From: Spirochaetota bacterium | Lineage (GTDB): Bacteria; Spirochaetota; Spirochaetia; Treponematales; UBA12059 | Direction: 5' to 3' | Assembly: GCA_022703505.1 (NCBI GenBank) | Contig: JAKLDN010000003.1 | Coordinates: 310,001-374,000 of the forward strand | DNA: 64,000 nt | In this document: in pieces, positions 1 to 64,000 of the stretch | Layout of the letters: the number at the start of each line of letters is the position of its first letter | Position numbering within the stretch: position 1 is the stretch's first letter | Position numbers and translations under genes: made by a program | Notes under the pieces: model-generated | What the model was told of the DNA's origin: nothing | The model's input: the letters and a program-made list of their open reading frames with translations, nothing else | Database searches by the model: none

Positions 1-363
1 ATGATCTGGGAGGCGGCCATGGCCGCGGCCCATTACAAGCTGGACAACCTGATCGTGCTCCTGGACCACAACGGCTTGCAGATCGACGGACCCAACGACA
101 AAGTCATGGGACTGGGCGACATAGTCGGTAAATTCTCCGCCTTCGGATTCGACTGCGAGGTGGTGGACGGCCACGATGCCCAGGCGGTCGCCGAGGCCGC
201 TGGGCGACGCGCGGACGGAAAACCCCGGTTCATCCGCTGCCGCACCGTCAAGGGCCGGGGGGTCTTGTTCATGGAGGGCAACGCGGGCTGGCACGGCAAG
301 CCCATGAACGCCCAGGAGTACGAAGCTGCGATGAAGGAACTCGGGGGTGCAGACCATGTCTGA
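1..363 (+). CDS. Transketolase, N-terminal (TPP-binding) subunit, 5'-truncated by the window edge
   Basis: The visible 120 codons are the end of the TPP-binding half of a split transketolase, which moves two-carbon ketol units between sugar phosphates. The start WEAAMAAAHYKLDNL and the later stretches VLLDHNGLQIDG and DGHD match the second half of the N-terminal domain. A full subunit is about 270 residues, so the true start lies upstream of base 1 and the ATG at base 1 is an internal methionine. The C-terminal subunit follows with a short overlap. Both halves are required for activity in this family. Confidence 0.93.
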   Translation: MIWEAAMAAAHYKLDNLIVLLDHNGLQIDGPNDKVMGLGDIVGKFSAFGFDCEVVDGHDAQAVAEAAGRRADGKPRFIRCRTVKGRGVLFMEGNAGWHGKPMNAQEYEAAMKELGGADHV

Positions 364-1288
364 CGCGAAATCGCTGCGGGTGGCCTACGGGGAGGCCCTG
401 GTGGAACTGGGGGCCCAGGACGACCGGGTCGTGGTCCTGGACGCCGACCTGGCCCACGCCACCATGACCAGCCTCTTCGAGGCCAAGTTTCCCGACCGGT
501 TCTACAACTTCGGGCTTGCGGAAGCCAACATGATGTGCGCCGCCGCGGGCTTCGCCCACTCGGGACTCCTTCCCTTCGCCTCTACCTTCGCCCTGTTCGG
601 AACCGGGAGGGCTTACGAGCAGATCCGCAACTCCATAGCCTACGTGAACGCCAACGTAAAGTTCGGCCTATCCCATTCGGGCCTCTCCGTGGGCGAGGAC
701 GGGGGGAGCCACCAGAGCATCGAGGACATCGCCCTCATGCGGGTGGTGCCGAACATGACCATCTTCGTACCCTGCGACCCGATCGAGACCCGGAAGGCCG
801 TTTTCGCGGCGGCCAAGATCGAGGGCCCCGTGTACATCCGGGTGGCCCGCCCGGTGGTGGAGACGATCACGACGCCCCAGACGCCCTTCGTTCCGGGGAA
901 AATCGTCCGGCTCCGGGACGGCACGGACGTCTGCATCCTGGCCACGGGGCTCATGGTCAAGGAGGCCCTCAAGGCCGCGGATCTCCTTGCCTCCGAGGGC
1001 ATACGCGCCGCCGTGGCGGACGTCCACACCCTTAAGCCCTTCGACGCCGAGTTCGTGCTGGAGGCGGCCCGGACCTGCGGCCGGATCCTGACGGTGGAGG
1101 AACACTCCGTGATCGGAGGCCTCGGGTCCGCGTCCGCGGAAGTCCTGGCGGGGGCCTCTGCCGCAAAATTCCGGCGGATGGGGATCGGGGACAAATTCGG
1201 ATTCTCGGGCAAACCCGCGGACCTCTTCGAGTCCTTCGGACTGACCGCAGGGGATATAGCCCGTGAATGCAAGGCCCTGCTGGACTAG
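356..1288 (+). CDS. Transketolase, C-terminal subunit
   Basis: About 310 residues carrying the pyrimidine-binding and C-terminal transketolase domains. Recognisable stretches include DADLAHATMTS, FGLAEANMM with the catalytic glutamate that activates TPP, and the C-terminal VEEHSVIGGLGS. I chose ATG 356, which gives MSDAKSLRVAYGEAL. An in-frame GTG at 347 would add three residues. Either way the gene overlaps the end of the N-subunit gene, so translation is probably coupled. It heads a run of sugar or polyol genes (cupin, zinc dehydrogenase, Gfo/Idh/MocA), so a dedicated catabolic transketolase is more likely than the housekeeping enzyme; that is inference. Confidence 0.93.
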   Translation: MSDAKSLRVAYGEALVELGAQDDRVVVLDADLAHATMTSLFEAKFPDRFYNFGLAEANMMCAAAGFAHSGLLPFASTFALFGTGRAYEQIRNSIAYVNANVKFGLSHSGLSVGEDGGSHQSIEDIALMRVVPNMTIFVPCDPIETRKAVFAAAKIEGPVYIRVARPVVETITTPQTPFVPGKIVRLRDGTDVCILATGLMVKEALKAADLLASEGIRAAVADVHTLKPFDAEFVLEAARTCGRILTVEEHSVIGGLGSASAEVLAGASAAKFRRMGIGDKFGFSGKPADLFESFGLTAGDIARECKALLD

Positions 1289-1303
1289 GGCGGAGGACGG
1301 ATC

Positions 1304-1714
1304 ATGAACATAGAATCCCGCGGGCACGAGGGGGAAGGGCTGGCCCGGGTCTACGAAAACGACCGTTGGATGGTCGCGGTCAAGAACTGGAAGCCCGCGA
1401 ACGACCTCGAAGGCATAGACTGCCTGGAGCGTCACAACGAGACGGACGAGCTCTTCGTCCTCCTGGCCGGCCGCTGTGTCCTGCTGTCCGGGACGGAGAA
1501 GCCCGGAGGCGGATTGGATATCCGGGCGCATTCCATGGAACCCGGAAAACTCTACACGATTCCCCGGGGCCTTTTGCACAACACGGTAACCCGCAGGGAC
1601 ACCAAGCTCCTATTAGTGGAGGCCCCGGACACGTCCATGGCGAACAGCGAGGTCGTGAGCCTGGACGCGGAGCAGAAGGCCTCCGTGCGGGCCCTCGCGC
1701 GCCCGGGGTTGTAG
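1304..1714 (+). CDS. Cupin-domain protein
   Basis: A 136-residue single-domain protein with a cupin barrel pattern. HNETDELFVLLAG fits cupin motif 1 and YTIPRGLLHNTV fits motif 2 with its metal-ligand histidine. ATG 1304 is preceded by GGAGG. It sits 15 bp after the transketolase gene and 7 bp before a zinc dehydrogenase, so it belongs to the same operon. Small cupins in such operons are often sugar isomerases, epimerases or substrate-binding proteins, but nothing here settles the reaction. Confidence 0.8.
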   Translation: MNIESRGHEGEGLARVYENDRWMVAVKNWKPANDLEGIDCLERHNETDELFVLLAGRCVLLSGTEKPGGGLDIRAHSMEPGKLYTIPRGLLHNTVTRRDTKLLLVEAPDTSMANSEVVSLDAEQKASVRALARPGL

Positions 1715-1721
1715 GACGGGC

Positions 1722-2663
1722 ATGAGGATCAGCGAAGTCGTCGCGCCCCGTCGGTCCCGTGTTTCGGAGGCGACGGTCCCCGAGCCCGGGGCGAACGATA
1801 TCCTCGTCCGGGTCCGGGCCTGCGGGGTCTGCGGATCCGAGTTTCCGACCTGGACGGAGGGAAGGGATCCCCCCGTCCGGCTGGGCCACGAGGTCGCCGG
1901 GGAGGTCGCCGCGGCGGGGACAGGGGTTTCCGGATTCGAGCCCGGGGACCGGATCACCGGGCTCTTCCGTCAAGGTTTCGCGGAGTACGCGGTCTGTCCG
2001 GCCGAGGCAGCCGCGCCCATTCCGGGTGGAATGGGCTACGAGGAGGCCAGTCTCGGCGAACCGGTCGCCTGCGCCGTGAGCGGGGCCCTGCGGACCGACG
2101 TGGGCCTGGGAAAGACCGTCGCGGTGATCGGCCTGGGCTTCATGGGACTGCTCACGCTGCAGCTGCTCCGCATGAAGGGGGCGTTCCGGATTTTGGCGAT
2201 CGATGCGCGGCCCGAGACGGGGGCGGCCGCCCGTCGCCTCGGGGCGGACGAGTTCTTCCTGCCCGGGGAGGTACCGCCGGGGCTTCTGCTGACGGACAGC
2301 GCGGGGGCCGGCGGAGTGGACGTGGTCGCGGAGTGCTCCGGTAGCGGCGCAGCCCTGGAACTGGCCGTCCGGATGCTCAAGCGGCACTCGGTCCTTTCCG
2401 TGGTGGGGTACCATCAGGGCGGACCGAGATCGGTGGATTTCCAGATGCTGAACTGGAAGGCCGCGGACGTGATCAACGCCCACGAGAAGCGGACGGACTT
2501 CAAGATGGAATGTCTGCGGATCGGCCTGGACCTGGCGGCTGCGGGCCGGTTGGAGCTGGGATCCCTGATCACCCACCGGTATCCCCTGGAAGAGGCCGAC
2601 CGCGCCTTCGCGGACTACGAGTCGAAGCCGGACGGCTATATCAAGGGTCTGGTACTGCCCTGA
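1722..2663 (+). CDS. Zinc-type alcohol/polyol dehydrogenase (MDR superfamily), short form
   Basis: A 313-residue medium-chain dehydrogenase that should oxidise a polyol or sugar alcohol with NAD(P). The N-terminal GroES-like domain has CGVCGSE and LGHEVAGEV, which carry catalytic zinc ligands. The Rossmann fold has GLGFMG near residue 136. The four-cysteine structural-zinc lobe usual in sorbitol and threonine dehydrogenases is missing, and the protein is 30-40 residues short. Sequence runs straight from GDRITGLF to GFAEYAV. Position between a cupin and a Gfo/Idh/MocA gene supports a sugar-oxidation role. Confidence 0.88.
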   Translation: MRISEVVAPRRSRVSEATVPEPGANDILVRVRACGVCGSEFPTWTEGRDPPVRLGHEVAGEVAAAGTGVSGFEPGDRITGLFRQGFAEYAVCPAEAAAPIPGGMGYEEASLGEPVACAVSGALRTDVGLGKTVAVIGLGFMGLLTLQLLRMKGAFRILAIDARPETGAAARRLGADEFFLPGEVPPGLLLTDSAGAGGVDVVAECSGSGAALELAVRMLKRHSVLSVVGYHQGGPRSVDFQMLNWKAADVINAHEKRTDFKMECLRIGLDLAAAGRLELGSLITHRYPLEEADRAFADYESKPDGYIKGLVLP

Positions 2664-2681
2664 GGGGCGTCGGGAGGCGGC

Positions 2682-3797
2682 ATGAGGCGTATTCGAGCCG
2701 GGATCGTCGGCGTCGGCAAGATCGGGCTGGTCCATCTGGAAGCCCTTCGACGATTGGGGTATGCCGAGGCGGCCGCCGTGGTCGTGCGGGACGAAGCCCG
2801 GGCGAAGGCGCTCTGCGAGTTCTACGGCATCCCGAAGTACTATCTCGACTACAGGGACCTGCTGGCCGATCCCGGAATCGAGGTCGTCCACGACTGCACC
2901 CCGAATCGTGAACACTTCCGGATCAATGGGGACGCTCTCCGGGCGGGCAAGCCCGTCCTTTCGGAAAAGCCCCTCACCGTGGATTCCCGGGAATCCGCGG
3001 AACTGGTCGAAGTGGCGGAAGCTACGGGCCTCCGCACGGGGGTCAATTTCGTGTATCGCCATTATGCGGTGGTCCAACATCTCCGGGGCATGATCGAGGA
3101 GGGCCGACTCGGGGTGGTCCGGGCGGTCCACGGCGAGTACCTCCAGGATTGGCTCCTCAAGGAGACGGATTTCGACTGGCGGGTCCGGTCCGAGATAGGC
3201 GGACCCTCCCGGGCATTGGCCGATATCGGATCCCACTGGCTCGACCTGGCGATCTTCCTCACCGGATGCCCGATCCGGGAAATCAGCGCGGACACGGCGA
3301 CCTTCCTGCCGTTCCGGGTGGAACCGGACCCGTCCGGCAAGGGGGAAGGTCGAAGGGTGCCGGTGGATACGGAGGATTACGGGGCCGCCCTCCTGCGCTT
3401 CGAGGGCGGGGTCCGGGGAGTCTTCGCCGTATCCCAGGTCAGCCCGGGCCGGAAGATCGGCCTGTCCATCCAGGTGGACGGGAGTCTCGCATCCGCCCGC
3501 TGGTGCCAGGATTCTCCAGACCGGCTGTGGATCGGCCGGCGGGACGGGCCCAACGAGGACTTCGTCCTGCATCCTTCCTTGTTGAATCGGCGCGGAAAGT
3601 CCGTGCACTCGTATACGGGCGGTCCGGAGCGGTGGCCGGACGCCCAGAAGAACATGATCGACAGTTTCTATCGCACGATCCTGGACGGGGTGGAGCCCTT
3701 GTACGCGGATTTCAAAGCCGGCCACTCCGTTGTCCGCGTAGTGGAATCCGCGCTCGAGAGCGGCCGGACCGGATGCCGGGTCACGGTCGCCGGATAG
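2682..3797 (+). CDS. Gfo/Idh/MocA-family oxidoreductase
   Basis: A 371-residue NAD(P)-dependent sugar or inositol oxidoreductase. The Rossmann start is IVGVGKIGLVHLEAL. The family signature SEKPLTVD holds the EKP motif near residue 103. The C-terminal alpha/beta domain has the conserved histidine region DIGSHWLDLAIFLTG. A GGAGG-like site precedes ATG 2682, 18 bp after the dehydrogenase. It is the last gene of the operon. The next gene is on the opposite strand and ends 21 bp away. The substrate cannot be told from sequence. Confidence 0.92.
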   Translation: MRRIRAGIVGVGKIGLVHLEALRRLGYAEAAAVVVRDEARAKALCEFYGIPKYYLDYRDLLADPGIEVVHDCTPNREHFRINGDALRAGKPVLSEKPLTVDSRESAELVEVAEATGLRTGVNFVYRHYAVVQHLRGMIEEGRLGVVRAVHGEYLQDWLLKETDFDWRVRSEIGGPSRALADIGSHWLDLAIFLTGCPIREISADTATFLPFRVEPDPSGKGEGRRVPVDTEDYGAALLRFEGGVRGVFAVSQVSPGRKIGLSIQVDGSLASARWCQDSPDRLWIGRRDGPNEDFVLHPSLLNRRGKSVHSYTGGPERWPDAQKNMIDSFYRTILDGVEPLYADFKAGHSVVRVVESALESGRTGCRVTVAG

Positions 3798-3818
3798 GAA
3801 TGCCGGATTCCGGCGGCA

Positions 3819-4178
3819 TCAGGAGGCGCGGAGGGACCGAAGGGCGTCCTCGATGTCCTTAGGCATGAGGGGTTTGACCAGGAAGGCCGCGGGCTCGGTT
3901 CCGGCCGCCGCCGCGGCGGTATCCGAGTCGTCGTAGGCTGTTGTGAAGATCACCGGGGCGCCGCCGGTTTCCCGGATCTTCCGGGCGGCCTCGATCCCCG
4001 ACATGCGGGTTTCCATGCAGATGTCCATGAACACCAAGTCCGGCCGCAGTTCGCGTTCTTTCTGGACACAGGAAACCCCCGAAGAGCAGATGGCCTGCAC
4101 CTCGTGCCCGAGTTCCCGGAGCACCGCGGCCAGGCCCATGGCGATGAGACGCTCGTCCTCCGCGATGATGATCCTCAT
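3819..4178 (-). CDS. Single-domain response regulator (receiver only)
   Basis: A 119-residue CheY-like receiver with no output domain. Acidic residues E7, D8 and E9 start the fold, D52 in FMDICM is the phosphoacceptor, T79/T80 the switch threonine, and K102 the conserved lysine in VKP. The motif [11 protein letters not shown] after the aspartate is typical of receivers paired with HisKA_2 kinases. Its ATG overlaps the kinase stop by 4 bp, so the two are a cognate pair. With no output domain it must act by protein contact or as a phosphate sink. Confidence 0.93.
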
Positions 4179-5377
4179 CGTCCCAAGGCCTCCCGAGAAA
4201 GGCGCACCTCAACCCGCAGCCCGGGTTGTCCGTTCGTCCAACGAACATCCCCGTAGAACTGCTCGCACAGGCTCCGGACAATGGACATGCCCAGGCTCTC
4301 ACGGTCCGTACGCTCCGAATCCGTCGACAGTCCGGGGCCGTCGTCGGTGAGGGCAATATAGCAATTCGACTCATCGCTGTCGACCCGTATATCCATCCGT
4401 CCTGTAGTACTGCCCCGGAAAGCGTATTTGACGGAATTGGTGATCAGTTCGTTCAGGATAAGGCCGATGTGGATACCCGCGCTCAGGCTGACCCGAAGGG
4501 TCCCCATGGAAAAGGTCGGCACGATACCGCACCCGTGGCTCTCCAGGATGGATCGGGTCAGCCGGGGGATATACCGCTCCAGATCCACCGAGGAAAGGTC
4601 GTCGGCGGAATAGAGCTCCTCGTGGACCAGGGCCATGGAGGAGATGCGCCCCCGGGCCGTGAGCAGGGCCGGGGCGGCCGGTGATCCGGCGTTCTGCTGG
4701 CCCTGTAGGTACAGGAGGCTTTCGATGATCTGAAGGTTGTTCTTGACCCGGTGATGGATCTCCTGGAGCAGGACGTTCTTTTCCTCCAAGGCCGAGCGAA
4801 GCTGCTCGCGTTCCGCCAGGAGGTCCTCGGTCCGGCGACGCACCGTGTCCTCGAGCTTGAGGTACATGAAGGAGTTCCGCAGGACCAGGGCCAGGACCCC
4901 GGACAATCGATCCAGGCTGACGAGCAGGTTGCCCATGCTGTGGCGGTCCAGGATGTCCAGGAGTAGGAGGGCCCCTACCTGTCCTCCGCCGTACCGCAGG
5001 GGCACCAGGATGCTGGGGCCGAATCCCGCACCTCGGAGCGCATCGCGCACGGCGGCATCCCGAGGATCGCCGGCATCCTCTCCGGGATCGACGAATCGGG
5101 AAGCGGCGAACCCGTGCGCGGCTTCCAGGAGCGTGAGTATCTCCCGGGATTCCGCGGTCGTTCTCCTCCGGTCCGGGACCGCGGAGATGAGCTCGTGGGC
5201 ATGGGAATCGCTGAACTCGGAGCATTGGAACACCAGCACCGTCTTGACCCCGACGATCTCCCGGATCCGGCCGGCGAGATGGGTGGAACAGGCCCCGGGA
5301 TTGTCCGACCGGCTCAGGATCTCCTCCAGGAGGTCCGCGAGGAGGAAGGAAAGGGCATTGTTCTCGGATCCGGTCAT
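4175..5377 (-). CDS. Sensor histidine kinase, GAF-like plus HisKA_2 plus HATPase
   Basis: A 400-residue kinase with no membrane segment, so it is cytoplasmic. Residues about 25-165 look like a GAF sensor domain, including [20 protein letters not shown] coiled linker (175-200) follows. [11 protein letters not shown] places the phosphoacceptor at H208 of a HisKA_2 dimerisation domain. The ATPase domain has N309 in [21 protein letters not shown] near 345-350, and SLGMSIV near 361. It overlaps the DUF1638 gene upstream and the receiver downstream by 4 bp each, tying a two-component system to a corrinoid gene set. The GAF ligand is unknown. Confidence 0.92.
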
Positions 5378-6027
5378 GTCGCATCCCCCTCGCGAAGGGC
5401 CGGATCATCCCGTGTCCCGCCGGACAGCCGGGATTCGAGGTCCGACAGGGCCTTGCGCAGGGCGGATTCCAGGTTCCCGAGTCCCGCCGCCTCGATCCGG
5501 ACGGGCATGCCGAAGAAGGCTTCTATCTCCGCGAGGATGGCATGCGGAACCGGCACGACCCCGGTGTCCACGTACGCCAGGGCCTTCATGGAATCGGTCA
5601 TGAATCCCCGGGCTGTTTCGGAATCGCCGAGTCCAAGCTCCGCTTGGAAGACCTCGCGCCACCGGGCGGTCCATTCCGGCATGAAGAGGAACACTCCCTG
5701 CCTGCGGAGGTTCCTGTACCGTTCCCGGCCCAGGACGATCTCGCAGCAGTTGACCCCGGGGATGCGGATGAGGCCGGTCCCCTCGCTGATCTCCCGCATC
5801 CCGGGGGAGCAGTCCCCGAACACCAGGATCGCGGGGGCGCCGGGGGCGGAATCCAACAGGCCGTGCAGGCCGGACTCCAGGTCCAGCGGCCGCATATGTA
5901 GGATCGAATCGAGGATCACGATGTCCAGGCGCGCCAGCAAAGCGGGCGGGAGGGCCCCGAGTTCCTCCCGGAGTATCCCGCAGGAGAGGACCCGGACCCG
6001 GGCCCGCGGGATTCCGGGTAGGCTCAC
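5374..6027 (-). CDS. DUF1638-family protein
   Basis: A 217-residue protein matching DUF1638 by pattern: CGILREEL near the start, [40 protein letters not shown]-like FMPEWTARW, and [10 protein letters not shown]. The paired cysteines in NCCE and GDC suggest a metal or corrinoid-related site. The frame is open further upstream, but GTG 6027 overlaps the upstream stop as GTGA and leaves the conserved start intact, so I use it. DUF1638 genes are often found beside UroD-like methyltransferases and corrinoid proteins, as here. No reaction has been assigned that I can name. Confidence 0.85.
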
Positions 6028-7040
6028 GAGCCGCGCCCCTGCAGGATGTCGCGGACGAGGGTAAGCCGGTCCGGGGGGGTCCAGGCGGGAAGCTCCGCCC
6101 CGCTGTTCGCGAAAATCCACCGCCGGTCACCCCTCTGTGCCTCCACCAGGGCCCTGAGGGCGCCGGAGAGAAAATCCCGGGAATAGGCGTCGAAGCAGGG
6201 GCCCAGGATGTTGCCCAGGAGGACCGCCTCCGGCCCCGCGAGTTCCCGGGCCCGGGAGAAGCTGTCCTGGGCCCCGATGGCGAATCCCGCAAGACCGGGC
6301 AGGCCGGTATAAAGGCCGATCCTGTCGGCGAACGCGGTTCCTCCGTGATGGAGAACTACGGGCAGGGGGCAATCCCGGAGCGCCGACTCCAGGACCGGCA
6401 GGGCCGACCTGCGGATGTTCCTCTCGTCCAGGATGCGGGGATTCGCGAACATCATCGGCATGACCAGGATGGATACCCCCGCGTTCCGGTAGGCTTCGGA
6501 AAGGGACCGGAAATGATCGAGCGCCTTCGAGAACAGCCTTTCCGCCACGTCGGACCGGAAGAGCAGGGTTTCGATCCATTCCTCGATCCCGACCAGGAGG
6601 GCGGGCAGGTCCGTGGGTGCGACGATGGGGGCCGCCACGATCCGTTCCGTCCCGAAGGCCTTCGAGCAGGCCACGGAAGAGTCGACCAGGAAATCCAGGT
6701 ACCGATCGGAACCGGGCTTGGGATCCCGGCCCGTCAGGGCGTCCTCCGCGGTACGGAAGGGAGGCTGGCGTACGTTGGGCACCGAGTCCTTCTGGGGAGC
6801 CAGGGCCGCGCCGAAGGCTGCGGCCTCGAAGGCGAACACGAAGGGGGTGAACACGATGTCCGGGTCCAGCAGGTCGCAGACGGCCCCCTGACCCCGGGCA
6901 TACAGGGCCGGGTCCCCGTAGTATTCCCCGACGGGGGTCGAGGTGAGGGAAGCCCCCAAGGTACAGCAGGCCAGTCCGTAGGGAGGCCGGTCGTAGGGCT
7001 CCCCGCGGAACAGGGCCGTCACCCGTTCCACGGGTTTCAT
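6024..7040 (-). CDS. UroD/MtaA-superfamily methyltransferase homologue lacking the usual zinc cysteines
   Basis: A 338-residue TIM-barrel protein of the uroporphyrinogen decarboxylase family, the group that contains MtaA and MtbA methylcobalamin:CoM methyltransferases. The N-terminal MKPVERVTALFRGEPYDRPP is characteristic. MtaA-type enzymes bind zinc with HxC plus a distant Cys. Here the first site reads H231-H232-G233-G234, and the C-terminal site reads NSGAE (312-316) with no Cys, so the classical site appears lost. It overlaps the corrinoid protein and DUF1638 genes by 4 bp. Function may be methyl transfer with other ligands, or sensing. Methyl acceptor unknown. Confidence 0.88.
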   Translation of the reverse strand: MKPVERVTALFRGEPYDRPPYGLACCTLGASLTSTPVGEYYGDPALYARGQGAVCDLLDPDIVFTPFVFAFEAAAFGAALAPQKDSVPNVRQPPFRTAEDALTGRDPKPGSDRYLDFLVDSSVACSKAFGTERIVAAPIVAPTDLPALLVGIEEWIETLLFRSDVAERLFSKALDHFRSLSEAYRNAGVSILVMPMMFANPRILDERNIRRSALPVLESALRDCPLPVVLHHGGTAFADRIGLYTGLPGLAGFAIGAQDSFSRARELAGPEAVLLGNILGPCFDAYSRDFLSGALRALVEAQRGDRRWIFANSGAELPAWTPPDRLTLVRDILQGRGS

Positions 7041-7762
7041 GTCCGGGCTCCGTCCGGCATTCCGGCATCATCCCCGGCAGCGCTCTCGGTATCGCTGACG
7101 GGACCGCTGGCGGCGGCATTATCACAGAGTGTCCGGAACAGGGCGGGGGCGTCCATGGCGCTCGAGGCGGTGCCGTCCCCTCCGACCTCCTTCACGAGAC
7201 CGGGGCGCATGTTGAACACCGCCCCTCCCACGGCCAGGGGAAGGACCCCGGACAGGTTCCGCCGGTCGAGTTCCTCCCGCAGGCCCCGGATGTTCAGGGC
7301 CGTGGACAGCATCATGGCGGAAACCCCGATGATCCGGGCTTTTTGTTCCAGGGCGGCATCCACGAAATCCGCGGGGGAGACGTCGTTTCCCAGGTCCACG
7401 ATCTCCCAGCCGTCCAGGCGCAGGAAGGACGCGACCATCTTTCGGCCCAGGGCGTGGAAGTCGTCCTCGATGTTGCCGAGCACGGCCACTCCCCGTGGAG
7501 GCGCCGCGGTGCCCGGGTCCCCGTCTTCCAGCGCGGCCTTGAGCACGTTCTCCGCAACCTTTCAGGCGATATAGCTCTGGGCCAGGGAGATCGTGCCGTC
7601 GATCCACATTTTGCCCGTCCGCTGAAGTACGGGTTCCAGGTAATTTCGGATCACCGCGGGGTATCCGTCCCTCCGGGCGGCGTCCGCGAGGCGTTTCAAG
7701 GCGGCCTCCAGGCTGGCGTCCAGGATCTCGTTCAGCAAGCCTTCAAGGTCGTACTCAGGCAT
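7037..7762 (-). CDS. Corrinoid (B12-binding) protein with an in-frame UGA at codon 67
   Basis: One continuous reading frame of 242 codons broken only by TGA at 7564-7562. Before it lies a helical cap domain (residues 1-66, ending ISLAQSYIA). After it, KVAENVL continues the last cap helix and leads into a cobalamin-binding Rossmann domain with the lower-ligand motif D101-x-H103-x-x-G106 (GNIEDDFHALG), GVSAMML and AVGGAVF. ATG 7762 follows GGAGAGG. Either the UGA encodes selenocysteine, or one base change (for example GGA to TGA) broke the gene, or it is a sequencing error. The gene heads the methyltransferase/DUF1638/kinase/receiver operon. If UGA stops translation, the two pieces are residues 1-66 and the B12 domain. 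Confidence 0.75.
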
Positions 7763-7938
7763 GTCCTCTCCAATAGGATGATGCTTCCGTTGATGTAAGT
7801 ATGAAGGAGTTTCCCGAAATGTCAAAACCGCCCAGGTCCGGCCGCTTGTCTTTCCCCTCCACCGACATATACTTAGCGCAAGACTTAGATTACCCTGAGC
7901 GGTAACCTTCACCTTCGATCCCCCCGGAGAGGCAGGAG

Positions 7939-9027
7939 ATGGTCCGGAATTCCCGAGCCCTTGAAGAGTTGATCGATCACCCCGATACGGCCGCCGGGCG
8001 GGCCCTGGACTCGCTCTTCGAACTCCGGCCGGACCTGAGGCTCCGCTACGACGAGAGGAGCCTCCGCCTGGCCCGGGAGGACATGGCCCACCATGTCCGA
8101 AGGTTGGCCCAGTCGGCCCTGTCCGGAGAAGTCGATTCCCTCAAGGACTACCTTTCCTGGCTCAAGGTCCTGTTCCGCGGCCTTCCGTTGCCCGACGAAC
8201 TGATCGCGGAATCCCTCCGTTGCGCCGCCCGGGGGGCCGCCGGTTCGTTGAAGGATCCCGACGCCCGCGTGATCCTCGAACTCGGGGAGCTCGCCGCGGA
8301 ATCCTACGCGGGTCTGGACGCGTATTCGAGCCGGTACGGAGGGCCGGGGCCCGCTCCGGGCACCCCCGTCCACGCCTACGTCCGGTCCCTGGTGGACGGG
8401 CGGCGGGACCTGGCCGGGAAGGTGGTCGAAACCGAACTCTCCCGGGGCCGTTCGGTCCGGGACCTCTACCTGGACCTCTTCCAGCCCGCCCAGCGGGAGA
8501 TCGGCCGACTCTGGCATGTCCGCGAGGTTTCCGTCGCCCAGGAGCATTTCGCGACCGCCGCCACCCAGTACCTCATGTCCGAGCTGTATCCCCGCCTAAT
8601 TTCCCAGTCCCGGCCGAACGGCCGGGTCCTGGTAGCGGCCTCCGCCCAGGGGGAGCTGCACGAGGTCGGCATCCGCATGGTGGCGGACTTCTTCCAGTCC
8701 GACGGCTGGGATTCCCGGTACTTCGGGGCGAACCTCCCCGCGGAGTCCCTGCTCGCCGAAGTGGATCGTCTGCGTCCCGACCTGATCGCCCTGTCCGCGA
8801 CCCTCCCGGAGAACGTACGATGGATCTCCCGGGTCGTGGAGGCCCTGCGGGCCCGGGGACCCGGCCGTCCCGCCGTCCTGGTCGGGGGCCTTCCGTTCCT
8901 GGTCTCCGAAGGGCTCTGGCGTCGGATCGGTGCGGACGCCACCGGCTCGGATTGCCGGGAAGCCCTGGTAACCGGCAACCGGATCGCCGCCGAGCGGTCC
9001 GGCCCGGACGGGAAGGCCCGGACGTGA
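7939..9027 (+). CDS. B12-binding sensor with CarH-type photoreceptor signature, no DNA-binding domain
   Basis: A 362-residue soluble protein. Residues about 143-220 form a B12 cap (four-helix) domain and 227-345 a cobalamin Rossmann domain. The cap contains W192-H193 followed by E202-H203, exactly the Wx9EH spacing of adenosylcobalamin photoreceptors such as CarH, including the extra His that becomes an axial ligand after light. The lower-ligand motif is E239-x-H241-x-x-G244. Residues 1-135 are helical and of unknown role, and there is no MerR DNA-binding domain. The stop overlaps the GTG of a diguanylate cyclase, so the likely output is c-di-GMP. Light sensing is inferred. Confidence 0.85.
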   Translation: MVRNSRALEELIDHPDTAAGRALDSLFELRPDLRLRYDERSLRLAREDMAHHVRRLAQSALSGEVDSLKDYLSWLKVLFRGLPLPDELIAESLRCAARGAAGSLKDPDARVILELGELAAESYAGLDAYSSRYGGPGPAPGTPVHAYVRSLVDGRRDLAGKVVETELSRGRSVRDLYLDLFQPAQREIGRLWHVREVSVAQEHFATAATQYLMSELYPRLISQSRPNGRVLVAASAQGELHEVGIRMVADFFQSDGWDSRYFGANLPAESLLAEVDRLRPDLIALSATLPENVRWISRVVEALRARGPGRPAVLVGGLPFLVSEGLWRRIGADATGSDCREALVTGNRIAAERSGPDGKART

Positions 9028-9635
9028 CCCAGGAAGAATTGCTGGAAGAGTTTTCCCGGATGAACAACGAGCTCATCAACACCAAGCGGGAACTCCTGCG
9101 CCTGAACCGGGAGCTCGAGGAATCATCCCGGATCGACCCCCTCACGGGCCTAAGGAACCGACGGTCCTTCGACGAGCTGGCGGATCAGCACCACAAGGTC
9201 GCCGCCCGGGGGGGAGGCTCCTTCGCGGTTCTGTACTTCGACCTGGACGACTTCAAGAGCGTCAACGACCGGTTCGGCCACGCCGAGGGCGACGCGGCCC
9301 TGAAGGCCGCGGCGGGGATCCTGGCCTCCTGCTTCCGGGCCGGGGATATCCTGGCCAGGATCGGTGGGGACGAGTTCATCGCCCTGCAGGCGAACACGAA
9401 ACCTGGTTCCGTGGATACCCTGACGGGGCGGATCCGGGCGGCCGCTCGGAACTGGAACGAAACGTCCGGCAAGCTCTGGAGCATACGGTTTTCCATAGGC
9501 GGCGCCGAGTTCGACACCGCGACCTGCGAGAGCCTGGCGGAGCTGATCGACCGGGCGGACGAGGCCATGTACCGGGATAAGCGGGGAAAGAGCCGAAAAC
9601 CCGACGAACTTGACGGTGCGGACCGCCCCGGGTAG
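9024..9635 (+). CDS. GGDEF diguanylate cyclase
   Basis: A 203-residue protein with a short coiled coil (about 5-35) and one GGDEF domain that makes c-di-GMP from two GTP. DPLTGLRNR (38-46) opens the domain, FDLDDFKSVND (72-82) gives metal ligands, and the active site GGDEF is intact at 114-118. An RxxD inhibitory site (R105-D108) lies five residues upstream, so product feedback is expected. GTG 9024 overlaps the B12-sensor stop as GTGA. The protein has no sensor of its own, so it probably depends on the upstream B12 protein. Confidence 0.93.
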   Translation: MTQEELLEEFSRMNNELINTKRELLRLNRELEESSRIDPLTGLRNRRSFDELADQHHKVAARGGGSFAVLYFDLDDFKSVNDRFGHAEGDAALKAAAGILASCFRAGDILARIGGDEFIALQANTKPGSVDTLTGRIRAAARNWNETSGKLWSIRFSIGGAEFDTATCESLAELIDRADEAMYRDKRGKSRKPDELDGADRPG

Positions 9636-9674
9636 AGTGGTCCCGGGCGCGCACGCCGCAGCCAGGAGCCGAGC

Positions 9675-10670
9675 ATGAAACGAGCTGTCCTCTTCCTCTC
9701 CGTCCTTATTCTCTCCCTTGCCGCCTTCGCCCAGCCCAAGGTGGCCGTGCTGGACGCGGTATTACAGAAGGGCATCGACAAGTCCGCCTCCGCGGCGATC
9801 TCGGAAAAGCTGACGGAGCGGCTCGTCCTGTCCGGCCGCTTCATCGTGCTGGACCGGTCGAACGTCGAGCAGGTCCTGCGGGAGAGGGAGTTCCAGCTCT
9901 CCGGCCTGGTCTCGGACTCCGAGATCTCCGAGGCCGGGAAATACCTGGGGGCGGATTTCGTGGTCGCGATCCGGGTCCAGCGCGTCGACCGTACCTACAT
10001 GGTCACCGCCAAGATGATCGCCGTGGACACGGGGATCATTGCCCGTCAGGCCTCCGCGGAGGGGGAGGGCCGTGCCTCGATCCTGCTGGCCCTGGCGGAA
10101 GAGGCCGGGGACGGCCTCGCGGGCATCGCGCGCAAGCCCTCCGCGACCTCCGACCGGAAGGCGGCGCCCAGGCCCGCATCGTCCGCCCGGCCGGCCGACG
10201 CGGCCTCGATCGGCACCCGGCTCTACGCGGGGCTCGGCACGGGGGGGCAGCATTTGGAAGATAGCCTCGAGTCCGAGACCTACGATACCATCGGGTTCGA
10301 CCTCTACGGCCTTGTCGGCCTTTGGAAGGGGCTCTGCGCGGTCGGCAGCCTGAGCTATCTGGACGGTTCCGCCCAGGGCGGTGGAACGGCCCTGTCCCTG
10401 GATGCGGGCCTGGGCTATGCCCGTCCCCTCGGGATTCTCCTTCCCTGGGTCGCCCTCAAGGCGGGCTACGTCTTCCTGGATTGGTCGCCCTACTCCTCGG
10501 TCCTCTCGGACCTGCAGTACAGCCTGGACCTCGGCGCGGACCTCCGGCTGGGCCGCCTGCTCCTGGGCGGCCGCCTGCAGGTCTCCCTGTCCGCGTTCGC
10601 GGATTCCGGGAGCTACGGGCTCACTGCCCTTCAGAACTCCTTCTGGTTCATGGCGGGCTGGAAGCTCTGA
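9675..10670 (+). CDS. Secreted protein, CsgG/LpoB-like N-terminal domain with barrel-like C-terminus
   Basis: A 331-residue protein with a Sec signal peptide (about 1-19, ending AAFAQ). Residues 22-150 resemble the CsgG/FlgT/LpoB fold: VAVLDAV, then SEKLTERLVLSGRFIVLDRSNVEQVLRE and GADFVVAIRVQR. The C-terminal half (about 178-331) has alternating hydrophobic and glycine-rich strands and ends in a hydrophobic segment, suggesting a small outer-membrane-associated barrel. It is 39 bp after the diguanylate cyclase. A related N-terminal fold occurs in the 45995-47440 gene. Role unknown. Confidence 0.75.
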   Translation: MKRAVLFLSVLILSLAAFAQPKVAVLDAVLQKGIDKSASAAISEKLTERLVLSGRFIVLDRSNVEQVLREREFQLSGLVSDSEISEAGKYLGADFVVAIRVQRVDRTYMVTAKMIAVDTGIIARQASAEGEGRASILLALAEEAGDGLAGIARKPSATSDRKAAPRPASSARPADAASIGTRLYAGLGTGGQHLEDSLESETYDTIGFDLYGLVGLWKGLCAVGSLSYLDGSAQGGGTALSLDAGLGYARPLGILLPWVALKAGYVFLDWSPYSSVLSDLQYSLDLGADLRLGRLLLGGRLQVSLSAFADSGSYGLTALQNSFWFMAGWKL

Positions 10671-10671
10671 C

Positions 10672-10810
10672 CTAGCAGGCTGTTGACAAAGGCGATGGCG
10701 CCTTTGTCAACAGCTTCCTCAATGTCGCAATTGCGTAGTAAAGCGCAAGCGTTTCGAGCAATTGCATAGCAGGGTGCTGACAAGCTTCGAGTTAGTCAGC
10801 ACCCTGCTAG
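10672..10810. repeat. 139-bp palindromic element with inverted ends, between convergent genes
   Basis: The segment starts CTAGCAGG and ends CCTGCTAG. The inverted similarity extends about 18 bp inward with three mismatches. Inside are two strong hairpins: a perfect 16-bp stem (10679-10694 with 10699-10714, loop ATGG) and a perfect 15-bp stem (10767-10781 with 10795-10809). Between them are two copies of the self-complementary 8-mer GCAATTGC (10727-10734 and 10758-10765). The right end overlaps the stop codon of the nucleoside permease. It looks like a REP/MITE-type repeat that could also act as a bidirectional terminator. Only one copy lies in the window. Confidence 0.75.
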
Positions 10811-11757
10811 ACCCGCTGCTCCCGGTCGAAGGGCTTGCCCAATTCAGCGGGGCCGACCATCCGCGCCTTGCGCACCAGGGCCAGCACCACGATGACCAGG
10901 GCGTAGGGGAGCATGACCGCGAACTCGTAGGGGAAGTCGATCCCCGCCACCTGGATGGATAGCTGGAGGGACTGGGCCAGGCTGAACAGGAGGGCGCCTC
11001 CCATGATCCCGACGGGATTCCATCGGCCGAAGTAGACCAGGGCCACGGCGATGAAGCCCCGGCCCGCGATCAGGTCGTCGGCGAACATCTTGGCCTGGGC
11101 CAGGCTGAGGTAGGCCCCCGCCAGCCCCGCCATGGCGCCGCCCAGGGCCAGGGCCTGGTACCGCACGCGGGCCACGGGGATTCCCAGGGAGTCCGCGGCC
11201 CGGGGGTAGGTTCCCACCGCCCGCACCTTCAGGCCCCAGGGGGTCTTGAACAGGATGTACCAGAACACCGGCACCAGCAGGAAGGCCAGGTAGACCAGGG
11301 GATTGTGGTTGAACAGGATGGGACCCAGGATCGGTATGCGGGAAAGCCCCGGTATGGGGAGGGAGGGGATTCCGGTGACCCCGGTCACGCCGCCCACGTA
11401 TCTCCGGAACAGGGTGCCCGCGGTGCCCCAGCCGAGCATCTGCAGGCCGATGCCCGCGATCCCCTGGGGGGCCCGGAAGGTCACAACGACCAGGGCGAAC
11501 AGGAGCCCCAGCAGGGCGCCCGCCGCTACGGCCAGGAGGATGCCGATCAGGTTGGCGGAAGGCGCCAGGGGGGTCTTGGCCAGGAAGTAGGGCGGCAGGA
11601 AGGCCAGGAAGGCCCCCATGGCCATGATGCCCTCGCAGCCCAGGTTGAAGACCCCGGAGCGCTGGTTGATCGTCTCGCCGAGGCCGGCCAGGAGGAGGGC
11701 CACGGAGAAGGGAACCCCCAGGATCAGGATGTTCAGGATGAAGGAGCCGGCGTTCAT
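10807..11757 (-). CDS. Nucleoside-type ABC transporter, second permease subunit
   Basis: A 316-residue integral membrane permease of the BMP/PnrA-associated family (NupQ/YufQ-like), with about eight hydrophobic segments. GLGETINQRSGVFNLGCEGIMAMGA is the diagnostic N-terminal region of this family. The frame is open far upstream, but ATG 11757 overlaps the preceding stop as ATGA and fits the family start. With the partner permease, the ATPase and the lipoprotein it should import purine nucleosides. Its TAG stop lies inside the right end of the palindromic element. Confidence 0.92.
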   Translation of the reverse strand: MNAGSFILNILILGVPFSVALLLAGLGETINQRSGVFNLGCEGIMAMGAFLAFLPPYFLAKTPLAPSANLIGILLAVAAGALLGLLFALVVVTFRAPQGIAGIGLQMLGWGTAGTLFRRYVGGVTGVTGIPSLPIPGLSRIPILGPILFNHNPLVYLAFLLVPVFWYILFKTPWGLKVRAVGTYPRAADSLGIPVARVRYQALALGGAMAGLAGAYLSLAQAKMFADDLIAGRGFIAVALVYFGRWNPVGIMGGALLFSLAQSLQLSIQVAGIDFPYEFAVMLPYALVIVVLALVRKARMVGPAELGKPFDREQRV

Positions 11758-12974
11758 CGTTGATCCTCCGGTCGTACGTCGCGGGAACCGCCCCCGGCCA
11801 GCGCCGCGGGCTCGTCGGCCAGGCAGGGGTCCGGGGAATCCGAAGGATCCGGGCAGGCCTCCGGGGAACCCGGAATCGGATTCGGAGCCGGCCGGCCGCG
11901 GATCCGGGCGAGCCTGCGGGCCAGCCGGTCCTGGACGTAGGGATTGTTCATGAACTGCCGGGCGGAGACGATGGCCAGGATGATGGCCCCCTGCAGGACC
12001 AGGACCATATTGGCCGGGACGTCCGCCAGCCGCTGGGTCATGTCCGCCCCCAGGAGCAGGAGCCCGAAGAAGAGGGAGGCGGGCAGGATCCCCGCGGGGT
12101 GGAGCCCCCCGAACAGGGACACCACGATGCCCGTGAACCCGTAGCCCCCGGAAACCCCCTCGATGGCCCGTCGGTGGACCCCCAGGATCTCCACGGCTCC
12201 CGCGATGCCCGCGAAGGCTCCGGACAGGAGCATGGCCGCCACCACGTAGCGCTCCACCCGGATGCCCGCGTAGCGCGCGGCCTTGGCCTCGGCGCCGGCG
12301 GCCCGCATCCGGAAGCCCGCGGAGGTTCGCCACAGGAGTATGAACACCACCACGGCCAGGACCAGGGCGATATAGACTCCCGCGTGGAGCCGGGTTCCCG
12401 GGAGGAGCCGGTCTAGCCAGGCGGCCCGGGGGATCCGCACGCTCTGGGGGGTCCCGGAACCGGTCACCAGCTCCTCGGGATCCATCATGGGTCCCCGGAG
12501 CAGGAAGGTGTAGAACTGGGCGGCGATGTAGTTGAGCATGACCGTGGACAGGATCTCGTTCACCCCCAGCCGGGCCTTCAGGATGCCCGCCGCGGCTCCC
12601 CAGACGGCCCCGCCCGCGGCTCCGGCCAGGACGGCCAGGGGGATCAGGAGGGGCTTCGGAAGGTCCGGCAGGGCGATGGCGGCGGCGCTGGAGGCAAGGA
12701 TGCCCATTAGCATCTGCCCCTCGGCCCCGATGTTCAGGGTTCCGCTCCGGAAGGCGATGGCGATCCCCAGGGCTATCAGGGTCAGGGGAACGGCCCGTAC
12801 CGCGATCTCCGTGATACCGATAAGATCCTTCAGGGGTTCCGTGAGGATCACCCCGTAGGCCTTCACGACGTCCGCTCCGACGGCCGCGAAAACCAGGGCC
12901 CCGATGCCCATGGCGGCCAGGGTCGCCGCCAGGACAACGGCGGCGTTGTAGACCGCCTTCATCGTCTTATTCAT
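11754..12974 (-). CDS. Nucleoside-type ABC transporter, first permease subunit
   Basis: A 406-residue permease (NupP/YufP-like) with 8-10 hydrophobic segments and the family stretch RSGTLNIGAEGQMLMG. The last 50 or so residues are a proline-rich, low-complexity cytoplasmic tail not expected in the family core. It overlaps the ATPase gene upstream by 8 bp and the second permease downstream by 4 bp, indicating coupled translation. Confidence 0.92.
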   Translation of the reverse strand: MNKTMKAVYNAAVVLAATLAAMGIGALVFAAVGADVVKAYGVILTEPLKDLIGITEIAVRAVPLTLIALGIAIAFRSGTLNIGAEGQMLMGILASSAAAIALPDLPKPLLIPLAVLAGAAGGAVWGAAAGILKARLGVNEILSTVMLNYIAAQFYTFLLRGPMMDPEELVTGSGTPQSVRIPRAAWLDRLLPGTRLHAGVYIALVLAVVVFILLWRTSAGFRMRAAGAEAKAARYAGIRVERYVVAAMLLSGAFAGIAGAVEILGVHRRAIEGVSGGYGFTGIVVSLFGGLHPAGILPASLFFGLLLLGADMTQRLADVPANMVLVLQGAIILAIVSARQFMNNPYVQDRLARRLARIRGRPAPNPIPGSPEACPDPSDSPDPCLADEPAALAGGGSRDVRPEDQR

Positions 12975-14499
12975 CGAGCACTCCGGCCATCAAAAGCCCC
13001 AGGGACCGCTTGGTCGCGTCCCGTCCCGGAACCACCTTCAGGATCCTGCCCTTGTAGATGACCGCGATCCGGTCCGACAGGTTCATGATCTCGTCCAATT
13101 CCTCGGATACCAGGAGGATCCCCACCCCGGCGGCCCTCAGGGCCAGGAGCTGCTTGTGGATGAACTCCTCGGCGCCCATGTCCAGCCCCCGGGTGGGGTA
13201 TACGGCGACGAGGGCCTTGGGCTTCCGAGCCAGTTCCCGGGCCAGGATCACCTTCTGGATGTTGCCCCCCGAAAGGGATCCCGCGGCCGTATCGACCGAG
13301 GGACAGCGGATGTCGAACCGTTCCCGCAAGTCCGCGGCGTTCCGGGCTATCGGACCCAGGCGCAGAAAGCCCCCCCGGCTCCAATCGACCGTCCCCACGT
13401 CCTTGAGCACGAGGTTCTCCCGGATCGAAAAGGAGGGGACGATTCCCTCGGTGTTCCGGTCCTCGGGAATGTAGCCCATCCCCGAGGCGATCACGGCGTC
13501 CGCCCCGCGGCCCCCGAGTTCGGCGCCGTCCAGGAGGACGGACCCGGACTCCGGCTTCCGAAGGCCGTTCAGGGTCTCCGCCAACTCCCGCTGGCCGTTG
13601 CCGGAGACTCCCGCCAGGCCGAGGATCTCCCCCGCGGCCACATCGAAGCTAAGCCCGTCCAGGGCCAGGTTGCCCCGGTCTCCCCGCACCCGGAGGTCCC
13701 GGACGGAAAGGAGTCCCCGGCCCTCGGCCGGTGCCGCGTCCGAGCACTCCACGCAGGGCAGGGCGACCTCGTGGCCCGTCATGAGGGCCGCCAGGTCCGC
13801 GGGGGAATGGTCCTCCGTGCGCCCCTCGAAGACGATGCGGCCCCTGCGAAGGATGGAGACCGTGTCGGACAGGGCCTTCACCTCGTGGAGCTTGTGGCTG
13901 ATGAAGATGACCGAGAGTTCCCGAGACATCTTCTTGAGCAGCTCGATGAGTTCGTCCGTCTCCTGGGGGGTCAGGGCGGAGGTGGGCTCGTCCAGGATCA
14001 GGAAGCGGGCGCCCAGGCAGAGGGTCTTAACCAGCTCGACCCGCTGTTGTTCCCCTACGGAAAGCTGCCAGACGTAGGCGTCGGGATTCACCGGGAGCTC
14101 GTGGCGCTCCGAGACCTCCCGGATGCGCTTCCGGGCGGCTCCGAGATCCAGACGGAAGGGCCTGTGGGTGGATTTCATCCCAAGCGCGACGTTTTCCGTG
14201 ACCGTCATGTTGGGCACCAGCATGAAGTGCTGGTGCACCATCCCGATCCCGTGGGCGAAGGCGTCGTTGGGGGACCGGAAGCGGACTTCCCGGCCGTTGA
14301 GGAGGATGCTCCCCTCGTCCGGCTGGTATAGCCCCATGAGGATGTTCATGAGGGTCGTCTTGCCCGCCCCGTTTTCCCCCACCAGGGCTCGCACGGAATG
14401 CTCGCCCACCGCCAGGTCGATGTGGTCGCAGGCCAGTATCCCCGGGAAACGTTTTGTGATGCCCCGAAGCTCGAGGCTGCGGATGGGTTCGAACTGCAT
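12967..14499 (-). CDS. Nucleoside-type ABC transporter, double ATPase subunit
   Basis: A 510-residue protein with two ABC domains, as in RbsA and NupO/YufO. The first has GENGAGKTT (Walker A), LSVGEQQRVE (signature) and ILDEPTSAL. The second has GVSGNGQRE as a degenerate Walker A, LSGGNIQKV and a Walker B region reading ALVAVYPTRGLD. Degenerate second sites are normal in this family. It powers import of nucleosides bound by the BMP lipoprotein encoded 70 bp upstream. Confidence 0.94.
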   Translation of the reverse strand: MQFEPIRSLELRGITKRFPGILACDHIDLAVGEHSVRALVGENGAGKTTLMNILMGLYQPDEGSILLNGREVRFRSPNDAFAHGIGMVHQHFMLVPNMTVTENVALGMKSTHRPFRLDLGAARKRIREVSERHELPVNPDAYVWQLSVGEQQRVELVKTLCLGARFLILDEPTSALTPQETDELIELLKKMSRELSVIFISHKLHEVKALSDTVSILRRGRIVFEGRTEDHSPADLAALMTGHEVALPCVECSDAAPAEGRGLLSVRDLRVRGDRGNLALDGLSFDVAAGEILGLAGVSGNGQRELAETLNGLRKPESGSVLLDGAELGGRGADAVIASGMGYIPEDRNTEGIVPSFSIRENLVLKDVGTVDWSRGGFLRLGPIARNAADLRERFDIRCPSVDTAAGSLSGGNIQKVILARELARKPKALVAVYPTRGLDMGAEEFIHKQLLALRAAGVGILLVSEELDEIMNLSDRIAVIYKGRILKVVPGRDATKRSLGLLMAGVLDE

Positions 14500-14569
14500 G
14501 AAGACTCCCGACGCCGGAATCTGACCGGTCCGGGGAGCGGGTCCCCCGGGCCGGTCGTCGATCTACGGA

Positions 14570-15583
14570 TTAATACTTCACAGCCTGCCAGTCGAGCTTG
14601 AGCGTCTGGGCGGTGATGTCGGTCTTGGCCTGTTCGGCCGCCTTGCGGATGGCCTCGGTCAGGACGGGGCCCACGGAGTCGTTGAACTTGTATACGAACC
14701 CGCCGTTCCGGAAGGTGAGGGGGATGTTCTCCCCGCCCAGAATCCCGGCCTGCCGCTTGTCCATCATGGCCTCCACGACCGCGGAGTAGTCGTAGCTGGC
14801 CGCGGCGATGACCTTGTAGCCCTCGGGCATGGTCAGCTGGAGGGTGTCCTGACCGAGCCACCAGATGGGCTTGTCCTTGTACTCGGCGACCGCGCGGAGG
14901 GCGCCGGTGGCCTGCTGGGCGGCGCCCGTGAGGACGTCGGCGTTGGCCTTGACGTGGGTATGGGCCAGCTCTCCGGCCTTGACGAAGTCCGCGAAGGAGC
15001 CGGTGTGGGCCACCTTGATCTCTGCCTTGGGATTAACGGCCTTGACGCCCAGCCAGAACCCGCGGTTGTACCGGGCGGAGTCCCCCGCGTCTACGGGGCC
15101 GACGACGCCGATGATCCCCGTCTTGGTCACCATGCCGGCGATGACCCCGTTGATGTACCCCGTCTCCTCGCTCATGGGCATGTAGGTGAAGACGTTCTTG
15201 GGGCCGATGTCCGCGTTCGTGCCGAAGGCGAAGGTGGTCTTCGGGAACTCCTCGGACAGCTCGAGGATGAGGTTCTTGAACTGGGCGCCGTGGGCGATGA
15301 TGATGTCGAAACCTTGGGAGGCGTACTGCCGGGCCGCGGAGCCCGCGTCCACGGGCTTCATCTTCTCGCTGTAGCTGTACTCCACCAGGGCGGCGCCGTA
15401 CTTCTTCTGCACCGCGGCGATGGCGTCGTGCATGGCCTGTCCCCAGCCCTTGTCGTCCACGGTGGACTCGATGATCAAGGCGATTTTAGCCTTGGGCTTT
15501 TCGGGTGCCGCCTCAGGCTTGCGCGAACAGCCTGCCGCTGCCAGCAAGGCCAAGGCGACGAGCAGGGCCACGAGTTTCTTCAT
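14570..15583 (-). CDS. BMP/PnrA-family substrate-binding lipoprotein
   Basis: A 337-residue periplasmic lipoprotein with a lipobox ending AAAGC (Cys19). It matches the BMP family: KAKIALIIESTVDDKGW near the start, FDIIIAHGAQF, TFAFGTNADIGPKNVFTYM, and GVVGPVDAGD. Family members such as TmpC/PnrA of Treponema bind purine nucleosides, so it should be the receptor of the transporter encoded downstream. It is the first gene of the operon, with a probable promoter and a GC-rich leader hairpin upstream, and GGAGG before ATG. Confidence 0.94.
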   Translation of the reverse strand: MKKLVALLVALALLAAAGCSRKPEAAPEKPKAKIALIIESTVDDKGWGQAMHDAIAAVQKKYGAALVEYSYSEKMKPVDAGSAARQYASQGFDIIIAHGAQFKNLILELSEEFPKTTFAFGTNADIGPKNVFTYMPMSEETGYINGVIAGMVTKTGIIGVVGPVDAGDSARYNRGFWLGVKAVNPKAEIKVAHTGSFADFVKAGELAHTHVKANADVLTGAAQQATGALRAVAEYKDKPIWWLGQDTLQLTMPEGYKVIAAASYDYSAVVEAMMDKRQAGILGGENIPLTFRNGGFVYKFNDSVGPVLTEAIRKAAEQAKTDITAQTLKLDWQAVKY

Positions 15584-15617
15584 GAAAGCCTCCTAAACAC
15601 GATTCGACAGATTGCGT

Positions 15618-15644
15618 CCGCGGGCCCGGCACCGGGCTCCGCGG
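15618..15644 (-). promoter_or_regulatory. GC-rich hairpin in the leader of the nucleoside transporter operon
   Basis: CCGCGG/CCGCGG outer and GCCCGG/CCGGGC inner arms form a nearly perfect 12-bp stem with one bulge, between the predicted promoter and the Shine-Dalgarno site of the BMP lipoprotein gene. There is no U tract, so it is not a canonical terminator. It may modulate translation or mRNA stability. Confidence 0.5.
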
Positions 15645-15654
15645 ATTTCGGGAA

Positions 15655-15683
15655 AGAATACCATGGGCCGATCGGGCCGTAAA
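15655..15683 (-). promoter_or_regulatory. Putative sigma-70 promoter of the nucleoside transporter operon
   Basis: On the minus strand, TTTACG (15683-15678) and TATTCT (15660-15655) are separated by exactly 17 bp, about 70 bp upstream of the BMP lipoprotein start. Each hexamer matches four of six consensus bases. Confidence 0.5.
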
Positions 15684-15772
15684 CAAGAATCGAATCGCAA
15701 GATGTTCCGATACCGGGTCTTTTCGGATATAGTGTCCGGGCTTGATAATCGAATTCAGCGGAGGCCCTGCGA

Positions 15773-16885
15773 ATGAAGGTTTCCAAGGTATACTGGACGG
15801 ATCTGCGCACCACCCCCGACACTCCCATGCCCGTCAAACTCGACCGGCTCCTGCGGGCCGCGGGACTCGCGGACCTGGAGCTCCGGAAGAAACTGGTAGC
15901 CCTCAAGATCCACTTCGGCGAACCCGGCAATCTTTCCTATATCCGTCCCCCCTACGTCGCCCCCGTGGCCCGGCTCGTCCGGGAACTGGGGGGCCGGCCC
16001 TTCCTGACGGACTCGAATACCCTCTACTCCGGACGCAGGCACGACGCCTACGACCATATCCGCGCGGCCCTGGAGAACGGATTCTCCCGGGACGCCACGG
16101 GCTGCGACATCCTGATCGCGGACGGCCTGCGAGGGAACGATTTCGTCCTTCTGCCCGTCGAGGGAGGGAAGCACTGCTCCGCGGCGATGATCGGGAGCGC
16201 CGTGGCCGAGGCGGACGCGGTCATTTCCCTGAACCATTTCAAGGGGCACGAGCTGACCGGGTTCGGCGGGGCGGTCAAGAACCTGGGTATGGGCTGCGCC
16301 AGCCGGGCCGGAAAACTGTTCCTCCACGAGGTCTCCCACCCCTCGATCATTCAGGCGGACTGCACGGGCTGCGGAAGCTGCGTCGAGAACTGCGCGGCGG
16401 GCGCGGTGACCCTGAATCCGGAAGGCAAGGCCGTCATCGACCACAAGCTGTGCACGGGGTGCTGCCAGTGCGTGGCGGTATGCGGCTTCGGGGCGGCCCG
16501 GGCTTCGGAAGGGTCCGCCAGCGCCGTCTGCGGCCGGCGGATCGCCGAATACACGGCCGCCGTGGTCCGGGGCAAGCCCTGCTTCCACGTGAACTTCGTG
16601 ATGAACGTCTCGCCCAACTGCGACTGCTGGGGCCACAACGACGCGCCGATCGTGGCCGATATCGGGATCTTCGCGTCCCCGGATCCCGTAGCCCTGGACC
16701 AGGCCTGCGTGGACGCCGTGAACGCCGCACCGGCGATCGGCGGCACCGTCCTCATGGACAAGGACTACGGCGGATCCGGGGAGAAGTTCGGCCACATCCA
16801 CCCCGACACGGACTGGAGCGCCACCCTGGACCACTGTGAGCTTCTGGATCTGGGCAGCCGCGCTTACGACCTCGTGAAGGTCTAG
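15773..16885 (+). CDS. DUF362-domain protein with two [4Fe-4S] ferredoxin motifs
   Basis: A 370-residue cytoplasmic iron-sulfur protein. The N-terminal and C-terminal parts form the DUF362 fold (VALKIHFGEPGNLSYIRP, DAVISLNHFKGHELTGFGGAVKNLGMG, DIGIFASPDPVALDQACVD). In between, about residues 195-235, are two ferredoxin motifs, CTGCGSCVENC and CTGCCQCVAVC. The arrangement suggests an electron-transfer or redox enzyme, but no reaction is established for this architecture. ATG 15773 follows GGAGG, and a TATAGT -10 lies about 40 bp upstream. It is monocistronic or shares a transcript with the J-domain-like gene. Confidence 0.9.
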   Translation: MKVSKVYWTDLRTTPDTPMPVKLDRLLRAAGLADLELRKKLVALKIHFGEPGNLSYIRPPYVAPVARLVRELGGRPFLTDSNTLYSGRRHDAYDHIRAALENGFSRDATGCDILIADGLRGNDFVLLPVEGGKHCSAAMIGSAVAEADAVISLNHFKGHELTGFGGAVKNLGMGCASRAGKLFLHEVSHPSIIQADCTGCGSCVENCAAGAVTLNPEGKAVIDHKLCTGCCQCVAVCGFGAARASEGSASAVCGRRIAEYTAAVVRGKPCFHVNFVMNVSPNCDCWGHNDAPIVADIGIFASPDPVALDQACVDAVNAAPAIGGTVLMDKDYGGSGEKFGHIHPDTDWSATLDHCELLDLGSRAYDLVKV

Positions 16886-16911
16886 GCCCGGCGGACCGGA
16901 CGGTTCCCTCC

Positions 16912-17562
16912 GTGGCCAACCGATTCGCCCGGCGCATCCGGAACGGGACCATCCGGACTCCCGGGGAATTGAAGTCGGAGTTCAAATCCCTCGCCAAGGC
17001 CCTGCATCCCGATCTCGCGGGGCACGGGGCCGGCGAGGAATTCATTCGGGTCCGGTCGGAGTACGAGGCCGCGCTCCGGGATTTCGAACTCCACCGGTTC
17101 CGGACCCGCCCGCGACGGTCCGAGGGTCAGCCGGCCGCCTCGGAGGCGGGTACGGATACGGACGCACGCCCGCGGGTCTTCGCCGCCCTGGGGATCCTCC
17201 GCGGACGGGGCTTCCCCAAGGTACCCCGTCACGAGAAGGAGAGGTTCCGCTACGAGTACGCCCGGTACCGCTTCGAGACGGCCCTGGGGGAACTCGGGGC
17301 GGATGCGGGGACGGACCTGGCGGCCGTGGAACGGGCCCTGCTCGACCTTCGCGCCCGGGAACCTTCCTCCTTCGAGGCCGTCCTCGCGCACCTGGACGGA
17401 TTGACGGAGTATGCCGCCCGCGGCCTTCCGGCCATGCGCACGTCCCTGGCCCTGGAGTCCCACTCACTGGGGGCGGATCCCGGAATCCCGGAAACGGTCA
17501 AACGGTTCCTGGGGGCGCTCGCGGATACGCTGGGGCTTGTGCAGGCCCTCCCGGATACCTGA
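16912..17562 (+). CDS. J-domain-like protein
   Basis: A 216-residue protein starting at GTG 16912. Residues 17-58 resemble helices II-III of a DnaJ domain: LKSEFKSLAKALHPD places the HPD tripeptide at 32-34, the contact that stimulates DnaK ATPase. A basic, proline-rich linker follows (62-95). The remaining helical region has no motif I recognise. It may be a specialised DnaK co-chaperone or a degenerate J protein. It starts 26 bp after the DUF362 gene and ends convergent with the ThrE genes. Confidence 0.65.
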   Translation: MANRFARRIRNGTIRTPGELKSEFKSLAKALHPDLAGHGAGEEFIRVRSEYEAALRDFELHRFRTRPRRSEGQPAASEAGTDTDARPRVFAALGILRGRGFPKVPRHEKERFRYEYARYRFETALGELGADAGTDLAAVERALLDLRAREPSSFEAVLAHLDGLTEYAARGLPAMRTSLALESHSLGADPGIPETVKRFLGALADTLGLVQALPDT

Positions 17563-17589
17563 TCCGCGGTCCTCCGGACAGGGGTTTCC

Positions 17590-18132
17590 CTACTTGGCGC
17601 TGATCCAGCCGCTCCGGCGGGCATCGCCGCCGGAATCGTCCTCGAAGCCTCTCCCGGAGCCTGGGCCGATCTGCGGACCGGGCGGGGGCTCGACGGATCG
17701 GCGGCGGGCCGCGGCGGCCAGGGATACCAGGCGGGCCAGGGCGCTGGAGACGGCCAGCCCCGCCGCGATGGCCCCCGCCGCCTGGAGGGTGGAGAACCCG
17801 ATCGCCAGGCTCCCCGGGAAGTCCCCGCGGACGGACTGCAGCATGGTGTTGTACATCCCGCTCCCGGGTACCAGGGGCAGGATGGAGCAGACCATGTAGA
17901 GGAAGGCCGGCTTCTTGAAGACCAGGGCTCCCAGTTCGGAGAGAAAACCGATGGCCGCCGCGGCGGCGAAGTAGCCGATGGCAGGATCCCCCGCCGCCCG
18001 TACCGCGGAGAAGATCCACCATCCCAGGGAGGCTCCAACCACGGCCAGGGGCAGGTCCCGGGGCCGGAGGTGGAAGAGGACGGCGAATCCCGCGGTGGCC
18101 AGGGCGGCCCACAGGAGCTCCAGGGGGTTCAC
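17590..18132 (-). CDS. Threonine/serine exporter, ThrE C-terminal half (DUF3815 type)
   Basis: A 180-residue membrane protein with about five hydrophobic helices, corresponding to the second domain of ThrE-type exporters. MVCSILPLVPGSGMYNTM is the typical PGS region. The frame is open upstream, but GTG 18132 overlaps the stop of the first-half gene as GTGA. The last 45 residues are a polar cytoplasmic tail. The two halves should assemble to export threonine or serine, or possibly other small metabolites. Confidence 0.85.
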   Translation of the reverse strand: MNPLELLWAALATAGFAVLFHLRPRDLPLAVVGASLGWWIFSAVRAAGDPAIGYFAAAAAIGFLSELGALVFKKPAFLYMVCSILPLVPGSGMYNTMLQSVRGDFPGSLAIGFSTLQAAGAIAAGLAVSSALARLVSLAAAARRRSVEPPPGPQIGPGSGRGFEDDSGGDARRSGWISAK

Positions 18133-18908
18133 AGGGCCCCCAGTCCGGCCAGCCGCCACAGCCCGAAAGCCGCCCCGGCCCCGATGGAAATTCCCGCCGC
18201 GGAGATGAACGCGTCCGCGCCCCGGGCGACGCCGGCCACCAGGTCCCCCGCGATCGTATCCCGGATGGCGCTCGTGATGGCCACCCCGGGAACCAGGAGC
18301 ATGATGGAGCCGATGATCGCCGTGTCCGGGCCGGAGGCCCACCCGGCCAGTCCGGCCGCGAGGCAGGCCAAGGCGGCCAGGGCTCCCCCCGTTATGTTCG
18401 TGAAAAAATCCGAAATGCCGTGGCGGGAGAGTATGCGGGTAAGCCGGGAGAGCAGGGCTCCCACGGGCGCCGCGACCAGGGCGTCGTTCCAGGCCCCCCC
18501 GTACAGGAGGGTGAAGAATCCGGCGGCGGCCGCGGCCCCGGCCAGGGTGACGGCGGCCGGATAGCCGGACAGGCGCTCTAGGGCGTCCAAGCCTGCGGCG
18601 GCCTGGTGGAATTCCGCCCTGCCCGCGTAGAGGTCCCGGGTCAGGGCGTGTATGCCGGCGATCCGTTCCAGGTTCATGCTGCGCCCCTTGATCCTGCGCA
18701 CGATCGAGCGGGACCGGCCGTCGGGGCCGAAGAAGGAGAGCAGGACCCCCGTGGGCGTCGCGTAGCATTCCGCCTCGACTCCCCCCAGGGCGGAACAGAA
18801 GGCCTGGGCGGTTTCCTCGGCCCGGTACGTCTCCGCGCCGCTGGCCAGAACCAGGCGCGCGGCGTCGGAGGCCAGGAGCAGCACGTCCTCCGGATTCGGT
18901 TCGGGCAT
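18129..18908 (-). CDS. Threonine/serine exporter, ThrE N-terminal half (DUF1212)
   Basis: A 259-residue protein. The N-terminal soluble part (about 1-115) has LLASDAARLVLASGAETYRAEET, the DUF1212 signature. Five or so membrane helices follow, including LLVPGVAITSAIRDTIAGD. It is translationally coupled to the second half by a 4-bp overlap. The start is one base from the end of a secreted-protein gene on the same strand, so the three may be cotranscribed. Confidence 0.88.
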   Translation of the reverse strand: MPEPNPEDVLLLASDAARLVLASGAETYRAEETAQAFCSALGGVEAECYATPTGVLLSFFGPDGRSRSIVRRIKGRSMNLERIAGIHALTRDLYAGRAEFHQAAAGLDALERLSGYPAAVTLAGAAAAAGFFTLLYGGAWNDALVAAPVGALLSRLTRILSRHGISDFFTNITGGALAALACLAAGLAGWASGPDTAIIGSIMLLVPGVAITSAIRDTIAGDLVAGVARGADAFISAAGISIGAGAAFGLWRLAGLGAL

Positions 18909-18909
18909 C

Positions 18910-19599
18910 TCAGGGAATCCGCGGTTTCCCGTCGAACCCGAAGGAGATGAGCTCCGACACGGACTTGTCGTCCTTGGTCCGGGATTTCACCATGCCGTTG
19001 ACCGGCACGGAGGGGTGGAACCAGGATTCGGTCTCGATCGTCTTGCCCAGGATCTTGGTCTTGGCGGTCACGACCGTGGTACCCGCGAAGGTGCCCGCGG
19101 GAACCTGGACCGAGCCCCCGTCGACGTATTCGGAGAGGTTCACGATCATTTTCTCGTAGGAGGACTTCATCAGGGTCTTCATGACGATGAGGGATTGGCC
19201 CTCGGTCTTCGTGACGGAACCGTCCTTTTCCAGGGTCTTGATCCAGACCAGTTCGATCTGGGAGGCGTCCCCGGTCTTCATCGCGGTGTCGTAGTTGCCC
19301 AGCAGCATCTGCATGACGCTTTCCTTGCCGGCCTTGTCGACGCTCGAGTTCTCGATGACCCAGCCGTTGCCGACCTTGGCCACGACTAGGGTCGTGGTGA
19401 CGGAATCGCGCTTGCCGTTCGAGAGCTGGCCGACGACCACGTACTGGCCGGGAGCCCAGGACTTGGGAACGCCGAACTTACCCGCGGCGGGATAGGATTT
19501 GGATGAAACGGTCCAGAGCGGATCGAGAGCCTTGGACTGGGAGAAGGCGGCCTGGGCGGCCAGCAGGAGCACGAGCACGACGACCGGAAATTTCTTCAT
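18910..19599 (-). CDS. Secreted protein of unknown function
   Basis: A 229-residue protein with a clear signal peptide (MKKFPVVVLVLLLAAQAAFSQ). ATG 19599 is preceded by GGAGG, which favours it over an in-frame ATG at 19626. The mature part is lysine- and threonine-rich with beta-strand character and no cysteine. Phrases such as VPAGTFAGTTVVTAKT and ETESWFHPSVPVNGMVKS are reminiscent of periplasmic proteins that describe lipid or glycan modification, but I do not recognise a named family. It lies just upstream of thrE on the same strand. Confidence 0.75.
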   Translation of the reverse strand: MKKFPVVVLVLLLAAQAAFSQSKALDPLWTVSSKSYPAAGKFGVPKSWAPGQYVVVGQLSNGKRDSVTTTLVVAKVGNGWVIENSSVDKAGKESVMQMLLGNYDTAMKTGDASQIELVWIKTLEKDGSVTKTEGQSLIVMKTLMKSSYEKMIVNLSEYVDGGSVQVPAGTFAGTTVVTAKTKILGKTIETESWFHPSVPVNGMVKSRTKDDKSVSELISFGFDGKPRIP

Positions 19600-19832
19600 G
19601 ATTGCCTCCGCCAGTGACTCTATCACGCCCGCCGTCCATTTTCGAGCGCCCTTGCACGGCGGGAGTCAACGGGGCCCCGAGTCCGGATTATCCGAGAGTT
19701 TTTCCCGACGGCCTGGAAATTCTGCGCAAAGTAACAATACTATCTTCAGGACCGGTGTTCGCGGCAGCCGGGGCGCTCCGGACAGGGAGTCGTCCAGGAT
19801 GCCTCGGACTAGATCCTTAGAACATCCATACC

Positions 19833-21704
19833 ATGGGGTTCCGCATGAAAAAGCACGGCCTGATGTTTCGCCTGAACGTGTTCCTGCCCAGCCTTGCCCT
19901 GGCGGCCGCGGTGATCGGTGTCTATACCGTGTTCCGGCTGCCCGACGTGCCGATCGCCCGGATACTGGAAGTCTGCGGCGCCGCGGGCCTGGCCTTCATC
20001 CTGGCGACGTTCTTCCTGGTCGGGGGCGGCGGGAAGCACTTCGCGGCGGACTTCGCCGCCTTGCAGAAGGACGAGCCGGCCTACGAAACGGCGCTGGAAC
20101 GTCTAGGCGGGACTCCGCTTTTGAGCATGATCAAGTACCTTCTCCTGAGCCTGGCCTTTCTGGCCGGGCTGGGGGCGTTCGCGGGAAGGACCTTCCTGCG
20201 GGACGGAACCGGCGGTCTGGTGACCATGTTCCTCATGGCCCTGGCGATGTTCAGTACCTCCTTCCTGTACGTCTTCGCGGACCGCCTGGTTTCCGTCACC
20301 CTGCTCTCGTATTCCCTGACCTCCTTTCCCCGGGATCTTCGGGAGGCCCGGCAGCAGAGGAAGATCCTGATCATTCCGGCCTTCATGGCCGTGATGACCC
20401 TCCTGTTCGCCTTCTCCACGTCCCTGATGGTAACCGGACACTCCTCGGAATTGACCTCGCTTTCCGCGACGTGGATCCTGATGATCCTGTCCGGGGCGTA
20501 CCTCGTCGTCGTGGTCCTGCTCGTTCTGGTCTGGAATTCCGGGACGGCCCTGCTGTACAAGTCGGTGATCTCCGAGATGGACGCCCTGTCCTCCGCGGAA
20601 AAGGACCTGACCCGAAGAATTTCCATCGCCTCGGTGGACGAGCTGGGCACGATTTCCGGAATGGTCAATTCCTTCTGCTCCACCCTGTCCGAAAGCGTCT
20701 CGGGACTGAAGGCCGCCCAGGCGAGGCTCAACGAACTGGGCGAGGGCATCGGGGTGAACGCGGCCGAAACCGCCCAGGGCGTGGAGCGGATCGCTTCCCA
20801 CGTGGAAAAGGTCCGGGAGAAGACCCACGCCCAGTCCGCCAGCGTCGGGGAATCCTCCGGTGCGGTGCACGAGATCGCCAAGAACATCGAATCCCTGGAC
20901 CAGATGATAACGGACCAGTCCGCCAGCGTGACCGAAGCGTCCGCCTCGATCGAGGAGATGGTCGGCAACATATCCTCCATCTCCGAGTCGATCGAGAAGA
21001 TGGCCGGGGAATTCGGGGACCTCCTGTCGGCGGCGGACGACGGCCGGAAGAAGCAGGACCAGGCCCGGGACAAGATCCGGCAGATCGCGGAGCGCTCGGA
21101 GGCCCTCCTGGAGGCCAACAAGGTGATCGCGGTGATCGCCTCCCAGACGAACCTCCTGGCCATGAACGCGGCGATCGAGGCCGCCCACGCCGGCGAGGCG
21201 GGACGGGGCTTTTCCGTGGTGGCCGACGAGATCCGCAGGCTTGCGGAGACTTCCTCCAAGCAGTCCGGCGCCATCAAGGCGGAGCTCGGACGGGTGCAGG
21301 AGGCCATCCGCGAGGTCGTGGACGCGTCCTCCGCCTCGGGAGAGTCCTTCTCCCGGGTGGCCGAGAGGATCGGCAGCACCGACGCCCTGGTCCGGGAAAT
21401 CAACTCCGCCATGGAGGAGCAGAAGGAGGGCACCCGTCAGATCCTGGAAGCCCTGCAGTCCATGAACCAGATCACCTCCCAGGTCCAGGTCGGTTCCAAG
21501 GAGATGAACGAGGGCAACAACACGGTCTTGGCGGAGGTTTCCTACCTGCAGTCCGCGACCCTGGAGATCAAGGAGAGCATCGAGGAGATGGCCTCGGGCG
21601 CGGAGGCTCTGGCCTCGGGGGCCCGGAAGGTGTCGGACATCGCCCGGGGCGCCCGGGACACCATCCAAGGAATGGACGAGGAACTCGAGCGCTTCCGGAC
21701 TTGA
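19833..21704 (+). CDS. Methyl-accepting chemotaxis protein with a multi-helix membrane domain
   Basis: A 623-residue chemoreceptor. The N-terminal 260 residues contain about six hydrophobic helices with no large periplasmic domain, unlike the usual two-helix receptor. The cytoplasmic part is a long coiled coil. The CheA/CheW-binding tip is about residues 430-475 ([18 protein letters not shown], then [16 protein letters not shown]). No CheR-tethering pentapeptide is at the C-terminus. ATG 19833 is used; an in-frame ATG at 19845 would remove four residues. Stimulus unknown, perhaps membrane state or a hydrophobic ligand. Confidence 0.93.
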
Positions 21705-21708
21705 AGAA

Positions 21709-21731
21709 GCCGCGGCGAAGTCCGCCGCGGC
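21709..21731. terminator. Hairpin between convergent chemoreceptor and lipoprotein genes
   Basis: A perfect 9-bp inverted repeat, GCCGCGGCG and CGCCGCGGC with loop AAGTC, begins 5 bp after the chemoreceptor stop. It is followed by GGAAAAA and not a T tract, so termination is plausible but not canonical. Confidence 0.5.
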
Positions 21732-21760
21732 GGAAAAACAGGGCCCGGTGGCCGGTCGGC

Positions 21761-22078
21761 TCAGCCCTGCCGGTTTCTCCGCCGGACTCCTCCGGATCCC
21801 CTTCCTCCTCCGCCGAAGACGATGGACAGGCCGATGACGTACCCGAAGTTGTACCAGCCCCCGGAGTTGCGGCTTTCATAGACGTTCACGTCCTTGTTGA
21901 ACAGGGAGATCACGAAGGTCACGGGGGTTATGGCGCCGTGCCAGAGCCCCTTCCAGAATCCGGCGATCTTGCCGGCCTCGTCCTGGGTCCCCCGAAGGGT
22001 GTTGGGTCCGGGGGCACAGGATACGAGCAACAAGACCGCGATGGACAGAACGACGGCGATACGTCTGAGCGCTTTCAT
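21761..22078 (-). CDS. Small lipoprotein of a conserved uncharacterised family
   Basis: A 105-residue protein with signal peptide and lipobox LLVSC (Cys21). The mature part GFWKGLWHGAITPVTFVISLF, then YESRNSGGWYNFGYVIG, matches a widespread family of about 100-residue membrane-associated lipoproteins with no assigned role. The C-terminal 20 residues are Gly/Arg-rich. It is convergent with the chemoreceptor gene and appears monocistronic. Confidence 0.8.
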   Translation of the reverse strand: MKALRRIAVVLSIAVLLLVSCAPGPNTLRGTQDEAGKIAGFWKGLWHGAITPVTFVISLFNKDVNVYESRNSGGWYNFGYVIGLSIVFGGGGRGSGGVRRRNRQG

Positions 22079-22248
22079 GAGCCTCTCCTTGGGACGGCCG
22101 GTGTTTCCGGCCGGGATGTTCCGCGGATCCTCGTCGATGGAGCGATCCGTGTCGGCCGAGGGCCCGAGCCCCGTTCCGGCCGCGCTTGGACCAGTATATC
22201 ACCCGGGCACCCGGCGCGCCATTCGCCCGCCGGTATACTCCGGCCCGT

Positions 22249-22566
22249 TCAGTGTCCCGCGGCCCGGAATTTTCCGGTCTTCTCCTCGCTCGAGCCGATT
22301 CCCTGGCCGCTCCACAACTTCATGTAGGTGGCCGCGGTGGGGGCGCCCGATTCCAGGAGTGCCCTGTGCGCGGCCGCCGCGGCTTCCAGCAGGCGGTCCA
22401 GGGGGCCCTCGAGGACCGTCTCGAAGGGACCGACGGTATACGATAGGCCGGTCGCCTCGATGCTCGCTATGGCCCGGTCCACGGCGGCCCAGGTTCGCTC
22501 CCGGTCCGGGAATCCGAGGGGCAGGCACTGGATGGCCAGGGCGGAACGGATCGTGCTGGTTTCCAT
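22249..22566 (-). CDS. Thiamine-binding protein, YkoF/MTH1187 family
   Basis: A 105-residue ferredoxin-like single-domain protein. SALAIQCLPLG near the start, SIEATGLSYTVGPFETVLEG and the central helix fit the thiamine-binding MTH1187/YkoF family. Bacillus YkoF has two such domains; this is a single-domain version. ATG 22566 has GGAGG six bases upstream. It is the last gene after an ECF thiamine transporter, 80 bp downstream of the T component, matching the ykoFEDC gene set under TPP control. It probably binds thiamine or HMP. Confidence 0.85.
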   Translation of the reverse strand: METSTIRSALAIQCLPLGFPDRERTWAAVDRAIASIEATGLSYTVGPFETVLEGPLDRLLEAAAAAHRALLESGAPTAATYMKLWSGQGIGSSEEKTGKFRAAGH

Positions 22567-22646
22567 GAACATCCTCCATGTCGAACTATGTCTCGGCCGC
22601 CCAAAATGCCGGGTCGGCAATCTAGACGACCGGATTCCCTTCGGGA

Positions 22647-23369
22647 TCATCCCAGGTCGAAGGTGTAGAGCCCCAGGGAAAGGATCAAGGCCGTGGTCAA
22701 GGCGGCAGCCAGGAATCCCGCCGCGCAGTATAGGGTGTCCCCCCGTGTCCAGGGGCTGTCCTTCAGGAAGGTCCGCGGTCCGGGCTTGTCCGCGCCCCGG
22801 GCGGCCATGGACAGGGCCACCCGCTCCCCGTGCCGCACAGCCCCGGCCAGGAGGGCCGTGGCCGTATGCGTCCGGTCGCGGAAACGGCGCCTGCGGGTCC
22901 CGTACCGGAGGGCCTGGGCCTTTTCGATGATCCCGAGGTCCCGGCGGAGGAGGGGTATGGTGTTCCACCCGGCGAACAGGGCGAACCCGACCCGGGGTGC
23001 AAGTCCGAGCTGCACCATGAGGGCCCGGACCAGGTCGTAGGGGTCGACGGCGAAGATGAATCCCATCGACAGGGAGATGAGGCTCACGCTCCGCAGGAAC
23101 ACGGCGGCGCCCCGGGCCGGGCCGTTCACCCCCTCCGCGGGGGCCAGGACGTTCAGGACGAAGAGCCCGACGGAGGCCAGGGAGAGGACGGATAGGGTCT
23201 TGAAATAGTCCGGGTACCTCACGCCCCCTAGGATCCGGAGGTTGATCAACCCCAGTACCAGGAAGGCGAGGGGGGTCGCGTAGCCGGTGGACAGGAGCAC
23301 CGGCGCCAGAAGGCAGACCGTCACGAAGAGGGCGGCCAGGGGATTACGCGGATTTGAGAGCGCCCGCAC
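22647..23369 (-). CDS. ECF transporter T component (YkoC-like)
   Basis: A 240-residue membrane protein with about six hydrophobic segments. The cytoplasmic coupling helix motif ARG occurs in SMAARGADKPGPRTFL. It links the ATPase to the YkoE-like substrate-binding subunit in an energy-coupling-factor importer. It overlaps the ATPase gene by 26 bp. The TPP riboswitch upstream of the operon points to thiamine or its HMP precursor as substrate. Confidence 0.9.
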   Translation of the reverse strand: MRALSNPRNPLAALFVTVCLLAPVLLSTGYATPLAFLVLGLINLRILGGVRYPDYFKTLSVLSLASVGLFVLNVLAPAEGVNGPARGAAVFLRSVSLISLSMGFIFAVDPYDLVRALMVQLGLAPRVGFALFAGWNTIPLLRRDLGIIEKAQALRYGTRRRRFRDRTHTATALLAGAVRHGERVALSMAARGADKPGPRTFLKDSPWTRGDTLYCAAGFLAAALTTALILSLGLYTFDLG

Positions 23370-24708
23370 GGGGAACCTCCTCCCGAAGTATCCGGCCGTC
23401 CTTCATGCGGAAGACCGTATCCGCCACCGCCCCCACGAAACCCTCGTCGTGGGAAACCAGGAGCACCCCGGCCCCCGAATCCGCCAGGGCTCCCAGGTCA
23501 CGGACCAGGGACTCCCGGGCAGCCTCATCCAGCCCGTAGGTGGGCTCGTCCAGGAGGTACAGGGGACGCCGTTCCGCCAGGGCGACGCAGAGGTTCAGCC
23601 TGCGTTTCTCGCCCTCGCTCAGACGATAGGGGTTGGAGTCCAGCCGGTTCCGCAGGCCGTACCGGTCCGCGGATTCCAGGGCCTCCGGGCCGGACAGGCC
23701 CAGCTCCCCCCGGACCGTCTCGGCCACGAACATGTGCTCGGGGTTCTGGGGGATATAGAGGAGCGATGCGTGGAAGTCCCGGGGCTTCAGAGCGAGCGCG
23801 TCCCGGCCCGCGAGCCGGATGGAGCCCGGGCCGGCGGGCAGGATGCGGGCGATCCGGGCGAGCACGGTGGTCTTGCCGCATCCGCTGGGACCCGTCAGGG
23901 CGGCTACGCGTCCGGGTCGGACGTCAAGGTCGACTCTCCGGAAGACCGGGGGGAACCCCTCGAATCCGTGGGACAGGCCCCGGACCTCCAGGGCCGGCGG
24001 CTCGGTCTCGGACGGGAGGCTCCCCTTCCCGGTCCGGGAACCGGCCGGGGGAGGGGGGGTCCGGAAATCGGAGGGGACCAGGCCTCCCTCCGGGGTGACT
24101 TCCCAGGCCCGGGCGCAGACGGCCGCCGCGGCCTCGATCTTGTGCTCCACGACCACCACCGCGGTCCGGGCGGGCAGGTCCTCCAGAGCCCGGAAAAAGG
24201 CGGCGGCGGAGGCTTCGTCCAGGTAGGCCGTAGGTTCGTCCAGGAAGAGGATGTCCGGTTCCCGGGCCAGGGCCGCTGCCAGGGAGACGCGCTGGCACTC
24301 GCCTCCGGAAAGGGTCAGGGGATGGCGTGCCGCGAGGCGGCCGATGCCCAGACGGTCCAGGACCTCCGCCGTCCGCCTGCGGATGAGGCGGGCATCCACC
24401 CCGTCGTTTTCCAGGGAGAAGGCGATCTCCTCCTCCACCGTGGGAGTGATGACCTGGGCTTCCGGATTCTGGAGCACCACCCCCATCGAGGCGTAGAGGT
24501 GCTCTACGATGCCGTCGAGGGTCCCGGGGACGTATTCCGGGGCCAGGCCCGCCATCACCTGCAGGAGGGTCGATTTCCCGGAGCCCGAGGGGCCCCGGAT
24601 CAGGATCCGGTCCCCCTCGCGGACGGTAAGGTCGATGTCCTTGAGGACGGGGGCCCGCGCTCCCCGATGCCGGAAGCCCGCGGACCGCAGGCGAATCAGG
24701 TCAGGCAA
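23344..24708 (-). CDS. ECF transporter double ATPase (YkoD-like)
   Basis: A 454-residue protein with two complete ABC domains. Domain 1 has GPSGSGKST (39-47), LSGGECQRVS and ILFLDEPTAYLDE. Domain 2 has GPSGCGKTT near 280, LSEGEKRRLN and YLLDEPTYGLDE. The LSEGE variant and the fused A/A' layout are typical of YkoD. A low-complexity linker (about 210-230) joins the halves. It overlaps the YkoE-like gene by 8 bp and the T component by 26 bp. Confidence 0.93.
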   Translation of the reverse strand: MPDLIRLRSAGFRHRGARAPVLKDIDLTVREGDRILIRGPSGSGKSTLLQVMAGLAPEYVPGTLDGIVEHLYASMGVVLQNPEAQVITPTVEEEIAFSLENDGVDARLIRRRTAEVLDRLGIGRLAARHPLTLSGGECQRVSLAAALAREPDILFLDEPTAYLDEASAAAFFRALEDLPARTAVVVVEHKIEAAAAVCARAWEVTPEGGLVPSDFRTPPPPAGSRTGKGSLPSETEPPALEVRGLSHGFEGFPPVFRRVDLDVRPGRVAALTGPSGCGKTTVLARIARILPAGPGSIRLAGRDALALKPRDFHASLLYIPQNPEHMFVAETVRGELGLSGPEALESADRYGLRNRLDSNPYRLSEGEKRRLNLCVALAERRPLYLLDEPTYGLDEAARESLVRDLGALADSGAGVLLVSHDEGFVGAVADTVFRMKDGRILREEVPRAGALKSA

Positions 24709-25276
24709 GGGGGCTGTCGTCCCCGGACAGGAGGTTCGCGGCCACCCCGGTCCGGATGATGGCCCGGCCGGCCCGGTAGGCGCCGAACCCGGCCCAGAAC
24801 GCCCCGCCCGCCAGGATGCTCGCGATCTGGACGGGCCATACCCAGGGCTGGAGGGTCCAGTACTGGCTGTAGAAGAAGTCGAGGCCGTAGGAGAGGATCC
24901 CCGCGGCCATCCCCGCCGCGATCATCACCCGCAGATCCCAGCGGCGGTATCCGGTGGCCGCGAACACGAGCTCGCAGCCGAGGCCCTGGACGAGACCCCA
25001 GATCGCCGCCGTGAGGCCCCACTGGGTGATGAATCCCTCCAGGACCGCGGCGATCAGCTCCCCGAAGAGGGCGGCCCCGGGCTTTCGGATGAGGAAGGGC
25101 ACGAGGGTGCCTCCCGTGAACCACATCCCCGCCAGGAGGTAGCTCAAACCCAGGGACGAAAGGGGGGCGGCCAGGGCGGAGACGAAGGTCCAGCCCCAGA
25201 AGAGCACCCCGATCGCCACGGACAGGACCACCAGGACCACGATCTCGTTCAGTTTCCAGGATTTCTTGACAGCCAT
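24701..25276 (-). CDS. ykoE: ECF transporter S component, YkoE family (thiamine/HMP)
   Basis: A 191-residue, roughly six-helix membrane protein that binds the transported vitamin. WKLNEIVVLVVLSVAIGVLFWGW and GFITQWGLTAAIWGLVQGLGCELVFA are typical of YkoE. ATG 25276 has AAGGAG six to seven bases upstream, preferred over in-frame ATG 25306. It is the first gene behind a TPP riboswitch, as in Bacillus ykoFEDC. Substrate thiamine or hydroxymethylpyrimidine is inferred from family and riboswitch. Confidence 0.92.
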   Translation of the reverse strand: MAVKKSWKLNEIVVLVVLSVAIGVLFWGWTFVSALAAPLSSLGLSYLLAGMWFTGGTLVPFLIRKPGAALFGELIAAVLEGFITQWGLTAAIWGLVQGLGCELVFAATGYRRWDLRVMIAAGMAAGILSYGLDFFYSQYWTLQPWVWPVQIASILAGGAFWAGFGAYRAGRAIIRTGVAANLLSGDDSPLA

Positions 25277-25334
25277 GAAGCTCTCCTTGCCGGTGCATCC
25301 GGACATGAGGTAGGAATGGCTGTGGGGGAGATGA

Positions 25335-25412
25335 ATCGGTTCCCTTCGCCGGTATTATCCGGATCAGGTTCAACGGGTATGATCTCAGGCTCCCAACGGG
25401 AACCACCCCACG
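25335..25412 (-). promoter_or_regulatory. TPP riboswitch (THI element)
   Basis: On the minus strand the conserved thi-box blocks appear in order: GGGTGGTTCCC, GGGAGCCTGAGATCATACCC, GTTGAACCTGATC, CGGATAATACCGGCG and AAGGGAA. CUGAGA and ACCUGAUC are the two diagnostic TPP-binding stretches. It lies about 60 nt upstream of the ykoE-like ATG. No U-tract terminator follows. A TCTCC stretch between aptamer and gene could pair with the GGAGA Shine-Dalgarno site, so translational control is likely. The operon should be off when TPP is plentiful. Confidence 0.96.
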
Positions 25413-25420
25413 ATGCTATA

Positions 25421-25449
25421 ATAGTACCGACGCCGGCGGATAAGGTCAA
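25421..25449 (-). promoter_or_regulatory. Promoter of the riboswitch-controlled thiamine operon
   Basis: On the minus strand, TTGACC (25449-25444) and TACTAT (25426-25421) are spaced 17 bp, placing the start site just upstream of the TPP aptamer. The -35 box lies 22 bp from the divergent esterase start codon. Confidence 0.75.
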
Positions 25450-25470
25450 TCCGCGGGGAGGGAGTCGTAG

Positions 25471-27108
25471 TTGTCCGTTGGCTTCGTTTTTTCGGGAACC
25501 CGGGTCCGACGGACCTTATGCGTGTCGGCCGCCGCGCTGAACCTGGCGGGATTGGCCGCGGGTTTCCTGTACACCCTGGTTCCCGCCGTCGAGGCGGCCG
25601 GCCACTTCTTCGGCTGGATCCTTCCGGGCGCCGCGGCTATGGCCTGCGCCGTCTGCTCGATGCCCCGGGCTCCTCGCCGCCCCTCGGCCGTCTACCTGGC
25701 CTGGACGGGCCTGGGGTTCGCGATCCTTCCCTTCCTCCTCATAGCCCGGGCAAGTTTCCTGACCCCATTCGTCTTCGACGCGGCATCCCGGCTCGTCGTC
25801 CTGGGAAGCCTCGGGTCGGGCTTCGTGGCGGCCGTTTCGCGGCCGGCCTCCGGGAGGCCGGACTTCGCGGGGAAGGACAGGAGGGCGAGGCCCGCGGCGG
25901 CCGCGGCCGGATTCTTCGTGGGAATCGCCGCCTTCGCGATTGCCGCCCGGTTCCTGACGGGACCGCACCCCCGTACGGCCGGAGTTCTGATTCCGCAATG
26001 CCTGCCGTATTGGTCCCTGAGCTTCCTGGCCGTCGGGGCCGCGACCGCACGGTCCGGCGGAGGCGAAAGCTCCACACGACGAGGGGCCGGGCTCCTGGCC
26101 CTGCCCGCGGTCGCGGCCGCGATCCTGGGGGGGATGCCGGTTTACCAGACTCCCGGAGTACTCCGGACCGCGGAGCGGGACTATTCCCGAGCCTTCGAGC
26201 CGGAGTCCGCGACGCCGGGTCGGGGAGGCTCCGGTACGGCCTTTTTCCCGGGCCGGATGTTCCTGGGAACCCCGGCCGGCCGGATCCGCCCGATCCTGGA
26301 CGTGCCCTACCTTGCCGAGACGGTCCCGGACGGAAGGATCTTCACCTTCCGGTACGACGCCTGGCCGCCGAATCATAAGGGGCCGAGGCCGGTCCTTATC
26401 CGGATACACGGAGGTGCCTGGGTCAGCGGGGACAAGGGCTACGGCAACATAAACAACGTGAACCGGCATTTCGCGTCCCGGGGCTACCTTGTGTTCGATC
26501 TTCAGTACGGTCTCGCGGAAACGGGAACCTTCCGCCCCCGGAGCCCCACCCCGGAGGGTATGCTCGGCCCCTACGGAATCGAGGATATGCTGAGGCACAT
26601 CGGTCGATTCACGACGTACCTGGCGGACCGGGCCGAGGAGCTGGGCGCGGACACCTCCCGGGTCTTCGTGAGCGGAGCCTCCGCGGGAGGCCACCTCGCC
26701 CTGGCCGTCGCCCTGGCCGGCGCGACCGGGTATGCCCGGGAGCATCCCGGCAGCGGTCCGGACCCCCGGATCACGGTACGGGGCGTGATCCCCTTCTACC
26801 CCGGGATAGGGTACGCCGCGAGCATGGGGATTCCGACCCCTGCGGAGCTGGATTCCCTGGAACCGCTTCTCGGGCCCGCGAATCCTCCCGCGCTGTTCTA
26901 TCAAGGTTCCCTGGACGGCATGGTCGATCCCGTCCGGGTGCGCGGATTCGTCGAGGCCTATAACCGCGCGGGAGGCGGTCCCGCCGTACTGGTCGAGTTT
27001 CCCTCCGCCGGCCACGGAAGCGACCTTATATTCTGGAACCCCTACGGCCAGATCTTCCTTCGATACATGGAGAGGTTTATGGATCGATTATCCGGGGAGA
27101 ATCCCTGA
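25471..27108 (+). CDS. Membrane-anchored alpha/beta hydrolase (esterase/lipase-like)
   Basis: A 545-residue protein starting at TTG 25471 behind GGGAGGGAG. The N-terminal 230 residues hold about six hydrophobic helices. The C-terminal 300 residues form an alpha/beta hydrolase with HGGAW oxyanion motif near residue 313, nucleophile Ser402 or so in SGASAGG, Asp near 482 in GSLDGMVDP and His near 514 in SAGHGSD. This resembles the carboxylesterase/BD-FAE-like group with a membrane domain in front. The active site should face the periplasm or outside. It is followed after 14 bp by a secreted peptidase. Confidence 0.85.
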   Translation: MSVGFVFSGTRVRRTLCVSAAALNLAGLAAGFLYTLVPAVEAAGHFFGWILPGAAAMACAVCSMPRAPRRPSAVYLAWTGLGFAILPFLLIARASFLTPFVFDAASRLVVLGSLGSGFVAAVSRPASGRPDFAGKDRRARPAAAAAGFFVGIAAFAIAARFLTGPHPRTAGVLIPQCLPYWSLSFLAVGAATARSGGGESSTRRGAGLLALPAVAAAILGGMPVYQTPGVLRTAERDYSRAFEPESATPGRGGSGTAFFPGRMFLGTPAGRIRPILDVPYLAETVPDGRIFTFRYDAWPPNHKGPRPVLIRIHGGAWVSGDKGYGNINNVNRHFASRGYLVFDLQYGLAETGTFRPRSPTPEGMLGPYGIEDMLRHIGRFTTYLADRAEELGADTSRVFVSGASAGGHLALAVALAGATGYAREHPGSGPDPRITVRGVIPFYPGIGYAASMGIPTPAELDSLEPLLGPANPPALFYQGSLDGMVDPVRVRGFVEAYNRAGGGPAVLVEFPSAGHGSDLIFWNPYGQIFLRYMERFMDRLSGENP

Positions 27109-27122
27109 GGTAGGAGGGTTTG

Positions 27123-28436
27123 ATGAACGGATCCACGAAGCGCGGACGGATCGCGGCGCTGATCCTCTTATGTTCCGTCCTGTCCGCCGCGGCGGACGTG
27201 CCGGTTCCCCGAATTTCTGGCGACGAGGTGCTGGCCCTGGCGGCGGAGCTCTCGGGCCCCCTCTACGAAGGCCGCGGGATAGGGACCGAGGGCGGCCGTC
27301 GGGCCGCCGGCCTGCTGGAAGGGATGCTCCGGAAGGCCGGGTATCGGGTCCAGTTCCAGGAATTCCCGGAGCGCCCGGGATTCAACCGGGGGGAGGCCGG
27401 GCTGGATGTCCTCCTTCCGGGTGGCGCCCGGCAGACCTTCGTCTACCGGAAGGATTTCCGCGAGACCGCCCGGGGAGGGTGGACGGGGGGGACCGTGGAA
27501 GGCCCCCTGCGCCTCCTGGAAGCCCGGGGGCAGGAGTTCCCCGGCGGCTCCGTCCTGCTGATCCCGGCCTCCCTCTACGATCCCGCCGCCTTGGATTCCT
27601 ACGCCGCCCGGGGAGCGAAGGGGGTGATCCTGGAACTGCCGGAGGGAAGCCCGGCCCAGAGATCCGGATACACCGGGGCGGCGCCCGGAGCCCTGGTGGA
27701 GCCCAAACAGGGCATGATCGTGCTCGCGGTATCCTCGGATGCCTACCGGCGTCTGGCCGACGCCGCGGCGGGGAAGGCCCGGGTCCGCATGTCCAGTCCG
27801 GTCCGCTTCGAGGACGCCCGGGGCCGCAATATCGTCGCGGCCTGGAACGGAGACGGGGGTGACTTCCGGCCCACGCTGGCCTTCATCGCCCATTATGACC
27901 ACATGGGCACCGACGCGGACGGCAGCCGTTTTCCCGGCGCCCTGGACAACGCGTCCGGAACTGCCCTGGCTGTCCGTCTGGCGGAAGCGATCGCCCTCGG
28001 CTCGACCCGGGCGGATTTCGCCCTGGTCCTCACGGACGGAGAGGAAGTGAACCTGGGAGGCGCCTGGGCCCTGGCCCGGGATCCGCCCTTCCCGCTGCGC
28101 GGGGTATCGGTCGTCAACCTGGACATGGTGGGGTCCCGCGCGGACATGGAGCTGTCCGTGTTCCACAACGGAGATCCGGCGAGCCGGCAGCTCGCGGACC
28201 GGATCGCGGAGGTGGTCCGGGAGGCGGGCTTCACGGCCGTCCTCCGATCGCCGGTGTACAACCTGGACCACGGGCACCTGCCCCGTGCGGGGGCCCGGGC
28301 CGTGAGCGTCTGCGAGTTCGACACGAGCTTCTACCATACGAAGGAGGACCTGCCGGGGATCCTGTCGGCGTCGGAACTTTCGGTCCTGGGGGGCGCCTTG
28401 CTGAGGTTCGCCCTGGAGGAGCTGGAATCCCGTTGA
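27123..28436 (+). CDS. Secreted M28-family zinc aminopeptidase
   Basis: A 437-residue protein with signal peptide (LILLCSVLSAAAD). A PA-like insert spans about 95-225. The catalytic domain has metal ligands in AHYDHMG (about 257), LDNASGTA, DGEEVNLGG with the catalytic glutamate, and HTKEDLP near the C-terminus, the co-catalytic M28 pattern. ATG 27123 follows AGGAGG, preferred over TTG 27120. It lies 14 bp after the membrane esterase, so both probably act outside the cytoplasm on peptides or esters. Confidence 0.92.
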   Translation: MNGSTKRGRIAALILLCSVLSAAADVPVPRISGDEVLALAAELSGPLYEGRGIGTEGGRRAAGLLEGMLRKAGYRVQFQEFPERPGFNRGEAGLDVLLPGGARQTFVYRKDFRETARGGWTGGTVEGPLRLLEARGQEFPGGSVLLIPASLYDPAALDSYAARGAKGVILELPEGSPAQRSGYTGAAPGALVEPKQGMIVLAVSSDAYRRLADAAAGKARVRMSSPVRFEDARGRNIVAAWNGDGGDFRPTLAFIAHYDHMGTDADGSRFPGALDNASGTALAVRLAEAIALGSTRADFALVLTDGEEVNLGGAWALARDPPFPLRGVSVVNLDMVGSRADMELSVFHNGDPASRQLADRIAEVVREAGFTAVLRSPVYNLDHGHLPRAGARAVSVCEFDTSFYHTKEDLPGILSASELSVLGGALLRFALEELESR

Positions 28437-28466
28437 GGCCTCCCGATTCCCAAGATCCGTTTGTCC

Positions 28467-28495
28467 TCGACAGGAGGGCCCGTATGGCGTACTAT
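28467..28495 (+). promoter_or_regulatory. Promoter of the bacterial histone gene
   Basis: TCGACA (28467-28472, five of six consensus) and TACTAT (28490-28495) with an exact 17-bp spacer, 72 bp upstream of the start codon. This makes the histone gene an independent transcription unit. Confidence 0.6.
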
Positions 28496-28566
28496 GTCCG
28501 CATACCGGACCGGAGCCCGGCGACTCCGCCGCGCCCGGAGGCCCGGAAAAATCCATAGGAGCAGGT

Positions 28567-28755
28567 ATGGCAGAGAAAGAGACCCTCGTTATCGCGTCCA
28601 AGGTCAAGGCGTACATCAAGGAAGCCGGGGACATGAAATGCTCGGCCACGGTCATCGACGCCTTGTCGGACAAGGTCCGTGCGCTCTGCGATGAGGCCGT
28701 CAAGAACGCCAAGGCGGACAAGAGGAAGACGGTCCAGGACAAGGACGTCCGCTAG
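28567..28755 (+). CDS. Bacterial histone-fold protein (single histone fold, 62 residues)
   Basis: A tiny lysine-rich protein (13 Lys of 62). Its layout fits one histone fold: helix 1 (about 6-17, LVIASKVKAYIK), loop, long helix 2 (about 25-48, SATVIDALSDKVRALCDEAVKNAK), then the L2 loop KRKTV and a short helix 3 start QDKDV. The RKTV-x-x-x-D pattern and the length match short bacterial histones of Bdellovibrio and Leptospira type. It should bind DNA as a dimer. It has its own promoter, GGAG before ATG and a strong hairpin downstream. No HU-like feature is present. Confidence 0.8.
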   Translation: MAEKETLVIASKVKAYIKEAGDMKCSATVIDALSDKVRALCDEAVKNAKADKRKTVQDKDVR

Positions 28756-28765
28756 ACCCTTCCCG

Positions 28766-28810
28766 TTCGCGTTCCGGGACCGCGCCGACGGCGCGTTCCC
28801 GGAACGCGAA
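28766..28810 (+). terminator. Strong hairpin downstream of the histone gene
   Basis: A perfect 14-bp stem (28766-28779 TTCGCGTTCCGGGA with 28797-28810) enclosing a second 5-bp stem GCGCC/GGCGC. It begins 10 bp after the stop codon. No T tract follows, so it may protect the mRNA 3' end or terminate with help. Confidence 0.65.
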
Positions 28811-28843
28811 GGATCCGAGCGGAGAGTTCCAGCCGAGCCTGCC

Positions 28844-29701
28844 ATGATAGAAATCCTCGCCGTATCCCCGCCGATCGGGGATCTGGAGATCGGTCTCCGG
28901 TCGTTCCAGGAGTCCTGCGGAACCCGGGACGGCACGATCCGCCTGGAGACGGAGTTCGCGCTCAACGCCTTCACGGACATGCGGGCCTTGTTCCTCGCGA
29001 GGGATTCCGACCGCCTGGTCGGGGCCCTCTCCGTCTTCGCCCCCACGAGGCACGAGGCGGAGATCAACGCCGCGGTCCTGCCGGATCGTCGGCGCGGGGG
29101 CATCTTCCGGTCGCTTCTCTCGGAGGCGGAACGGGAGCTCGCCCGATTCGGGTATGCCGAGGAGCTGTTCGTGGTGGATTCCGGGTCCGGCCCCGGGAAA
29201 GAGGCGGCCGCCCGCCTGGGCGGGACGCACGAGTATACCGAGTATACCCTGCGGTATGCGGGTCCCTGCCCGGAGGTCCCCGCCCGGGATCTGGAGATCC
29301 GAAGGGTGGGATCGGAATCCCTGGAGGATCTCGTGGACCTGCGATCCGGGGCGTTCGGCGATTCCCGGGAGGAGACGGAGGCCTTCGAGCGGGCGACCCT
29401 CGCCTCGCCGGAGCGGCAGGTCTACGCGGCGTTCCTGGGGGATCGGATGGCGGGCGCCTGTTCCCTGGGATTCCAGGGGCGGGAGGTCTCCATAAACGGC
29501 CTCGTCACGGCCGTGGACCTTCGCGGCCGCGGGTACGCGCAAAGCCTCCTGGCTCGCATCGTCCGGACCCTGGAATCCGAGGGCTACGGAATGACCCTCG
29601 ACGTGGAAAGCCGGAACGCGGACGCGCTCCATGTCTATACGAAGCTCGGATTCCTTCCGGAGCGGGCCGTGGAATACTGGCGCAGGTCCCTGCCCGTTTA
29701 G
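28844..29701 (+). CDS. Tandem GNAT acetyltransferase
   Basis: A 285-residue protein with two GNAT folds. The first (1-145) has AAVLPDRRRGGIFRSLL as the acetyl-CoA loop, and the second (146-285) has VDLRGRGYAQSLL with the canonical R/Q-x-x-G-x-G/A. The second is closer to the active consensus. TKLGFLPE near the end fits the GNAT C-terminal motif. ATG 28844 is the first start after the histone hairpin. Its TAG stop interlocks with the TAA of the convergent FMN oxidase gene. A protein or small-molecule acceptor cannot be named; histone acetylation is an untested idea prompted by position only. Confidence 0.85.
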   Translation: MIEILAVSPPIGDLEIGLRSFQESCGTRDGTIRLETEFALNAFTDMRALFLARDSDRLVGALSVFAPTRHEAEINAAVLPDRRRGGIFRSLLSEAERELARFGYAEELFVVDSGSGPGKEAAARLGGTHEYTEYTLRYAGPCPEVPARDLEIRRVGSESLEDLVDLRSGAFGDSREETEAFERATLASPERQVYAAFLGDRMAGACSLGFQGREVSINGLVTAVDLRGRGYAQSLLARIVRTLESEGYGMTLDVESRNADALHVYTKLGFLPERAVEYWRRSLPV

Positions 29702-30720
29702 GCCGGGCGGGATACCTTGGAGGCGTCGATCTCGGAAAGGACGGCAGCCCCGGTCATGAGCATGGCCTCCTCAAGTTCCGCGCGCACCTTCCGCAGGTAG
29801 GTCGATACCCCCTCCGCTCCTCCGCCGTAGACGGCGTAGGCGAAGGGCCGGCCGATCAGGACGCCGTCGGCCCCCAAAGCTAGGGCCTTGAACACGTCTA
29901 GCCCGGTGCGGAATCCCCCGTCGATGAGGATCGTGGCCTCTCCTCCCACGGCCGCCACGATCTCCGGAAGCACCTCGATGGTCGCGGGTGTCTCGTCCAG
30001 GACTCTTCCCCCGTGATTGGAGACGACGATGCCCCGGGCACCGGCCCGGACGGCCTTCCGCGCCCCCTCGGGGGTCATGATCCCCTTCAGGATGAACGGC
30101 ACCCGGAGGCTCTCCACGATCCGGGAAATCTCTTCCACGGGCATAGGGGCCACGGGCTTTCCCATGGCGGCCAGGACCGTGAGGCCCGCGGCGTCGATGT
30201 CCATGGCCAGGGCGAAGACTCCCGCGTCCTCGGCCTTCTTGGCACGCTCGATCACCTCCCGGACTCCCCAGGGTTTGATCGTCGGAATGCCGATGCCGCC
30301 GGCCGCGCGGATCGCCTCAAGGGGCTCGAAGAAGGCGGGATCCTTGGGGCCGTCTCCCGTGAAGGCCGCGGACCCTTCCGCGGCACAGCCGCTCACCACC
30401 GCGGCGGAGTAGGTGCCGTCGGTGTACAGGTCGTTGTAGTGCAGGCCCACCGCCCCGATGGGAGCGGCGAAGACGGGGAGGCGGAAGGTCCGCCCGAAGA
30501 GGCGGGTTTCCGTGGACACCTCCCGGGACCGGTAAATCGTGTCCATGGCCGGGCGGATCTTTCGAAGTTCCTGGTAGTTCCGGATGAAGCCGGCTCCCGT
30601 GCCCTTCCCGCCGGGTCCGGGTATCTCACCCCGGCAGGCCACGCCGTTGCATTCCGGGCAGACCCTGCAGTGGGGACCGATATTCTTCTTGGCGGCTTCA
30701 CGGACTTCCTGGAAGGTCAT
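29698..30720 (-). CDS. FMN-dependent 2-hydroxyacid oxidase-family protein with Cys-rich N-terminus
   Basis: A 340-residue TIM-barrel flavoprotein of the lactate/glycolate oxidase group. VSNHGGRVLD has the catalytic His and Arg, and LIDGGFRTGLDVFKALALGADGV and IGRP form the FMN phosphate site. The N-terminus carries C18-x2-C21-x2-C24-x4-C29, a possible metal or iron-sulfur site not present in the classical enzymes. In an anaerobe it more likely passes electrons to a partner than to oxygen. Convergent with the GNAT gene (4-bp overlap of stops). Confidence 0.87.
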   Translation of the reverse strand: MTFQEVREAAKKNIGPHCRVCPECNGVACRGEIPGPGGKGTGAGFIRNYQELRKIRPAMDTIYRSREVSTETRLFGRTFRLPVFAAPIGAVGLHYNDLYTDGTYSAAVVSGCAAEGSAAFTGDGPKDPAFFEPLEAIRAAGGIGIPTIKPWGVREVIERAKKAEDAGVFALAMDIDAAGLTVLAAMGKPVAPMPVEEISRIVESLRVPFILKGIMTPEGARKAVRAGARGIVVSNHGGRVLDETPATIEVLPEIVAAVGGEATILIDGGFRTGLDVFKALALGADGVLIGRPFAYAVYGGGAEGVSTYLRKVRAELEEAMLMTGAAVLSEIDASKVSRPA

Positions 30721-30749
30721 CTTGCACTCCGGCGGACAGGATGCCTGAC

Positions 30750-30776
30750 TTTATATTGAATTCCTGATCCAATCAA
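30750..30776 (-). promoter_or_regulatory. Putative promoter of the FMN oxidase gene
   Basis: On the minus strand, TTGATT (30776-30771) and TATAAA (30755-30750) lie in an AT-rich patch 30-55 bp upstream of the start codon. The spacer is 15 bp, shorter than ideal. Confidence 0.4.
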
Positions 30777-30852
30777 GGGTTATGGGAACACCGCACCGCG
30801 CCTCCGCGGAGGAACGGACTGCCGGGACGCGAAGGCGCTCATCCCGGTACGT

Positions 30853-30881
30853 TTGCCAGCCGCCGGGCGAAGGGATATAGT
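30853..30881 (+). promoter_or_regulatory. Promoter of the old yellow enzyme gene
   Basis: TTGCCA (30853-30858) and TATAGT (30876-30881), each five of six consensus, with a 17-bp spacer. The start codon is at 30903, leaving a short leader with GGAGGGAG. Confidence 0.75.
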
Positions 30882-30902
30882 GGTACCCCGTATGGAGGGA
30901 GC

Positions 30903-31961
30903 ATGTCCGCATATTTCGCAGAACCCCTGGTCCTTCGTTCCCTGAACATCCCGAACCGCTTGTTCATGGCCCCCATGTGCCAGTACTCGGCCCGGGACGG
31001 ATTGCCGAACGAATGGCACCTTCGGCACTACACCGAGCGAGCCCTGGGAGGGGTCGGCCTGGTCGTGGTGGAGGCTACCGCCGTTTCCCCCGAGGGCCGC
31101 ATCAGCCCCTCGGACCTCGGGCTCTGGAACGACGAGCAGGTCCGGGCCTTCCGGCCCCTGGTCAAGGCCGTCCGGGATTCGGGCTGCCGGATCGCGGTCC
31201 AGCTGGCCCACGCGGGGAGGAAGGCCTCCACGTACCCTCCCTGGCAGGGGAAGGGGAGGGTGCCCGAGTCGGCAGGCGGCTGGGAACCCGTGGCTCCCTC
31301 GGCCCTGGCCTTCGACGAGGACTACGCCCTTCCCCGGGAACTGACCCCCGCGCAAATAGAGAATCTGGCTCGGGCTTTCGGGGAGGCGGCCCGGCGGGCC
31401 CTGGATGCGGGCTTCGACGCGGTGGAGATCCACGGGGCCCACGGCTACCTGATCCACCAGTTCCTGTCCCCCCTGTCGAACAAGAGGTCCGACGAATACG
31501 GAGGGGACCTCGCCGGGCGCTCGCGGTTCCTGGGGCAGGTCGTCCGCGAGGCCCGGAAGGCCGTTCCGGACACCGCTCCGGTGCTCATCCGGGTTTCCGC
31601 CACGGACTGGATCCCCGGGGGCTGGGACCCGGAGGAGTGCGCCCGGGTCCTGAACGAGATCAAGGATCTGGGGGTGGATTTCGTGGACGTTTCCTCCGGC
31701 GGGCTGGCCCCGGGCGCGAAACCCCCGGTGGGTCCCGGGTACCAGGTGGGTCTGGCCGCCCGGATCCGGGAGAAGACCGGCCTGCCCACGGGAGCCGTCG
31801 GACTCATCACCACCGCGGAGCAGGCGGACCAGATCCTGCTCTCCGGGAGCGCCGACGCGGTGTCCCTGGGGAGACTTCTGCTGAGGGACCCCTGGTGGCC
31901 CGCGCGGAACCTGCCCGCGGACAGGCGCCGCATCCCTCCCCAGTATCTCCGGGCGTACTGA
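30903..31961 (+). CDS. namA: Old yellow enzyme, YqjM/NamA type
   Basis: A 352-residue FMN-dependent ene-reductase using NADPH. FMAPMCQYSA holds Cys26 and Tyr28, the hallmark of the YqjM subgroup. QLAHAGRKAS, EIHGAHGYLIHQFLSPLSNKR and VSLGRLLLRDPWWP complete the active site and FMN pocket. It reduces activated double bonds and is usually linked to electrophile or oxidative stress. It has its own promoter and is convergent with asd. Confidence 0.95.
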   Translation: MSAYFAEPLVLRSLNIPNRLFMAPMCQYSARDGLPNEWHLRHYTERALGGVGLVVVEATAVSPEGRISPSDLGLWNDEQVRAFRPLVKAVRDSGCRIAVQLAHAGRKASTYPPWQGKGRVPESAGGWEPVAPSALAFDEDYALPRELTPAQIENLARAFGEAARRALDAGFDAVEIHGAHGYLIHQFLSPLSNKRSDEYGGDLAGRSRFLGQVVREARKAVPDTAPVLIRVSATDWIPGGWDPEECARVLNEIKDLGVDFVDVSSGGLAPGAKPPVGPGYQVGLAARIREKTGLPTGAVGLITTAEQADQILLSGSADAVSLGRLLLRDPWWPARNLPADRRRIPPQYLRAY

Positions 31962-31969
31962 CCGGACCC

Positions 31970-31998
31970 GGGCCCGCCGTATCCGGGCCGGCGGGCCC
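31970..31998. terminator. Hairpin between convergent namA and asd genes
   Basis: Perfect 9-bp arms GGGCCCGCC (31970-31978) and GGCGGGCCC (31990-31998) with an 11-nt loop, 9 bp after the namA stop. No T tract on either strand. Confidence 0.45.
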
Positions 31999-32049
31999 AG
32001 GCGGCAGCGGGGTCATACCCCTCGGCGTCGGTCGCCCCGGGCCGCTCTC

Positions 32050-33102
32050 CTAGGCCGGCACTCCCGCGGATACCCAGAGCTCCGCGTTCAGCACGGCGGC
32101 ACCCGCGGCGCCCCGTTCCAGGTTGTGGCCCAGGGCCAGGAACTTCAGGCCCAGGATCCCGCAGGAACGGAAGCGGCCCACGGATACGGACATGCCGTCC
32201 CCGGCATCCGCGTCCAAAAGGGGCTGGGGGCGGTCGGCCTCTTCCCGGACCGTCACGGGATACTCGGGGGCGCTGGACAGGCCCAGGTCCGCCAGGGGGG
32301 AGCGGTAGGCCTTGAGGCAGCCCACGACCTCCTCGATAGACGGATTCCCGGCCAGCCGGACGGAGGCGGACACGCTGTGCCCGTCCCGCACGGGGACCCG
32401 GGTACAGGTGGCCGAAACCGGGAAGCCCGCGGGCTCCACCCGGCCGCCCTGCAGGGTGCCCAGGATCTTGGCCGTCTCGGTCTCCAGCTTTTCCTCCTCC
32501 CCCCGGATGAAGGGGATCAGGTTGCCCGAGATGTCCAGGGCGGAGACCCCGGGGTACCCGGCTCCGCTGACCGCCTGCATGCTGGTGACCAGGGCGGCCT
32601 CGATCCCGAAGGTCCTGTGCAGGGGGGCCAGAGCGGTGGTCAGGATCGCGGTGGTGCAGTTGGGGTTGCAGGCTATGCCGCCCCGCCAGCGCCTGCGCCG
32701 GCGCTGTTCCTCCAGCAGGGCCAGGTGATCGGAGTTCGCCTCCGGCACGAGGAGGGGCACGTCCTCGTGCATCCGGTACGAGGACGCGTTCGAGAAGACC
32801 AGGGCCCCCGAAGCCGCGTACAGGGGCTCGAGCTCCGAGGCGGCCTGGGCGTCCAGGGCGCTGAAGACGACGGGCGCCCAGGCCCGCTCCGGGGACGTCT
32901 CCTCCACGATACGGTCCGCGAGCCCCCCGTAGGGGCGGCCCGGCGCTCTCCAGGTGCAGGCTTCCCCGTACTTCAATCCGGCGCTCCGGCCGGACGCCGA
33001 AAGGTATTTGATCTCGAAGAGGGGATGCTCCGCGAGCCGTGCCACGAATCTCTGTCCTACGATGCCGGTCGCGCCTAGAATCGCGACCCCGATGCGTTCC
33101 AT
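32050..33102 (-). CDS. asd: Aspartate-semialdehyde dehydrogenase
   Basis: A 350-residue enzyme that reduces aspartyl phosphate to aspartate semialdehyde in lysine, threonine and methionine synthesis. GATGIVGQRF (10-19) is the NADP site, Cys149 in CNPNCTTA the nucleophile, and TRVPVRDGHS holds the conserved His. Sequence type is that of the archaeal/fungal-like ASADH branch. A run of five arginines (134-138) just before the catalytic segment looks like a small insertion. It stands alone with no neighbouring biosynthesis gene, downstream of an unassigned 530-bp stretch. Confidence 0.95.
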   Translation of the reverse strand: MERIGVAILGATGIVGQRFVARLAEHPLFEIKYLSASGRSAGLKYGEACTWRAPGRPYGGLADRIVEETSPERAWAPVVFSALDAQAASELEPLYAASGALVFSNASSYRMHEDVPLLVPEANSDHLALLEEQRRRRRWRGGIACNPNCTTAILTTALAPLHRTFGIEAALVTSMQAVSGAGYPGVSALDISGNLIPFIRGEEEKLETETAKILGTLQGGRVEPAGFPVSATCTRVPVRDGHSVSASVRLAGNPSIEEVVGCLKAYRSPLADLGLSSAPEYPVTVREEADRPQPLLDADAGDGMSVSVGRFRSCGILGLKFLALGHNLERGAAGAAVLNAELWVSAGVPA

Positions 33103-33633
33103 GGGTATACCTCCGTCCTTTGAGTGCGATGAGTCGTTTGCGTCGTGATGCGGATGATCAGAGGTTGGAACGAGTCAACCAGCGGCCTTGGTATGCGCGA
33201 AGCAAGAGCGATACGGGATTCGCCACTCGCCCCGCGGATCGAAGGAATTGCATGGATCCTCCAATCCGAAGGAGAGCCCGGGTCGGGCGGTTCCCTGCCT
33301 CGAGAGGACACGGAATCGCCCCGCCTTTGGCACTCCGCGGGCCCTTGGGATTTGCCCGCGACAGCCGTCGGGTGTTAGCCCGAACGTCCAAGGGCCGGCC
33401 ATGCGGATGCCCGTCCCCTTCGGCGGTCCTCCCCGTTCACGCCGGCGTCTACGGGCACCGCGCCCTATTCCGGGTTACTGATGGGGACCGCTCCTCCATC
33501 GGTACTTCGGAACCTAGCACGGAGGGGGAAACCCCTTCAAGGCGAAGCCGGATGAATGCCGTGTTTTCCGCGTATTTTCACGTAGAAACGGGCGGAATCA
33601 GACCACGGCGTCGCTACTCAAATGATGATGATC
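33103..33633. other. Stretch of about 530 bp without a recognisable gene
   Basis: Short open frames occur on both strands, but none resembles a known family or has convincing codon bias. Base composition looks less GC-rich than the neighbours. A nested inverted repeat is present: GGCCCTTGG (33340-33348) pairs with CCAAGGGCC (33388-33396), enclosing CGGG (33369-33372) and CCCG (33379-33382) with loop TGTTAG. A C(UUCG)G-type loop occurs around 33510. I found no RNase P, tmRNA, SRP or riboswitch signature. It may be a structured RNA, a long regulatory leader of asd, or a decayed gene. Confidence 0.4.
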
Positions 33634-34938
33634 TCACCCGAACAACGTGGGAAGCACATAGTCCTCCAACTCCCGGCGAACCCGCGGCAGATCGATGGTC
33701 GTGAACGCCCCGTCCCGGTAGAGGATCCGGCCCCGGACCATGGTGAGGACGACGTCGCTGCCCCGGGCGGAGTAGACCAAGTTGGACACCACGTTGTGGC
33801 AGGGGACCAGGTGGGGGCGGTCGAAGTCCAGGAGGATGAGGTCCGCGTCCATCCCGGGGACCATGCGGCCGCACTCGTCCGCCCGGCCCTGGGCCCGGGC
33901 CCCGTTGAACGTGGCCAGGCGCAGGGCGTCCAAGGCGGACACGGCCCGGGGATCCCCGCTTGCCCCCTTGTGGATCAGGGCGGCGGTCTTGATCTCCTCG
34001 AAGAGGTCGTGGCTGTTGTTGGAGGCCACGCTGTCCGTGCCGAGGGCTACGTTGATCCCCCTGGCCAGGAGGGCGGGCACCGGGGCGATGCCGCTGGCGA
34101 GCTTCAGGTTGCTCACGGGATTGTGGGCGACATTCACTCCCCGGGCGGCCAGAAGGTCCATGTCATCCCCGGTGACCCGGACGCAGTGGGCCGCCACGGC
34201 CCGGGTCCCCCAGACCCCGTACCGGTCCAGGATCGCAGCGGGACTCGCTCCGTACTTGGCGATGCAGTCCTCGTGCTCCTTCCGGGTCTCCGACAGGTGG
34301 ACGTGCATCCCCAGGCCGTTCTCGGCGGCGTACTCCGCCACGGCGGCCCAGAGCTTCGGGTTGGACGTGTACTCCGCGTGGATGCTGGCCTCGATCCGGA
34401 TACGTCCTCCGTCCCGGCCGTCCCACTCCCGGTGGAGGCGTCGCATCTCCACGCAGCCCGGGTGGGACTCGAAGGAAAAATCCTCGGAGAAAAGGGAGGT
34501 GCCCCGGGAGACGTTGGCCTTGATGCCGGATTCCTCCACCGCGGCCAAAATGTCGTCGCAGAAGTAATACATGTCCGTGAAGGACGTGGTGCCCGAGGCC
34601 AAGGCCTCGGCTATGCCCAGCAGGGCGCCGGCCCGGACGCAGCGGCCGTCCAGCTTGGCCTCCACGGGAAAGATGTACTTCGTCAGCCAGGTCTGAAGGT
34701 CGTAATCGTCCGCGTAACCCCGGAGGACCGTCATGGGGATGTGGGTATGGCAGTTGACGAGGCCCGGCAGGAGGACCTTCCCGCGGCCGTCGATTCGTTC
34801 CCCGGAAAAGTCCGGGGGAGGCGAGTCGGTCACGGATGCGATCCTGCCGCCGGAGACGAGCACGTAGGAGTCCGGCCGGACCGGCGTGTCGCCGTCCATC
34901 GTGACCGCGGTCACGTTCTCGAATAGGGTATCCCTCAT
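33634..34938 (-). CDS. mtaD: 5-methylthioadenosine/S-adenosylhomocysteine deaminase (MtaD type)
   Basis: A 434-residue amidohydrolase. LVNCHTHIPM has metal ligands H64 and H66, HVHLSETRKEHE and AAHCV give the next histidines and the catalytic region, and ALGTDSVASNNSHDL holds the metal-binding Asp. The layout matches MtaD, which deaminates MTA and SAH to the inosine forms. The next gene upstream in the operon, 10 bp away, is a phosphorylase of the MTA/MTI group, supporting MTA salvage by deamination first. Confidence 0.9.
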   Translation of the reverse strand: MRDTLFENVTAVTMDGDTPVRPDSYVLVSGGRIASVTDSPPPDFSGERIDGRGKVLLPGLVNCHTHIPMTVLRGYADDYDLQTWLTKYIFPVEAKLDGRCVRAGALLGIAEALASGTTSFTDMYYFCDDILAAVEESGIKANVSRGTSLFSEDFSFESHPGCVEMRRLHREWDGRDGGRIRIEASIHAEYTSNPKLWAAVAEYAAENGLGMHVHLSETRKEHEDCIAKYGASPAAILDRYGVWGTRAVAAHCVRVTGDDMDLLAARGVNVAHNPVSNLKLASGIAPVPALLARGINVALGTDSVASNNSHDLFEEIKTAALIHKGASGDPRAVSALDALRLATFNGARAQGRADECGRMVPGMDADLILLDFDRPHLVPCHNVVSNLVYSARGSDVVLTMVRGRILYRDGAFTTIDLPRVRRELEDYVLPTLFG

Positions 34939-34948
34939 GGCTCCTCCC

Positions 34949-35713
34949 TCAGACTCGCGCAGCCGCCGGGACCTCGCAACAGGTCTTGGTCATCGGTCGC
35001 TTGAAGGTGTCCACGCAGGCGCGCAGGATCGCGGCCCGGTTCCGGGACATGGCCTCCTGCACCTGTCGGAGGGTAGCCTCCTCCTCGGACAGGCCCGTGC
35101 ACATGTTCGTCACGATCCCCACGGAGGCGTAGCAGATCCCCGCCTCCCGGGCCAGGACGACCTCCGGCACGCTGGTCATCCCGACCACCTCGCCGCCCAT
35201 CCGGGCGTACATGCGGATCTCCGCGGCGGTCTCGAAGCGGGGCCCCTCGGTGCACACGTAGACCGCGGAACCCTTGATCCAAAGACGGTGGTCCCGGGCG
35301 GTCTCCTCGAAGGCCTCCGTCAGCTTCCGGCAGTAGGGTTCCCCCATGGGCACGTGTCGGACCTCCGTGCCGTCCTCGAAGAAGGTGGAGGGCCTGCCTT
35401 TCGTGAAGTCCAGGAAGTCCCGGAGGACGACCACGTCCCCGGGGGCGAATCGTTCGGAACAGGAGCCCACGGCGGCGGTCGCGTAGATGAACCGGATTCC
35501 CAGGTCCTTCAAGGCCTGGATGTTCGCTCGATAGTTGATCCTGTGCGGAGGGACCGAGTGGCCCCGACCGTGCCGGGGCAGGAAGGCGAACCGGAATCCG
35601 TCGATCGTCACGAGGTCCACGTCCGCGGAGCCGTACCTCGTATCCACCGTGACGCTCTCCTTGTCGTCGAAGAGCTTGTAGACGCCGGTACCTCCGATGA
35701 TCGCCTGATTCAT
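34949..35713 (-). CDS. MTAP-family nucleoside phosphorylase, probably for S-methyl-5'-thioinosine
   Basis: A 254-residue type-1 purine nucleoside phosphorylase. IIGGTGVYKL, PRHGRGHSVPPHRINYRAN and CTEGPRFETAAEI are family motifs, and GMTSVPEVVLAREAG lies in the active site. Adenine-specific MTAPs carry Asp in the base pocket (TDYD-like). This protein reads IVTNMCTG, with Asn where 6-oxopurine enzymes have it. That fits methylthioinosine or inosine as substrate and the neighbouring deaminase. First gene of the two-gene operon. Confidence 0.85.
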   Translation of the reverse strand: MNQAIIGGTGVYKLFDDKESVTVDTRYGSADVDLVTIDGFRFAFLPRHGRGHSVPPHRINYRANIQALKDLGIRFIYATAAVGSCSERFAPGDVVVLRDFLDFTKGRPSTFFEDGTEVRHVPMGEPYCRKLTEAFEETARDHRLWIKGSAVYVCTEGPRFETAAEIRMYARMGGEVVGMTSVPEVVLAREAGICYASVGIVTNMCTGLSEEEATLRQVQEAMSRNRAAILRACVDTFKRPMTKTCCEVPAAARV

Positions 35714-35772
35714 GGATTTCCTTCCTTCCGGCCCTTTTAAACCGGGATGCCCGGCATTAGTATATCGGATAC

Positions 35773-37110
35773 ATGAAGATCATCGTAGGGCATTCCAACA
35801 TGGACTTGGACTGCATAGGCTCCCTGGTGCTGGCGCAGTACCTCTTCCCGGACCACGTTCCCCTGCGAAGCCACCTCATGCAGCCCGCGGCGCGCAACCT
35901 GATGAACCTGTACGCCGACCGTCTCGATTTTCCGGGGATCAAGGACATCAAGGGCGAGAAGGTGGAGCGCGTCGTCGTGGTGGACGCCCGGTCCGAGGAC
36001 AGGATAGCCGAGGTCCTTCCCCTGATCGAGCCGGGGACCGAGATCGAGGTCTTCGACCACCACCCGCCGTCGGGCCGGGAGATTCCGGGGGCGACGGTCC
36101 ACGGGTGTTCCTTCGGGGCGAACGCGTCCCAGCTCTGCAGGCTCCTGGCGGGCAACGGGATCGGCCTGGACCCCGAGGACGCCACCATAGCCCTGACGGG
36201 CATCTACGCCGATACGGGGAACTTCACGCACTCCAACGTTTGCCGCGAGGACTTCAACGCCGCCGCCTTCCTCCTGGAACAGGGGGCGTCCCTGAAACTC
36301 GTCAAGGACTTCCTGGTGCCCCTCAAGGAACGGAACCAGGTCGTGCTCTTCCACGAGGTCCTGGCAGGCCTGGAAAGCCGGACCATCCGGGGACATGTCG
36401 TCCAGACCTGCTACATGGAATTGGAGGAGGATTCTCAGGGTTTAGGAGCCGTGGTGGAGCGGGTCTTCGAGGTGGAAAACGGGGAGATCCTCCTGGGATT
36501 CTTCTTTTTCAAGCCCAAGGGTAAGGCCCTGATCATAGGCCGGAACGGAACCTCCGACGTGCGCCTGAACGAAGTGCTGGCGGATTTCGGCGGCGGAGGC
36601 CACGCCCAGGCGGCTTCCGCCACGGTGCGCACCGAGAACGGGCGCGAACTCTACGAGAGGTTCCTGGGATACCTGGAACGTGCCCTGCGTCCCGCCGCCA
36701 CGGCCTGGGACATCATGACAGAGGAGGTCGAGGTCCTAGGCCAGGAGGACAGCCTCCTGGACGCGTCCCTCTTCTTCGAGCGGACCATGCACACCGGAGC
36801 CCCCGTGGTGGACGCCGAGGGGAACCTGTCCGGGATCATCACCCTGCGGGACATCCTGAAGGGGCGGAAGGCGGGGCAGATGAAAGCCCCGGTCCGGACC
36901 TACATGTCCCGGAACGTGGTGACCGCGGCGCCGGATTCCACGGTCCGCCAGATCGACGACCTCTTGTTCCGGCACAACATCGGCCACCTCCCGGTCGTCG
37001 TGGACCGGAAGGTGGTGGGCATCGTGACCCGGACGGACTTCCTGGAATACAAGCACAACGAGCGGCGGAAGAAGGACCAGCTGCTCAAGGAGTTCCGGGA
37101 AGAGGCCTGA
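35773..37110 (+). CDS. DHH/DHHA1 phosphoesterase with two CBS domains
   Basis: A 445-residue protein. The DHH domain has GHSNMDLDCIGS (H7, D11, D13), D71, and DHH at 95-97. DHHA1 ends with GGGGHAQAAS near 275. Two CBS domains follow (about 310-365 and 370-430), usually adenosine-nucleotide sensors. The same modules occur in fused CCA-adding or poly(A) polymerase proteins, but the polymerase part is absent here. Likely a manganese phosphodiesterase or exonuclease for short RNA or cyclic nucleotides regulated by adenylates. Divergent from the MTA operon by 59 bp. Confidence 0.88.
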   Translation: MKIIVGHSNMDLDCIGSLVLAQYLFPDHVPLRSHLMQPAARNLMNLYADRLDFPGIKDIKGEKVERVVVVDARSEDRIAEVLPLIEPGTEIEVFDHHPPSGREIPGATVHGCSFGANASQLCRLLAGNGIGLDPEDATIALTGIYADTGNFTHSNVCREDFNAAAFLLEQGASLKLVKDFLVPLKERNQVVLFHEVLAGLESRTIRGHVVQTCYMELEEDSQGLGAVVERVFEVENGEILLGFFFFKPKGKALIIGRNGTSDVRLNEVLADFGGGGHAQAASATVRTENGRELYERFLGYLERALRPAATAWDIMTEEVEVLGQEDSLLDASLFFERTMHTGAPVVDAEGNLSGIITLRDILKGRKAGQMKAPVRTYMSRNVVTAAPDSTVRQIDDLLFRHNIGHLPVVVDRKVVGIVTRTDFLEYKHNERRKKDQLLKEFREEA

Positions 37111-37132
37111 GCCCGGCCGCCCCGCTCCGGGA

Positions 37133-37843
37133 TCAGTGGCCGCCCAGGTAGGCCCGCTTGACCTCCGCATTGGCCAGGAGGTTCGCGGCCGTATCCGAGA
37201 GGGTGATCCGTCCGGTCTCCATGACGTAGCCCTTGTGGGCCGTCTTCAAGGCCAGGTTGGCGTTCTGCTCCACCAGGAAGATCGTCGTCTTCTGGTCGCG
37301 GTTCACCTGCTCGATGATCTTGAAGATCTGCTGGACCAGTATGGGGGCCAGGCCCAGGGACGGCTCGTCCAGGAGGAGAAGCTTGGGCCTGCCCATCAGG
37401 GCCCGGGAGATGGCCAGCATCTGCTGCTCGCCCCCGGAGAGGGTGCCTCCGGCCTGGTTCCTTCGTTCCGCCAGCCGGGGGAAGAGTTCGAAGACGTACT
37501 CGAAATCCTTCGCGATCCCGGGCTTGTCCTTCCGCAGGTAGGCACCCATGTCCAGGTTTTCCTTGACCGTGAGGCCCGGGAAAATCCGCCTTCCTTCCGG
37601 CACCTGGACGATGCCGAGCTCCACGATGCGGTCGCTGGAAAGCCCGGTGATGTCCCGGTCCTCGAAAAAGACCTTTCCCTCCCGGGGGGGCACGACGCCG
37701 CAGACGGACATCAGGGTGGTGGACTTACCCGCGCCGTTCGCGCCGATCAGGGTGACGATCTCGCCCTGCTTGATTTCCAGGGAGATCCCCTTCAGGGCCT
37801 GGATATTCCCGTAAAAAGTTGAGACGGACTCGAGTTTAAGCAT
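37133..37843 (-). CDS. livF: Branched-chain amino acid ABC transporter ATPase LivF
   Basis: A 236-residue ATPase with GANGAGKST (Walker A), TLSGGEQQMLAI (signature) and LLLLDEPSLGLAP (Walker B), the LivF pattern. It is the last gene of a five-gene liv operon and overlaps livG by 8 bp. Convergent with the DHH-CBS gene. Confidence 0.94.
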   Translation of the reverse strand: MLKLESVSTFYGNIQALKGISLEIKQGEIVTLIGANGAGKSTTLMSVCGVVPPREGKVFFEDRDITGLSSDRIVELGIVQVPEGRRIFPGLTVKENLDMGAYLRKDKPGIAKDFEYVFELFPRLAERRNQAGGTLSGGEQQMLAISRALMGRPKLLLLDEPSLGLAPILVQQIFKIIEQVNRDQKTTIFLVEQNANLALKTAHKGYVMETGRITLSDTAANLLANAEVKRAYLGGH

Positions 37844-38619
37844 TGACCTCTTCTCCCAGGTATGCCTTGATCACGACGGGATTCCGCTTGATTTCGGCGG
37901 GAGTGCCCTCGGCGATGAGCTGGCCGTAGTCGACTACGTAGATCCGCTCGGAAACCCGCATCACCAGGCTCATGTCATGCTCGATCAGGAAGATGGAGAC
38001 CTTCTCGGTGTCGCGGATCCGCACGATCAGGTCGTCCAGGTGTCCGGTCTCCTTTGGGTTCATCCCCGCGGCGGGCTCGTCCAGCAGGAGGAGGAAGGGC
38101 TCCGTGGCAAGGGCCCGGGCGATCTCCAGGAGGCGTTGGGCGCCGTAGGGAAGGTTCTTGGCCAGCTCGTTCACGTACTTTTCCAGCTCGATCTTCTTTA
38201 AGATCTCGTAGGAATCGTGGATGACCTTCTGTTCCTCCTCCCGGGTGGATCCGTCCCGGAGGATGGCGCCCAGGATGCCTGCCTTGAGCCGGGCGTGCCG
38301 CCCGATCATGACGTTCTCCAGGACCGTCATGTTCTGGAAGAGCCGGATGTTCTGGAAGGTCCGGGCAAGGCCCTTCTCCGTGACCACGTGGGGCAAGAGA
38401 TTGTTGATGACCTCCGGGGATTTCCCGGGCGGGGTTATCGATATGGTTCCCGCGGAGGGGGGATACACGCCGGTCACGCAGTTGAAGAACGTCGTCTTCC
38501 CTGCGCCGTTCGGGCCGATCAGGGCGACGATCTCCCCCTGGCGTATGGTCATGGACACGTCGTTCAGGGCCCGCAGGCCCCCGAAATTCATGGTGACGTT
38601 CTTGGCGTCCAGGATCGAC

Positions 38620-38627
<8 letters not shown>
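37836..38627 (-). CDS. livG: Branched-chain amino acid ABC transporter ATPase LivG
   Basis: A 263-residue ATPase. Walker A is GPNGAGKTTFFNC. The signature is the LivG-specific LPYGAQRLLEIARALA, and Walker B is FLLLLDEPAAGMNP. It overlaps livF and livM by 8 bp each, so subunits are made in step. It works with LivF to drive LivHM. Confidence 0.94.
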
Positions 38628-39867
<1,240 letters not shown>

Positions 39868-39878
39868 GCTCTGCCGCC

Positions 39879-40787
39879 TCAGATCTTTTCTTTCTGGGAT
39901 TTGCCCAGAAGCCCGGAGGGGCGGAAAATCAGGATCAGGACCAGGATGATGAAGGCGAACACGTCCTCGTAGTCCGAGGAGATGTACCCGGTGCCGAAGC
40001 TTTCGGTCAGGCCCAGCACGAAGCTGCCGAGCACGGCGCCCGGTATGGAACCGATCCCGCCGAGGACCGCGGCCACGAAGGCCTTGATGCCGGCGATGAA
40101 GCCTATGTAGAAGTTGATCTGCCCCACGTGGGAACTGATCAGGACCCCGCCCACGGCCGCCATGGCGGATCCGATGACGAAGGTGACCGCGATGACCTGG
40201 TTGATGTTGATGCCCACCAACAGGGCCATGGTCTTGTCCTGGGCGGTCGCCCGCATGGCCTTACCGATCTTCGTGAACTTGATCAGCAGGGTCAGGAGCA
40301 CCATGACCACCGCGGTGACCAGGAAGATGATGACCTGGGTGGAGCTCAGCATCCCCCCGAGTCCCTCGAGGAACCGGAACTTGGGGATGAGCCGGGGGAA
40401 GGAAACGAAGTCCGAAGTCTGGGCCAGGAGTACGTAGTTTTGGAGGAAATACGACATGCCGATGGCGCTGATCAGGGCGGAGAGGCGGGGGGCGTTCCGG
40501 AGGGGCTTGTAGGCGATCTTCTCCATGGTGAAGCCGTAGGCCGCGGAATACACGACCGCGACGACCATCGCGATGGCGAACACGGCGATGCCGGGCATGC
40601 CGGTCATGTTGAGGACCGTGGCCACGATCAGGGCCGTGAACGCCCCGATCATGTAGATCTCCCCGTGGGCGAAATTGATGAGCTGGACGATGCCGTACAC
40701 CATCGTATAGCCCAGGGCGATCAGGGCGTAGATGCTGCCTCGGGTCATGCCCGAGATGAATAACTGAAGCAAGTAGTTTAGGTCCAT
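39879..40787 (-). CDS. livH: Branched-chain amino acid ABC transporter permease LivH
   Basis: A 302-residue permease with about eight helices. The N-terminal GMTRGSIYALIALGYTMVYGIVQLINFAHGEIYMIGAF and the loop MRATAQDKTMALLVGINI are LivH signatures. It lies 204 bp downstream of livK. A weak stem-loop in that gap may reduce read-through so that the binding protein exceeds the membrane subunits. Confidence 0.94.
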   Translation of the reverse strand: MDLNYLLQLFISGMTRGSIYALIALGYTMVYGIVQLINFAHGEIYMIGAFTALIVATVLNMTGMPGIAVFAIAMVVAVVYSAAYGFTMEKIAYKPLRNAPRLSALISAIGMSYFLQNYVLLAQTSDFVSFPRLIPKFRFLEGLGGMLSSTQVIIFLVTAVVMVLLTLLIKFTKIGKAMRATAQDKTMALLVGININQVIAVTFVIGSAMAAVGGVLISSHVGQINFYIGFIAGIKAFVAAVLGGIGSIPGAVLGSFVLGLTESFGTGYISSDYEDVFAFIILVLILIFRPSGLLGKSQKEKI

Positions 40788-40877
40788 GACGGTTCCTAAA
40801 CCTCCCCTATCCTGGATTTCGACCGGTCGTCGCGCATTCGGCCCCCGATCCTCGCACAGAAACCCCGGTTACGCAAA

Positions 40878-40912
40878 GGGGTGCCCAGGAGCCGTACGCT
40901 CGATGGACACCC
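40878..40912 (-). promoter_or_regulatory. Weak stem-loop between livK and livH
   Basis: AGGGGTG and CACCCCT arms flank a loop of about 20 nt in the 204-bp livK-livH gap, with further short complementarity (CCCAGG/CCTGGG). On the minus strand TTTG follows, so it may act as a partial attenuator. Pairing is short, so confidence is low. Confidence 0.3.
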
Positions 40913-40991
40913 CTGGGTACCCGGCGGGTACGGAATGTTCACGTCCGCGGTCTTCCGGAGCGCCCTCGGGCGCCCCGGCGAACCACGTTCC

Positions 40992-42113
40992 TTACTTGAT
41001 CTCCACGTAAACGCCGTTCTGGACCTGGTACACCGAGAAGCCTACGCCGATGGCGTCGCCCTTGGCGTCGAAGCTGATCTTCCCGAGGGGGGTCTCGACG
41101 AACTCGGAGCGGAGGGCCTTGGTGACCGCGTCGTAGTCCACGGAACCGGCCTTCTGGATGGCGTTCAGGAGGGCCTGGGTGGCGGCGTAGGCGTTCAGGA
41201 AGAAGGCTCCCGGATCCTCGCCGTACTTCTTCTTGTGATCCTCCGTGGCCTTGACGGCCAGGGGGTTCTTGGTGGTGTCCACGGGGCCGGAGGCGTAGAC
41301 GCCCTCGGCGGCTTCCTTGGCCACCTTGATGAAGGTGTCGTCCTTGACGCCGTCGTCGGAGATGAAGACGGTCTTCATGCCCTTGGCGCGCATCTGGCTG
41401 ACCAGCTTGGAGGCCTCGGGGTGGTACCCGCCGTACAGGATGGCCTCGGCGCCGGAAGCGGCGACCTTGTTGATGATGGCGGAGTAGTCGACGGCTCCGA
41501 CCTGGATGCCTTCGAAGACCAGGACCTCGGCGCCCGCGGCGTCGAGATAGCCCTTGGCGAACTCGGCGAAGCCCTTGCCGTAGTCACCCTTGTCGTGGAG
41601 GACGGCGAACTTCTTGAACCCGAGCTTCTTCATGGCGAACTCGACATCCACTTCCGCCTGGGCGTCGTCCGACGCGATGGTCCGGAAGAAGTTGGGGTAA
41701 TCGCCGCTCTTGGTCAGGGGGGGATTCGTGGCGGACGGGGAGATCGTGATGATCTTGGCGTCCTTGTAGATGCCCAGGGCCGCCTTGGTGGCTCCGGAGC
41801 AGATGTGTCCGATGACCGCGATGACCTTGTCGCCTACCAGCTTGGAAGCGGTGTTGGTCGCCACTTCGGGCTTGCAGACGTCGTCGGCCACGACCAGTTC
41901 GATCTTCTTGCCCAGGACGCCGCCCTTGGCATTCCACTCCTCCACGACCAGCTCGGCGGCCTTGACCGACGGCAGTCCGTAGGAGGCGAGGTCGCCGGTG
42001 TGGGCGCCCGCGACGCCGATCTTGATCGTCTTCGGTCCCTTGTCGGCGCAGCCGACGAAGGCCAGGAGGGCGATCGCCGCGAGAGCGGTTAGGATTACCA
42101 GCCTCTTCTTCAT
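40992..42113 (-). CDS. livK: Branched-chain amino acid-binding lipoprotein LivK type
   Basis: A 373-residue periplasmic binding protein with a lipobox ending FVGC (Cys21). IKIGVAGAHTGDLASYG, VIGHICSGATKAALGIYKDAKI, SPSATNPPLT and FFRTIASDDAQAE are typical of the Leu/Ile/Val-binding family. It leads the liv operon behind an AT-rich promoter region, with GGAG before ATG. Valine and isoleucine import would feed the acyl-CoA mutase pathway at the right end of the window, though that link is only inference. Confidence 0.94.
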   Translation of the reverse strand: MKKRLVILTALAAIALLAFVGCADKGPKTIKIGVAGAHTGDLASYGLPSVKAAELVVEEWNAKGGVLGKKIELVVADDVCKPEVATNTASKLVGDKVIAVIGHICSGATKAALGIYKDAKIITISPSATNPPLTKSGDYPNFFRTIASDDAQAEVDVEFAMKKLGFKKFAVLHDKGDYGKGFAEFAKGYLDAAGAEVLVFEGIQVGAVDYSAIINKVAASGAEAILYGGYHPEASKLVSQMRAKGMKTVFISDDGVKDDTFIKVAKEAAEGVYASGPVDTTKNPLAVKATEDHKKKYGEDPGAFFLNAYAATQALLNAIQKAGSVDYDAVTKALRSEFVETPLGKISFDAKGDAIGVGFSVYQVQNGVYVEIK

Positions 42114-42156
42114 GTTCTCACTCCTTGTGCATGGGGATTCTTGGGAGAGTTGGACA

Positions 42157-42185
42157 ATAATGGAATCCTTTCAACAAATAATCAA
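42157..42185 (-). promoter_or_regulatory. Putative promoter of the liv operon in an AT-rich region
   Basis: On the minus strand, TTGATT (42185-42180) and CATTAT (42162-42157) are 17 bp apart, about 45 bp upstream of livK. The surrounding 42114-42283 region is strikingly AT-rich for this genome, with a run of nine A residues, consistent with a strong promoter and UP-element-like sequence. Confidence 0.55.
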
Positions 42186-42283
42186 GACTCTCCCCATAGA
42201 ATCGAAAAAAAAATCGAGTGTCCAAGAATGAGATTCCTTCGGTGTGTTTCGACTGATAAATCCAGGATTCGGGGGTTGAAAAT

Positions 42284-43126
42284 TCACGTGGTTTCCAGTC
42301 GGCCGGAAGCGGCCGGATCCTGCCCAAGGGTGTCCGCCAGGAAGGGCAGGGCGGAGCGGAGGGCGGATTCGAGGGGCCAGGGAGGGTTCACGACGAATAT
42401 CCCGCTGCCCGCCAGACCGCGGTCCCCCGGACCAATGTCCCGGACCCGAAGCTCCGCGGAAAGCTTCTGTCGAGTCGTCAAGGCCGAAAGACGGGCCGGA
42501 AGGGCCCGGGCTTCGGGACGCTCCAGGAGGGGATACCAGACCATGTAGGTTCCCGTCTCGAACCTTCCCAGGGCCTCCGCCAGGGCCTCCACGACCCGGT
42601 CGTAGTCCGAGGCCAGTTCGTAGGGGGGGTCCAGTATGACCAGACCCCTTCGGGACGGGGGCGGAAGGACCGCCCGTACGGAGGCGAATCCGTCGGTCCC
42701 CTGGACGTCGACGCGACCGTCCCCGGCGAACCGGATCCGAAGCTCCTCGAGATCCGCCGGATGGATTTCCCTCAACGACAGCCGGTCCCCGGGACGGAGC
42801 AGGGCGGCGGCCAGGGCCGGGGAACCCGGGTACTCCCCGGGATGGATTCCGCCGTATTCCTGTATGAACTCGAGGTACTCGGCGACAGCTTCCGGCGGGA
42901 CCGGGGCCGTCGCTTCCCCGGAAAGGCGTTTTATGCCGGATTCCCATTCCCGGGTTTGGGCGGCGTACCCCTCCTCCAGGCGATACGCACCGGCCCCGGC
43001 GTGTGTGTCCAGGTAAAGGAGGGGTTTGGGCTTCTTCGTCATGTACCGGAGGCAGTGGTACAGGACTAGGTGCTTCAGGATGTCGGCGTGATTCCCGGCG
43101 TGGAAGGCGTGGCGGTAGCCCAGCAT
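42284..43126 (-). CDS. rlmJ: 23S rRNA (adenine-2030-N6)-methyltransferase RlmJ
   Basis: A 280-residue SAM-dependent methyltransferase. The N-terminus MLGYRHAFHAGNHADILKH is diagnostic of RlmJ, so ATG 43126 is chosen over in-frame ATG 43150. LLYLDTHAGAGAY is the SAM-binding region, and VILDPPYE holds the catalytic DPPY of N6-adenine methyltransferases. It methylates one adenine of 23S rRNA. Upstream of the liv operon on the same strand, but with its own context. Confidence 0.93.
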   Translation of the reverse strand: MLGYRHAFHAGNHADILKHLVLYHCLRYMTKKPKPLLYLDTHAGAGAYRLEEGYAAQTREWESGIKRLSGEATAPVPPEAVAEYLEFIQEYGGIHPGEYPGSPALAAALLRPGDRLSLREIHPADLEELRIRFAGDGRVDVQGTDGFASVRAVLPPPSRRGLVILDPPYELASDYDRVVEALAEALGRFETGTYMVWYPLLERPEARALPARLSALTTRQKLSAELRVRDIGPGDRGLAGSGIFVVNPPWPLESALRSALPFLADTLGQDPAASGRLETT

Positions 43127-43153
43127 GGAACCTCCGTTCCCGGACATCATACT

Positions 43154-43171
43154 CCGTCACGGGCGTGACGG
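43154..43171. other. Small perfect hairpin between rlmJ and the ClC gene
   Basis: CCGTCAC (43154-43160) and GTGACGG (43165-43171) with loop GGGC, in the divergent intergenic region. It may be an operator or a leader hairpin of rlmJ. Confidence 0.35.
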
Positions 43172-43184
43172 AAAGACCGAAGGC

Positions 43185-43214
43185 TTGGCGACGGAGTTCC
43201 GGTTCCTGTAGAAT
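43185..43214 (+). promoter_or_regulatory. Putative promoter of the ClC gene
   Basis: TTGGCG (43185-43190) and TAGAAT (43209-43214) with an 18-bp spacer. The expected start site near 43221 is almost at the ATG (43223), which would give a leaderless mRNA. Confidence 0.45.
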
Positions 43215-43222
43215 CCTCACCG

Positions 43223-44812
43223 ATGGCTGCCGTCGGATTTCATCATCGCCGATCCTCCGGCATTCGAGGGACTCTCTCCCGTTGGTACGGCTCCCGGGTC
43301 GGCATATTCCTCCAGAGCATACTCATCGGAGTCCTCGGAGGGTTCACGGTGGTGCTCTTCCGTCTGCTCCTGGAGGAGGCGGACCGATTCCGGGCGGCGG
43401 CTTATCTCTTCCTTCGCGGGGCGGGACCCGGATATATCGCCGCCTGGATCGCCGTCCTGATCGCCGGAGGTCTCTTACTGGGCTGGGCCTGCGGCCGATG
43501 GCCCATGATCCGGGGGAGCGGGATCCCCCAGATCAAGGGGGCCCTCCTGCGCAAGATGCGACTGGAGTGGCTCCCCGAACTCCCTCTCAAGATCTTGACC
43601 GGGGTCCTCGGCATCGGCCTCGGACTCTCCCTGGGGCGGGAGGGGCCTTCCGTCCAGATCGGCGCCTATGTAGGCAAGGGAGTCCTGGGAGTGGCCCGGC
43701 GGCCCGTGGTCGAGCGAAAGTACCTGATCACCAGCGGCGCCGCAGCGGGACTCGCCGCGGCCTTCAACGCGCCCCTGGCGGGCGTGCTGTTCGCCCTGGA
43801 GGAGCTGCACAAGCACTTTTCGCCCCTGCTGCTGGCCTGCGCCATGGGCGCCTCCGTGACCGGGGACTTCGTTGCCAGCCGTTTCTTCGGCCTGGGGCCC
43901 GCCTTCGATTTCCACCAGATCGTTCCGCTCCCCCTGACCAAGCTGCCCTGGGTCCTGGTCTTCGGGGTGCTCTGCGCCTTCCTGGGGGACCTGTTCAAAC
44001 GGTCTTTATACGCGGCTCAGGACCTGTATCCGGCCATCCGCATACCTCCCGCGGCCCGGCCGGCGTTGGCACTCCTCGTGTCCGTGCCCTTGGGATTCTT
44101 CCTCTTCGATGTGACCGGGGGAGGGCATGCCCTGATCGAGAGGCTGTGGGGGGAAAGCTTCAGCCTCGGATTCCTCCTGCTGCTCCTGGCGGCCAAGATC
44201 GCCTTTTCCGCCCTTTCCTACGGCTCCGGCACCGCGGGGGGCATCTTCCTGCCCCTCCTGGCCTGTGGCGCCCTGGCGGGAAAGCTCTTCGGAACCGTCC
44301 TGGCGGACCTGGGGTGGGCGCTACCCGGAGACTCGGCCAACTTCATGATCCTGGGCATGGCCGCCCTGTTCACCGGAGTCGTCAAGGCTCCCGTCACGGG
44401 GGCGGTCCTGATCCTGGAGATGAGCGGGAACTTCAACCACTTCGCGGGGCTCATGGCCTGCTGCCTGACCGCTTTCGTGACCGCGGACCTGATCAAGTCG
44501 AAACCGGTCTACGATGTCCTCCTGGAACGCCTCCTGGCCCGCAATCCCGGCGCGTTCAAGCCCGTCGCCGGAAGGAAAATCGTCCTGGAGATCCCCGTGG
44601 CCGAGGGGTCCCGTCTCTCCCACAGGCTCGTGCGGAACCTGCCGTGGCCCGAGGACTGTCTGGTGGTCGGCGTGGAGCGGGGCGAGGCGGACCTCATCCC
44701 CCACGGGTCCACGGAGATCCTTCCGGGCGACCGACTCCACGTGCTTTCGGATGAGGAGGATGCCGGGGAGGTCAAGGAGATCCTCCTGAGGATGGGGGAG
44801 AGGGAAGAGTAG
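43223..44812 (+). CDS. ClC-family chloride transporter with C-terminal TrkA_C-like domain
   Basis: A 529-residue membrane protein. The chloride-site motifs are GSGIPQ near residue 95, GREGPSVQ with the external gating Glu near 140, and GSGTAGGIFLP near 335. A Glu-rich EELHKHF follows the internal-gate region, as in exchangers, so Cl-/H+ antiport is likelier than a channel. The last 85 residues resemble a TrkA_C ligand-binding domain (IVLEIPVAEGSRLSHRLV, LPGDRLHVLSDEED). No strong ribosome site precedes the ATG, in line with a possible leaderless mRNA. Confidence 0.92.
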   Translation: MAAVGFHHRRSSGIRGTLSRWYGSRVGIFLQSILIGVLGGFTVVLFRLLLEEADRFRAAAYLFLRGAGPGYIAAWIAVLIAGGLLLGWACGRWPMIRGSGIPQIKGALLRKMRLEWLPELPLKILTGVLGIGLGLSLGREGPSVQIGAYVGKGVLGVARRPVVERKYLITSGAAAGLAAAFNAPLAGVLFALEELHKHFSPLLLACAMGASVTGDFVASRFFGLGPAFDFHQIVPLPLTKLPWVLVFGVLCAFLGDLFKRSLYAAQDLYPAIRIPPAARPALALLVSVPLGFFLFDVTGGGHALIERLWGESFSLGFLLLLLAAKIAFSALSYGSGTAGGIFLPLLACGALAGKLFGTVLADLGWALPGDSANFMILGMAALFTGVVKAPVTGAVLILEMSGNFNHFAGLMACCLTAFVTADLIKSKPVYDVLLERLLARNPGAFKPVAGRKIVLEIPVAEGSRLSHRLVRNLPWPEDCLVVGVERGEADLIPHGSTEILPGDRLHVLSDEEDAGEVKEILLRMGEREE

Positions 44813-44893
44813 TCCGACCGACTGTCGCATCGGGCCCATGACAGGACTCGATCCGGCCGCGCTCAATCTATTTTGACATTTACGTCTTTTTTG

Positions 44894-44922
44894 TTGAATT
44901 ATTTCCGACCCGATAGTATTCT
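44894..44922 (+). promoter_or_regulatory. Promoter of the mosaic outer-membrane protein gene
   Basis: TTGAAT (44894-44899) and TATTCT (44917-44922) with a 17-bp spacer, preceded by an AT-rich stretch that also holds TTGACA at about 44872. Together with a GGAG ribosome site this suggests strong expression. Confidence 0.55.
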
Positions 44923-44975
44923 CATCAGGAATCCGGCCGTAGGCCGAATCCACATCGCCCCAGCAAGGAGTCCCC

Positions 44976-45929
44976 ATGAAGAAGTTCCTCGTTCTTCTCC
45001 TGGTTCTGGCCGCCCTGGCGCCGGCTTTCGCGGATGACGCGAAGGTCCTGCCCAAGGGTGTCTTCCGGCTTTCGTTCGTGTTCGCCCGGAATGCGTATGA
45101 TGAGCGGTATGATGCAAATGGGGATATCTCTTCAACGGGTGAGGTATCCGCCCTCGCCATCGGGACGGCTCTAGAATTTGGCGTAACCGATCAAGTCACA
45201 GCTGCCGTTCAGTGGACTCCGGCTTATGCCTTCAATACTTCGATCGAATCCGTAGCCCCGCTTCCATTTGACCCTACGCTGGCGAATGCAGATGGTCTTG
45301 CGGATCTTTTCGTAGGTGCGAAATTCCTGATTATGGGTGCTCAGGGATTTGTTCCTAATGATACGTTCCGAATCGCTTTTGCTCCTGGTGTATTGATTCC
45401 TCTCGACAACCCCGATTGGGCTGCTGAAGTAGCGGCAGCTATAGGTGGAAATGAATACAAAGTGACCAGTCCTAGTACTCAAGCGATTGGACTCGGATTC
45501 CGCACGTACTTCGACTGGGTATTGAGCAAGATGTTCTACATCAACCTCTATAATCAGACCATTTTTTACTTACCTGTCACGAAGTCCCAGTTCAATCCAC
45601 TCGATACCACCGAGCATGAGTACGCCTACGGCTACAAGCTCACCTTCGAGGCGGAACCCCACTTCGATTATTCCTTCTCGGACAAGGTTTCCGTGAGCGT
45701 CGGCGTGCCCGTGACCTTTACCATGGGGCCCCAGCTGGAGATCGACGGCGCTCCTTCGGCCACGAATCCCGAGTATTACATTCTTTCCGCTTCCCCGAGC
45801 GCCTCGGTCTTCGTGATGGCCTTCATGCCCTTCGAGCTCAAGGCCGGCTACACCCTGCCGATTCTCGGCAAGAACGCGAACGCCGCCAGTACCCTGGTAT
45901 TCCAGCTCAAGACCTTCCTGAAGTTCTAG
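44976..45929 (+). CDS. Outer-membrane beta-barrel-like protein with an AT-rich central segment
   Basis: A 317-residue protein with a signal peptide (about 1-20, ending PAFAD). The rest shows alternating amphipathic strands separated by loops and ends in KTFLKF, with terminal Phe as in outer-membrane barrels. Base composition is mosaic: the first 120 bp and the last 330 bp use the GC-rich codons of the genome, while about 45095-45600 (residues 40-208) is near half A+T. That suggests allelic exchange of the surface-exposed core. A promoter precedes it and a good terminator follows. No named family recognised. Confidence 0.8.
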   Translation: MKKFLVLLLVLAALAPAFADDAKVLPKGVFRLSFVFARNAYDERYDANGDISSTGEVSALAIGTALEFGVTDQVTAAVQWTPAYAFNTSIESVAPLPFDPTLANADGLADLFVGAKFLIMGAQGFVPNDTFRIAFAPGVLIPLDNPDWAAEVAAAIGGNEYKVTSPSTQAIGLGFRTYFDWVLSKMFYINLYNQTIFYLPVTKSQFNPLDTTEHEYAYGYKLTFEAEPHFDYSFSDKVSVSVGVPVTFTMGPQLEIDGAPSATNPEYYILSASPSASVFVMAFMPFELKAGYTLPILGKNANAASTLVFQLKTFLKF

Positions 45930-45963
45930 CGATTCCCGCCGCGCCGACTCGGCGCGCGACCCG

Positions 45964-45996
45964 ACGGCCCCGCCCAGCGCGGGGCCGTTCTTATTC
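45964..45996 (+). terminator. Rho-independent terminator of the outer-membrane protein gene
   Basis: Perfect 10-bp stem ACGGCCCCGC (45964-45973) and GCGGGGCCGT (45979-45988), loop CCAGC, followed by TCTTATT. A second small hairpin GCGCCGACTCGGCGC lies just upstream. Confidence 0.8.
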
Positions 45997-47440
45997 AGTA
46001 CCGCACCGTCGCCAGGGGAACATAGAGCCCCAGGGCCGGCCGCCCGTCCGCCCGGGCCGGGAGGGACGTCAGGGTCGGCGCGGGCAGGCCCAGGGATACG
46101 GATCCCGGATCCGCCTCTAAAAGGGAACCCAGGGCGAGGTTGCCGATGTTCCGTCCCTCCGTGAAGTCCCGGGTCAGCCAGAGGGCGGTGGCGGAGCCCG
46201 CAAGGGACCCGGTCAGCATACCCACATACACCACAGTCGGGGATTCCGCTCCCAGGACGTAGGGCACTCCGAGGCCCAGGAAGGCCCCCAGGAGGGATCC
46301 CAGGTTGAAGAGCCAGGCCCGGGAGGCCGGGAAGGGCTCTCCCCCAGCGGACAGGTAGGTGGAGGCGGCGCCGTACAGCAGGCCCCCTGCCACGGAGAGG
46401 CCGGCGAACTCGGGGCGGAGGATGCCGGAGTCCGCCCCTCCCCCGGCTCCGAACACGAAGGACGCCGCGAAGCCCCAGGTACTGCCCCATAGGGTGCTGG
46501 AGACGATCATGAAGGTGCGGCCTCCGTTCATCACGGCCCCCTCGGTGGCCTTGAGGGCACCGAAGAAGGACAGGGGGGCGGCCACGAGGGGCAGGCCGAT
46601 GTACAGCCGCGGATTTTCCGTCTGGAAGGCGTACAACAATGCCTCGGAGGCGACGGCGGAGTAGAGGGTGGCGAAGGTGAGCAGGGCGGTGCGACCATCC
46701 TGGAGGGCCCGGATCCTCTCGTCCACGACCTTCTCCTGCCGGAGGAGCCTGGCCTTGACGAAGAAGGTGGAGTTCGCGTCCACGACCACGTTCTGGGTCC
46801 AGGTCTTGTACCCCTCGGCGTCCAGCTTGACCGCATACTTCCCCGGCCGGGGCACCCGGACCGTCACCGGTCCGTTCCCCTCGAAGAGGCCGTTCACGTA
46901 GACCGCGACCCCGGCGGGCTCGGTCTCCACGCGGATATATTCGCCCTGCTGGACCTCGATCCCCGGGATGCGGAGGATCTTCTGGGCGGCGATCCGGACG
47001 GGCTTGCGGATGTCCTCGAGGTTGCCCATGAACTCCTCGGTCATGGCGCGCTCCACGGTCCCGGTCTCCACGTCCACGATACGCAGGGAAATGATGTACA
47101 GGGTTCCGAGTATGCCGATGCGGCCGACCATGAGGGACTGGGCCCCCGCAAGGCGGCCTATCCTGGACGCCCCCTTGGGATCGAAGGCGTCGGACAGCCC
47201 GAGCTCCTGCTCCCGGAGCAGGGCGTCCAGGTCCGCCCGTTCCACGAGGGAGAATCCGGGGGCGATGGAGATCTCCCGTCGGACGAGCTCCGACAGGATG
47301 GCGAGTCCCGAGGGTGTGACGTCCTCGGACTGGAAACCCAGGAACACGATGGAGCGCGGGGAAGAAGATTCGGCGGGGGCCTGGGCCGCGATCGCCGCCG
47401 CGGATGCGGCGGCAAGGAAGGCGATGAACACTTTTTTCAT
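45995..47440 (-). CDS. Secreted protein with CsgG-like and PEGA domains and C-terminal membrane region
   Basis: A 481-residue protein. ATG 47440 gives a signal peptide MKKVFIAFLAAASAAAIAAQA; an in-frame ATG at 47443 is equally possible. Residues about 30-155 are CsgG/FlgO-like (IVFLGFQSEDVTPSG, ISIAPGFSLVERADLDALL). Residues about 165-235 form a PEGA domain (YIRVETEPAGVAVYVNGLFEG, VKLDAEGYKTWTQNV). The last 220 residues are hydrophobic and glycine-rich, with several possible membrane segments. Architecture suggests an envelope-associated protein. Ends convergent with the outer-membrane protein gene at its terminator. Confidence 0.78.
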   Translation of the reverse strand: MKKVFIAFLAAASAAAIAAQAPAESSSPRSIVFLGFQSEDVTPSGLAILSELVRREISIAPGFSLVERADLDALLREQELGLSDAFDPKGASRIGRLAGAQSLMVGRIGILGTLYIISLRIVDVETGTVERAMTEEFMGNLEDIRKPVRIAAQKILRIPGIEVQQGEYIRVETEPAGVAVYVNGLFEGNGPVTVRVPRPGKYAVKLDAEGYKTWTQNVVVDANSTFFVKARLLRQEKVVDERIRALQDGRTALLTFATLYSAVASEALLYAFQTENPRLYIGLPLVAAPLSFFGALKATEGAVMNGGRTFMIVSSTLWGSTWGFAASFVFGAGGGADSGILRPEFAGLSVAGGLLYGAASTYLSAGGEPFPASRAWLFNLGSLLGAFLGLGVPYVLGAESPTVVYVGMLTGSLAGSATALWLTRDFTEGRNIGNLALGSLLEADPGSVSLGLPAPTLTSLPARADGRPALGLYVPLATVRY

Positions 47441-47570
47441 CATCTTCCGCGGGATCCGGGGAGGGCGGGATCCCGCTCCTCCTTCCAAAAGGAATCCGGG
47501 CGTCCGCGGCCCGGACGGCCGAGCGGACGCCCTCCCTACAGTATAGCCCGGAAGATGCCGGCCGTCCCGT

Positions 47571-48602
47571 CTAATTCAGTTTCCGGGTGTAGCTGAACAC
47601 GATCCGGTCCAGCTTCCACAGGCGGCCCTCGTAGTCGCGACCATCGAGGTAGTTGGACTGTGTCGTGCCGTCGGACCAGTCCTGGGTGCTCTTGATCTGC
47701 ACGACGAAGGTCAGGCTGTTGGTCACGTCGAAGGCCAGGTTGGCCAGGGGGCTGATCGTGACGGTGACGAAGTCCGAGCCCCAGCCCGCGGTGGCCATGG
47801 TCGAGACGTCGATCAGGTCTCCCAGCCAAGCTTCGGTCTCCACCATCACCCCCGCGAAGTTCAGCTTTCGGGGCATCTGGTAGCCCAGGACGTAGGTCCC
47901 CAGGTGACGCCAGCCGTTGAAGTTAAGGCCCGCGTCCGCCTGCCATACCCAGGCCTGGCCGGGATCCGCGGAGCTCAGGGCGCGGTACTCGAACTTTGCG
48001 ACCGCCTGCACCACCACGTGGTTCCAGTCCCCGGGCAGGAGCGCCGCCAGATCGAACTGGAAGGTCCCGGAAAGCCAGGCCCGGACCAGGGCGCCCCCGA
48101 AGGGGATTTCCTCCATTTCCCCGGGTGCTGTCGGCCTCAGCGCCAGCCCTACGAAGCCCAAGGTCCAGCCCGTGCCGACCGCGGCGCCGGCCTGGAACTT
48201 GAGGAAGGCGATCGGCGTCAGGGTCGCGGATCCCACGGCCTCGACCGTGACGGGGCTCAGTTCCGCCCGGGCCGAGAGTTCCAGGTTGTTCCCGGAGAAG
48301 AAGGGCCCCTCCCCGACGAAGGCCGGGATCGTGCGGGAGTACTCCAGGGTCGCCAGGGCGACGCCTCCGCCCCAGCCCGTTCCCAGGTCGCGGGAGTTCG
48401 CATCCGGCGCGTCGATGATGTCGAAATCGATGGGAGCGAAGCCCGTGGACCCGTACCCGTCCAGGTTGGGAGGACCGTAGCCCAGTACGATGTTCAGGCT
48501 GAGGCTGTCCTCGGCTTCCTGGGCCGGCGACAAGGCGGCGGGCAGGGTCAGCAGAACGAGGACAAGGGTGGCGGCGGACAGGGGGCGGGCGGGATTGCGC
48601 AT
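47571..48602 (-). CDS. Secreted barrel-like protein of unknown function
   Basis: A 343-residue protein with a signal peptide (about 1-27, ending LSPAQ). The mature part has many short amphipathic strands rich in Gly, Ala, Thr and aromatic residues, consistent with an outer-membrane beta-barrel, and ends in VFSYTRKLN. I recognise no named family. It lies 130 bp upstream of the CsgG/PEGA gene on the same strand and may be cotranscribed with it. Confidence 0.7.
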   Translation of the reverse strand: MRNPARPLSAATLVLVLLTLPAALSPAQEAEDSLSLNIVLGYGPPNLDGYGSTGFAPIDFDIIDAPDANSRDLGTGWGGGVALATLEYSRTIPAFVGEGPFFSGNNLELSARAELSPVTVEAVGSATLTPIAFLKFQAGAAVGTGWTLGFVGLALRPTAPGEMEEIPFGGALVRAWLSGTFQFDLAALLPGDWNHVVVQAVAKFEYRALSSADPGQAWVWQADAGLNFNGWRHLGTYVLGYQMPRKLNFAGVMVETEAWLGDLIDVSTMATAGWGSDFVTVTISPLANLAFDVTNSLTFVVQIKSTQDWSDGTTQSNYLDGRDYEGRLWKLDRIVFSYTRKLN

Positions 48603-48660
48603 GGGTTCCTCCGTACGGGATGCAACTTGACGGCCGGCACATCGGGGCGCCGGCCGGGGC

Positions 48661-48996
48661 TCAGACGATGGTCGTTCCCGGAGCGATGTCCTTTTCAGGC
48701 GTCAGCAATACGCAGGCCGCTGCGTCCGGAGTTTCCGCGGCCAGGAGCATGCATTCCGAAACCTCCCCCCGCATCCGGGCGGGGGCCAGGTTGACCAGGA
48801 CCACCACGGTCTTTCCGACCAGTTCCTCCGCGGTGTAGTAGTCCACCAGGCTGGTGACGGTCTGCCGGGGCCGGTCCAGGCCCGCGTCGATCTGAACCTT
48901 GTAGAGCTTTTCCGAGTTCGGGACCCGTTCGGCGGATAGGACACGGCCGACCCGGATGTCCAGCTTCTTGAAATCCCCGTAGCTGATCTCTTCCAT
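48661..48996 (-). CDS. tRNA-binding domain protein (MetG C-terminal/CsaA type)
   Basis: A 111-residue OB-fold protein. FKKLDIRVGRVLSAERVPNSEKLYKVQIDAG is the typical start of the EMAPII/MetG C-terminal tRNA-binding domain, and VVVLVNLAPARMRGEVSECMLLAA its second half. Stand-alone copies assist methionyl-tRNA synthetase or act like CsaA. No metG is in the window. Stop is 58 bp from the start of the barrel-like protein gene on the same strand. Confidence 0.9.
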   Translation of the reverse strand: MEEISYGDFKKLDIRVGRVLSAERVPNSEKLYKVQIDAGLDRPRQTVTSLVDYYTAEELVGKTVVVLVNLAPARMRGEVSECMLLAAETPDAAACVLLTPEKDIAPGTTIV

Positions 48997-49120
48997 AAGC
49001 TCCAGAGTATAGCGGCGAGCAACGTAGCCCGCAATCCGGAATTCGGGAAAACCGGACCCGGGGTACGATGGGAGTCACCCGGTCTTGCCCGAAGGAGGCC
49101 GGCCATGGCATACCCATCCC

Positions 49121-49990
49121 ATGCCCCGGAACGAACGACTCGGAATTCTTTCTCTCCTGGCCGCGGCCTTTCTCTTCGCCCTTACCACCGCCCTGGTCAA
49201 GTTGTCCTCCGCCTCCCTGTCCGGGTACCTGATCTCCGCGATGCGGTTCCTGGTGGGCATCGTCCTCAGCGCCGCCGCGATCCTGACCCGGTCCGGGAAG
49301 ATCCGGGTGACGAATCGGAAGGACTGGGTCCTGCGGGGCCTCTACGGCGCCGTCTCCATGATCCTCTCGTACCTCGCCATCGCCCGAACCTCGGGAGGGA
49401 GGGCGACCCTCCTAGGGAACACCTACCCGATCTTCGTGGCCCTCTTCGCCGCCCTCTTCTTTCGGGAGCGCCTCAGCCGCGCCGCGGTCCCCAGCCTGGC
49501 CCTCTGCACCCTGGGGAGCGCCCTGGTCCTGAACGACGGGGCCGGGTATCCTACCACCGGGGACGTCCTTGCCATCCTGTCCGCGGTCTTCGCCGGGCTC
49601 GCCCTGAACCACCTCAAGCGGGCCCGGGCCACGGAGGATCCCTTCACACTCTACCTGTCGCCCTGCCTCTTCGGTCTTCCCGTTTCCGCGGTCCTCTCGG
49701 CCCGGGGGGTCGCCTTCGACCCCGGCGCACTGGCCCTGGCCGCCGGGATCGGCGTCGTGGTCTTCCTGGCCCAGATCTGCATGACCTGGGGGTACAAGCA
49801 CGTCCCGGTATCCCGGGGGAGCCGGATCTTCTACCTGGAGACCCTCCTGGCCATCGGGTTCGGGGCCCTCCTGGGGGAGCGCCTGCGCCCGGCCTTCTTC
49901 GCGGGAGGCGCCCTGATCGCCGCGGGCCTGGCCTTCGACGCCTGGGATGCGGCCCGGAGGAAGTCCGGAAAAATCCTGGCTGTCCAATAA
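49121..49990 (+). CDS. DMT-superfamily transporter (EamA)
   Basis: A 289-residue membrane protein with about ten helices in two EamA repeats (LGILSLLAAAFLFALTTALVK and TGDVLAILSAVFAGLALNHLK). Probably exports a metabolite or amino acid. The start is uncertain: ATG 49121 fits the family but lacks a ribosome site. TTG 49085 in frame is an alternative. A strong GAAGGAGG site lies upstream of ATG 49105, which is in another frame. A leader peptide, a frameshift or a sequence error could explain this. Confidence 0.82.
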   Translation: MPRNERLGILSLLAAAFLFALTTALVKLSSASLSGYLISAMRFLVGIVLSAAAILTRSGKIRVTNRKDWVLRGLYGAVSMILSYLAIARTSGGRATLLGNTYPIFVALFAALFFRERLSRAAVPSLALCTLGSALVLNDGAGYPTTGDVLAILSAVFAGLALNHLKRARATEDPFTLYLSPCLFGLPVSAVLSARGVAFDPGALALAAGIGVVVFLAQICMTWGYKHVPVSRGSRIFYLETLLAIGFGALLGERLRPAFFAGGALIAAGLAFDAWDAARRKSGKILAVQ

Positions 49991-50011
49991 TTGGTCGCTT
50001 TTTGGACAGCC
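49978..50011 (+). terminator. Hairpin spanning the EamA stop codon
   Basis: Perfect 10-bp arms GGCTGTCCAA (49978-49987) and TTGGACAGCC (50002-50011) enclose the TAA stop. TCTCTTG follows, giving a poor U tract. It separates EamA from the tyrS promoter. Confidence 0.5.
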
Positions 50012-50015
50012 TCTC

Positions 50016-50044
50016 TTGAGGGGGGAGCCTGGCCCCGGTATAAT
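50016..50044 (+). promoter_or_regulatory. Promoter of tyrS
   Basis: TTGAGG (50016-50021) and a perfect TATAAT (50039-50044) with a 17-bp spacer. The leader to the tyrS ATG is about 57 nt, too short for a T-box. Confidence 0.8.
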
Positions 50045-50107
50045 CCCAGGACCCGCCCCGGAGATGGTCCAGACCAACCCGGGGCTCCCAAGCATCGGAG
50101 GAGCGTC

Positions 50108-51334
50108 ATGAACCCCGCCCTGGAGACCATCAAGGAACGAGGCTTCCTTCAGCAGTGCACGGACCTGGAGGGATTGTCCAAGCTGATGGACGAAGGTCCC
50201 GTGACTTTCTACATCGGCTGCGACCCCACGGGCCCGTCCCTGCACATCGGGCACATGGTGCCCTTCTTCGCCCTCCGGCACCTACGGGACGCCGGACACG
50301 TGGGCATCGCCCTCCTGGGGAGCGGGACCGCCCGGATCGGGGACCCCTCCGGCAAGACCGAGACCCGCAAGATGATCTCCTACGAGGCCATCGACGCCAA
50401 CGCCGAACTCTTCCGGAAGCAACTGGACCGCTTCGTCGGCTTCGACGGGAAGACCAGCTTCTCCGCGAACAACAAGGACTGGCTGGCGGACCTCAACTAC
50501 ATCGACTTCCTCCGGGATATCGGCAGCCATTTCTCCGTGAACCGCATGCTCTCCTTCGAGGCCTACAAGGCCCGGATGGAAACGGGGCTCTCCTTCGTGG
50601 AATTCAACTACCAGCTCCTCCAGAGCTACGACTTCCTGGAGCTCTATCGGCGCCACGGCTGCCGCCTCCAGATCGGCGGGGACGACCAGTGGGGCAACAT
50701 CGTGGCGGGGATGGAGCTGATCCGCCGGATCGAGGGCGCCGAAGTCTTCGGGCTCACCTTCCCCCTGGTCATGACCCACGACGGCAAGAAGATGGGCAAG
50801 ACCGAGAAGGGGGCCCTCTTCCTGGATCCGGCCATGACCACCCCCTACGACTTCTTCCAGTACTGGCGGAACGTGTCGGACGCGGACGTCCTCAAGTTCC
50901 TGCTCATGTTCACCTTCCTGCCCACGGCGGAGTGCCGGACCCTGGCCTCCCCGGGGGCGGACATCAACGCCGCCAAGGAGCGACTGGGATGGGAGGTCAC
51001 GGCCCTCATCCACGGCAAGGACGAGGCGGACCGGGCCCTGGCCGGGGCCAAGGCGGCCTTCGGGGGCGGCGGCGACCGGAGCTCCATGCCCACCGCGGAG
51101 CTTCCGCGGACCCGCTTCGACGCGGGTTATCCCGTCCTGGACCTCTTCGTGGACGCGGGCCTTGCCCAGACCAAGAGCGAGGCCCGCCGTCTGGTCCAGC
51201 AGGGCGGGGCCTTCGTGGCCGACGCGGCCTGGAAGGACGAGAAGGCCCCCGTCGGCGCGGGGCTCCTCGGCGCGGACGGGGAGCTCGTGCTCCGGGCGGG
51301 CAAGAAGCGGTACTGCCGCGTCGTCGCGAAATAG
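50108..51334 (+). CDS. tyrS: Tyrosyl-tRNA synthetase
   Basis: A 408-residue class I synthetase. The HIGH motif is HIGH at 46-49 (PSLHIGH), tyrosine pocket residues appear in [13 protein letters not shown] and GGDDQWGNI, and KMGKTEKGA near 227 is the KMSKS equivalent. The C-terminal S4-like RNA-binding domain starts with [23 protein letters not shown] 50108 follows GGAGGAG and gives the family-standard start; the frame is open further upstream without support. It heads a transcript that may run into the DUF1445 gene 17 bp later. Confidence 0.97.
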
Positions 51335-51351
51335 GGGAGGATCGGAAGGCC

Positions 51352-52134
51352 ATGGAAGGAAAAACGGTCGCCCAGATCCGGGAAGCCATCGCCCGGGGCG
51401 AGTGGCGAAAACCCACCTCGGGGCTCGCCCCGGGGTACACCCAGGCCAACGTGGTCATCCTACCGAAGGAATACGCCTTCGACTTCCTCCTGTTCTGTGC
51501 GCGGAACGAGAAGCCCTGCCCGGTCATCGACGTGAGCGAGCCGGGGGTGGTCTCCCCGCCCGTCGCCGGTCCCGGCGCGGACATACGGATCCACGTGCCG
51601 AAGTACCGGGTCTACCGGAAGGGCGAGCCCGCCGGGGAGGCGGACGACATCCGGGGCCTCTACACCCCGGACATGGTTACCTTCCTCCTGGGCTGCAGCT
51701 TCACCTTCGAGCAGGATCTCTTGGACAACGGCATCCCGGTCCGGCACATCGAGCTGGACCGGAACGTACCCATGTACGTCACGAACCGGGAATGCCGCCC
51801 CGCGGGCGCCTTCGCCGGCCCCATGGTGGTCAGCATGCGGCCCATCCCCGCGGACCTGGTGGAAAAGGCGGCCGCCGTGACCAAGCCCTATCGCAAGGCC
51901 CACGGCGCCCCGATCCATGCCGGGGATCCCGCGGTCCTGGGCATCCGGGATGTCATGAAGGTGGACTTCGGGGATCCCCCGGAGATCCGGCCCGGGGAGG
52001 TCCCCGTATTCTGGGCCTGCGGGGTCACCCCCCAGATGGCCCTGCGCCGGGCCAAGCCGGAGATCGTCATCACCCACGCCCCGGGCCATATGTTCATCAC
52101 GGACATCCGGGACAAGGACCTGGCGGAATCGTGA
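51352..52134 (+). CDS. DUF1445 putative hydro-lyase (YcsI family)
   Basis: A 260-residue protein. [54 protein letters not shown] and [13 protein letters not shown] are DUF1445/YcsI signatures. In Bacillus ycsI lies beside the 5-oxoprolinase genes, and in vertebrate D-glutamate cyclase DUF1445 is fused to DUF4392. Here DUF1445 is immediately followed by a DUF4392 gene (GTGA overlap), so the two probably work together on D-glutamate or 5-oxoproline. Its separate reaction is not known. Confidence 0.92.
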
Positions 52135-53096
52135 ATCCCGAACGGCCCGGAAAGGAAACCCTCGGAGAGACGATCCTGCGGATCGAGGACCTGGCGCGCC
52201 GGGATCCCGGGGGCCGGGGACTTTCCGGACGGGTGCCCGCGGGCGCCCTGGGCCCCGCGGCCTTCGAGCTCCTGGCGAGCCGCCGGGTGGCGATCGTAAC
52301 GGGATTCTGCGTCCGCTCCGCGGGCATCGGGGAGACCGACGGTCCCCCGGGCGCCCTGGCCCTGGCCGGCGCCCTCCGGATCCTTGGAAAGAAGACGGCC
52401 CTGATCACGGACCGGTATTCCCTGCCCCTGATTCGGGTCGGGGCCAAGCACCTGGGCACTCCCTTCCGGGCCCTGGAGCTTCCGGAGCTCCAGCCGGAGG
52501 CGAACGAGGCCCTGGACCGCTTCGTCTCCGCCTTCAAGCCCACCCACGTCGTGGCCCTGGAGCGTCCCGGAAGCGCCCCCGACGGCCACCGATACTCCAT
52601 GCGCGGGGAGATCCTGGACGACGTGGCCCCGGCCGTGGACCGCCTGTTCAACCCCGATCCCGGGCGCGGTTGGGTAACCCTGGCCGTGGGGGACGGCGGC
52701 AACGAGCTGGGCATGGGCGGCCTCCGGGAAACCCTCAAAGCCGAGGTATCCCGGGGGGACCTCATCTTCTGCGCCTCCCCGGCGGATCACACCCTGGCCT
52801 GCGGGATCTCGAACTGGGGAGGCTACGCCCTGGCCGCGGCCCTGTCCCTGTTGTCCGGCGTCCTGCTCCTCCGTACCCCGGACCAGGAGCGGGCCCTCCT
52901 GACCGCCCTGGTCGATGCCGGCGCCGTGGACGGCTGTACCCGGGAGAAGGGGCTGTCCGTGGACGGACTGGCCTGGGAGAAATATGCGGAGACCCTCCAC
53001 GCAATGTACGACCTCGCCTCCGGAGCCCTGAGCGCCCGGAAGCGGGGACCGGAAGCGGGGATCGGAGACGGAGGCGGACCTTGGAAATCGACCTGA
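52131..53096 (+). CDS. DUF4392 D-glutamate cyclase-like protein
   Basis: A 321-residue protein starting at GTG 52131. [48 protein letters not shown] and [12 protein letters not shown] match the DUF4392 catalytic part of D-glutamate cyclase, which converts D-glutamate to 5-oxo-D-proline. It overlaps the DUF1445 gene by 4 bp and the pxpA gene by 16 bp. The next three genes encode 5-oxoprolinase, so the product can in principle be opened to glutamate, although PxpABC is known for the L-form. Confidence 0.88.
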
Positions 53097-53854
53097 ACGC
53101 CGACGTGGGCGAGGGTTTCGGCGCCTACGCCCTGGGAAACGACGAGGCCCTCCTGGGACTGGTGAGCTCGGCGAACATAGCCTGCGGCTTCCACGCCGGG
53201 GATCCCGGCGTGATGGAGCGGACCGTGGGCCGGGCCCTCCGGGGAGGGGCGGCCCTGGGGGCCCATCCCGGCTACCCGGACCTCCAGGGCTTCGGACGCA
53301 GGTCCCTGGCCCTGAGTGAGAACGAGGTCTACGCGGCCGTCCTCTACCAGATCGGGGCGCTCCGGGCCTTTGCCCGGGCGGCGGGCTCGGACCTCCGGCA
53401 CGTCAAGCCCCACGGAGCCCTCTACAACGACGCGGCCCGGAATCCCGCCCTCGCACGGGGAGCGGCCCGGGCGGTCAAGGCCGCGGGCGGGAATCTGATC
53501 CTGGTGGGGCTTCCCGGCTGCGAACTGGAGGCGGCCGCCGTCGAGGCGGGGCTTCCCTACGCCCGGGAGTTCTTCGCGGACAGGGCTTACCAGGACGACG
53601 GTTCCCTGGTCCCCCGGTCCCGGCCGGACGCGGTGATCCACGACGAGGACGCCTGCGTGGAGCGGGTCCTGCGGGCGGTGCGGGACGGTACCGTGGTAAC
53701 CGCGACGGGGAAGTCCATCCCCGTCCGGGCGGACACGGTCTGCCTGCACGGGGACAACCCCGAGGCGGTAGCCTTCGCGCGCAGGCTCCGGTCGGCCCTC
53801 CAGGCCGCGGGGATCTCGATCCGGCCCGTGGCTCCGGGAGACGCACGCTCGTGA
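53081..53854 (+). CDS. pxpA: 5-oxoprolinase subunit A
   Basis: A 257-residue LamB/YcsF-family protein that begins at TTG 53081 ([14 protein letters not shown]), with GGAGG eight bases upstream. [27 protein letters not shown] and VKPHGALYN are the family's metal- and substrate-site motifs. With PxpB and PxpC it hydrolyses 5-oxoproline to glutamate using ATP. It overlaps the D-glutamate cyclase-like gene by 16 bp and pxpB by 4 bp. Confidence 0.95.
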   Translation: MEIDLNADVGEGFGAYALGNDEALLGLVSSANIACGFHAGDPGVMERTVGRALRGGAALGAHPGYPDLQGFGRRSLALSENEVYAAVLYQIGALRAFARAAGSDLRHVKPHGALYNDAARNPALARGAARAVKAAGGNLILVGLPGCELEAAAVEAGLPYAREFFADRAYQDDGSLVPRSRPDAVIHDEDACVERVLRAVRDGTVVTATGKSIPVRADTVCLHGDNPEAVAFARRLRSALQAAGISIRPVAPGDARS

Positions 53855-54585
53855 GCGATTCCCTGACTGTGCACCCCTACGGGGAGACCGCCCTGACCGC
53901 CGTGTTCGGGGACGGGATCTCGGAAGACCTCTACCGCCGGATCCGGGCTTTAACGTCCGCCCTCGAGGCCGACCCGCCCCGGGGCCTTTCGGAGCTCATT
54001 CCGGCCTACAATTCCCTGCTTGTGGTCTACGACCCCCGAGAGGCCGCCTATGAGGACTTGGCGGTGATCGTCCGGGACCGGGCCGCCAGATCCGCCGAGC
54101 TAGCCCCGGGGCCGTCCCGTGTCGCACGGATCCCGGTCTGCTACGAACCGCCCCACGCCCCGGACCTCGAGGACGTGGCCCGGCACGCGGGGTTGTCCCC
54201 GGAGGAGGTCGTTTCCATCCACTCCGCCGGCGCCTACCTCGTATACATGCTCGGGTTCACCCCGGGATTTCCGTACCTGGGGGGCCTGGACGATCGGATC
54301 GCCGCTCCAAGGCGGGCCACCCCCCGGACGCGAATCCCCGCGGGATCCGTGGGCATAGCGGATCGGCAGACCGGGATCTATCCCCAGGCCAGCCCCGGGG
54401 GGTGGAACCTCATAGGCCGCACCCCCGCGATCCTCTTCGATCCGGCCCGGACTCCCCCGGCCCTCCTGGCCGCGGGGATGTACATCCGGTTCACCCCGAT
54501 ATCCGCCGCGGAGTTCGAGGACCTGTCCGAGGCCGCCGCCTCGGACCGATGGAGGCCCGAGATCGCCGAGGAGGATCGGCCGTGA
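53851..54585 (+). CDS. pxpB: 5-oxoprolinase subunit B (KipI family)
   Basis: A 244-residue protein. YGETALTAVFGDGI at the start and the strongly conserved LGFTPGFPYLGGLD, PRTRIPAGSVGIAD, YPQASPGGWNLIGRTP identify PxpB/KipI. It forms a complex with PxpC. GTG 53851 overlaps the pxpA stop as GTGA, and its own stop overlaps pxpC. The Bacillus homologue KipI also inhibits a sporulation kinase, but here the operon context points to the metabolic role. Confidence 0.95.
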   Translation: MSDSLTVHPYGETALTAVFGDGISEDLYRRIRALTSALEADPPRGLSELIPAYNSLLVVYDPREAAYEDLAVIVRDRAARSAELAPGPSRVARIPVCYEPPHAPDLEDVARHAGLSPEEVVSIHSAGAYLVYMLGFTPGFPYLGGLDDRIAAPRRATPRTRIPAGSVGIADRQTGIYPQASPGGWNLIGRTPAILFDPARTPPALLAAGMYIRFTPISAAEFEDLSEAAASDRWRPEIAEEDRP

Positions 54586-55676
54586 CGGAGATGATCATCC
54601 GCGAGCCCGGCCCCCAGACCACGGTCCAGGACCTGGGCCGCTTCGGCAGCCAGTCCCTGGGGGTCCCTCCCTCCGGGGCCGCGGACCCGGACGCCCTGGA
54701 AACCGCGAACCTTCTGGTGGGCAACAATCCGGGCGAAGCCTGCCTGGAGTGCACCCTCCGGGGGCCCGTGCTGGAGTTCACGGGGCCTGCGGCCTTCAGC
54801 CTCTGCGGAGGCCGTTCGGAGGCTCGACTGAACGACGCCGAGGTCCCCCTCTGGGCGACGGTATACGCTAAGGCCGGGGATGTCCTCACGATCGGCCCTG
54901 TGGAAACGGGACTGCGAATCTACCTCTCCGTGGGGGGAGGGCTGGATATACCTCCGGTCCTGGGAAGCCGCTCCACCTACGCCCGGGCCGGCTTCGGGGG
55001 CTGGGAGGGCAGGGCCCTTCAGGCCGGGGACCGCATACCCCTGCGCACGGATCCGGACCCTCGGCCTCTGCCCGCGTGGATCGTACCGGAGGGCGAGCGG
55101 CCGGGATACCCTTCGGAGATCCGGGTCCGCGCCGTGCCGTCCCACGAGATCGACCGGTTCCGGCCGGAGTCCGTGGAGCGGTTTTTCCGGGATCCCTACG
55201 CGGTGTCCCCGAAGAGCGACCGTATGGGCTGCCGGCTGGAAGGGACCCCCCTGGTCCACGTCCGGGGAGCCGACATCGTATCATCCGGGGTGCTGACCGG
55301 TACGGTCCAGGTTCCCGGGGACGGCCTTCCCATCGTACTCCTGGCGGACCGGCAGACCACCGGCGGCTATACCCGGATCGCCCACGTGATCCGGACGGAC
55401 CTTCCAAAGCTGGGCCAGGCCCGCCCGGGCGACCGCGTCCGCTTTGACCGCGCGACCCTGGAGGAAGCCCGGGAAGCCTGGGATGCCCGGGAAGCGGTCC
55501 TCCGGTCCCGGATCCGACCCCGGGCGACCGTGCTCCCCGGGGCCGCCGGAGACTCAGCCGCCGCCCTGCAGTCGACGAGCCCGGGTGCTCCGGACCGGGC
55601 TTTCGTCGGTCCGCGGCGTCGGTTCCGGGTCGTCGTGGACGGACGGGAATACGACGTCGAGTTGCTGGAAGTCTGA
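54582..55676 (+). CDS. pxpC: 5-oxoprolinase subunit C (KipA family)
   Basis: A 364-residue protein of the biotin-dependent carboxyltransferase-like family. EPGPQTTVQDLGRFGSQSLGVPPSGAAD at the start and DRMGCRLEGTPL, GTVQVPGDGLPIVLLADRQTTGGY are hallmark stretches. The C-terminus adds a linker and FRVVVDGREYDVELLEV, which resembles the first strands of a biotinyl carrier domain but has no lysine site. Such tails occur in other family members. Start GTG 54582 overlaps pxpB. Confidence 0.94.
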   Translation: MTEMIIREPGPQTTVQDLGRFGSQSLGVPPSGAADPDALETANLLVGNNPGEACLECTLRGPVLEFTGPAAFSLCGGRSEARLNDAEVPLWATVYAKAGDVLTIGPVETGLRIYLSVGGGLDIPPVLGSRSTYARAGFGGWEGRALQAGDRIPLRTDPDPRPLPAWIVPEGERPGYPSEIRVRAVPSHEIDRFRPESVERFFRDPYAVSPKSDRMGCRLEGTPLVHVRGADIVSSGVLTGTVQVPGDGLPIVLLADRQTTGGYTRIAHVIRTDLPKLGQARPGDRVRFDRATLEEAREAWDAREAVLRSRIRPRATVLPGAAGDSAAALQSTSPGAPDRAFVGPRRRFRVVVDGREYDVELLEV

Positions 55677-55708
55677 CGCTTTCCGGACTCCGGTCCGTGA
55701 ACCTCGGA

Positions 55709-55714
55709 TATAAT
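55709..55714 (+). promoter_or_regulatory. TATAAT -10 element upstream of the second EamA gene
   Basis: A perfect TATAAT 19 bp before the start codon. No good -35 is seen at 17 bp (GACTCC). The gene may thus have its own weak promoter and also be read from the pxp operon. Confidence 0.45.
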
Positions 55715-55732
55715 CGAAACTAAAGGAACCCT

Positions 55733-56680
55733 ATGGAAACCCGATCCCTGGCCTCGGAAATGATCCTTCTGGTAACCGCCGCCCTCTGGGGCTTCGCCTT
55801 CGTGGCCCAGCGGGTCGGCATGGACTTCATGGGGCCCCTGACCTACAACGGGATCCGCTTCCTGATGGGCGGAGCCTCCCTCTTGCCCCTGATCTATCTC
55901 CGGAGGAAGTTGGATCGGGGTAGGGGGCTCCGCGCGCCCGAGGGTTCCGGGGCGGCGCGGCCCGCGCCGGGCGGGGCACGGACCCTCGCGGTCTCCAGCC
56001 TCGCGGGAGGTCTCATCATCACCGTGGCCGCCAACCTCCAGCAGTGGTCCATGAAGTTCATCACCGCGGGAAAGGCGGGGTTCATCACCGGGCTGTACGT
56101 GGTCCTGGTACCGATCGCGGGAATGCTGCTGAAACGGAAAACCCCGGTCCTGGCCTGGGCGGGATGCGCGGCCGCGGCCGGGGGGCTCTATTTCCTGTCC
56201 GTGACCGAGGAGTTCACCATCGCCCGGGGGGACCTGATCGTCCTGGCCAGCACCTTCTTTTGGACCTGCCACATACTCTTCCTGGATACCTTCTCCAAGA
56301 GGGTGGACCCCGTCGAGCTCTCCGCAGGCCAGTTCCTGGTCTGCGGCGCCCTCACCTCGGCCGGGGCCCTGGCTTTCGAGGCGCCTTCCTGGGAAAGTGT
56401 CCGGGCCGCGGCGGTCCCTCTGCTGTACGGAGGACTGGTCTCCATCGGAATCGCCTACACCCTGCAGGCCGTGGCCCAGAGGAAGGCCCATCCCACCCGG
56501 GCCGCGATCGTCATGAGCCTGGAGACCGTGTTCGCCGCGGCGGGAGGGGCGCTGTTGTTGTCCGAGAGGCTTTCCCCCCGGGAGCTCCTGGGCTGCGCCC
56601 TCATGTTCGCGGGCATGCTGATCGCCCAGGCCCCCGGTCCGAAACCGAAGGCGGCCGCCGAGTCCGCGATCAGGAGGTAG
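55733..56680 (+). CDS. DMT-superfamily transporter (EamA), second copy
   Basis: A 315-residue membrane protein with about ten helices in two EamA repeats. SEMILLVTAALWGFAFVAQRVGMD and GPLTYNGIRFLMGG are typical of the first repeat, and RGDLIVLASTFFWTCHILFLD of the second. A polar insert (about 60-82) between helices 2 and 3 is longer than usual. It lies 57 bp after pxpC on the same strand and could move a substrate or product of glutamate/oxoproline metabolism. It ends with an 11-bp convergent overlap with the next gene. Confidence 0.88.
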   Translation: METRSLASEMILLVTAALWGFAFVAQRVGMDFMGPLTYNGIRFLMGGASLLPLIYLRRKLDRGRGLRAPEGSGAARPAPGGARTLAVSSLAGGLIITVAANLQQWSMKFITAGKAGFITGLYVVLVPIAGMLLKRKTPVLAWAGCAAAAGGLYFLSVTEEFTIARGDLIVLASTFFWTCHILFLDTFSKRVDPVELSAGQFLVCGALTSAGALAFEAPSWESVRAAAVPLLYGGLVSIGIAYTLQAVAQRKAHPTRAAIVMSLETVFAAAGGALLLSERLSPRELLGCALMFAGMLIAQAPGPKPKAAAESAIRR

Positions 56681-58355
56681 TCACGAAGCCCGCGTAGGCC
56701 GAAAGGTCCCGCTCCCAGAAATCCGCGGGCCAGGGGCCGTTCGGGATCTCTGGCTCCGGAGCGGGGGGATGGGCTGCCTGCCATTCCTCCCATTCCCGGG
56801 CGCGGACGCTCCTCAGGTACCGGTCCGCCACGCTGGGGAAAAGTTCGAGGAGCAGCTCCTCCTTCTCGTCCTTGGCCAGGCGGGTGCCCCCGAATTCCGG
56901 GAGCTCGGGGTTGTCCTGCCTCCGGTACGCGGAGGTGTCGTAAGGGGTCTCCTCGCGGACTCCGGCGATCTTGAGCCGGAACTCCGGGTCCACGGGCCAG
57001 GGGGTCTTTCCGTAGGTCCCCTTCACCAATTCCGCGAAGTTCTTCGATACGTTGGAGTAGAAGGGCTTGCCCTGGGTCTTGTCGACCACGCAGGCAACAG
57101 CCTGGACGCCCACGATCTGGCTGGTGGGGGTGACCAGGGGAGGAACCCCGGCGTCCAGCCGGACCTTGGGGACGATGGCGAGCACCTCCTGGAGGTGCTG
57201 TTCCAGCTTGGCTTCCTTCAGCTGGTCCATCATGTTGGTGTACATCCCGCCGGGGATCTGGGCGACCCGCACGACGTTGTCCGGCTCGGGGTAGTTGAAG
57301 AAGGCCTCGATCCGCTGGCAGAGGTCCAGGACGGCCTGGGGCCGGTCCGCCCGGGCCGCCTCGATCGCGTCGTCGAAGAGCCGGGACACGTCGGGGGGGA
57401 GCTCCGGATTCCGGATGTCGAAGGCCGGGGGCATCCGCTTGTACTGGTCGAACTTGGCCAGGTCCAGCCGGATGGCCCGGAGCTCGTCGCTGATAGCCTG
57501 GACCGCGGCGCGGTCGACCCCGGTGTCCAGGCCCATTCGGTCCGCGAAGATCTGGATGATCTCGTAGGCCGGGGCGGCGGGGCCGCCCGAGAAGGGCAGG
57601 ACCACGGTGTCCACGATGTCCACCCCGTTGGCCATGCCCATGAGGAGGCTGGCGGTGCCGAAGCCCGGGGTGCAGTGCGTGTGGAGGTCGACGGGAATGG
57701 AAACGGCGTCCTTCAGGGCCCGGATCAGGTGGCCCGCCGTGGCCGGGTTGATGAGGCCCGCCATGTCCTTGATGGAGATCATGTCCGCCCCGAGGCCTTC
57801 CAGTTCCTTGGCCCGGGCCACGTAGTAGGGGATGTTGAACAGCGAGCCGGGGAGCTTCCTGCCGGAGAGGAAGGCCTTGAAGCGGTCCATCCGGGTGAAG
57901 CGGGGATCCACGGTGTAACAGATGGCGCAGTCCGCCAGGCCCCCGTTCTCCTTGACGTACCGCAGGGTGCCGGTCATGTTGGAGATGTCGTTCAGGGCGT
58001 CGAAGATACGCATGATGTCGATGCCGGAGCGCACGGAGTTGCGGCAGAATCCCTCGATGACGGAATCCGGATAGGGGGTGTAGCCGAAGAGGTTCCGACC
58101 CCGGGAGAGGGCGGTCAGCTTGGAAGCGCCCGCGATCCCCGCCTTGATGGATTCCAGCCGTGCCCAGGGGCTTTCGCCCAGGTAGCGCATGATGGAGTCC
58201 GGGACCGCCCCTCCCCATACCTCCATGGCGTAGAAACCGGCCTTGCGGAAGTGTGGCAGGACCCGGTCCACCTGGGCCTGGGTCATGCGGGTGGCGAATT
58301 GAGATTGCTGGCCGTCCCGGAGAGTCAGGTCCCGGAGCTTCAGCGCCTTGTTCAT
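56670..58355 (-). CDS. Carboxyltransferase subunit (transcarboxylase 5S / oxaloacetate decarboxylase alpha / PycB type), no biotin domain
   Basis: A 561-residue TIM-barrel carboxyltransferase. LRDLTLRDGQQSQFATRM, AMEVWGGAVPDS, MRIFDALNDISNM, SIKDMAGLI with the carbamylated-lysine region, and DLHTHCTPGFGTA with the metal histidines are all present. The C-terminal half has the conserved PYC_OADA domain. No MKM biotinylation motif exists, so a separate biotin carrier is needed, as with transcarboxylase 5S. It is 48 bp downstream of a LysR gene and close to a methylmalonyl-CoA mutase, suggesting pyruvate/oxaloacetate plus methylmalonyl-CoA chemistry. Confidence 0.9.
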   Translation of the reverse strand: MNKALKLRDLTLRDGQQSQFATRMTQAQVDRVLPHFRKAGFYAMEVWGGAVPDSIMRYLGESPWARLESIKAGIAGASKLTALSRGRNLFGYTPYPDSVIEGFCRNSVRSGIDIMRIFDALNDISNMTGTLRYVKENGGLADCAICYTVDPRFTRMDRFKAFLSGRKLPGSLFNIPYYVARAKELEGLGADMISIKDMAGLINPATAGHLIRALKDAVSIPVDLHTHCTPGFGTASLLMGMANGVDIVDTVVLPFSGGPAAPAYEIIQIFADRMGLDTGVDRAAVQAISDELRAIRLDLAKFDQYKRMPPAFDIRNPELPPDVSRLFDDAIEAARADRPQAVLDLCQRIEAFFNYPEPDNVVRVAQIPGGMYTNMMDQLKEAKLEQHLQEVLAIVPKVRLDAGVPPLVTPTSQIVGVQAVACVVDKTQGKPFYSNVSKNFAELVKGTYGKTPWPVDPEFRLKIAGVREETPYDTSAYRRQDNPELPEFGGTRLAKDEKEELLLELFPSVADRYLRSVRAREWEEWQAAHPPAPEPEIPNGPWPADFWERDLSAYAGFVTTS

Positions 58356-58403
58356 GGGCGTCCTCCTGCAATGAAGAAAGGGAAATCTTACTCCCCGAAT
58401 AGT

Positions 58404-59333
58404 CTATAGAGAAATTTCGGGATAGGCAATCCTGGTATCGGAGGCGGAGGCCCCGACGCCGGAAGGCCATCGCTCCGCGATGAAGTCCCGGACCCTGCGG
58501 ACCGCGGGGGCCAGGTTCCGGGAGGGCGTCCAGGCCATGTAGACGGTCCGGGAAAATTCCGGGTTCTTGAGGCGGACGCCGACCACGTCCGGATTGCCGA
58601 GGTTCGGGGTCACGGGGATGATGGAAAGTCCGTACTGCAGGGACACGAAGGTGATAGCGACGGTGCAGTCCTCCGCCTCGAAGGCGACCTTGGGCCGGAT
58701 CTTCATCTCCCGGAAGATGTTCCCGATCATGCGCCTGAGCCCGCTCTTGCGGTTGGTCAGGATGAAGGGCTCGTCCTTGACCTCGTGGATGTCGATCTCC
58801 GGACGCTGGGCCAGCCGGTGGCTCCGGGGGATGACCAGGAAGAGTTCCTGCCGCAATACCGGGGCGGAGGCCACGTCCTTGGACGGGTCCGGGCAGAAGG
58901 CCAGGTCGATGTCGCCCTGCTTGAGTCCTTCGATCAGGGCGTTGTTCAGGTTCTGCACGAAGTTGAAGGTTATCTTCTCGTTCGCGGGGTCCTTGTAGAA
59001 GCTGGTGAGGACCTCCGGCAGGAAGGTGGAGCTCAGGCTGGATATGTACCCCAGGGTTAGCCTGCCCTGCACGGGGCCGGAAAGCCGGACGGTCTCGATG
59101 CCTTCGTCCAGCAGGGCCAGGGAACCGTCCACGAATTTGAGGAATTTCCGGCCCTGGGCGCTCAGGGCGATCTTCTTCCCGTGCTTGTCGAATAGTTGAA
59201 CATCCAGTTCCTTCTCGAGCTCCGACATCGCATAGCTCAGGGAGGGTTGGGTGATGCACAGGGCCTGGGAGGCCTTGGTGAAGTGCTCGATCTTGGCCAG
59301 GACCTGGAAATAGCGAAGCTGCTGGAGGGTCAT
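58404..59333 (-). CDS. LysR-family transcriptional regulator
   Basis: A 309-residue protein. MTLQQLRYFQVLAKIEHFTKASQALCITQPSLSYAMSELEKEL-type winged helix-turn-helix occupies about 1-60, followed by a linker helix and a two-lobed inducer domain with LTLGYISSLSSTFLPEVL. It lies upstream of the carboxyltransferase gene on the same strand and divergent from the oxidoreductase/mutase operon. A T-N11-A palindrome sits in the shared intergenic region, so it likely controls both sides in response to a carbon metabolite. Confidence 0.94.
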   Translation of the reverse strand: MTLQQLRYFQVLAKIEHFTKASQALCITQPSLSYAMSELEKELDVQLFDKHGKKIALSAQGRKFLKFVDGSLALLDEGIETVRLSGPVQGRLTLGYISSLSSTFLPEVLTSFYKDPANEKITFNFVQNLNNALIEGLKQGDIDLAFCPDPSKDVASAPVLRQELFLVIPRSHRLAQRPEIDIHEVKDEPFILTNRKSGLRRMIGNIFREMKIRPKVAFEAEDCTVAITFVSLQYGLSIIPVTPNLGNPDVVGVRLKNPEFSRTVYMAWTPSRNLAPAVRRVRDFIAERWPSGVGASASDTRIAYPEISL

Positions 59334-59620
59334 GTGCGCCGTCCTTCCCGCCGGCAGGGCCGAGTATACCGGGAATCATAGAAAGGGTCTATGGTTTCAG
59401 TATAAAAAATTTTATTAGACCTATCCGTGGACCCGGTGTAGGATGATGCGGGGCAGACCTCGTCCGGGCGCGCTTTACAGGAATGGTCAACCGGTATATC
59501 CTCAAGGAACCGCAAAAGACAGGAAGCCCCTGGAAACCGCGTACTCCGCGATACGCCGAGAAACGCCTTCCGCGCCGCTGGGGCGGCGCTGCAACGATAC
59601 CACGAGAAGCGTGGAGAGCC
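59334..59620. promoter_or_regulatory. Divergent control region between the LysR gene and the oxidoreductase/mutase operon
   Basis: About 290 bp with no gene. At 59378-59392 lies ATAGAAAGGGTCTAT, a perfect ATAGA-N5-TCTAT palindrome with the T-N11-A form of LysR binding sites. Nearby, GGTCTA (59386-59391) recurs inverted as TAGACC about 30 bp further, around an AT-rich run that should contain promoter elements. TATACT on the minus strand near 59365 could be the LysR -10. The rest (about 59440-59600) shows nothing I can assign. Confidence 0.55.
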
Positions 59621-59890
59621 ATGAGCGAAAAGAAATCCTACGAGCACGTCATCCGAGAGAAATGGTGCAAGGGCTGCAACATCTGCGTGGCCTACTGCCC
59701 TAAAAAGGTCCTCACACTGGTGAACGGCAAGGTCTTCGCCGAACGGCCCCACGACTGCATCGGGTGCCGCCTCTGCGAGCTCCGCTGTCCGGATTTCGCC
59801 ATCGAGATCCGCGAGGCTACCGGAGCCCCGGAGCCTGAGGAGGAAACCACCGTGGATTACACGATCCCGCCGGAGGCCACCCATGCCTAG
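59621..59890 (+). CDS. 2-oxoacid:ferredoxin oxidoreductase, delta (ferredoxin) subunit
   Basis: An 89-residue two-cluster [4Fe-4S] ferredoxin. The motifs are WCKGCNICVAYCPK and CIGCRLCELRCPDFAI. It carries electrons from the TPP enzyme to free ferredoxin. ATG 59621 is chosen because it follows GGAGAG and gives the compact family length; the frame is open upstream. The next gene overlaps by 8 bp. The delta-alpha-beta-gamma order is that of KorDABC-type complexes. Confidence 0.93.
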   Translation: MSEKKSYEHVIREKWCKGCNICVAYCPKKVLTLVNGKVFAERPHDCIGCRLCELRCPDFAIEIREATGAPEPEEETTVDYTIPPEATHA

Positions 59891-61016
59891 CGCAAAGCTG
59901 ATGCAGGGGAACGAGGCCTGCACGATCGGAGCCTTGGTAGCGGGGCTCGAGTTTTACGCGGGATATCCGATCACTCCCTCCACGGAGATCGCGGAGCTCT
60001 GCTCCGAGGAGCTTCCCAAGGTCGGGGGCAAGTTCGTCCAGATGGAGGACGAGATCGGCTCCATCGCGGCCATCATCGGGGCGTCCCTGACGGGAAAGAA
60101 GTCCATGACCGCGACCAGCGGCCCGGGCTTCTCCCTGATGCAGGAAAGCCTGGGGTACGCCTCGGAGACCGAGGTACCCGTGGTCATCATAAATGTCCAG
60201 CGCATGGGACCCTCCACCGGTATGCCCACGTCCCCCGCCCAGGGCGACGTCATGCAGGCCCGCTGGGGAACCCACGGCGACCATCCCGTCATCGCCCTGG
60301 CTCCGGGCAACGTGAAGGAGTGCTTCGACCTCACGGTCCGGGCCTTCAACCTGGCCGAGGAGTACCGCGTGCCCGTGATCGTCCTCACGGACGAGGTGAT
60401 CGGCCACATGCGTGAAAAGGTGCTCCTCCCGGATTGGGAGGACGTGAAGGTCGTGGATCGGGCCCGCCCCACGGCTCCCGGCGGCTACCGCCCCTACGAG
60501 GCGGACCTGGACGGCGGGGTGCCTCTCATGGCCCCCTTCGGACAGGGGTACCGCTGGCACGTGACGGGGCTCTTCCACGACGAGACCGGCTTTCCCTCGG
60601 GCAAGGCCGACGTGGCGGACCGGCTCCTGCGGCGCCTGGACCGGAAGATCACGAAGAACGAGAAGGTGATCCGGGATTACGTCACAGAGTCCGTCGAGGA
60701 TTGCGAGATCCTGGTCGTCTCCTTCGGGAGTTCCGCCATGAGCGCCCTGTCCGCGGTCCGGCGAGCCCGGCGGGAAGGCGTCAAGGCCGGTATGCTCCGG
60801 CTCAAGACCATATGGCCCTTCCCGGACGAGGTCCTCAAGGACCTGTCCAGGAACGCCAAGGCGGTGCTGGTCCCGGAGATGAACCTGGGACAGCTCGCCT
60901 ACGAGGTCGAGCGGACCGTAGGCTGCCGAGCCCCCGTGGTGCGCATCGGCAAGGTGAACGGGGACCTCTTCCGCCCGGACGAGATCCACGACAAGATCAT
61001 GGAAGCGGCCAAATGA
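59883..61016 (+). CDS. korA: 2-oxoacid:ferredoxin oxidoreductase, alpha subunit
   Basis: A 377-residue protein. GNEACTIGALVAGLEFYAGYPITPSTEIAE is the diagnostic N-terminus, and TATSGPGFSLMQESLGYASETEVPVVI and NVQRMGPSTGMPTSPAQGD belong to the pyrimidine-binding region. With the beta subunit it binds TPP, CoA and the 2-oxoacid, making acyl-CoA, CO2 and reduced ferredoxin. Substrate is 2-oxoglutarate or a branched-chain 2-oxoacid; succinyl-CoA formation fits the mutase downstream. Overlaps the beta gene by 4 bp. Confidence 0.92.
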   Translation: MPSAKLMQGNEACTIGALVAGLEFYAGYPITPSTEIAELCSEELPKVGGKFVQMEDEIGSIAAIIGASLTGKKSMTATSGPGFSLMQESLGYASETEVPVVIINVQRMGPSTGMPTSPAQGDVMQARWGTHGDHPVIALAPGNVKECFDLTVRAFNLAEEYRVPVIVLTDEVIGHMREKVLLPDWEDVKVVDRARPTAPGGYRPYEADLDGGVPLMAPFGQGYRWHVTGLFHDETGFPSGKADVADRLLRRLDRKITKNEKVIRDYVTESVEDCEILVVSFGSSAMSALSAVRRARREGVKAGMLRLKTIWPFPDEVLKDLSRNAKAVLVPEMNLGQLAYEVERTVGCRAPVVRIGKVNGDLFRPDEIHDKIMEAAK

Positions 61017-61873
61017 GCGACATACTCAAGTACTTCCGACAGGACAGGCTCCCGCACATCTGGTGCCCCGGCTGCGGGCACGGAACGGTGACCGGAGCCC
61101 TGGTGCGGGCCATCGCCCGCCTCAAGCTGGACAAGAACAAGGTCTGCGTGGTCTCCGGTATCGGCTGCTCCAGCCGGGCCCCGGGCTACCTGGATTTCGA
61201 CACCCTGCATACCGCCCACGGCCGCGCCCTGGCCTTCGCCACGGGGATCAAGCTGGCCCGGCCGGACCTGAAGGTCATCGTGATGACCGGGGACGGGGAC
61301 TGCACGGCCATCGGAGGCAACCACTTCATCCACGCGGCACGCCGGAACATCGACATCACCACCATCGTGATGAACAACAACATCTACGGCATGACCAGCG
61401 GCCAGTATTCCCCCATGACCCCCAAGGGCTTCCTGGGCACCACGGCCCCCTACGGGAATCCGGAGCGGACCTTCGACCTGTGCAAGCTGGCCGAGGCCGC
61501 CGGGGCCACCTACGTCGCCCGGGGCACATCCTTCCACGCCCAGATGCTCATCGACCTGATCGAGCAGGCCCTGACGCACCGGGGCTTCTCGGTGGTGGAG
61601 GCCCTGACCCAGTGCCCGACCTATTTCGGGCGGAAGAACAAGGTGGGCGGGGCGGTGGAGCTCCTGGAGTGGATCAAGGAGCGGACCGTCAACGCCAAGG
61701 CCGCGGCGGTCCTGCCGCCCGAGAAGGTCGCGGGCAAGCTGCTGATCGGGGAACTGCACAAGAATCCCCAGCCCGAGTTCTGCGACGAGTACGACAAGAT
61801 CATCGCCCAGGTGCAGCGAAAGTTCGAAGGTTTCCGGGGAGGGGTGCGCGGATGCGAACAGAATTCCGACTGA
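61013..61873 (+). CDS. korB: 2-oxoacid:ferredoxin oxidoreductase, beta (TPP) subunit
   Basis: A 286-residue protein. IWCPGCGHGTV at the start, GIGCSSRAPGY, MTGDGDCTAIGGNHFIHAARRN for TPP-magnesium binding, and MNNNIYGMTSGQ are family signatures. The lone cysteines C18 and C21 are those of the KorB/VorA type. ATG 61013 overlaps the alpha stop as ATGA. The 22-bp overlap with the gamma gene indicates coupling. Confidence 0.93.
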   Translation: MSDILKYFRQDRLPHIWCPGCGHGTVTGALVRAIARLKLDKNKVCVVSGIGCSSRAPGYLDFDTLHTAHGRALAFATGIKLARPDLKVIVMTGDGDCTAIGGNHFIHAARRNIDITTIVMNNNIYGMTSGQYSPMTPKGFLGTTAPYGNPERTFDLCKLAEAAGATYVARGTSFHAQMLIDLIEQALTHRGFSVVEALTQCPTYFGRKNKVGGAVELLEWIKERTVNAKAAAVLPPEKVAGKLLIGELHKNPQPEFCDEYDKIIAQVQRKFEGFRGGVRGCEQNSD

Positions 61874-62391
61874 GCGGATCCGGGGGGCAGGGCCTGCTCC
61901 TCGCGGGAATAGTCCTTGCCGAGGCGGCCATCCTGGAAGGCAAGAACGCCGTGCAGACCCAGAGCTACGGGCCCGAGGCCCGGGGCGGGGCCTCCAAGGC
62001 GGAAGTGGTGATCAGCGGCGAGGACATCGACTACCCCAAGGCGATGGATCCCGACTTCCTGCTGGCCCTGACCGCAGAGGCCTACAGGACCTACGGCAAG
62101 CTCATGAAGAAAGGGCTCATCATCGTGGACGAGTCCGTACCCCCGTCCGAGGACATCATCGCACGGACGGCCCGGGTGCCGATCCTCAAGACCGCGGCCA
62201 AGGACATCGGCAAGAGCGTGGTGGCCAACATCGTGGCCCTGGGGGTCCTGGCCGGAGTCTCCGGGATCGTGGAACCCGGGACCCTGGAAGCCGCGGTCAA
62301 GAACCGGGTTCCCAAGGGCACCGAGGAGTTGAACGTCGCGGCCCTGAAGAAGGGATTCGAGCTGGCCACCGCGTTCAAGGCCAAGGCCTGA
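61852..62391 (+). CDS. korC: 2-oxoacid:ferredoxin oxidoreductase, gamma subunit
   Basis: A 179-residue protein. [23 protein letters not shown] and [21 protein letters not shown] are the gamma signature. It binds CoA and completes the four-subunit enzyme. Start ATG 61852 lies inside the end of the beta gene. The mutase gene follows after 34 bp, so the acyl-CoA product can pass to it. Confidence 0.93.
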
Positions 62392-62425
62392 AGCCCGCGC
62401 CGCCGCACATACCGGAGGATATGAG

Positions 62426-64000
<1,575 letters not shown>

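Follow-up and report, generated by a model that had tools for sequence, protein, structure and literature searches.

A photocobilin-type photoreceptor probably coupled to a separately encoded diguanylate cyclase in a spirochaete genome

A spirochaete genome of 3.66 Mb, whose close relatives with names are Spirochaetota metagenome-assembled genomes (MAGs), carries two overlapping genes; the first encodes a photocobilin, which is probably coupled to a diguanylate cyclase, the separate product of the second. The reading that we prefer, and in which we have fair confidence, is that the standalone photocobilin signals via the N-terminal coil of the separate GGDEF cyclase to change its output of c-di-GMP. 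Schneider et al. reportedly described the photoglobins, a group of bilin-binding globins, in 2022. What appears to be new here is the natural split pair, with its conserved and specific connector and its modulo-7 spacing; the 2022 photoglobin survey may already list such operons.

The gene pair and its AdoCbl signature

The window, by which we mean the whole stretch of 64,000 nucleotides that was analyzed, corresponds to bases 310001-374000 of contig 8. The first gene (7939..9027, forward strand) encodes a photocobilin-type photoreceptor of 362 aa, with an N-terminal globin followed by a B12-binding domain, as judged from the open reading frame (ORF), Pfam, HMMER, AlphaFold, and structural matches. 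The second (9024..9635, forward strand) encodes a diguanylate cyclase of 203 aa that has a coiled coil and a GGDEF domain and is without a separate sensor domain. The coordinates and motif positions that an initial annotation had given for 7939-9635 were right when checked on the sequence, and the stop codon of the B12 gene does overlap the start of the GGDEF gene, as had been claimed: the TGA at 9025-9027 and the GTG start at 9024 form a GTGA stop/start overlap (9024..9027, forward strand) consistent with translational coupling. In spirochaete relatives the photocobilin and partner genes overlap or sit close together (spacing of -1 to +17), and the pair is kept within the genus, with cyclase identities of 77-80%.

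The cobalamin-binding part of the first protein consists of a four-helix region (aa 142-222; 8362..8604; Pfam B12-binding_2 at 146-216, with the helices present in the model) and a Rossmann-type B12-binding domain (aa 229-343; 8623..8967; Pfam B12-binding at 231-343), both on the forward strand. A CarH-type adenosylcobalamin (AdoCbl) signature with a light-switch histidine had been proposed for this protein, and motif search and HMMER alignment recover every published element of it, including the equivalent of CarH H132 (H193). The upper-face signature G189xxW192-H193-x8-E202-H203 (8503..8547, forward strand) has nine residues between the Trp and the Glu, and the Rossmann-type domain holds the lower-ligand motif E239-L-H241-E-V-G244 and G263-x-x-x-P267 (4 of 4 SignatureFinder elements). 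When aligned by HMMER with Thermus CarH, W192-H193 fall on W131-H132, and E202-H203 and H241 fall on the corresponding residues. GxxW-x9-EH occurs a single time in the six-frame translation of the whole window, and residue shuffles of the 362-aa protein yielded Wx9EH in 0.7% of cases and the full signature set in 0 of 200,000; the signature is therefore not a chance match. The protein has no MerR DNA-binding domain, again as first described: its N terminus is a globin, and Pfam gives no MerR match.

The designation of H193 as a light-switch histidine stands only in part. H193 aligns with CarH H132, but a histidine at this position is not required in the family, since it is found in 13 of 76 full-length homologs, 56 of which have Gln, and we rejected H193 as a family-defining switch because His is the minority state. 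In the two photocobilins whose structures have been solved, this position is occupied by Gln and by Tyr (PMC11796333). His is kept in 8 of the 9 rows of the GGDEF-partnered spirochaete clade, so that these photocobilins may have a bis-His light state like that of CarH, which would not be typical of the family. The invariance of EH in the same 76-homolog scan is partly built in, as the search pattern covers EH.

Corrinoid methyltransferase components of the MtaC/MetH type belong to the same B12-binding superfamily, and methyltransferase genes adjoin the pair, so that such a component might have been misread as a photoreceptor. We find this hardly credible in view of the Wx9EH motif, the globin domain, the signaling partners present in most relatives, and the matches by sequence and by fold, in both of which photocobilins come first and MtaC and MetH rank below them.

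The cyclase ORF is a single GGDEF domain (PF00990, E 1e-37; 9132..9593, forward strand). Its A-site GGDEF motif lies at residues 114-118 (9363-9377), and the inhibitory RxxD motif, here RAGD, lies five residues upstream at 105-108 (9336-9347). Pfam found no sensor domain in the 203 aa, which bears out the earlier description of a GGDEF protein that has active and inhibitory sites and no sensor. Two features had been missed, namely, the globin in residues 1-125 of the first protein and a conserved coiled coil in residues 1-36 of the cyclase. Genome-wide, the host has 25 GGDEF matches and 8 matches to PilZ receptors.

The globin domain and its chromophore

Residues 5-125 of the first protein (7951..8313, forward strand) are assigned to the bilin-binding (photoglobin/phycobiliprotein) type of globin by profile search, AlphaFold model, and VIA matches. 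By sequence, the PDB entries that match the 362-aa protein best are the photocobilins 8j2w, 8j2x, and 8j2y, not CarH, and weaker matches place residues 6-119 on allophycocyanin. In a profile search with residues 1-125, the C-terminal globin of 8j2x/8j2w came out on top (E 4e-8), followed by dozens of phycobiliproteins and the biliverdin-binding smURFP. AlphaFold modeled the whole protein with a pLDDT of 94.5 and a pTM of 0.89 and the globin alone with a pLDDT of 95.6. The top structural matches of the whole model are photocobilins (Z 25-25.7), aligned over the B12 domain. With the globin-only model, the best 50 VIA matches are all bilin-binding proteins (phycobiliproteins) or designs (Z 14-16.7); the solved photocobilin globin is not among these 50, though it is the best profile match, and its absence there carries no evidential weight. 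Judged by sequence and predicted structure, the 362-aa protein is a photocobilin, i.e., a photoglobin combined with a CarH-like B12 domain, with the globin first. Either domain order is known in photocobilins, and the globin-first order has already been recorded as a group (PMC10979010).

Membership in the photocobilins makes a second chromophore site probable for this protein. The key biliverdin contacts of SasPcob, the photocobilin of Saccharothrix syringae, are Asp270 and Trp296 (PMC10979010). In the HMMER alignment, D48 (8080..8082, forward strand) corresponds to Asp270, which contacts a biliverdin pyrrole and is the conserved Asp of phycobiliproteins, and W74 (8158..8160, forward strand) corresponds to Trp296, which contacts the biliverdin D ring; the SasPcob numbering takes account of a six-residue offset between the chain index and the paper and is anchored by W61, the Trp of Wx9EH. 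D48 and W74 are the sole invariant residues of the globin region among the 76 full-length homologs, which represent many phyla and were collected by B12-domain patterns, so that this invariance is not built into the search. Among 14 spirochaete orthologs gathered without a pattern, W74 does not vary and D48 hardly does. The contacts are not absolute for photocobilins at large, as AbPcob carries His where SasPcob has the Asp. The Cys used for covalent attachment in phycobiliproteins is absent, with A45 at that position. Trp296 of SasPcob also touches the corrin, whereas Asp270 is not known to have a second role of this kind (PMC10979010); by analogy, a corrin contact could explain the conservation of W74 without a bilin.

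Heme oxygenase (PF01126) was found in none of 12 spirochaete carriers (the host and 11 others) and in 4 of 12 non-spirochaete carriers, in one of them weakly; heme oxygenase of the PF14518 type was not found in the host. HutW/ChuW, which acts in anaerobic heme degradation, was rejected as a bilin source, as the host matches reach 142.9 against a cut-off of 400 bits; these matches probably represent different radical-SAM proteins, active in the metabolism of heme or porphyrins. Our results thus raise the question of invariant bilin contacts in bacteria without a detected heme oxygenase: either they scavenge the bilin, or the pocket takes a different tetrapyrrole, or its conserved residues serve another purpose. 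For the other cofactor, the host encodes a PduO-type adenosyltransferase (AdoCbl-forming).

The failure to find a heme oxygenase of either family in the host also agrees with a different explanation, in which the same residues serve a chemical signal and the supply of AdoCbl (apo versus loaded), not light, tunes c-di-GMP to the availability of cobamides. A corrinoid-protein/URO-D methyltransferase/DUF1638 cluster adjoins the photocobilin gene and is kept in two congeners, and loading with AdoCbl alone brings the cyclase activity of the published photocobilin AbDPcob below that of the apo form (PMC10979010). This type of corrinoid-status sensor seems unlikely to us: the W/E/H residues that face the adenosyl group, like the two bilin contacts, do not vary from phylum to phylum, and an intact bilin pocket in the globin is not expected of a pure B12 sensor.

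The connector coil and its output partners

The coiled coil of the photocobilin partner spans residues 1-36 of the cyclase (9024..9131, forward strand), with the core N14-N-E-L-I-N-T-K-R-E-L24 at 9063-9095, and is common to GGDEF and histidine kinase partners; the helix consensus across partner classes is S-R-L-N-N-E-L-V-N-x-Q-R-E-L-A-K-K-N. It is present in 73 of 78 proteins encoded downstream of photocobilins. These partners were picked by an ORF heuristic, and some of the 5 picks without the coil, for example the aldehyde dehydrogenase of L089 and the SnoaL protein of L094, appear to be neighbors with no relation to the photocobilin. We scanned 393 genomes of the phylum, 97 relatives, and 12 carriers from other phyla, together no more than 447 distinct genomes, with a strict DNA pattern for N-[NS]-E-L-[IVM]-N-x-x-R-E-L. 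The pattern gave nine distinct matches, all of them directly downstream of a photocobilin, and the reversed-pattern control gave 0. Seven of the nine were placed just downstream of a photocobilin by tblastn, and those in the L080 and L115 genomes have coordinates within partner genes, assuming that the numbered contigs are the fetched records.

Measured from the motif, the phospho-acceptor His lies at a distance of 33 in 39 cases and of 40 in 10, and the D-x-L-T of a directly joined GGDEF domain at 24 in 3 cases and at 31 in 2, so that the two values of each kind differ by exactly one heptad; the heptad rule fails for a minority of kinases whose linkers are longer (65, 72, and 164). Outside the GGDEF-partnered spirochaete clade, most partners are histidine kinases (48 of 57 and 12 of 22 in two alignments, by HATPase_c), often with a PAS-like domain of ~140 residues ahead. 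On the photocobilin tree, the nine spirochaete members that are followed by a GGDEF gene group together on a single supported branch. The label GGDEF has to change three times on this tree, so that outputs have been swapped while the coil stayed the same. Most GGDEF partners of the spirochaete clade have a PAS domain between the coil and the GGDEF domain; in the genus of the window, the PAS domain is missing and the bare coil and GGDEF domain remain.

Conservation of the coil beside the sensor shows linkage, not contact, and adjacency of genes alone is no proof of interaction. The two genes might be merely cotranscribed, the photocobilin acting elsewhere and the cyclase being constitutive or otherwise controlled, and the coil could be a plain dimerization helix for any GGDEF protein or kinase. 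We give this little credence, less than to a corrinoid-status sensor, because every genome-wide coil match is specific to photocobilin neighbors, because the coil is kept while outputs switch between histidine kinase and GGDEF, and because a standalone photocobilin activates a diguanylate cyclase (DGC) in trans (PMC10979010). We infer instead that the coil is the docking site for the photocobilin.

A broader proposal, which we put forward tentatively and with somewhat less than even confidence, is that the N-N-E-L-x-N-x-x-R-E-L coil acts as a plug reserved for standalone photocobilins. A single light sensor would drive interchangeable histidine kinase and DGC outputs in trans via a shared helix, with the coil-to-output length fixed modulo one heptad, and the conserved globin pocket of spirochaetes in which heme oxygenase was not detected would use a scavenged or non-biliverdin tetrapyrrole. 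If this is true, a short helix and two soluble proteins could be enough to place c-di-GMP under the control of light, and a helix already exchanged in nature between kinase and cyclase outputs would provide a ready-made rule for optogenetic design.

Several partners have additional features. The ~140-residue N-terminal domain shared by kinase partners (such as L065:7199-8395 and L069:4120-5322) carries a C-D-x-x-G...D motif, and only a few members have a Pfam PAS match. Partners in Hymenobacteraceae (L115:6994-7506, L129:7002-7493, L130:7067-7585, and L131:6953-7504) end right after the coil, consisting of the PAS-like part and the coil (164-184 aa) with no output domain, as if they were pure adaptors. 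Lokiarchaeota MAG contigs (L090 and L093) encode globin-first photocobilins and coil-bearing, kinase-like partners.

Proposed signaling and relation to known photoreceptors

According to the reading that we prefer, the dark photocobilin would hold AdoCbl with H241 below the cobalt and with the adenosyl group surrounded by W192, E202, and H203, and would probably dimerize. The N-terminal coil of the cyclase would dock on it and be kept in one register or oligomeric state. Light would break the Co-C bond, the adenosyl group would leave, and the E202-H203 helix would move; a bilin in the globin, if available, could widen the sensitivity to red light. Photolysis would thereby alter the state of the coil, which would be passed in phase to the catalytic domain and change the output of c-di-GMP. 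We infer the sign of this response, a rise in the light being more likely by analogy with AbDPcob. AdoCbl loading, photolysis, and trans activation by this pair are likewise suggested by published relatives. AbDPcob is a photocobilin-DGC fusion with light-activated synthesis of c-di-GMP; with AdoCbl bound, its DGC activity is low in the dark, and light raises turnover >10-fold (PMC10979010). Standalone photocobilins, when lit, activate an isolated DGC in trans in vitro in a concentration-dependent manner (PMC10979010). The initial annotation had regarded c-di-GMP as a new output for this sensor class, a claim that is wrong, as both the fusion and trans activation were published in 2024 (PMC10979010).

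AbDPcob (PDB 8J2Y; PMC10979010) resembles the present system in its CarH-type AdoCbl domain, globin, and GGDEF output. It is, however, one polypeptide with the B12 domain before the globin, whereas here there are two genes and the globin comes first; it has Tyr where this protein has His at the H132 position; and its bilin Asp is replaced by His, with weak binding of biliverdin, whereas Asp48 is kept here. SasPcob (PDB 8J2W/8J2X; PMC10979010), the best PDB sequence match, is also a standalone combination of globin and B12 domain, and its Asp270 and Trp296 align with D48 and W74. Its domain order is reversed, however, it has Gln at the H132 position, and the partners proposed for it are of the STAS/SpoIIE type rather than an overlapping cyclase gene. 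CarH/LitR (PDB 5C8A/5C8D) shares GxxW-H, EH, GxxH, and GxxxP, with H193 aligned with the bis-His ligand H132, but has a MerR DNA-binding domain, is without a globin, and has transcription as its output. In photoglobin/BBAG-2 (PMC10151467), a globin of the phycobiliprotein superfamily is also tied to a B12 domain and is without the attachment Cys of CXRD (A45 here). Those globins are separate proteins associated with heme oxygenase and B12-binding proteins, whereas the globin here is fused and heme oxygenase was not found in the genome.

The regions flanking the pair are partly conserved. Upstream, a divergent cluster (3819-7771, reverse strand) encodes a corrinoid protein, a URO-D-type methyltransferase, a DUF1638 protein, a HisKA_2 kinase, and a response regulator. 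In congener G001 the first four genes of this cluster stand beside the photocobilin gene, and a short contig of congener G002 has the corrinoid, URO-D, and DUF1638 genes. The gene for the corrinoid (MtaC-like) protein (7040-7771, reverse strand) has an in-frame TGA at about 7562-7564. Selenocysteine was considered for this codon and dropped, as both congeners carry Gly at the position (SYIAGKVAE); from the sequence comparison, the TGA is presumably a nonsense mutation or a sequencing error. Downstream, ~40 bases past the cyclase gene, lies a gene for a CsgG/LpoB-like protein (9675-10667, forward strand), which is again directly downstream of the pair in G001, with 76% identity.
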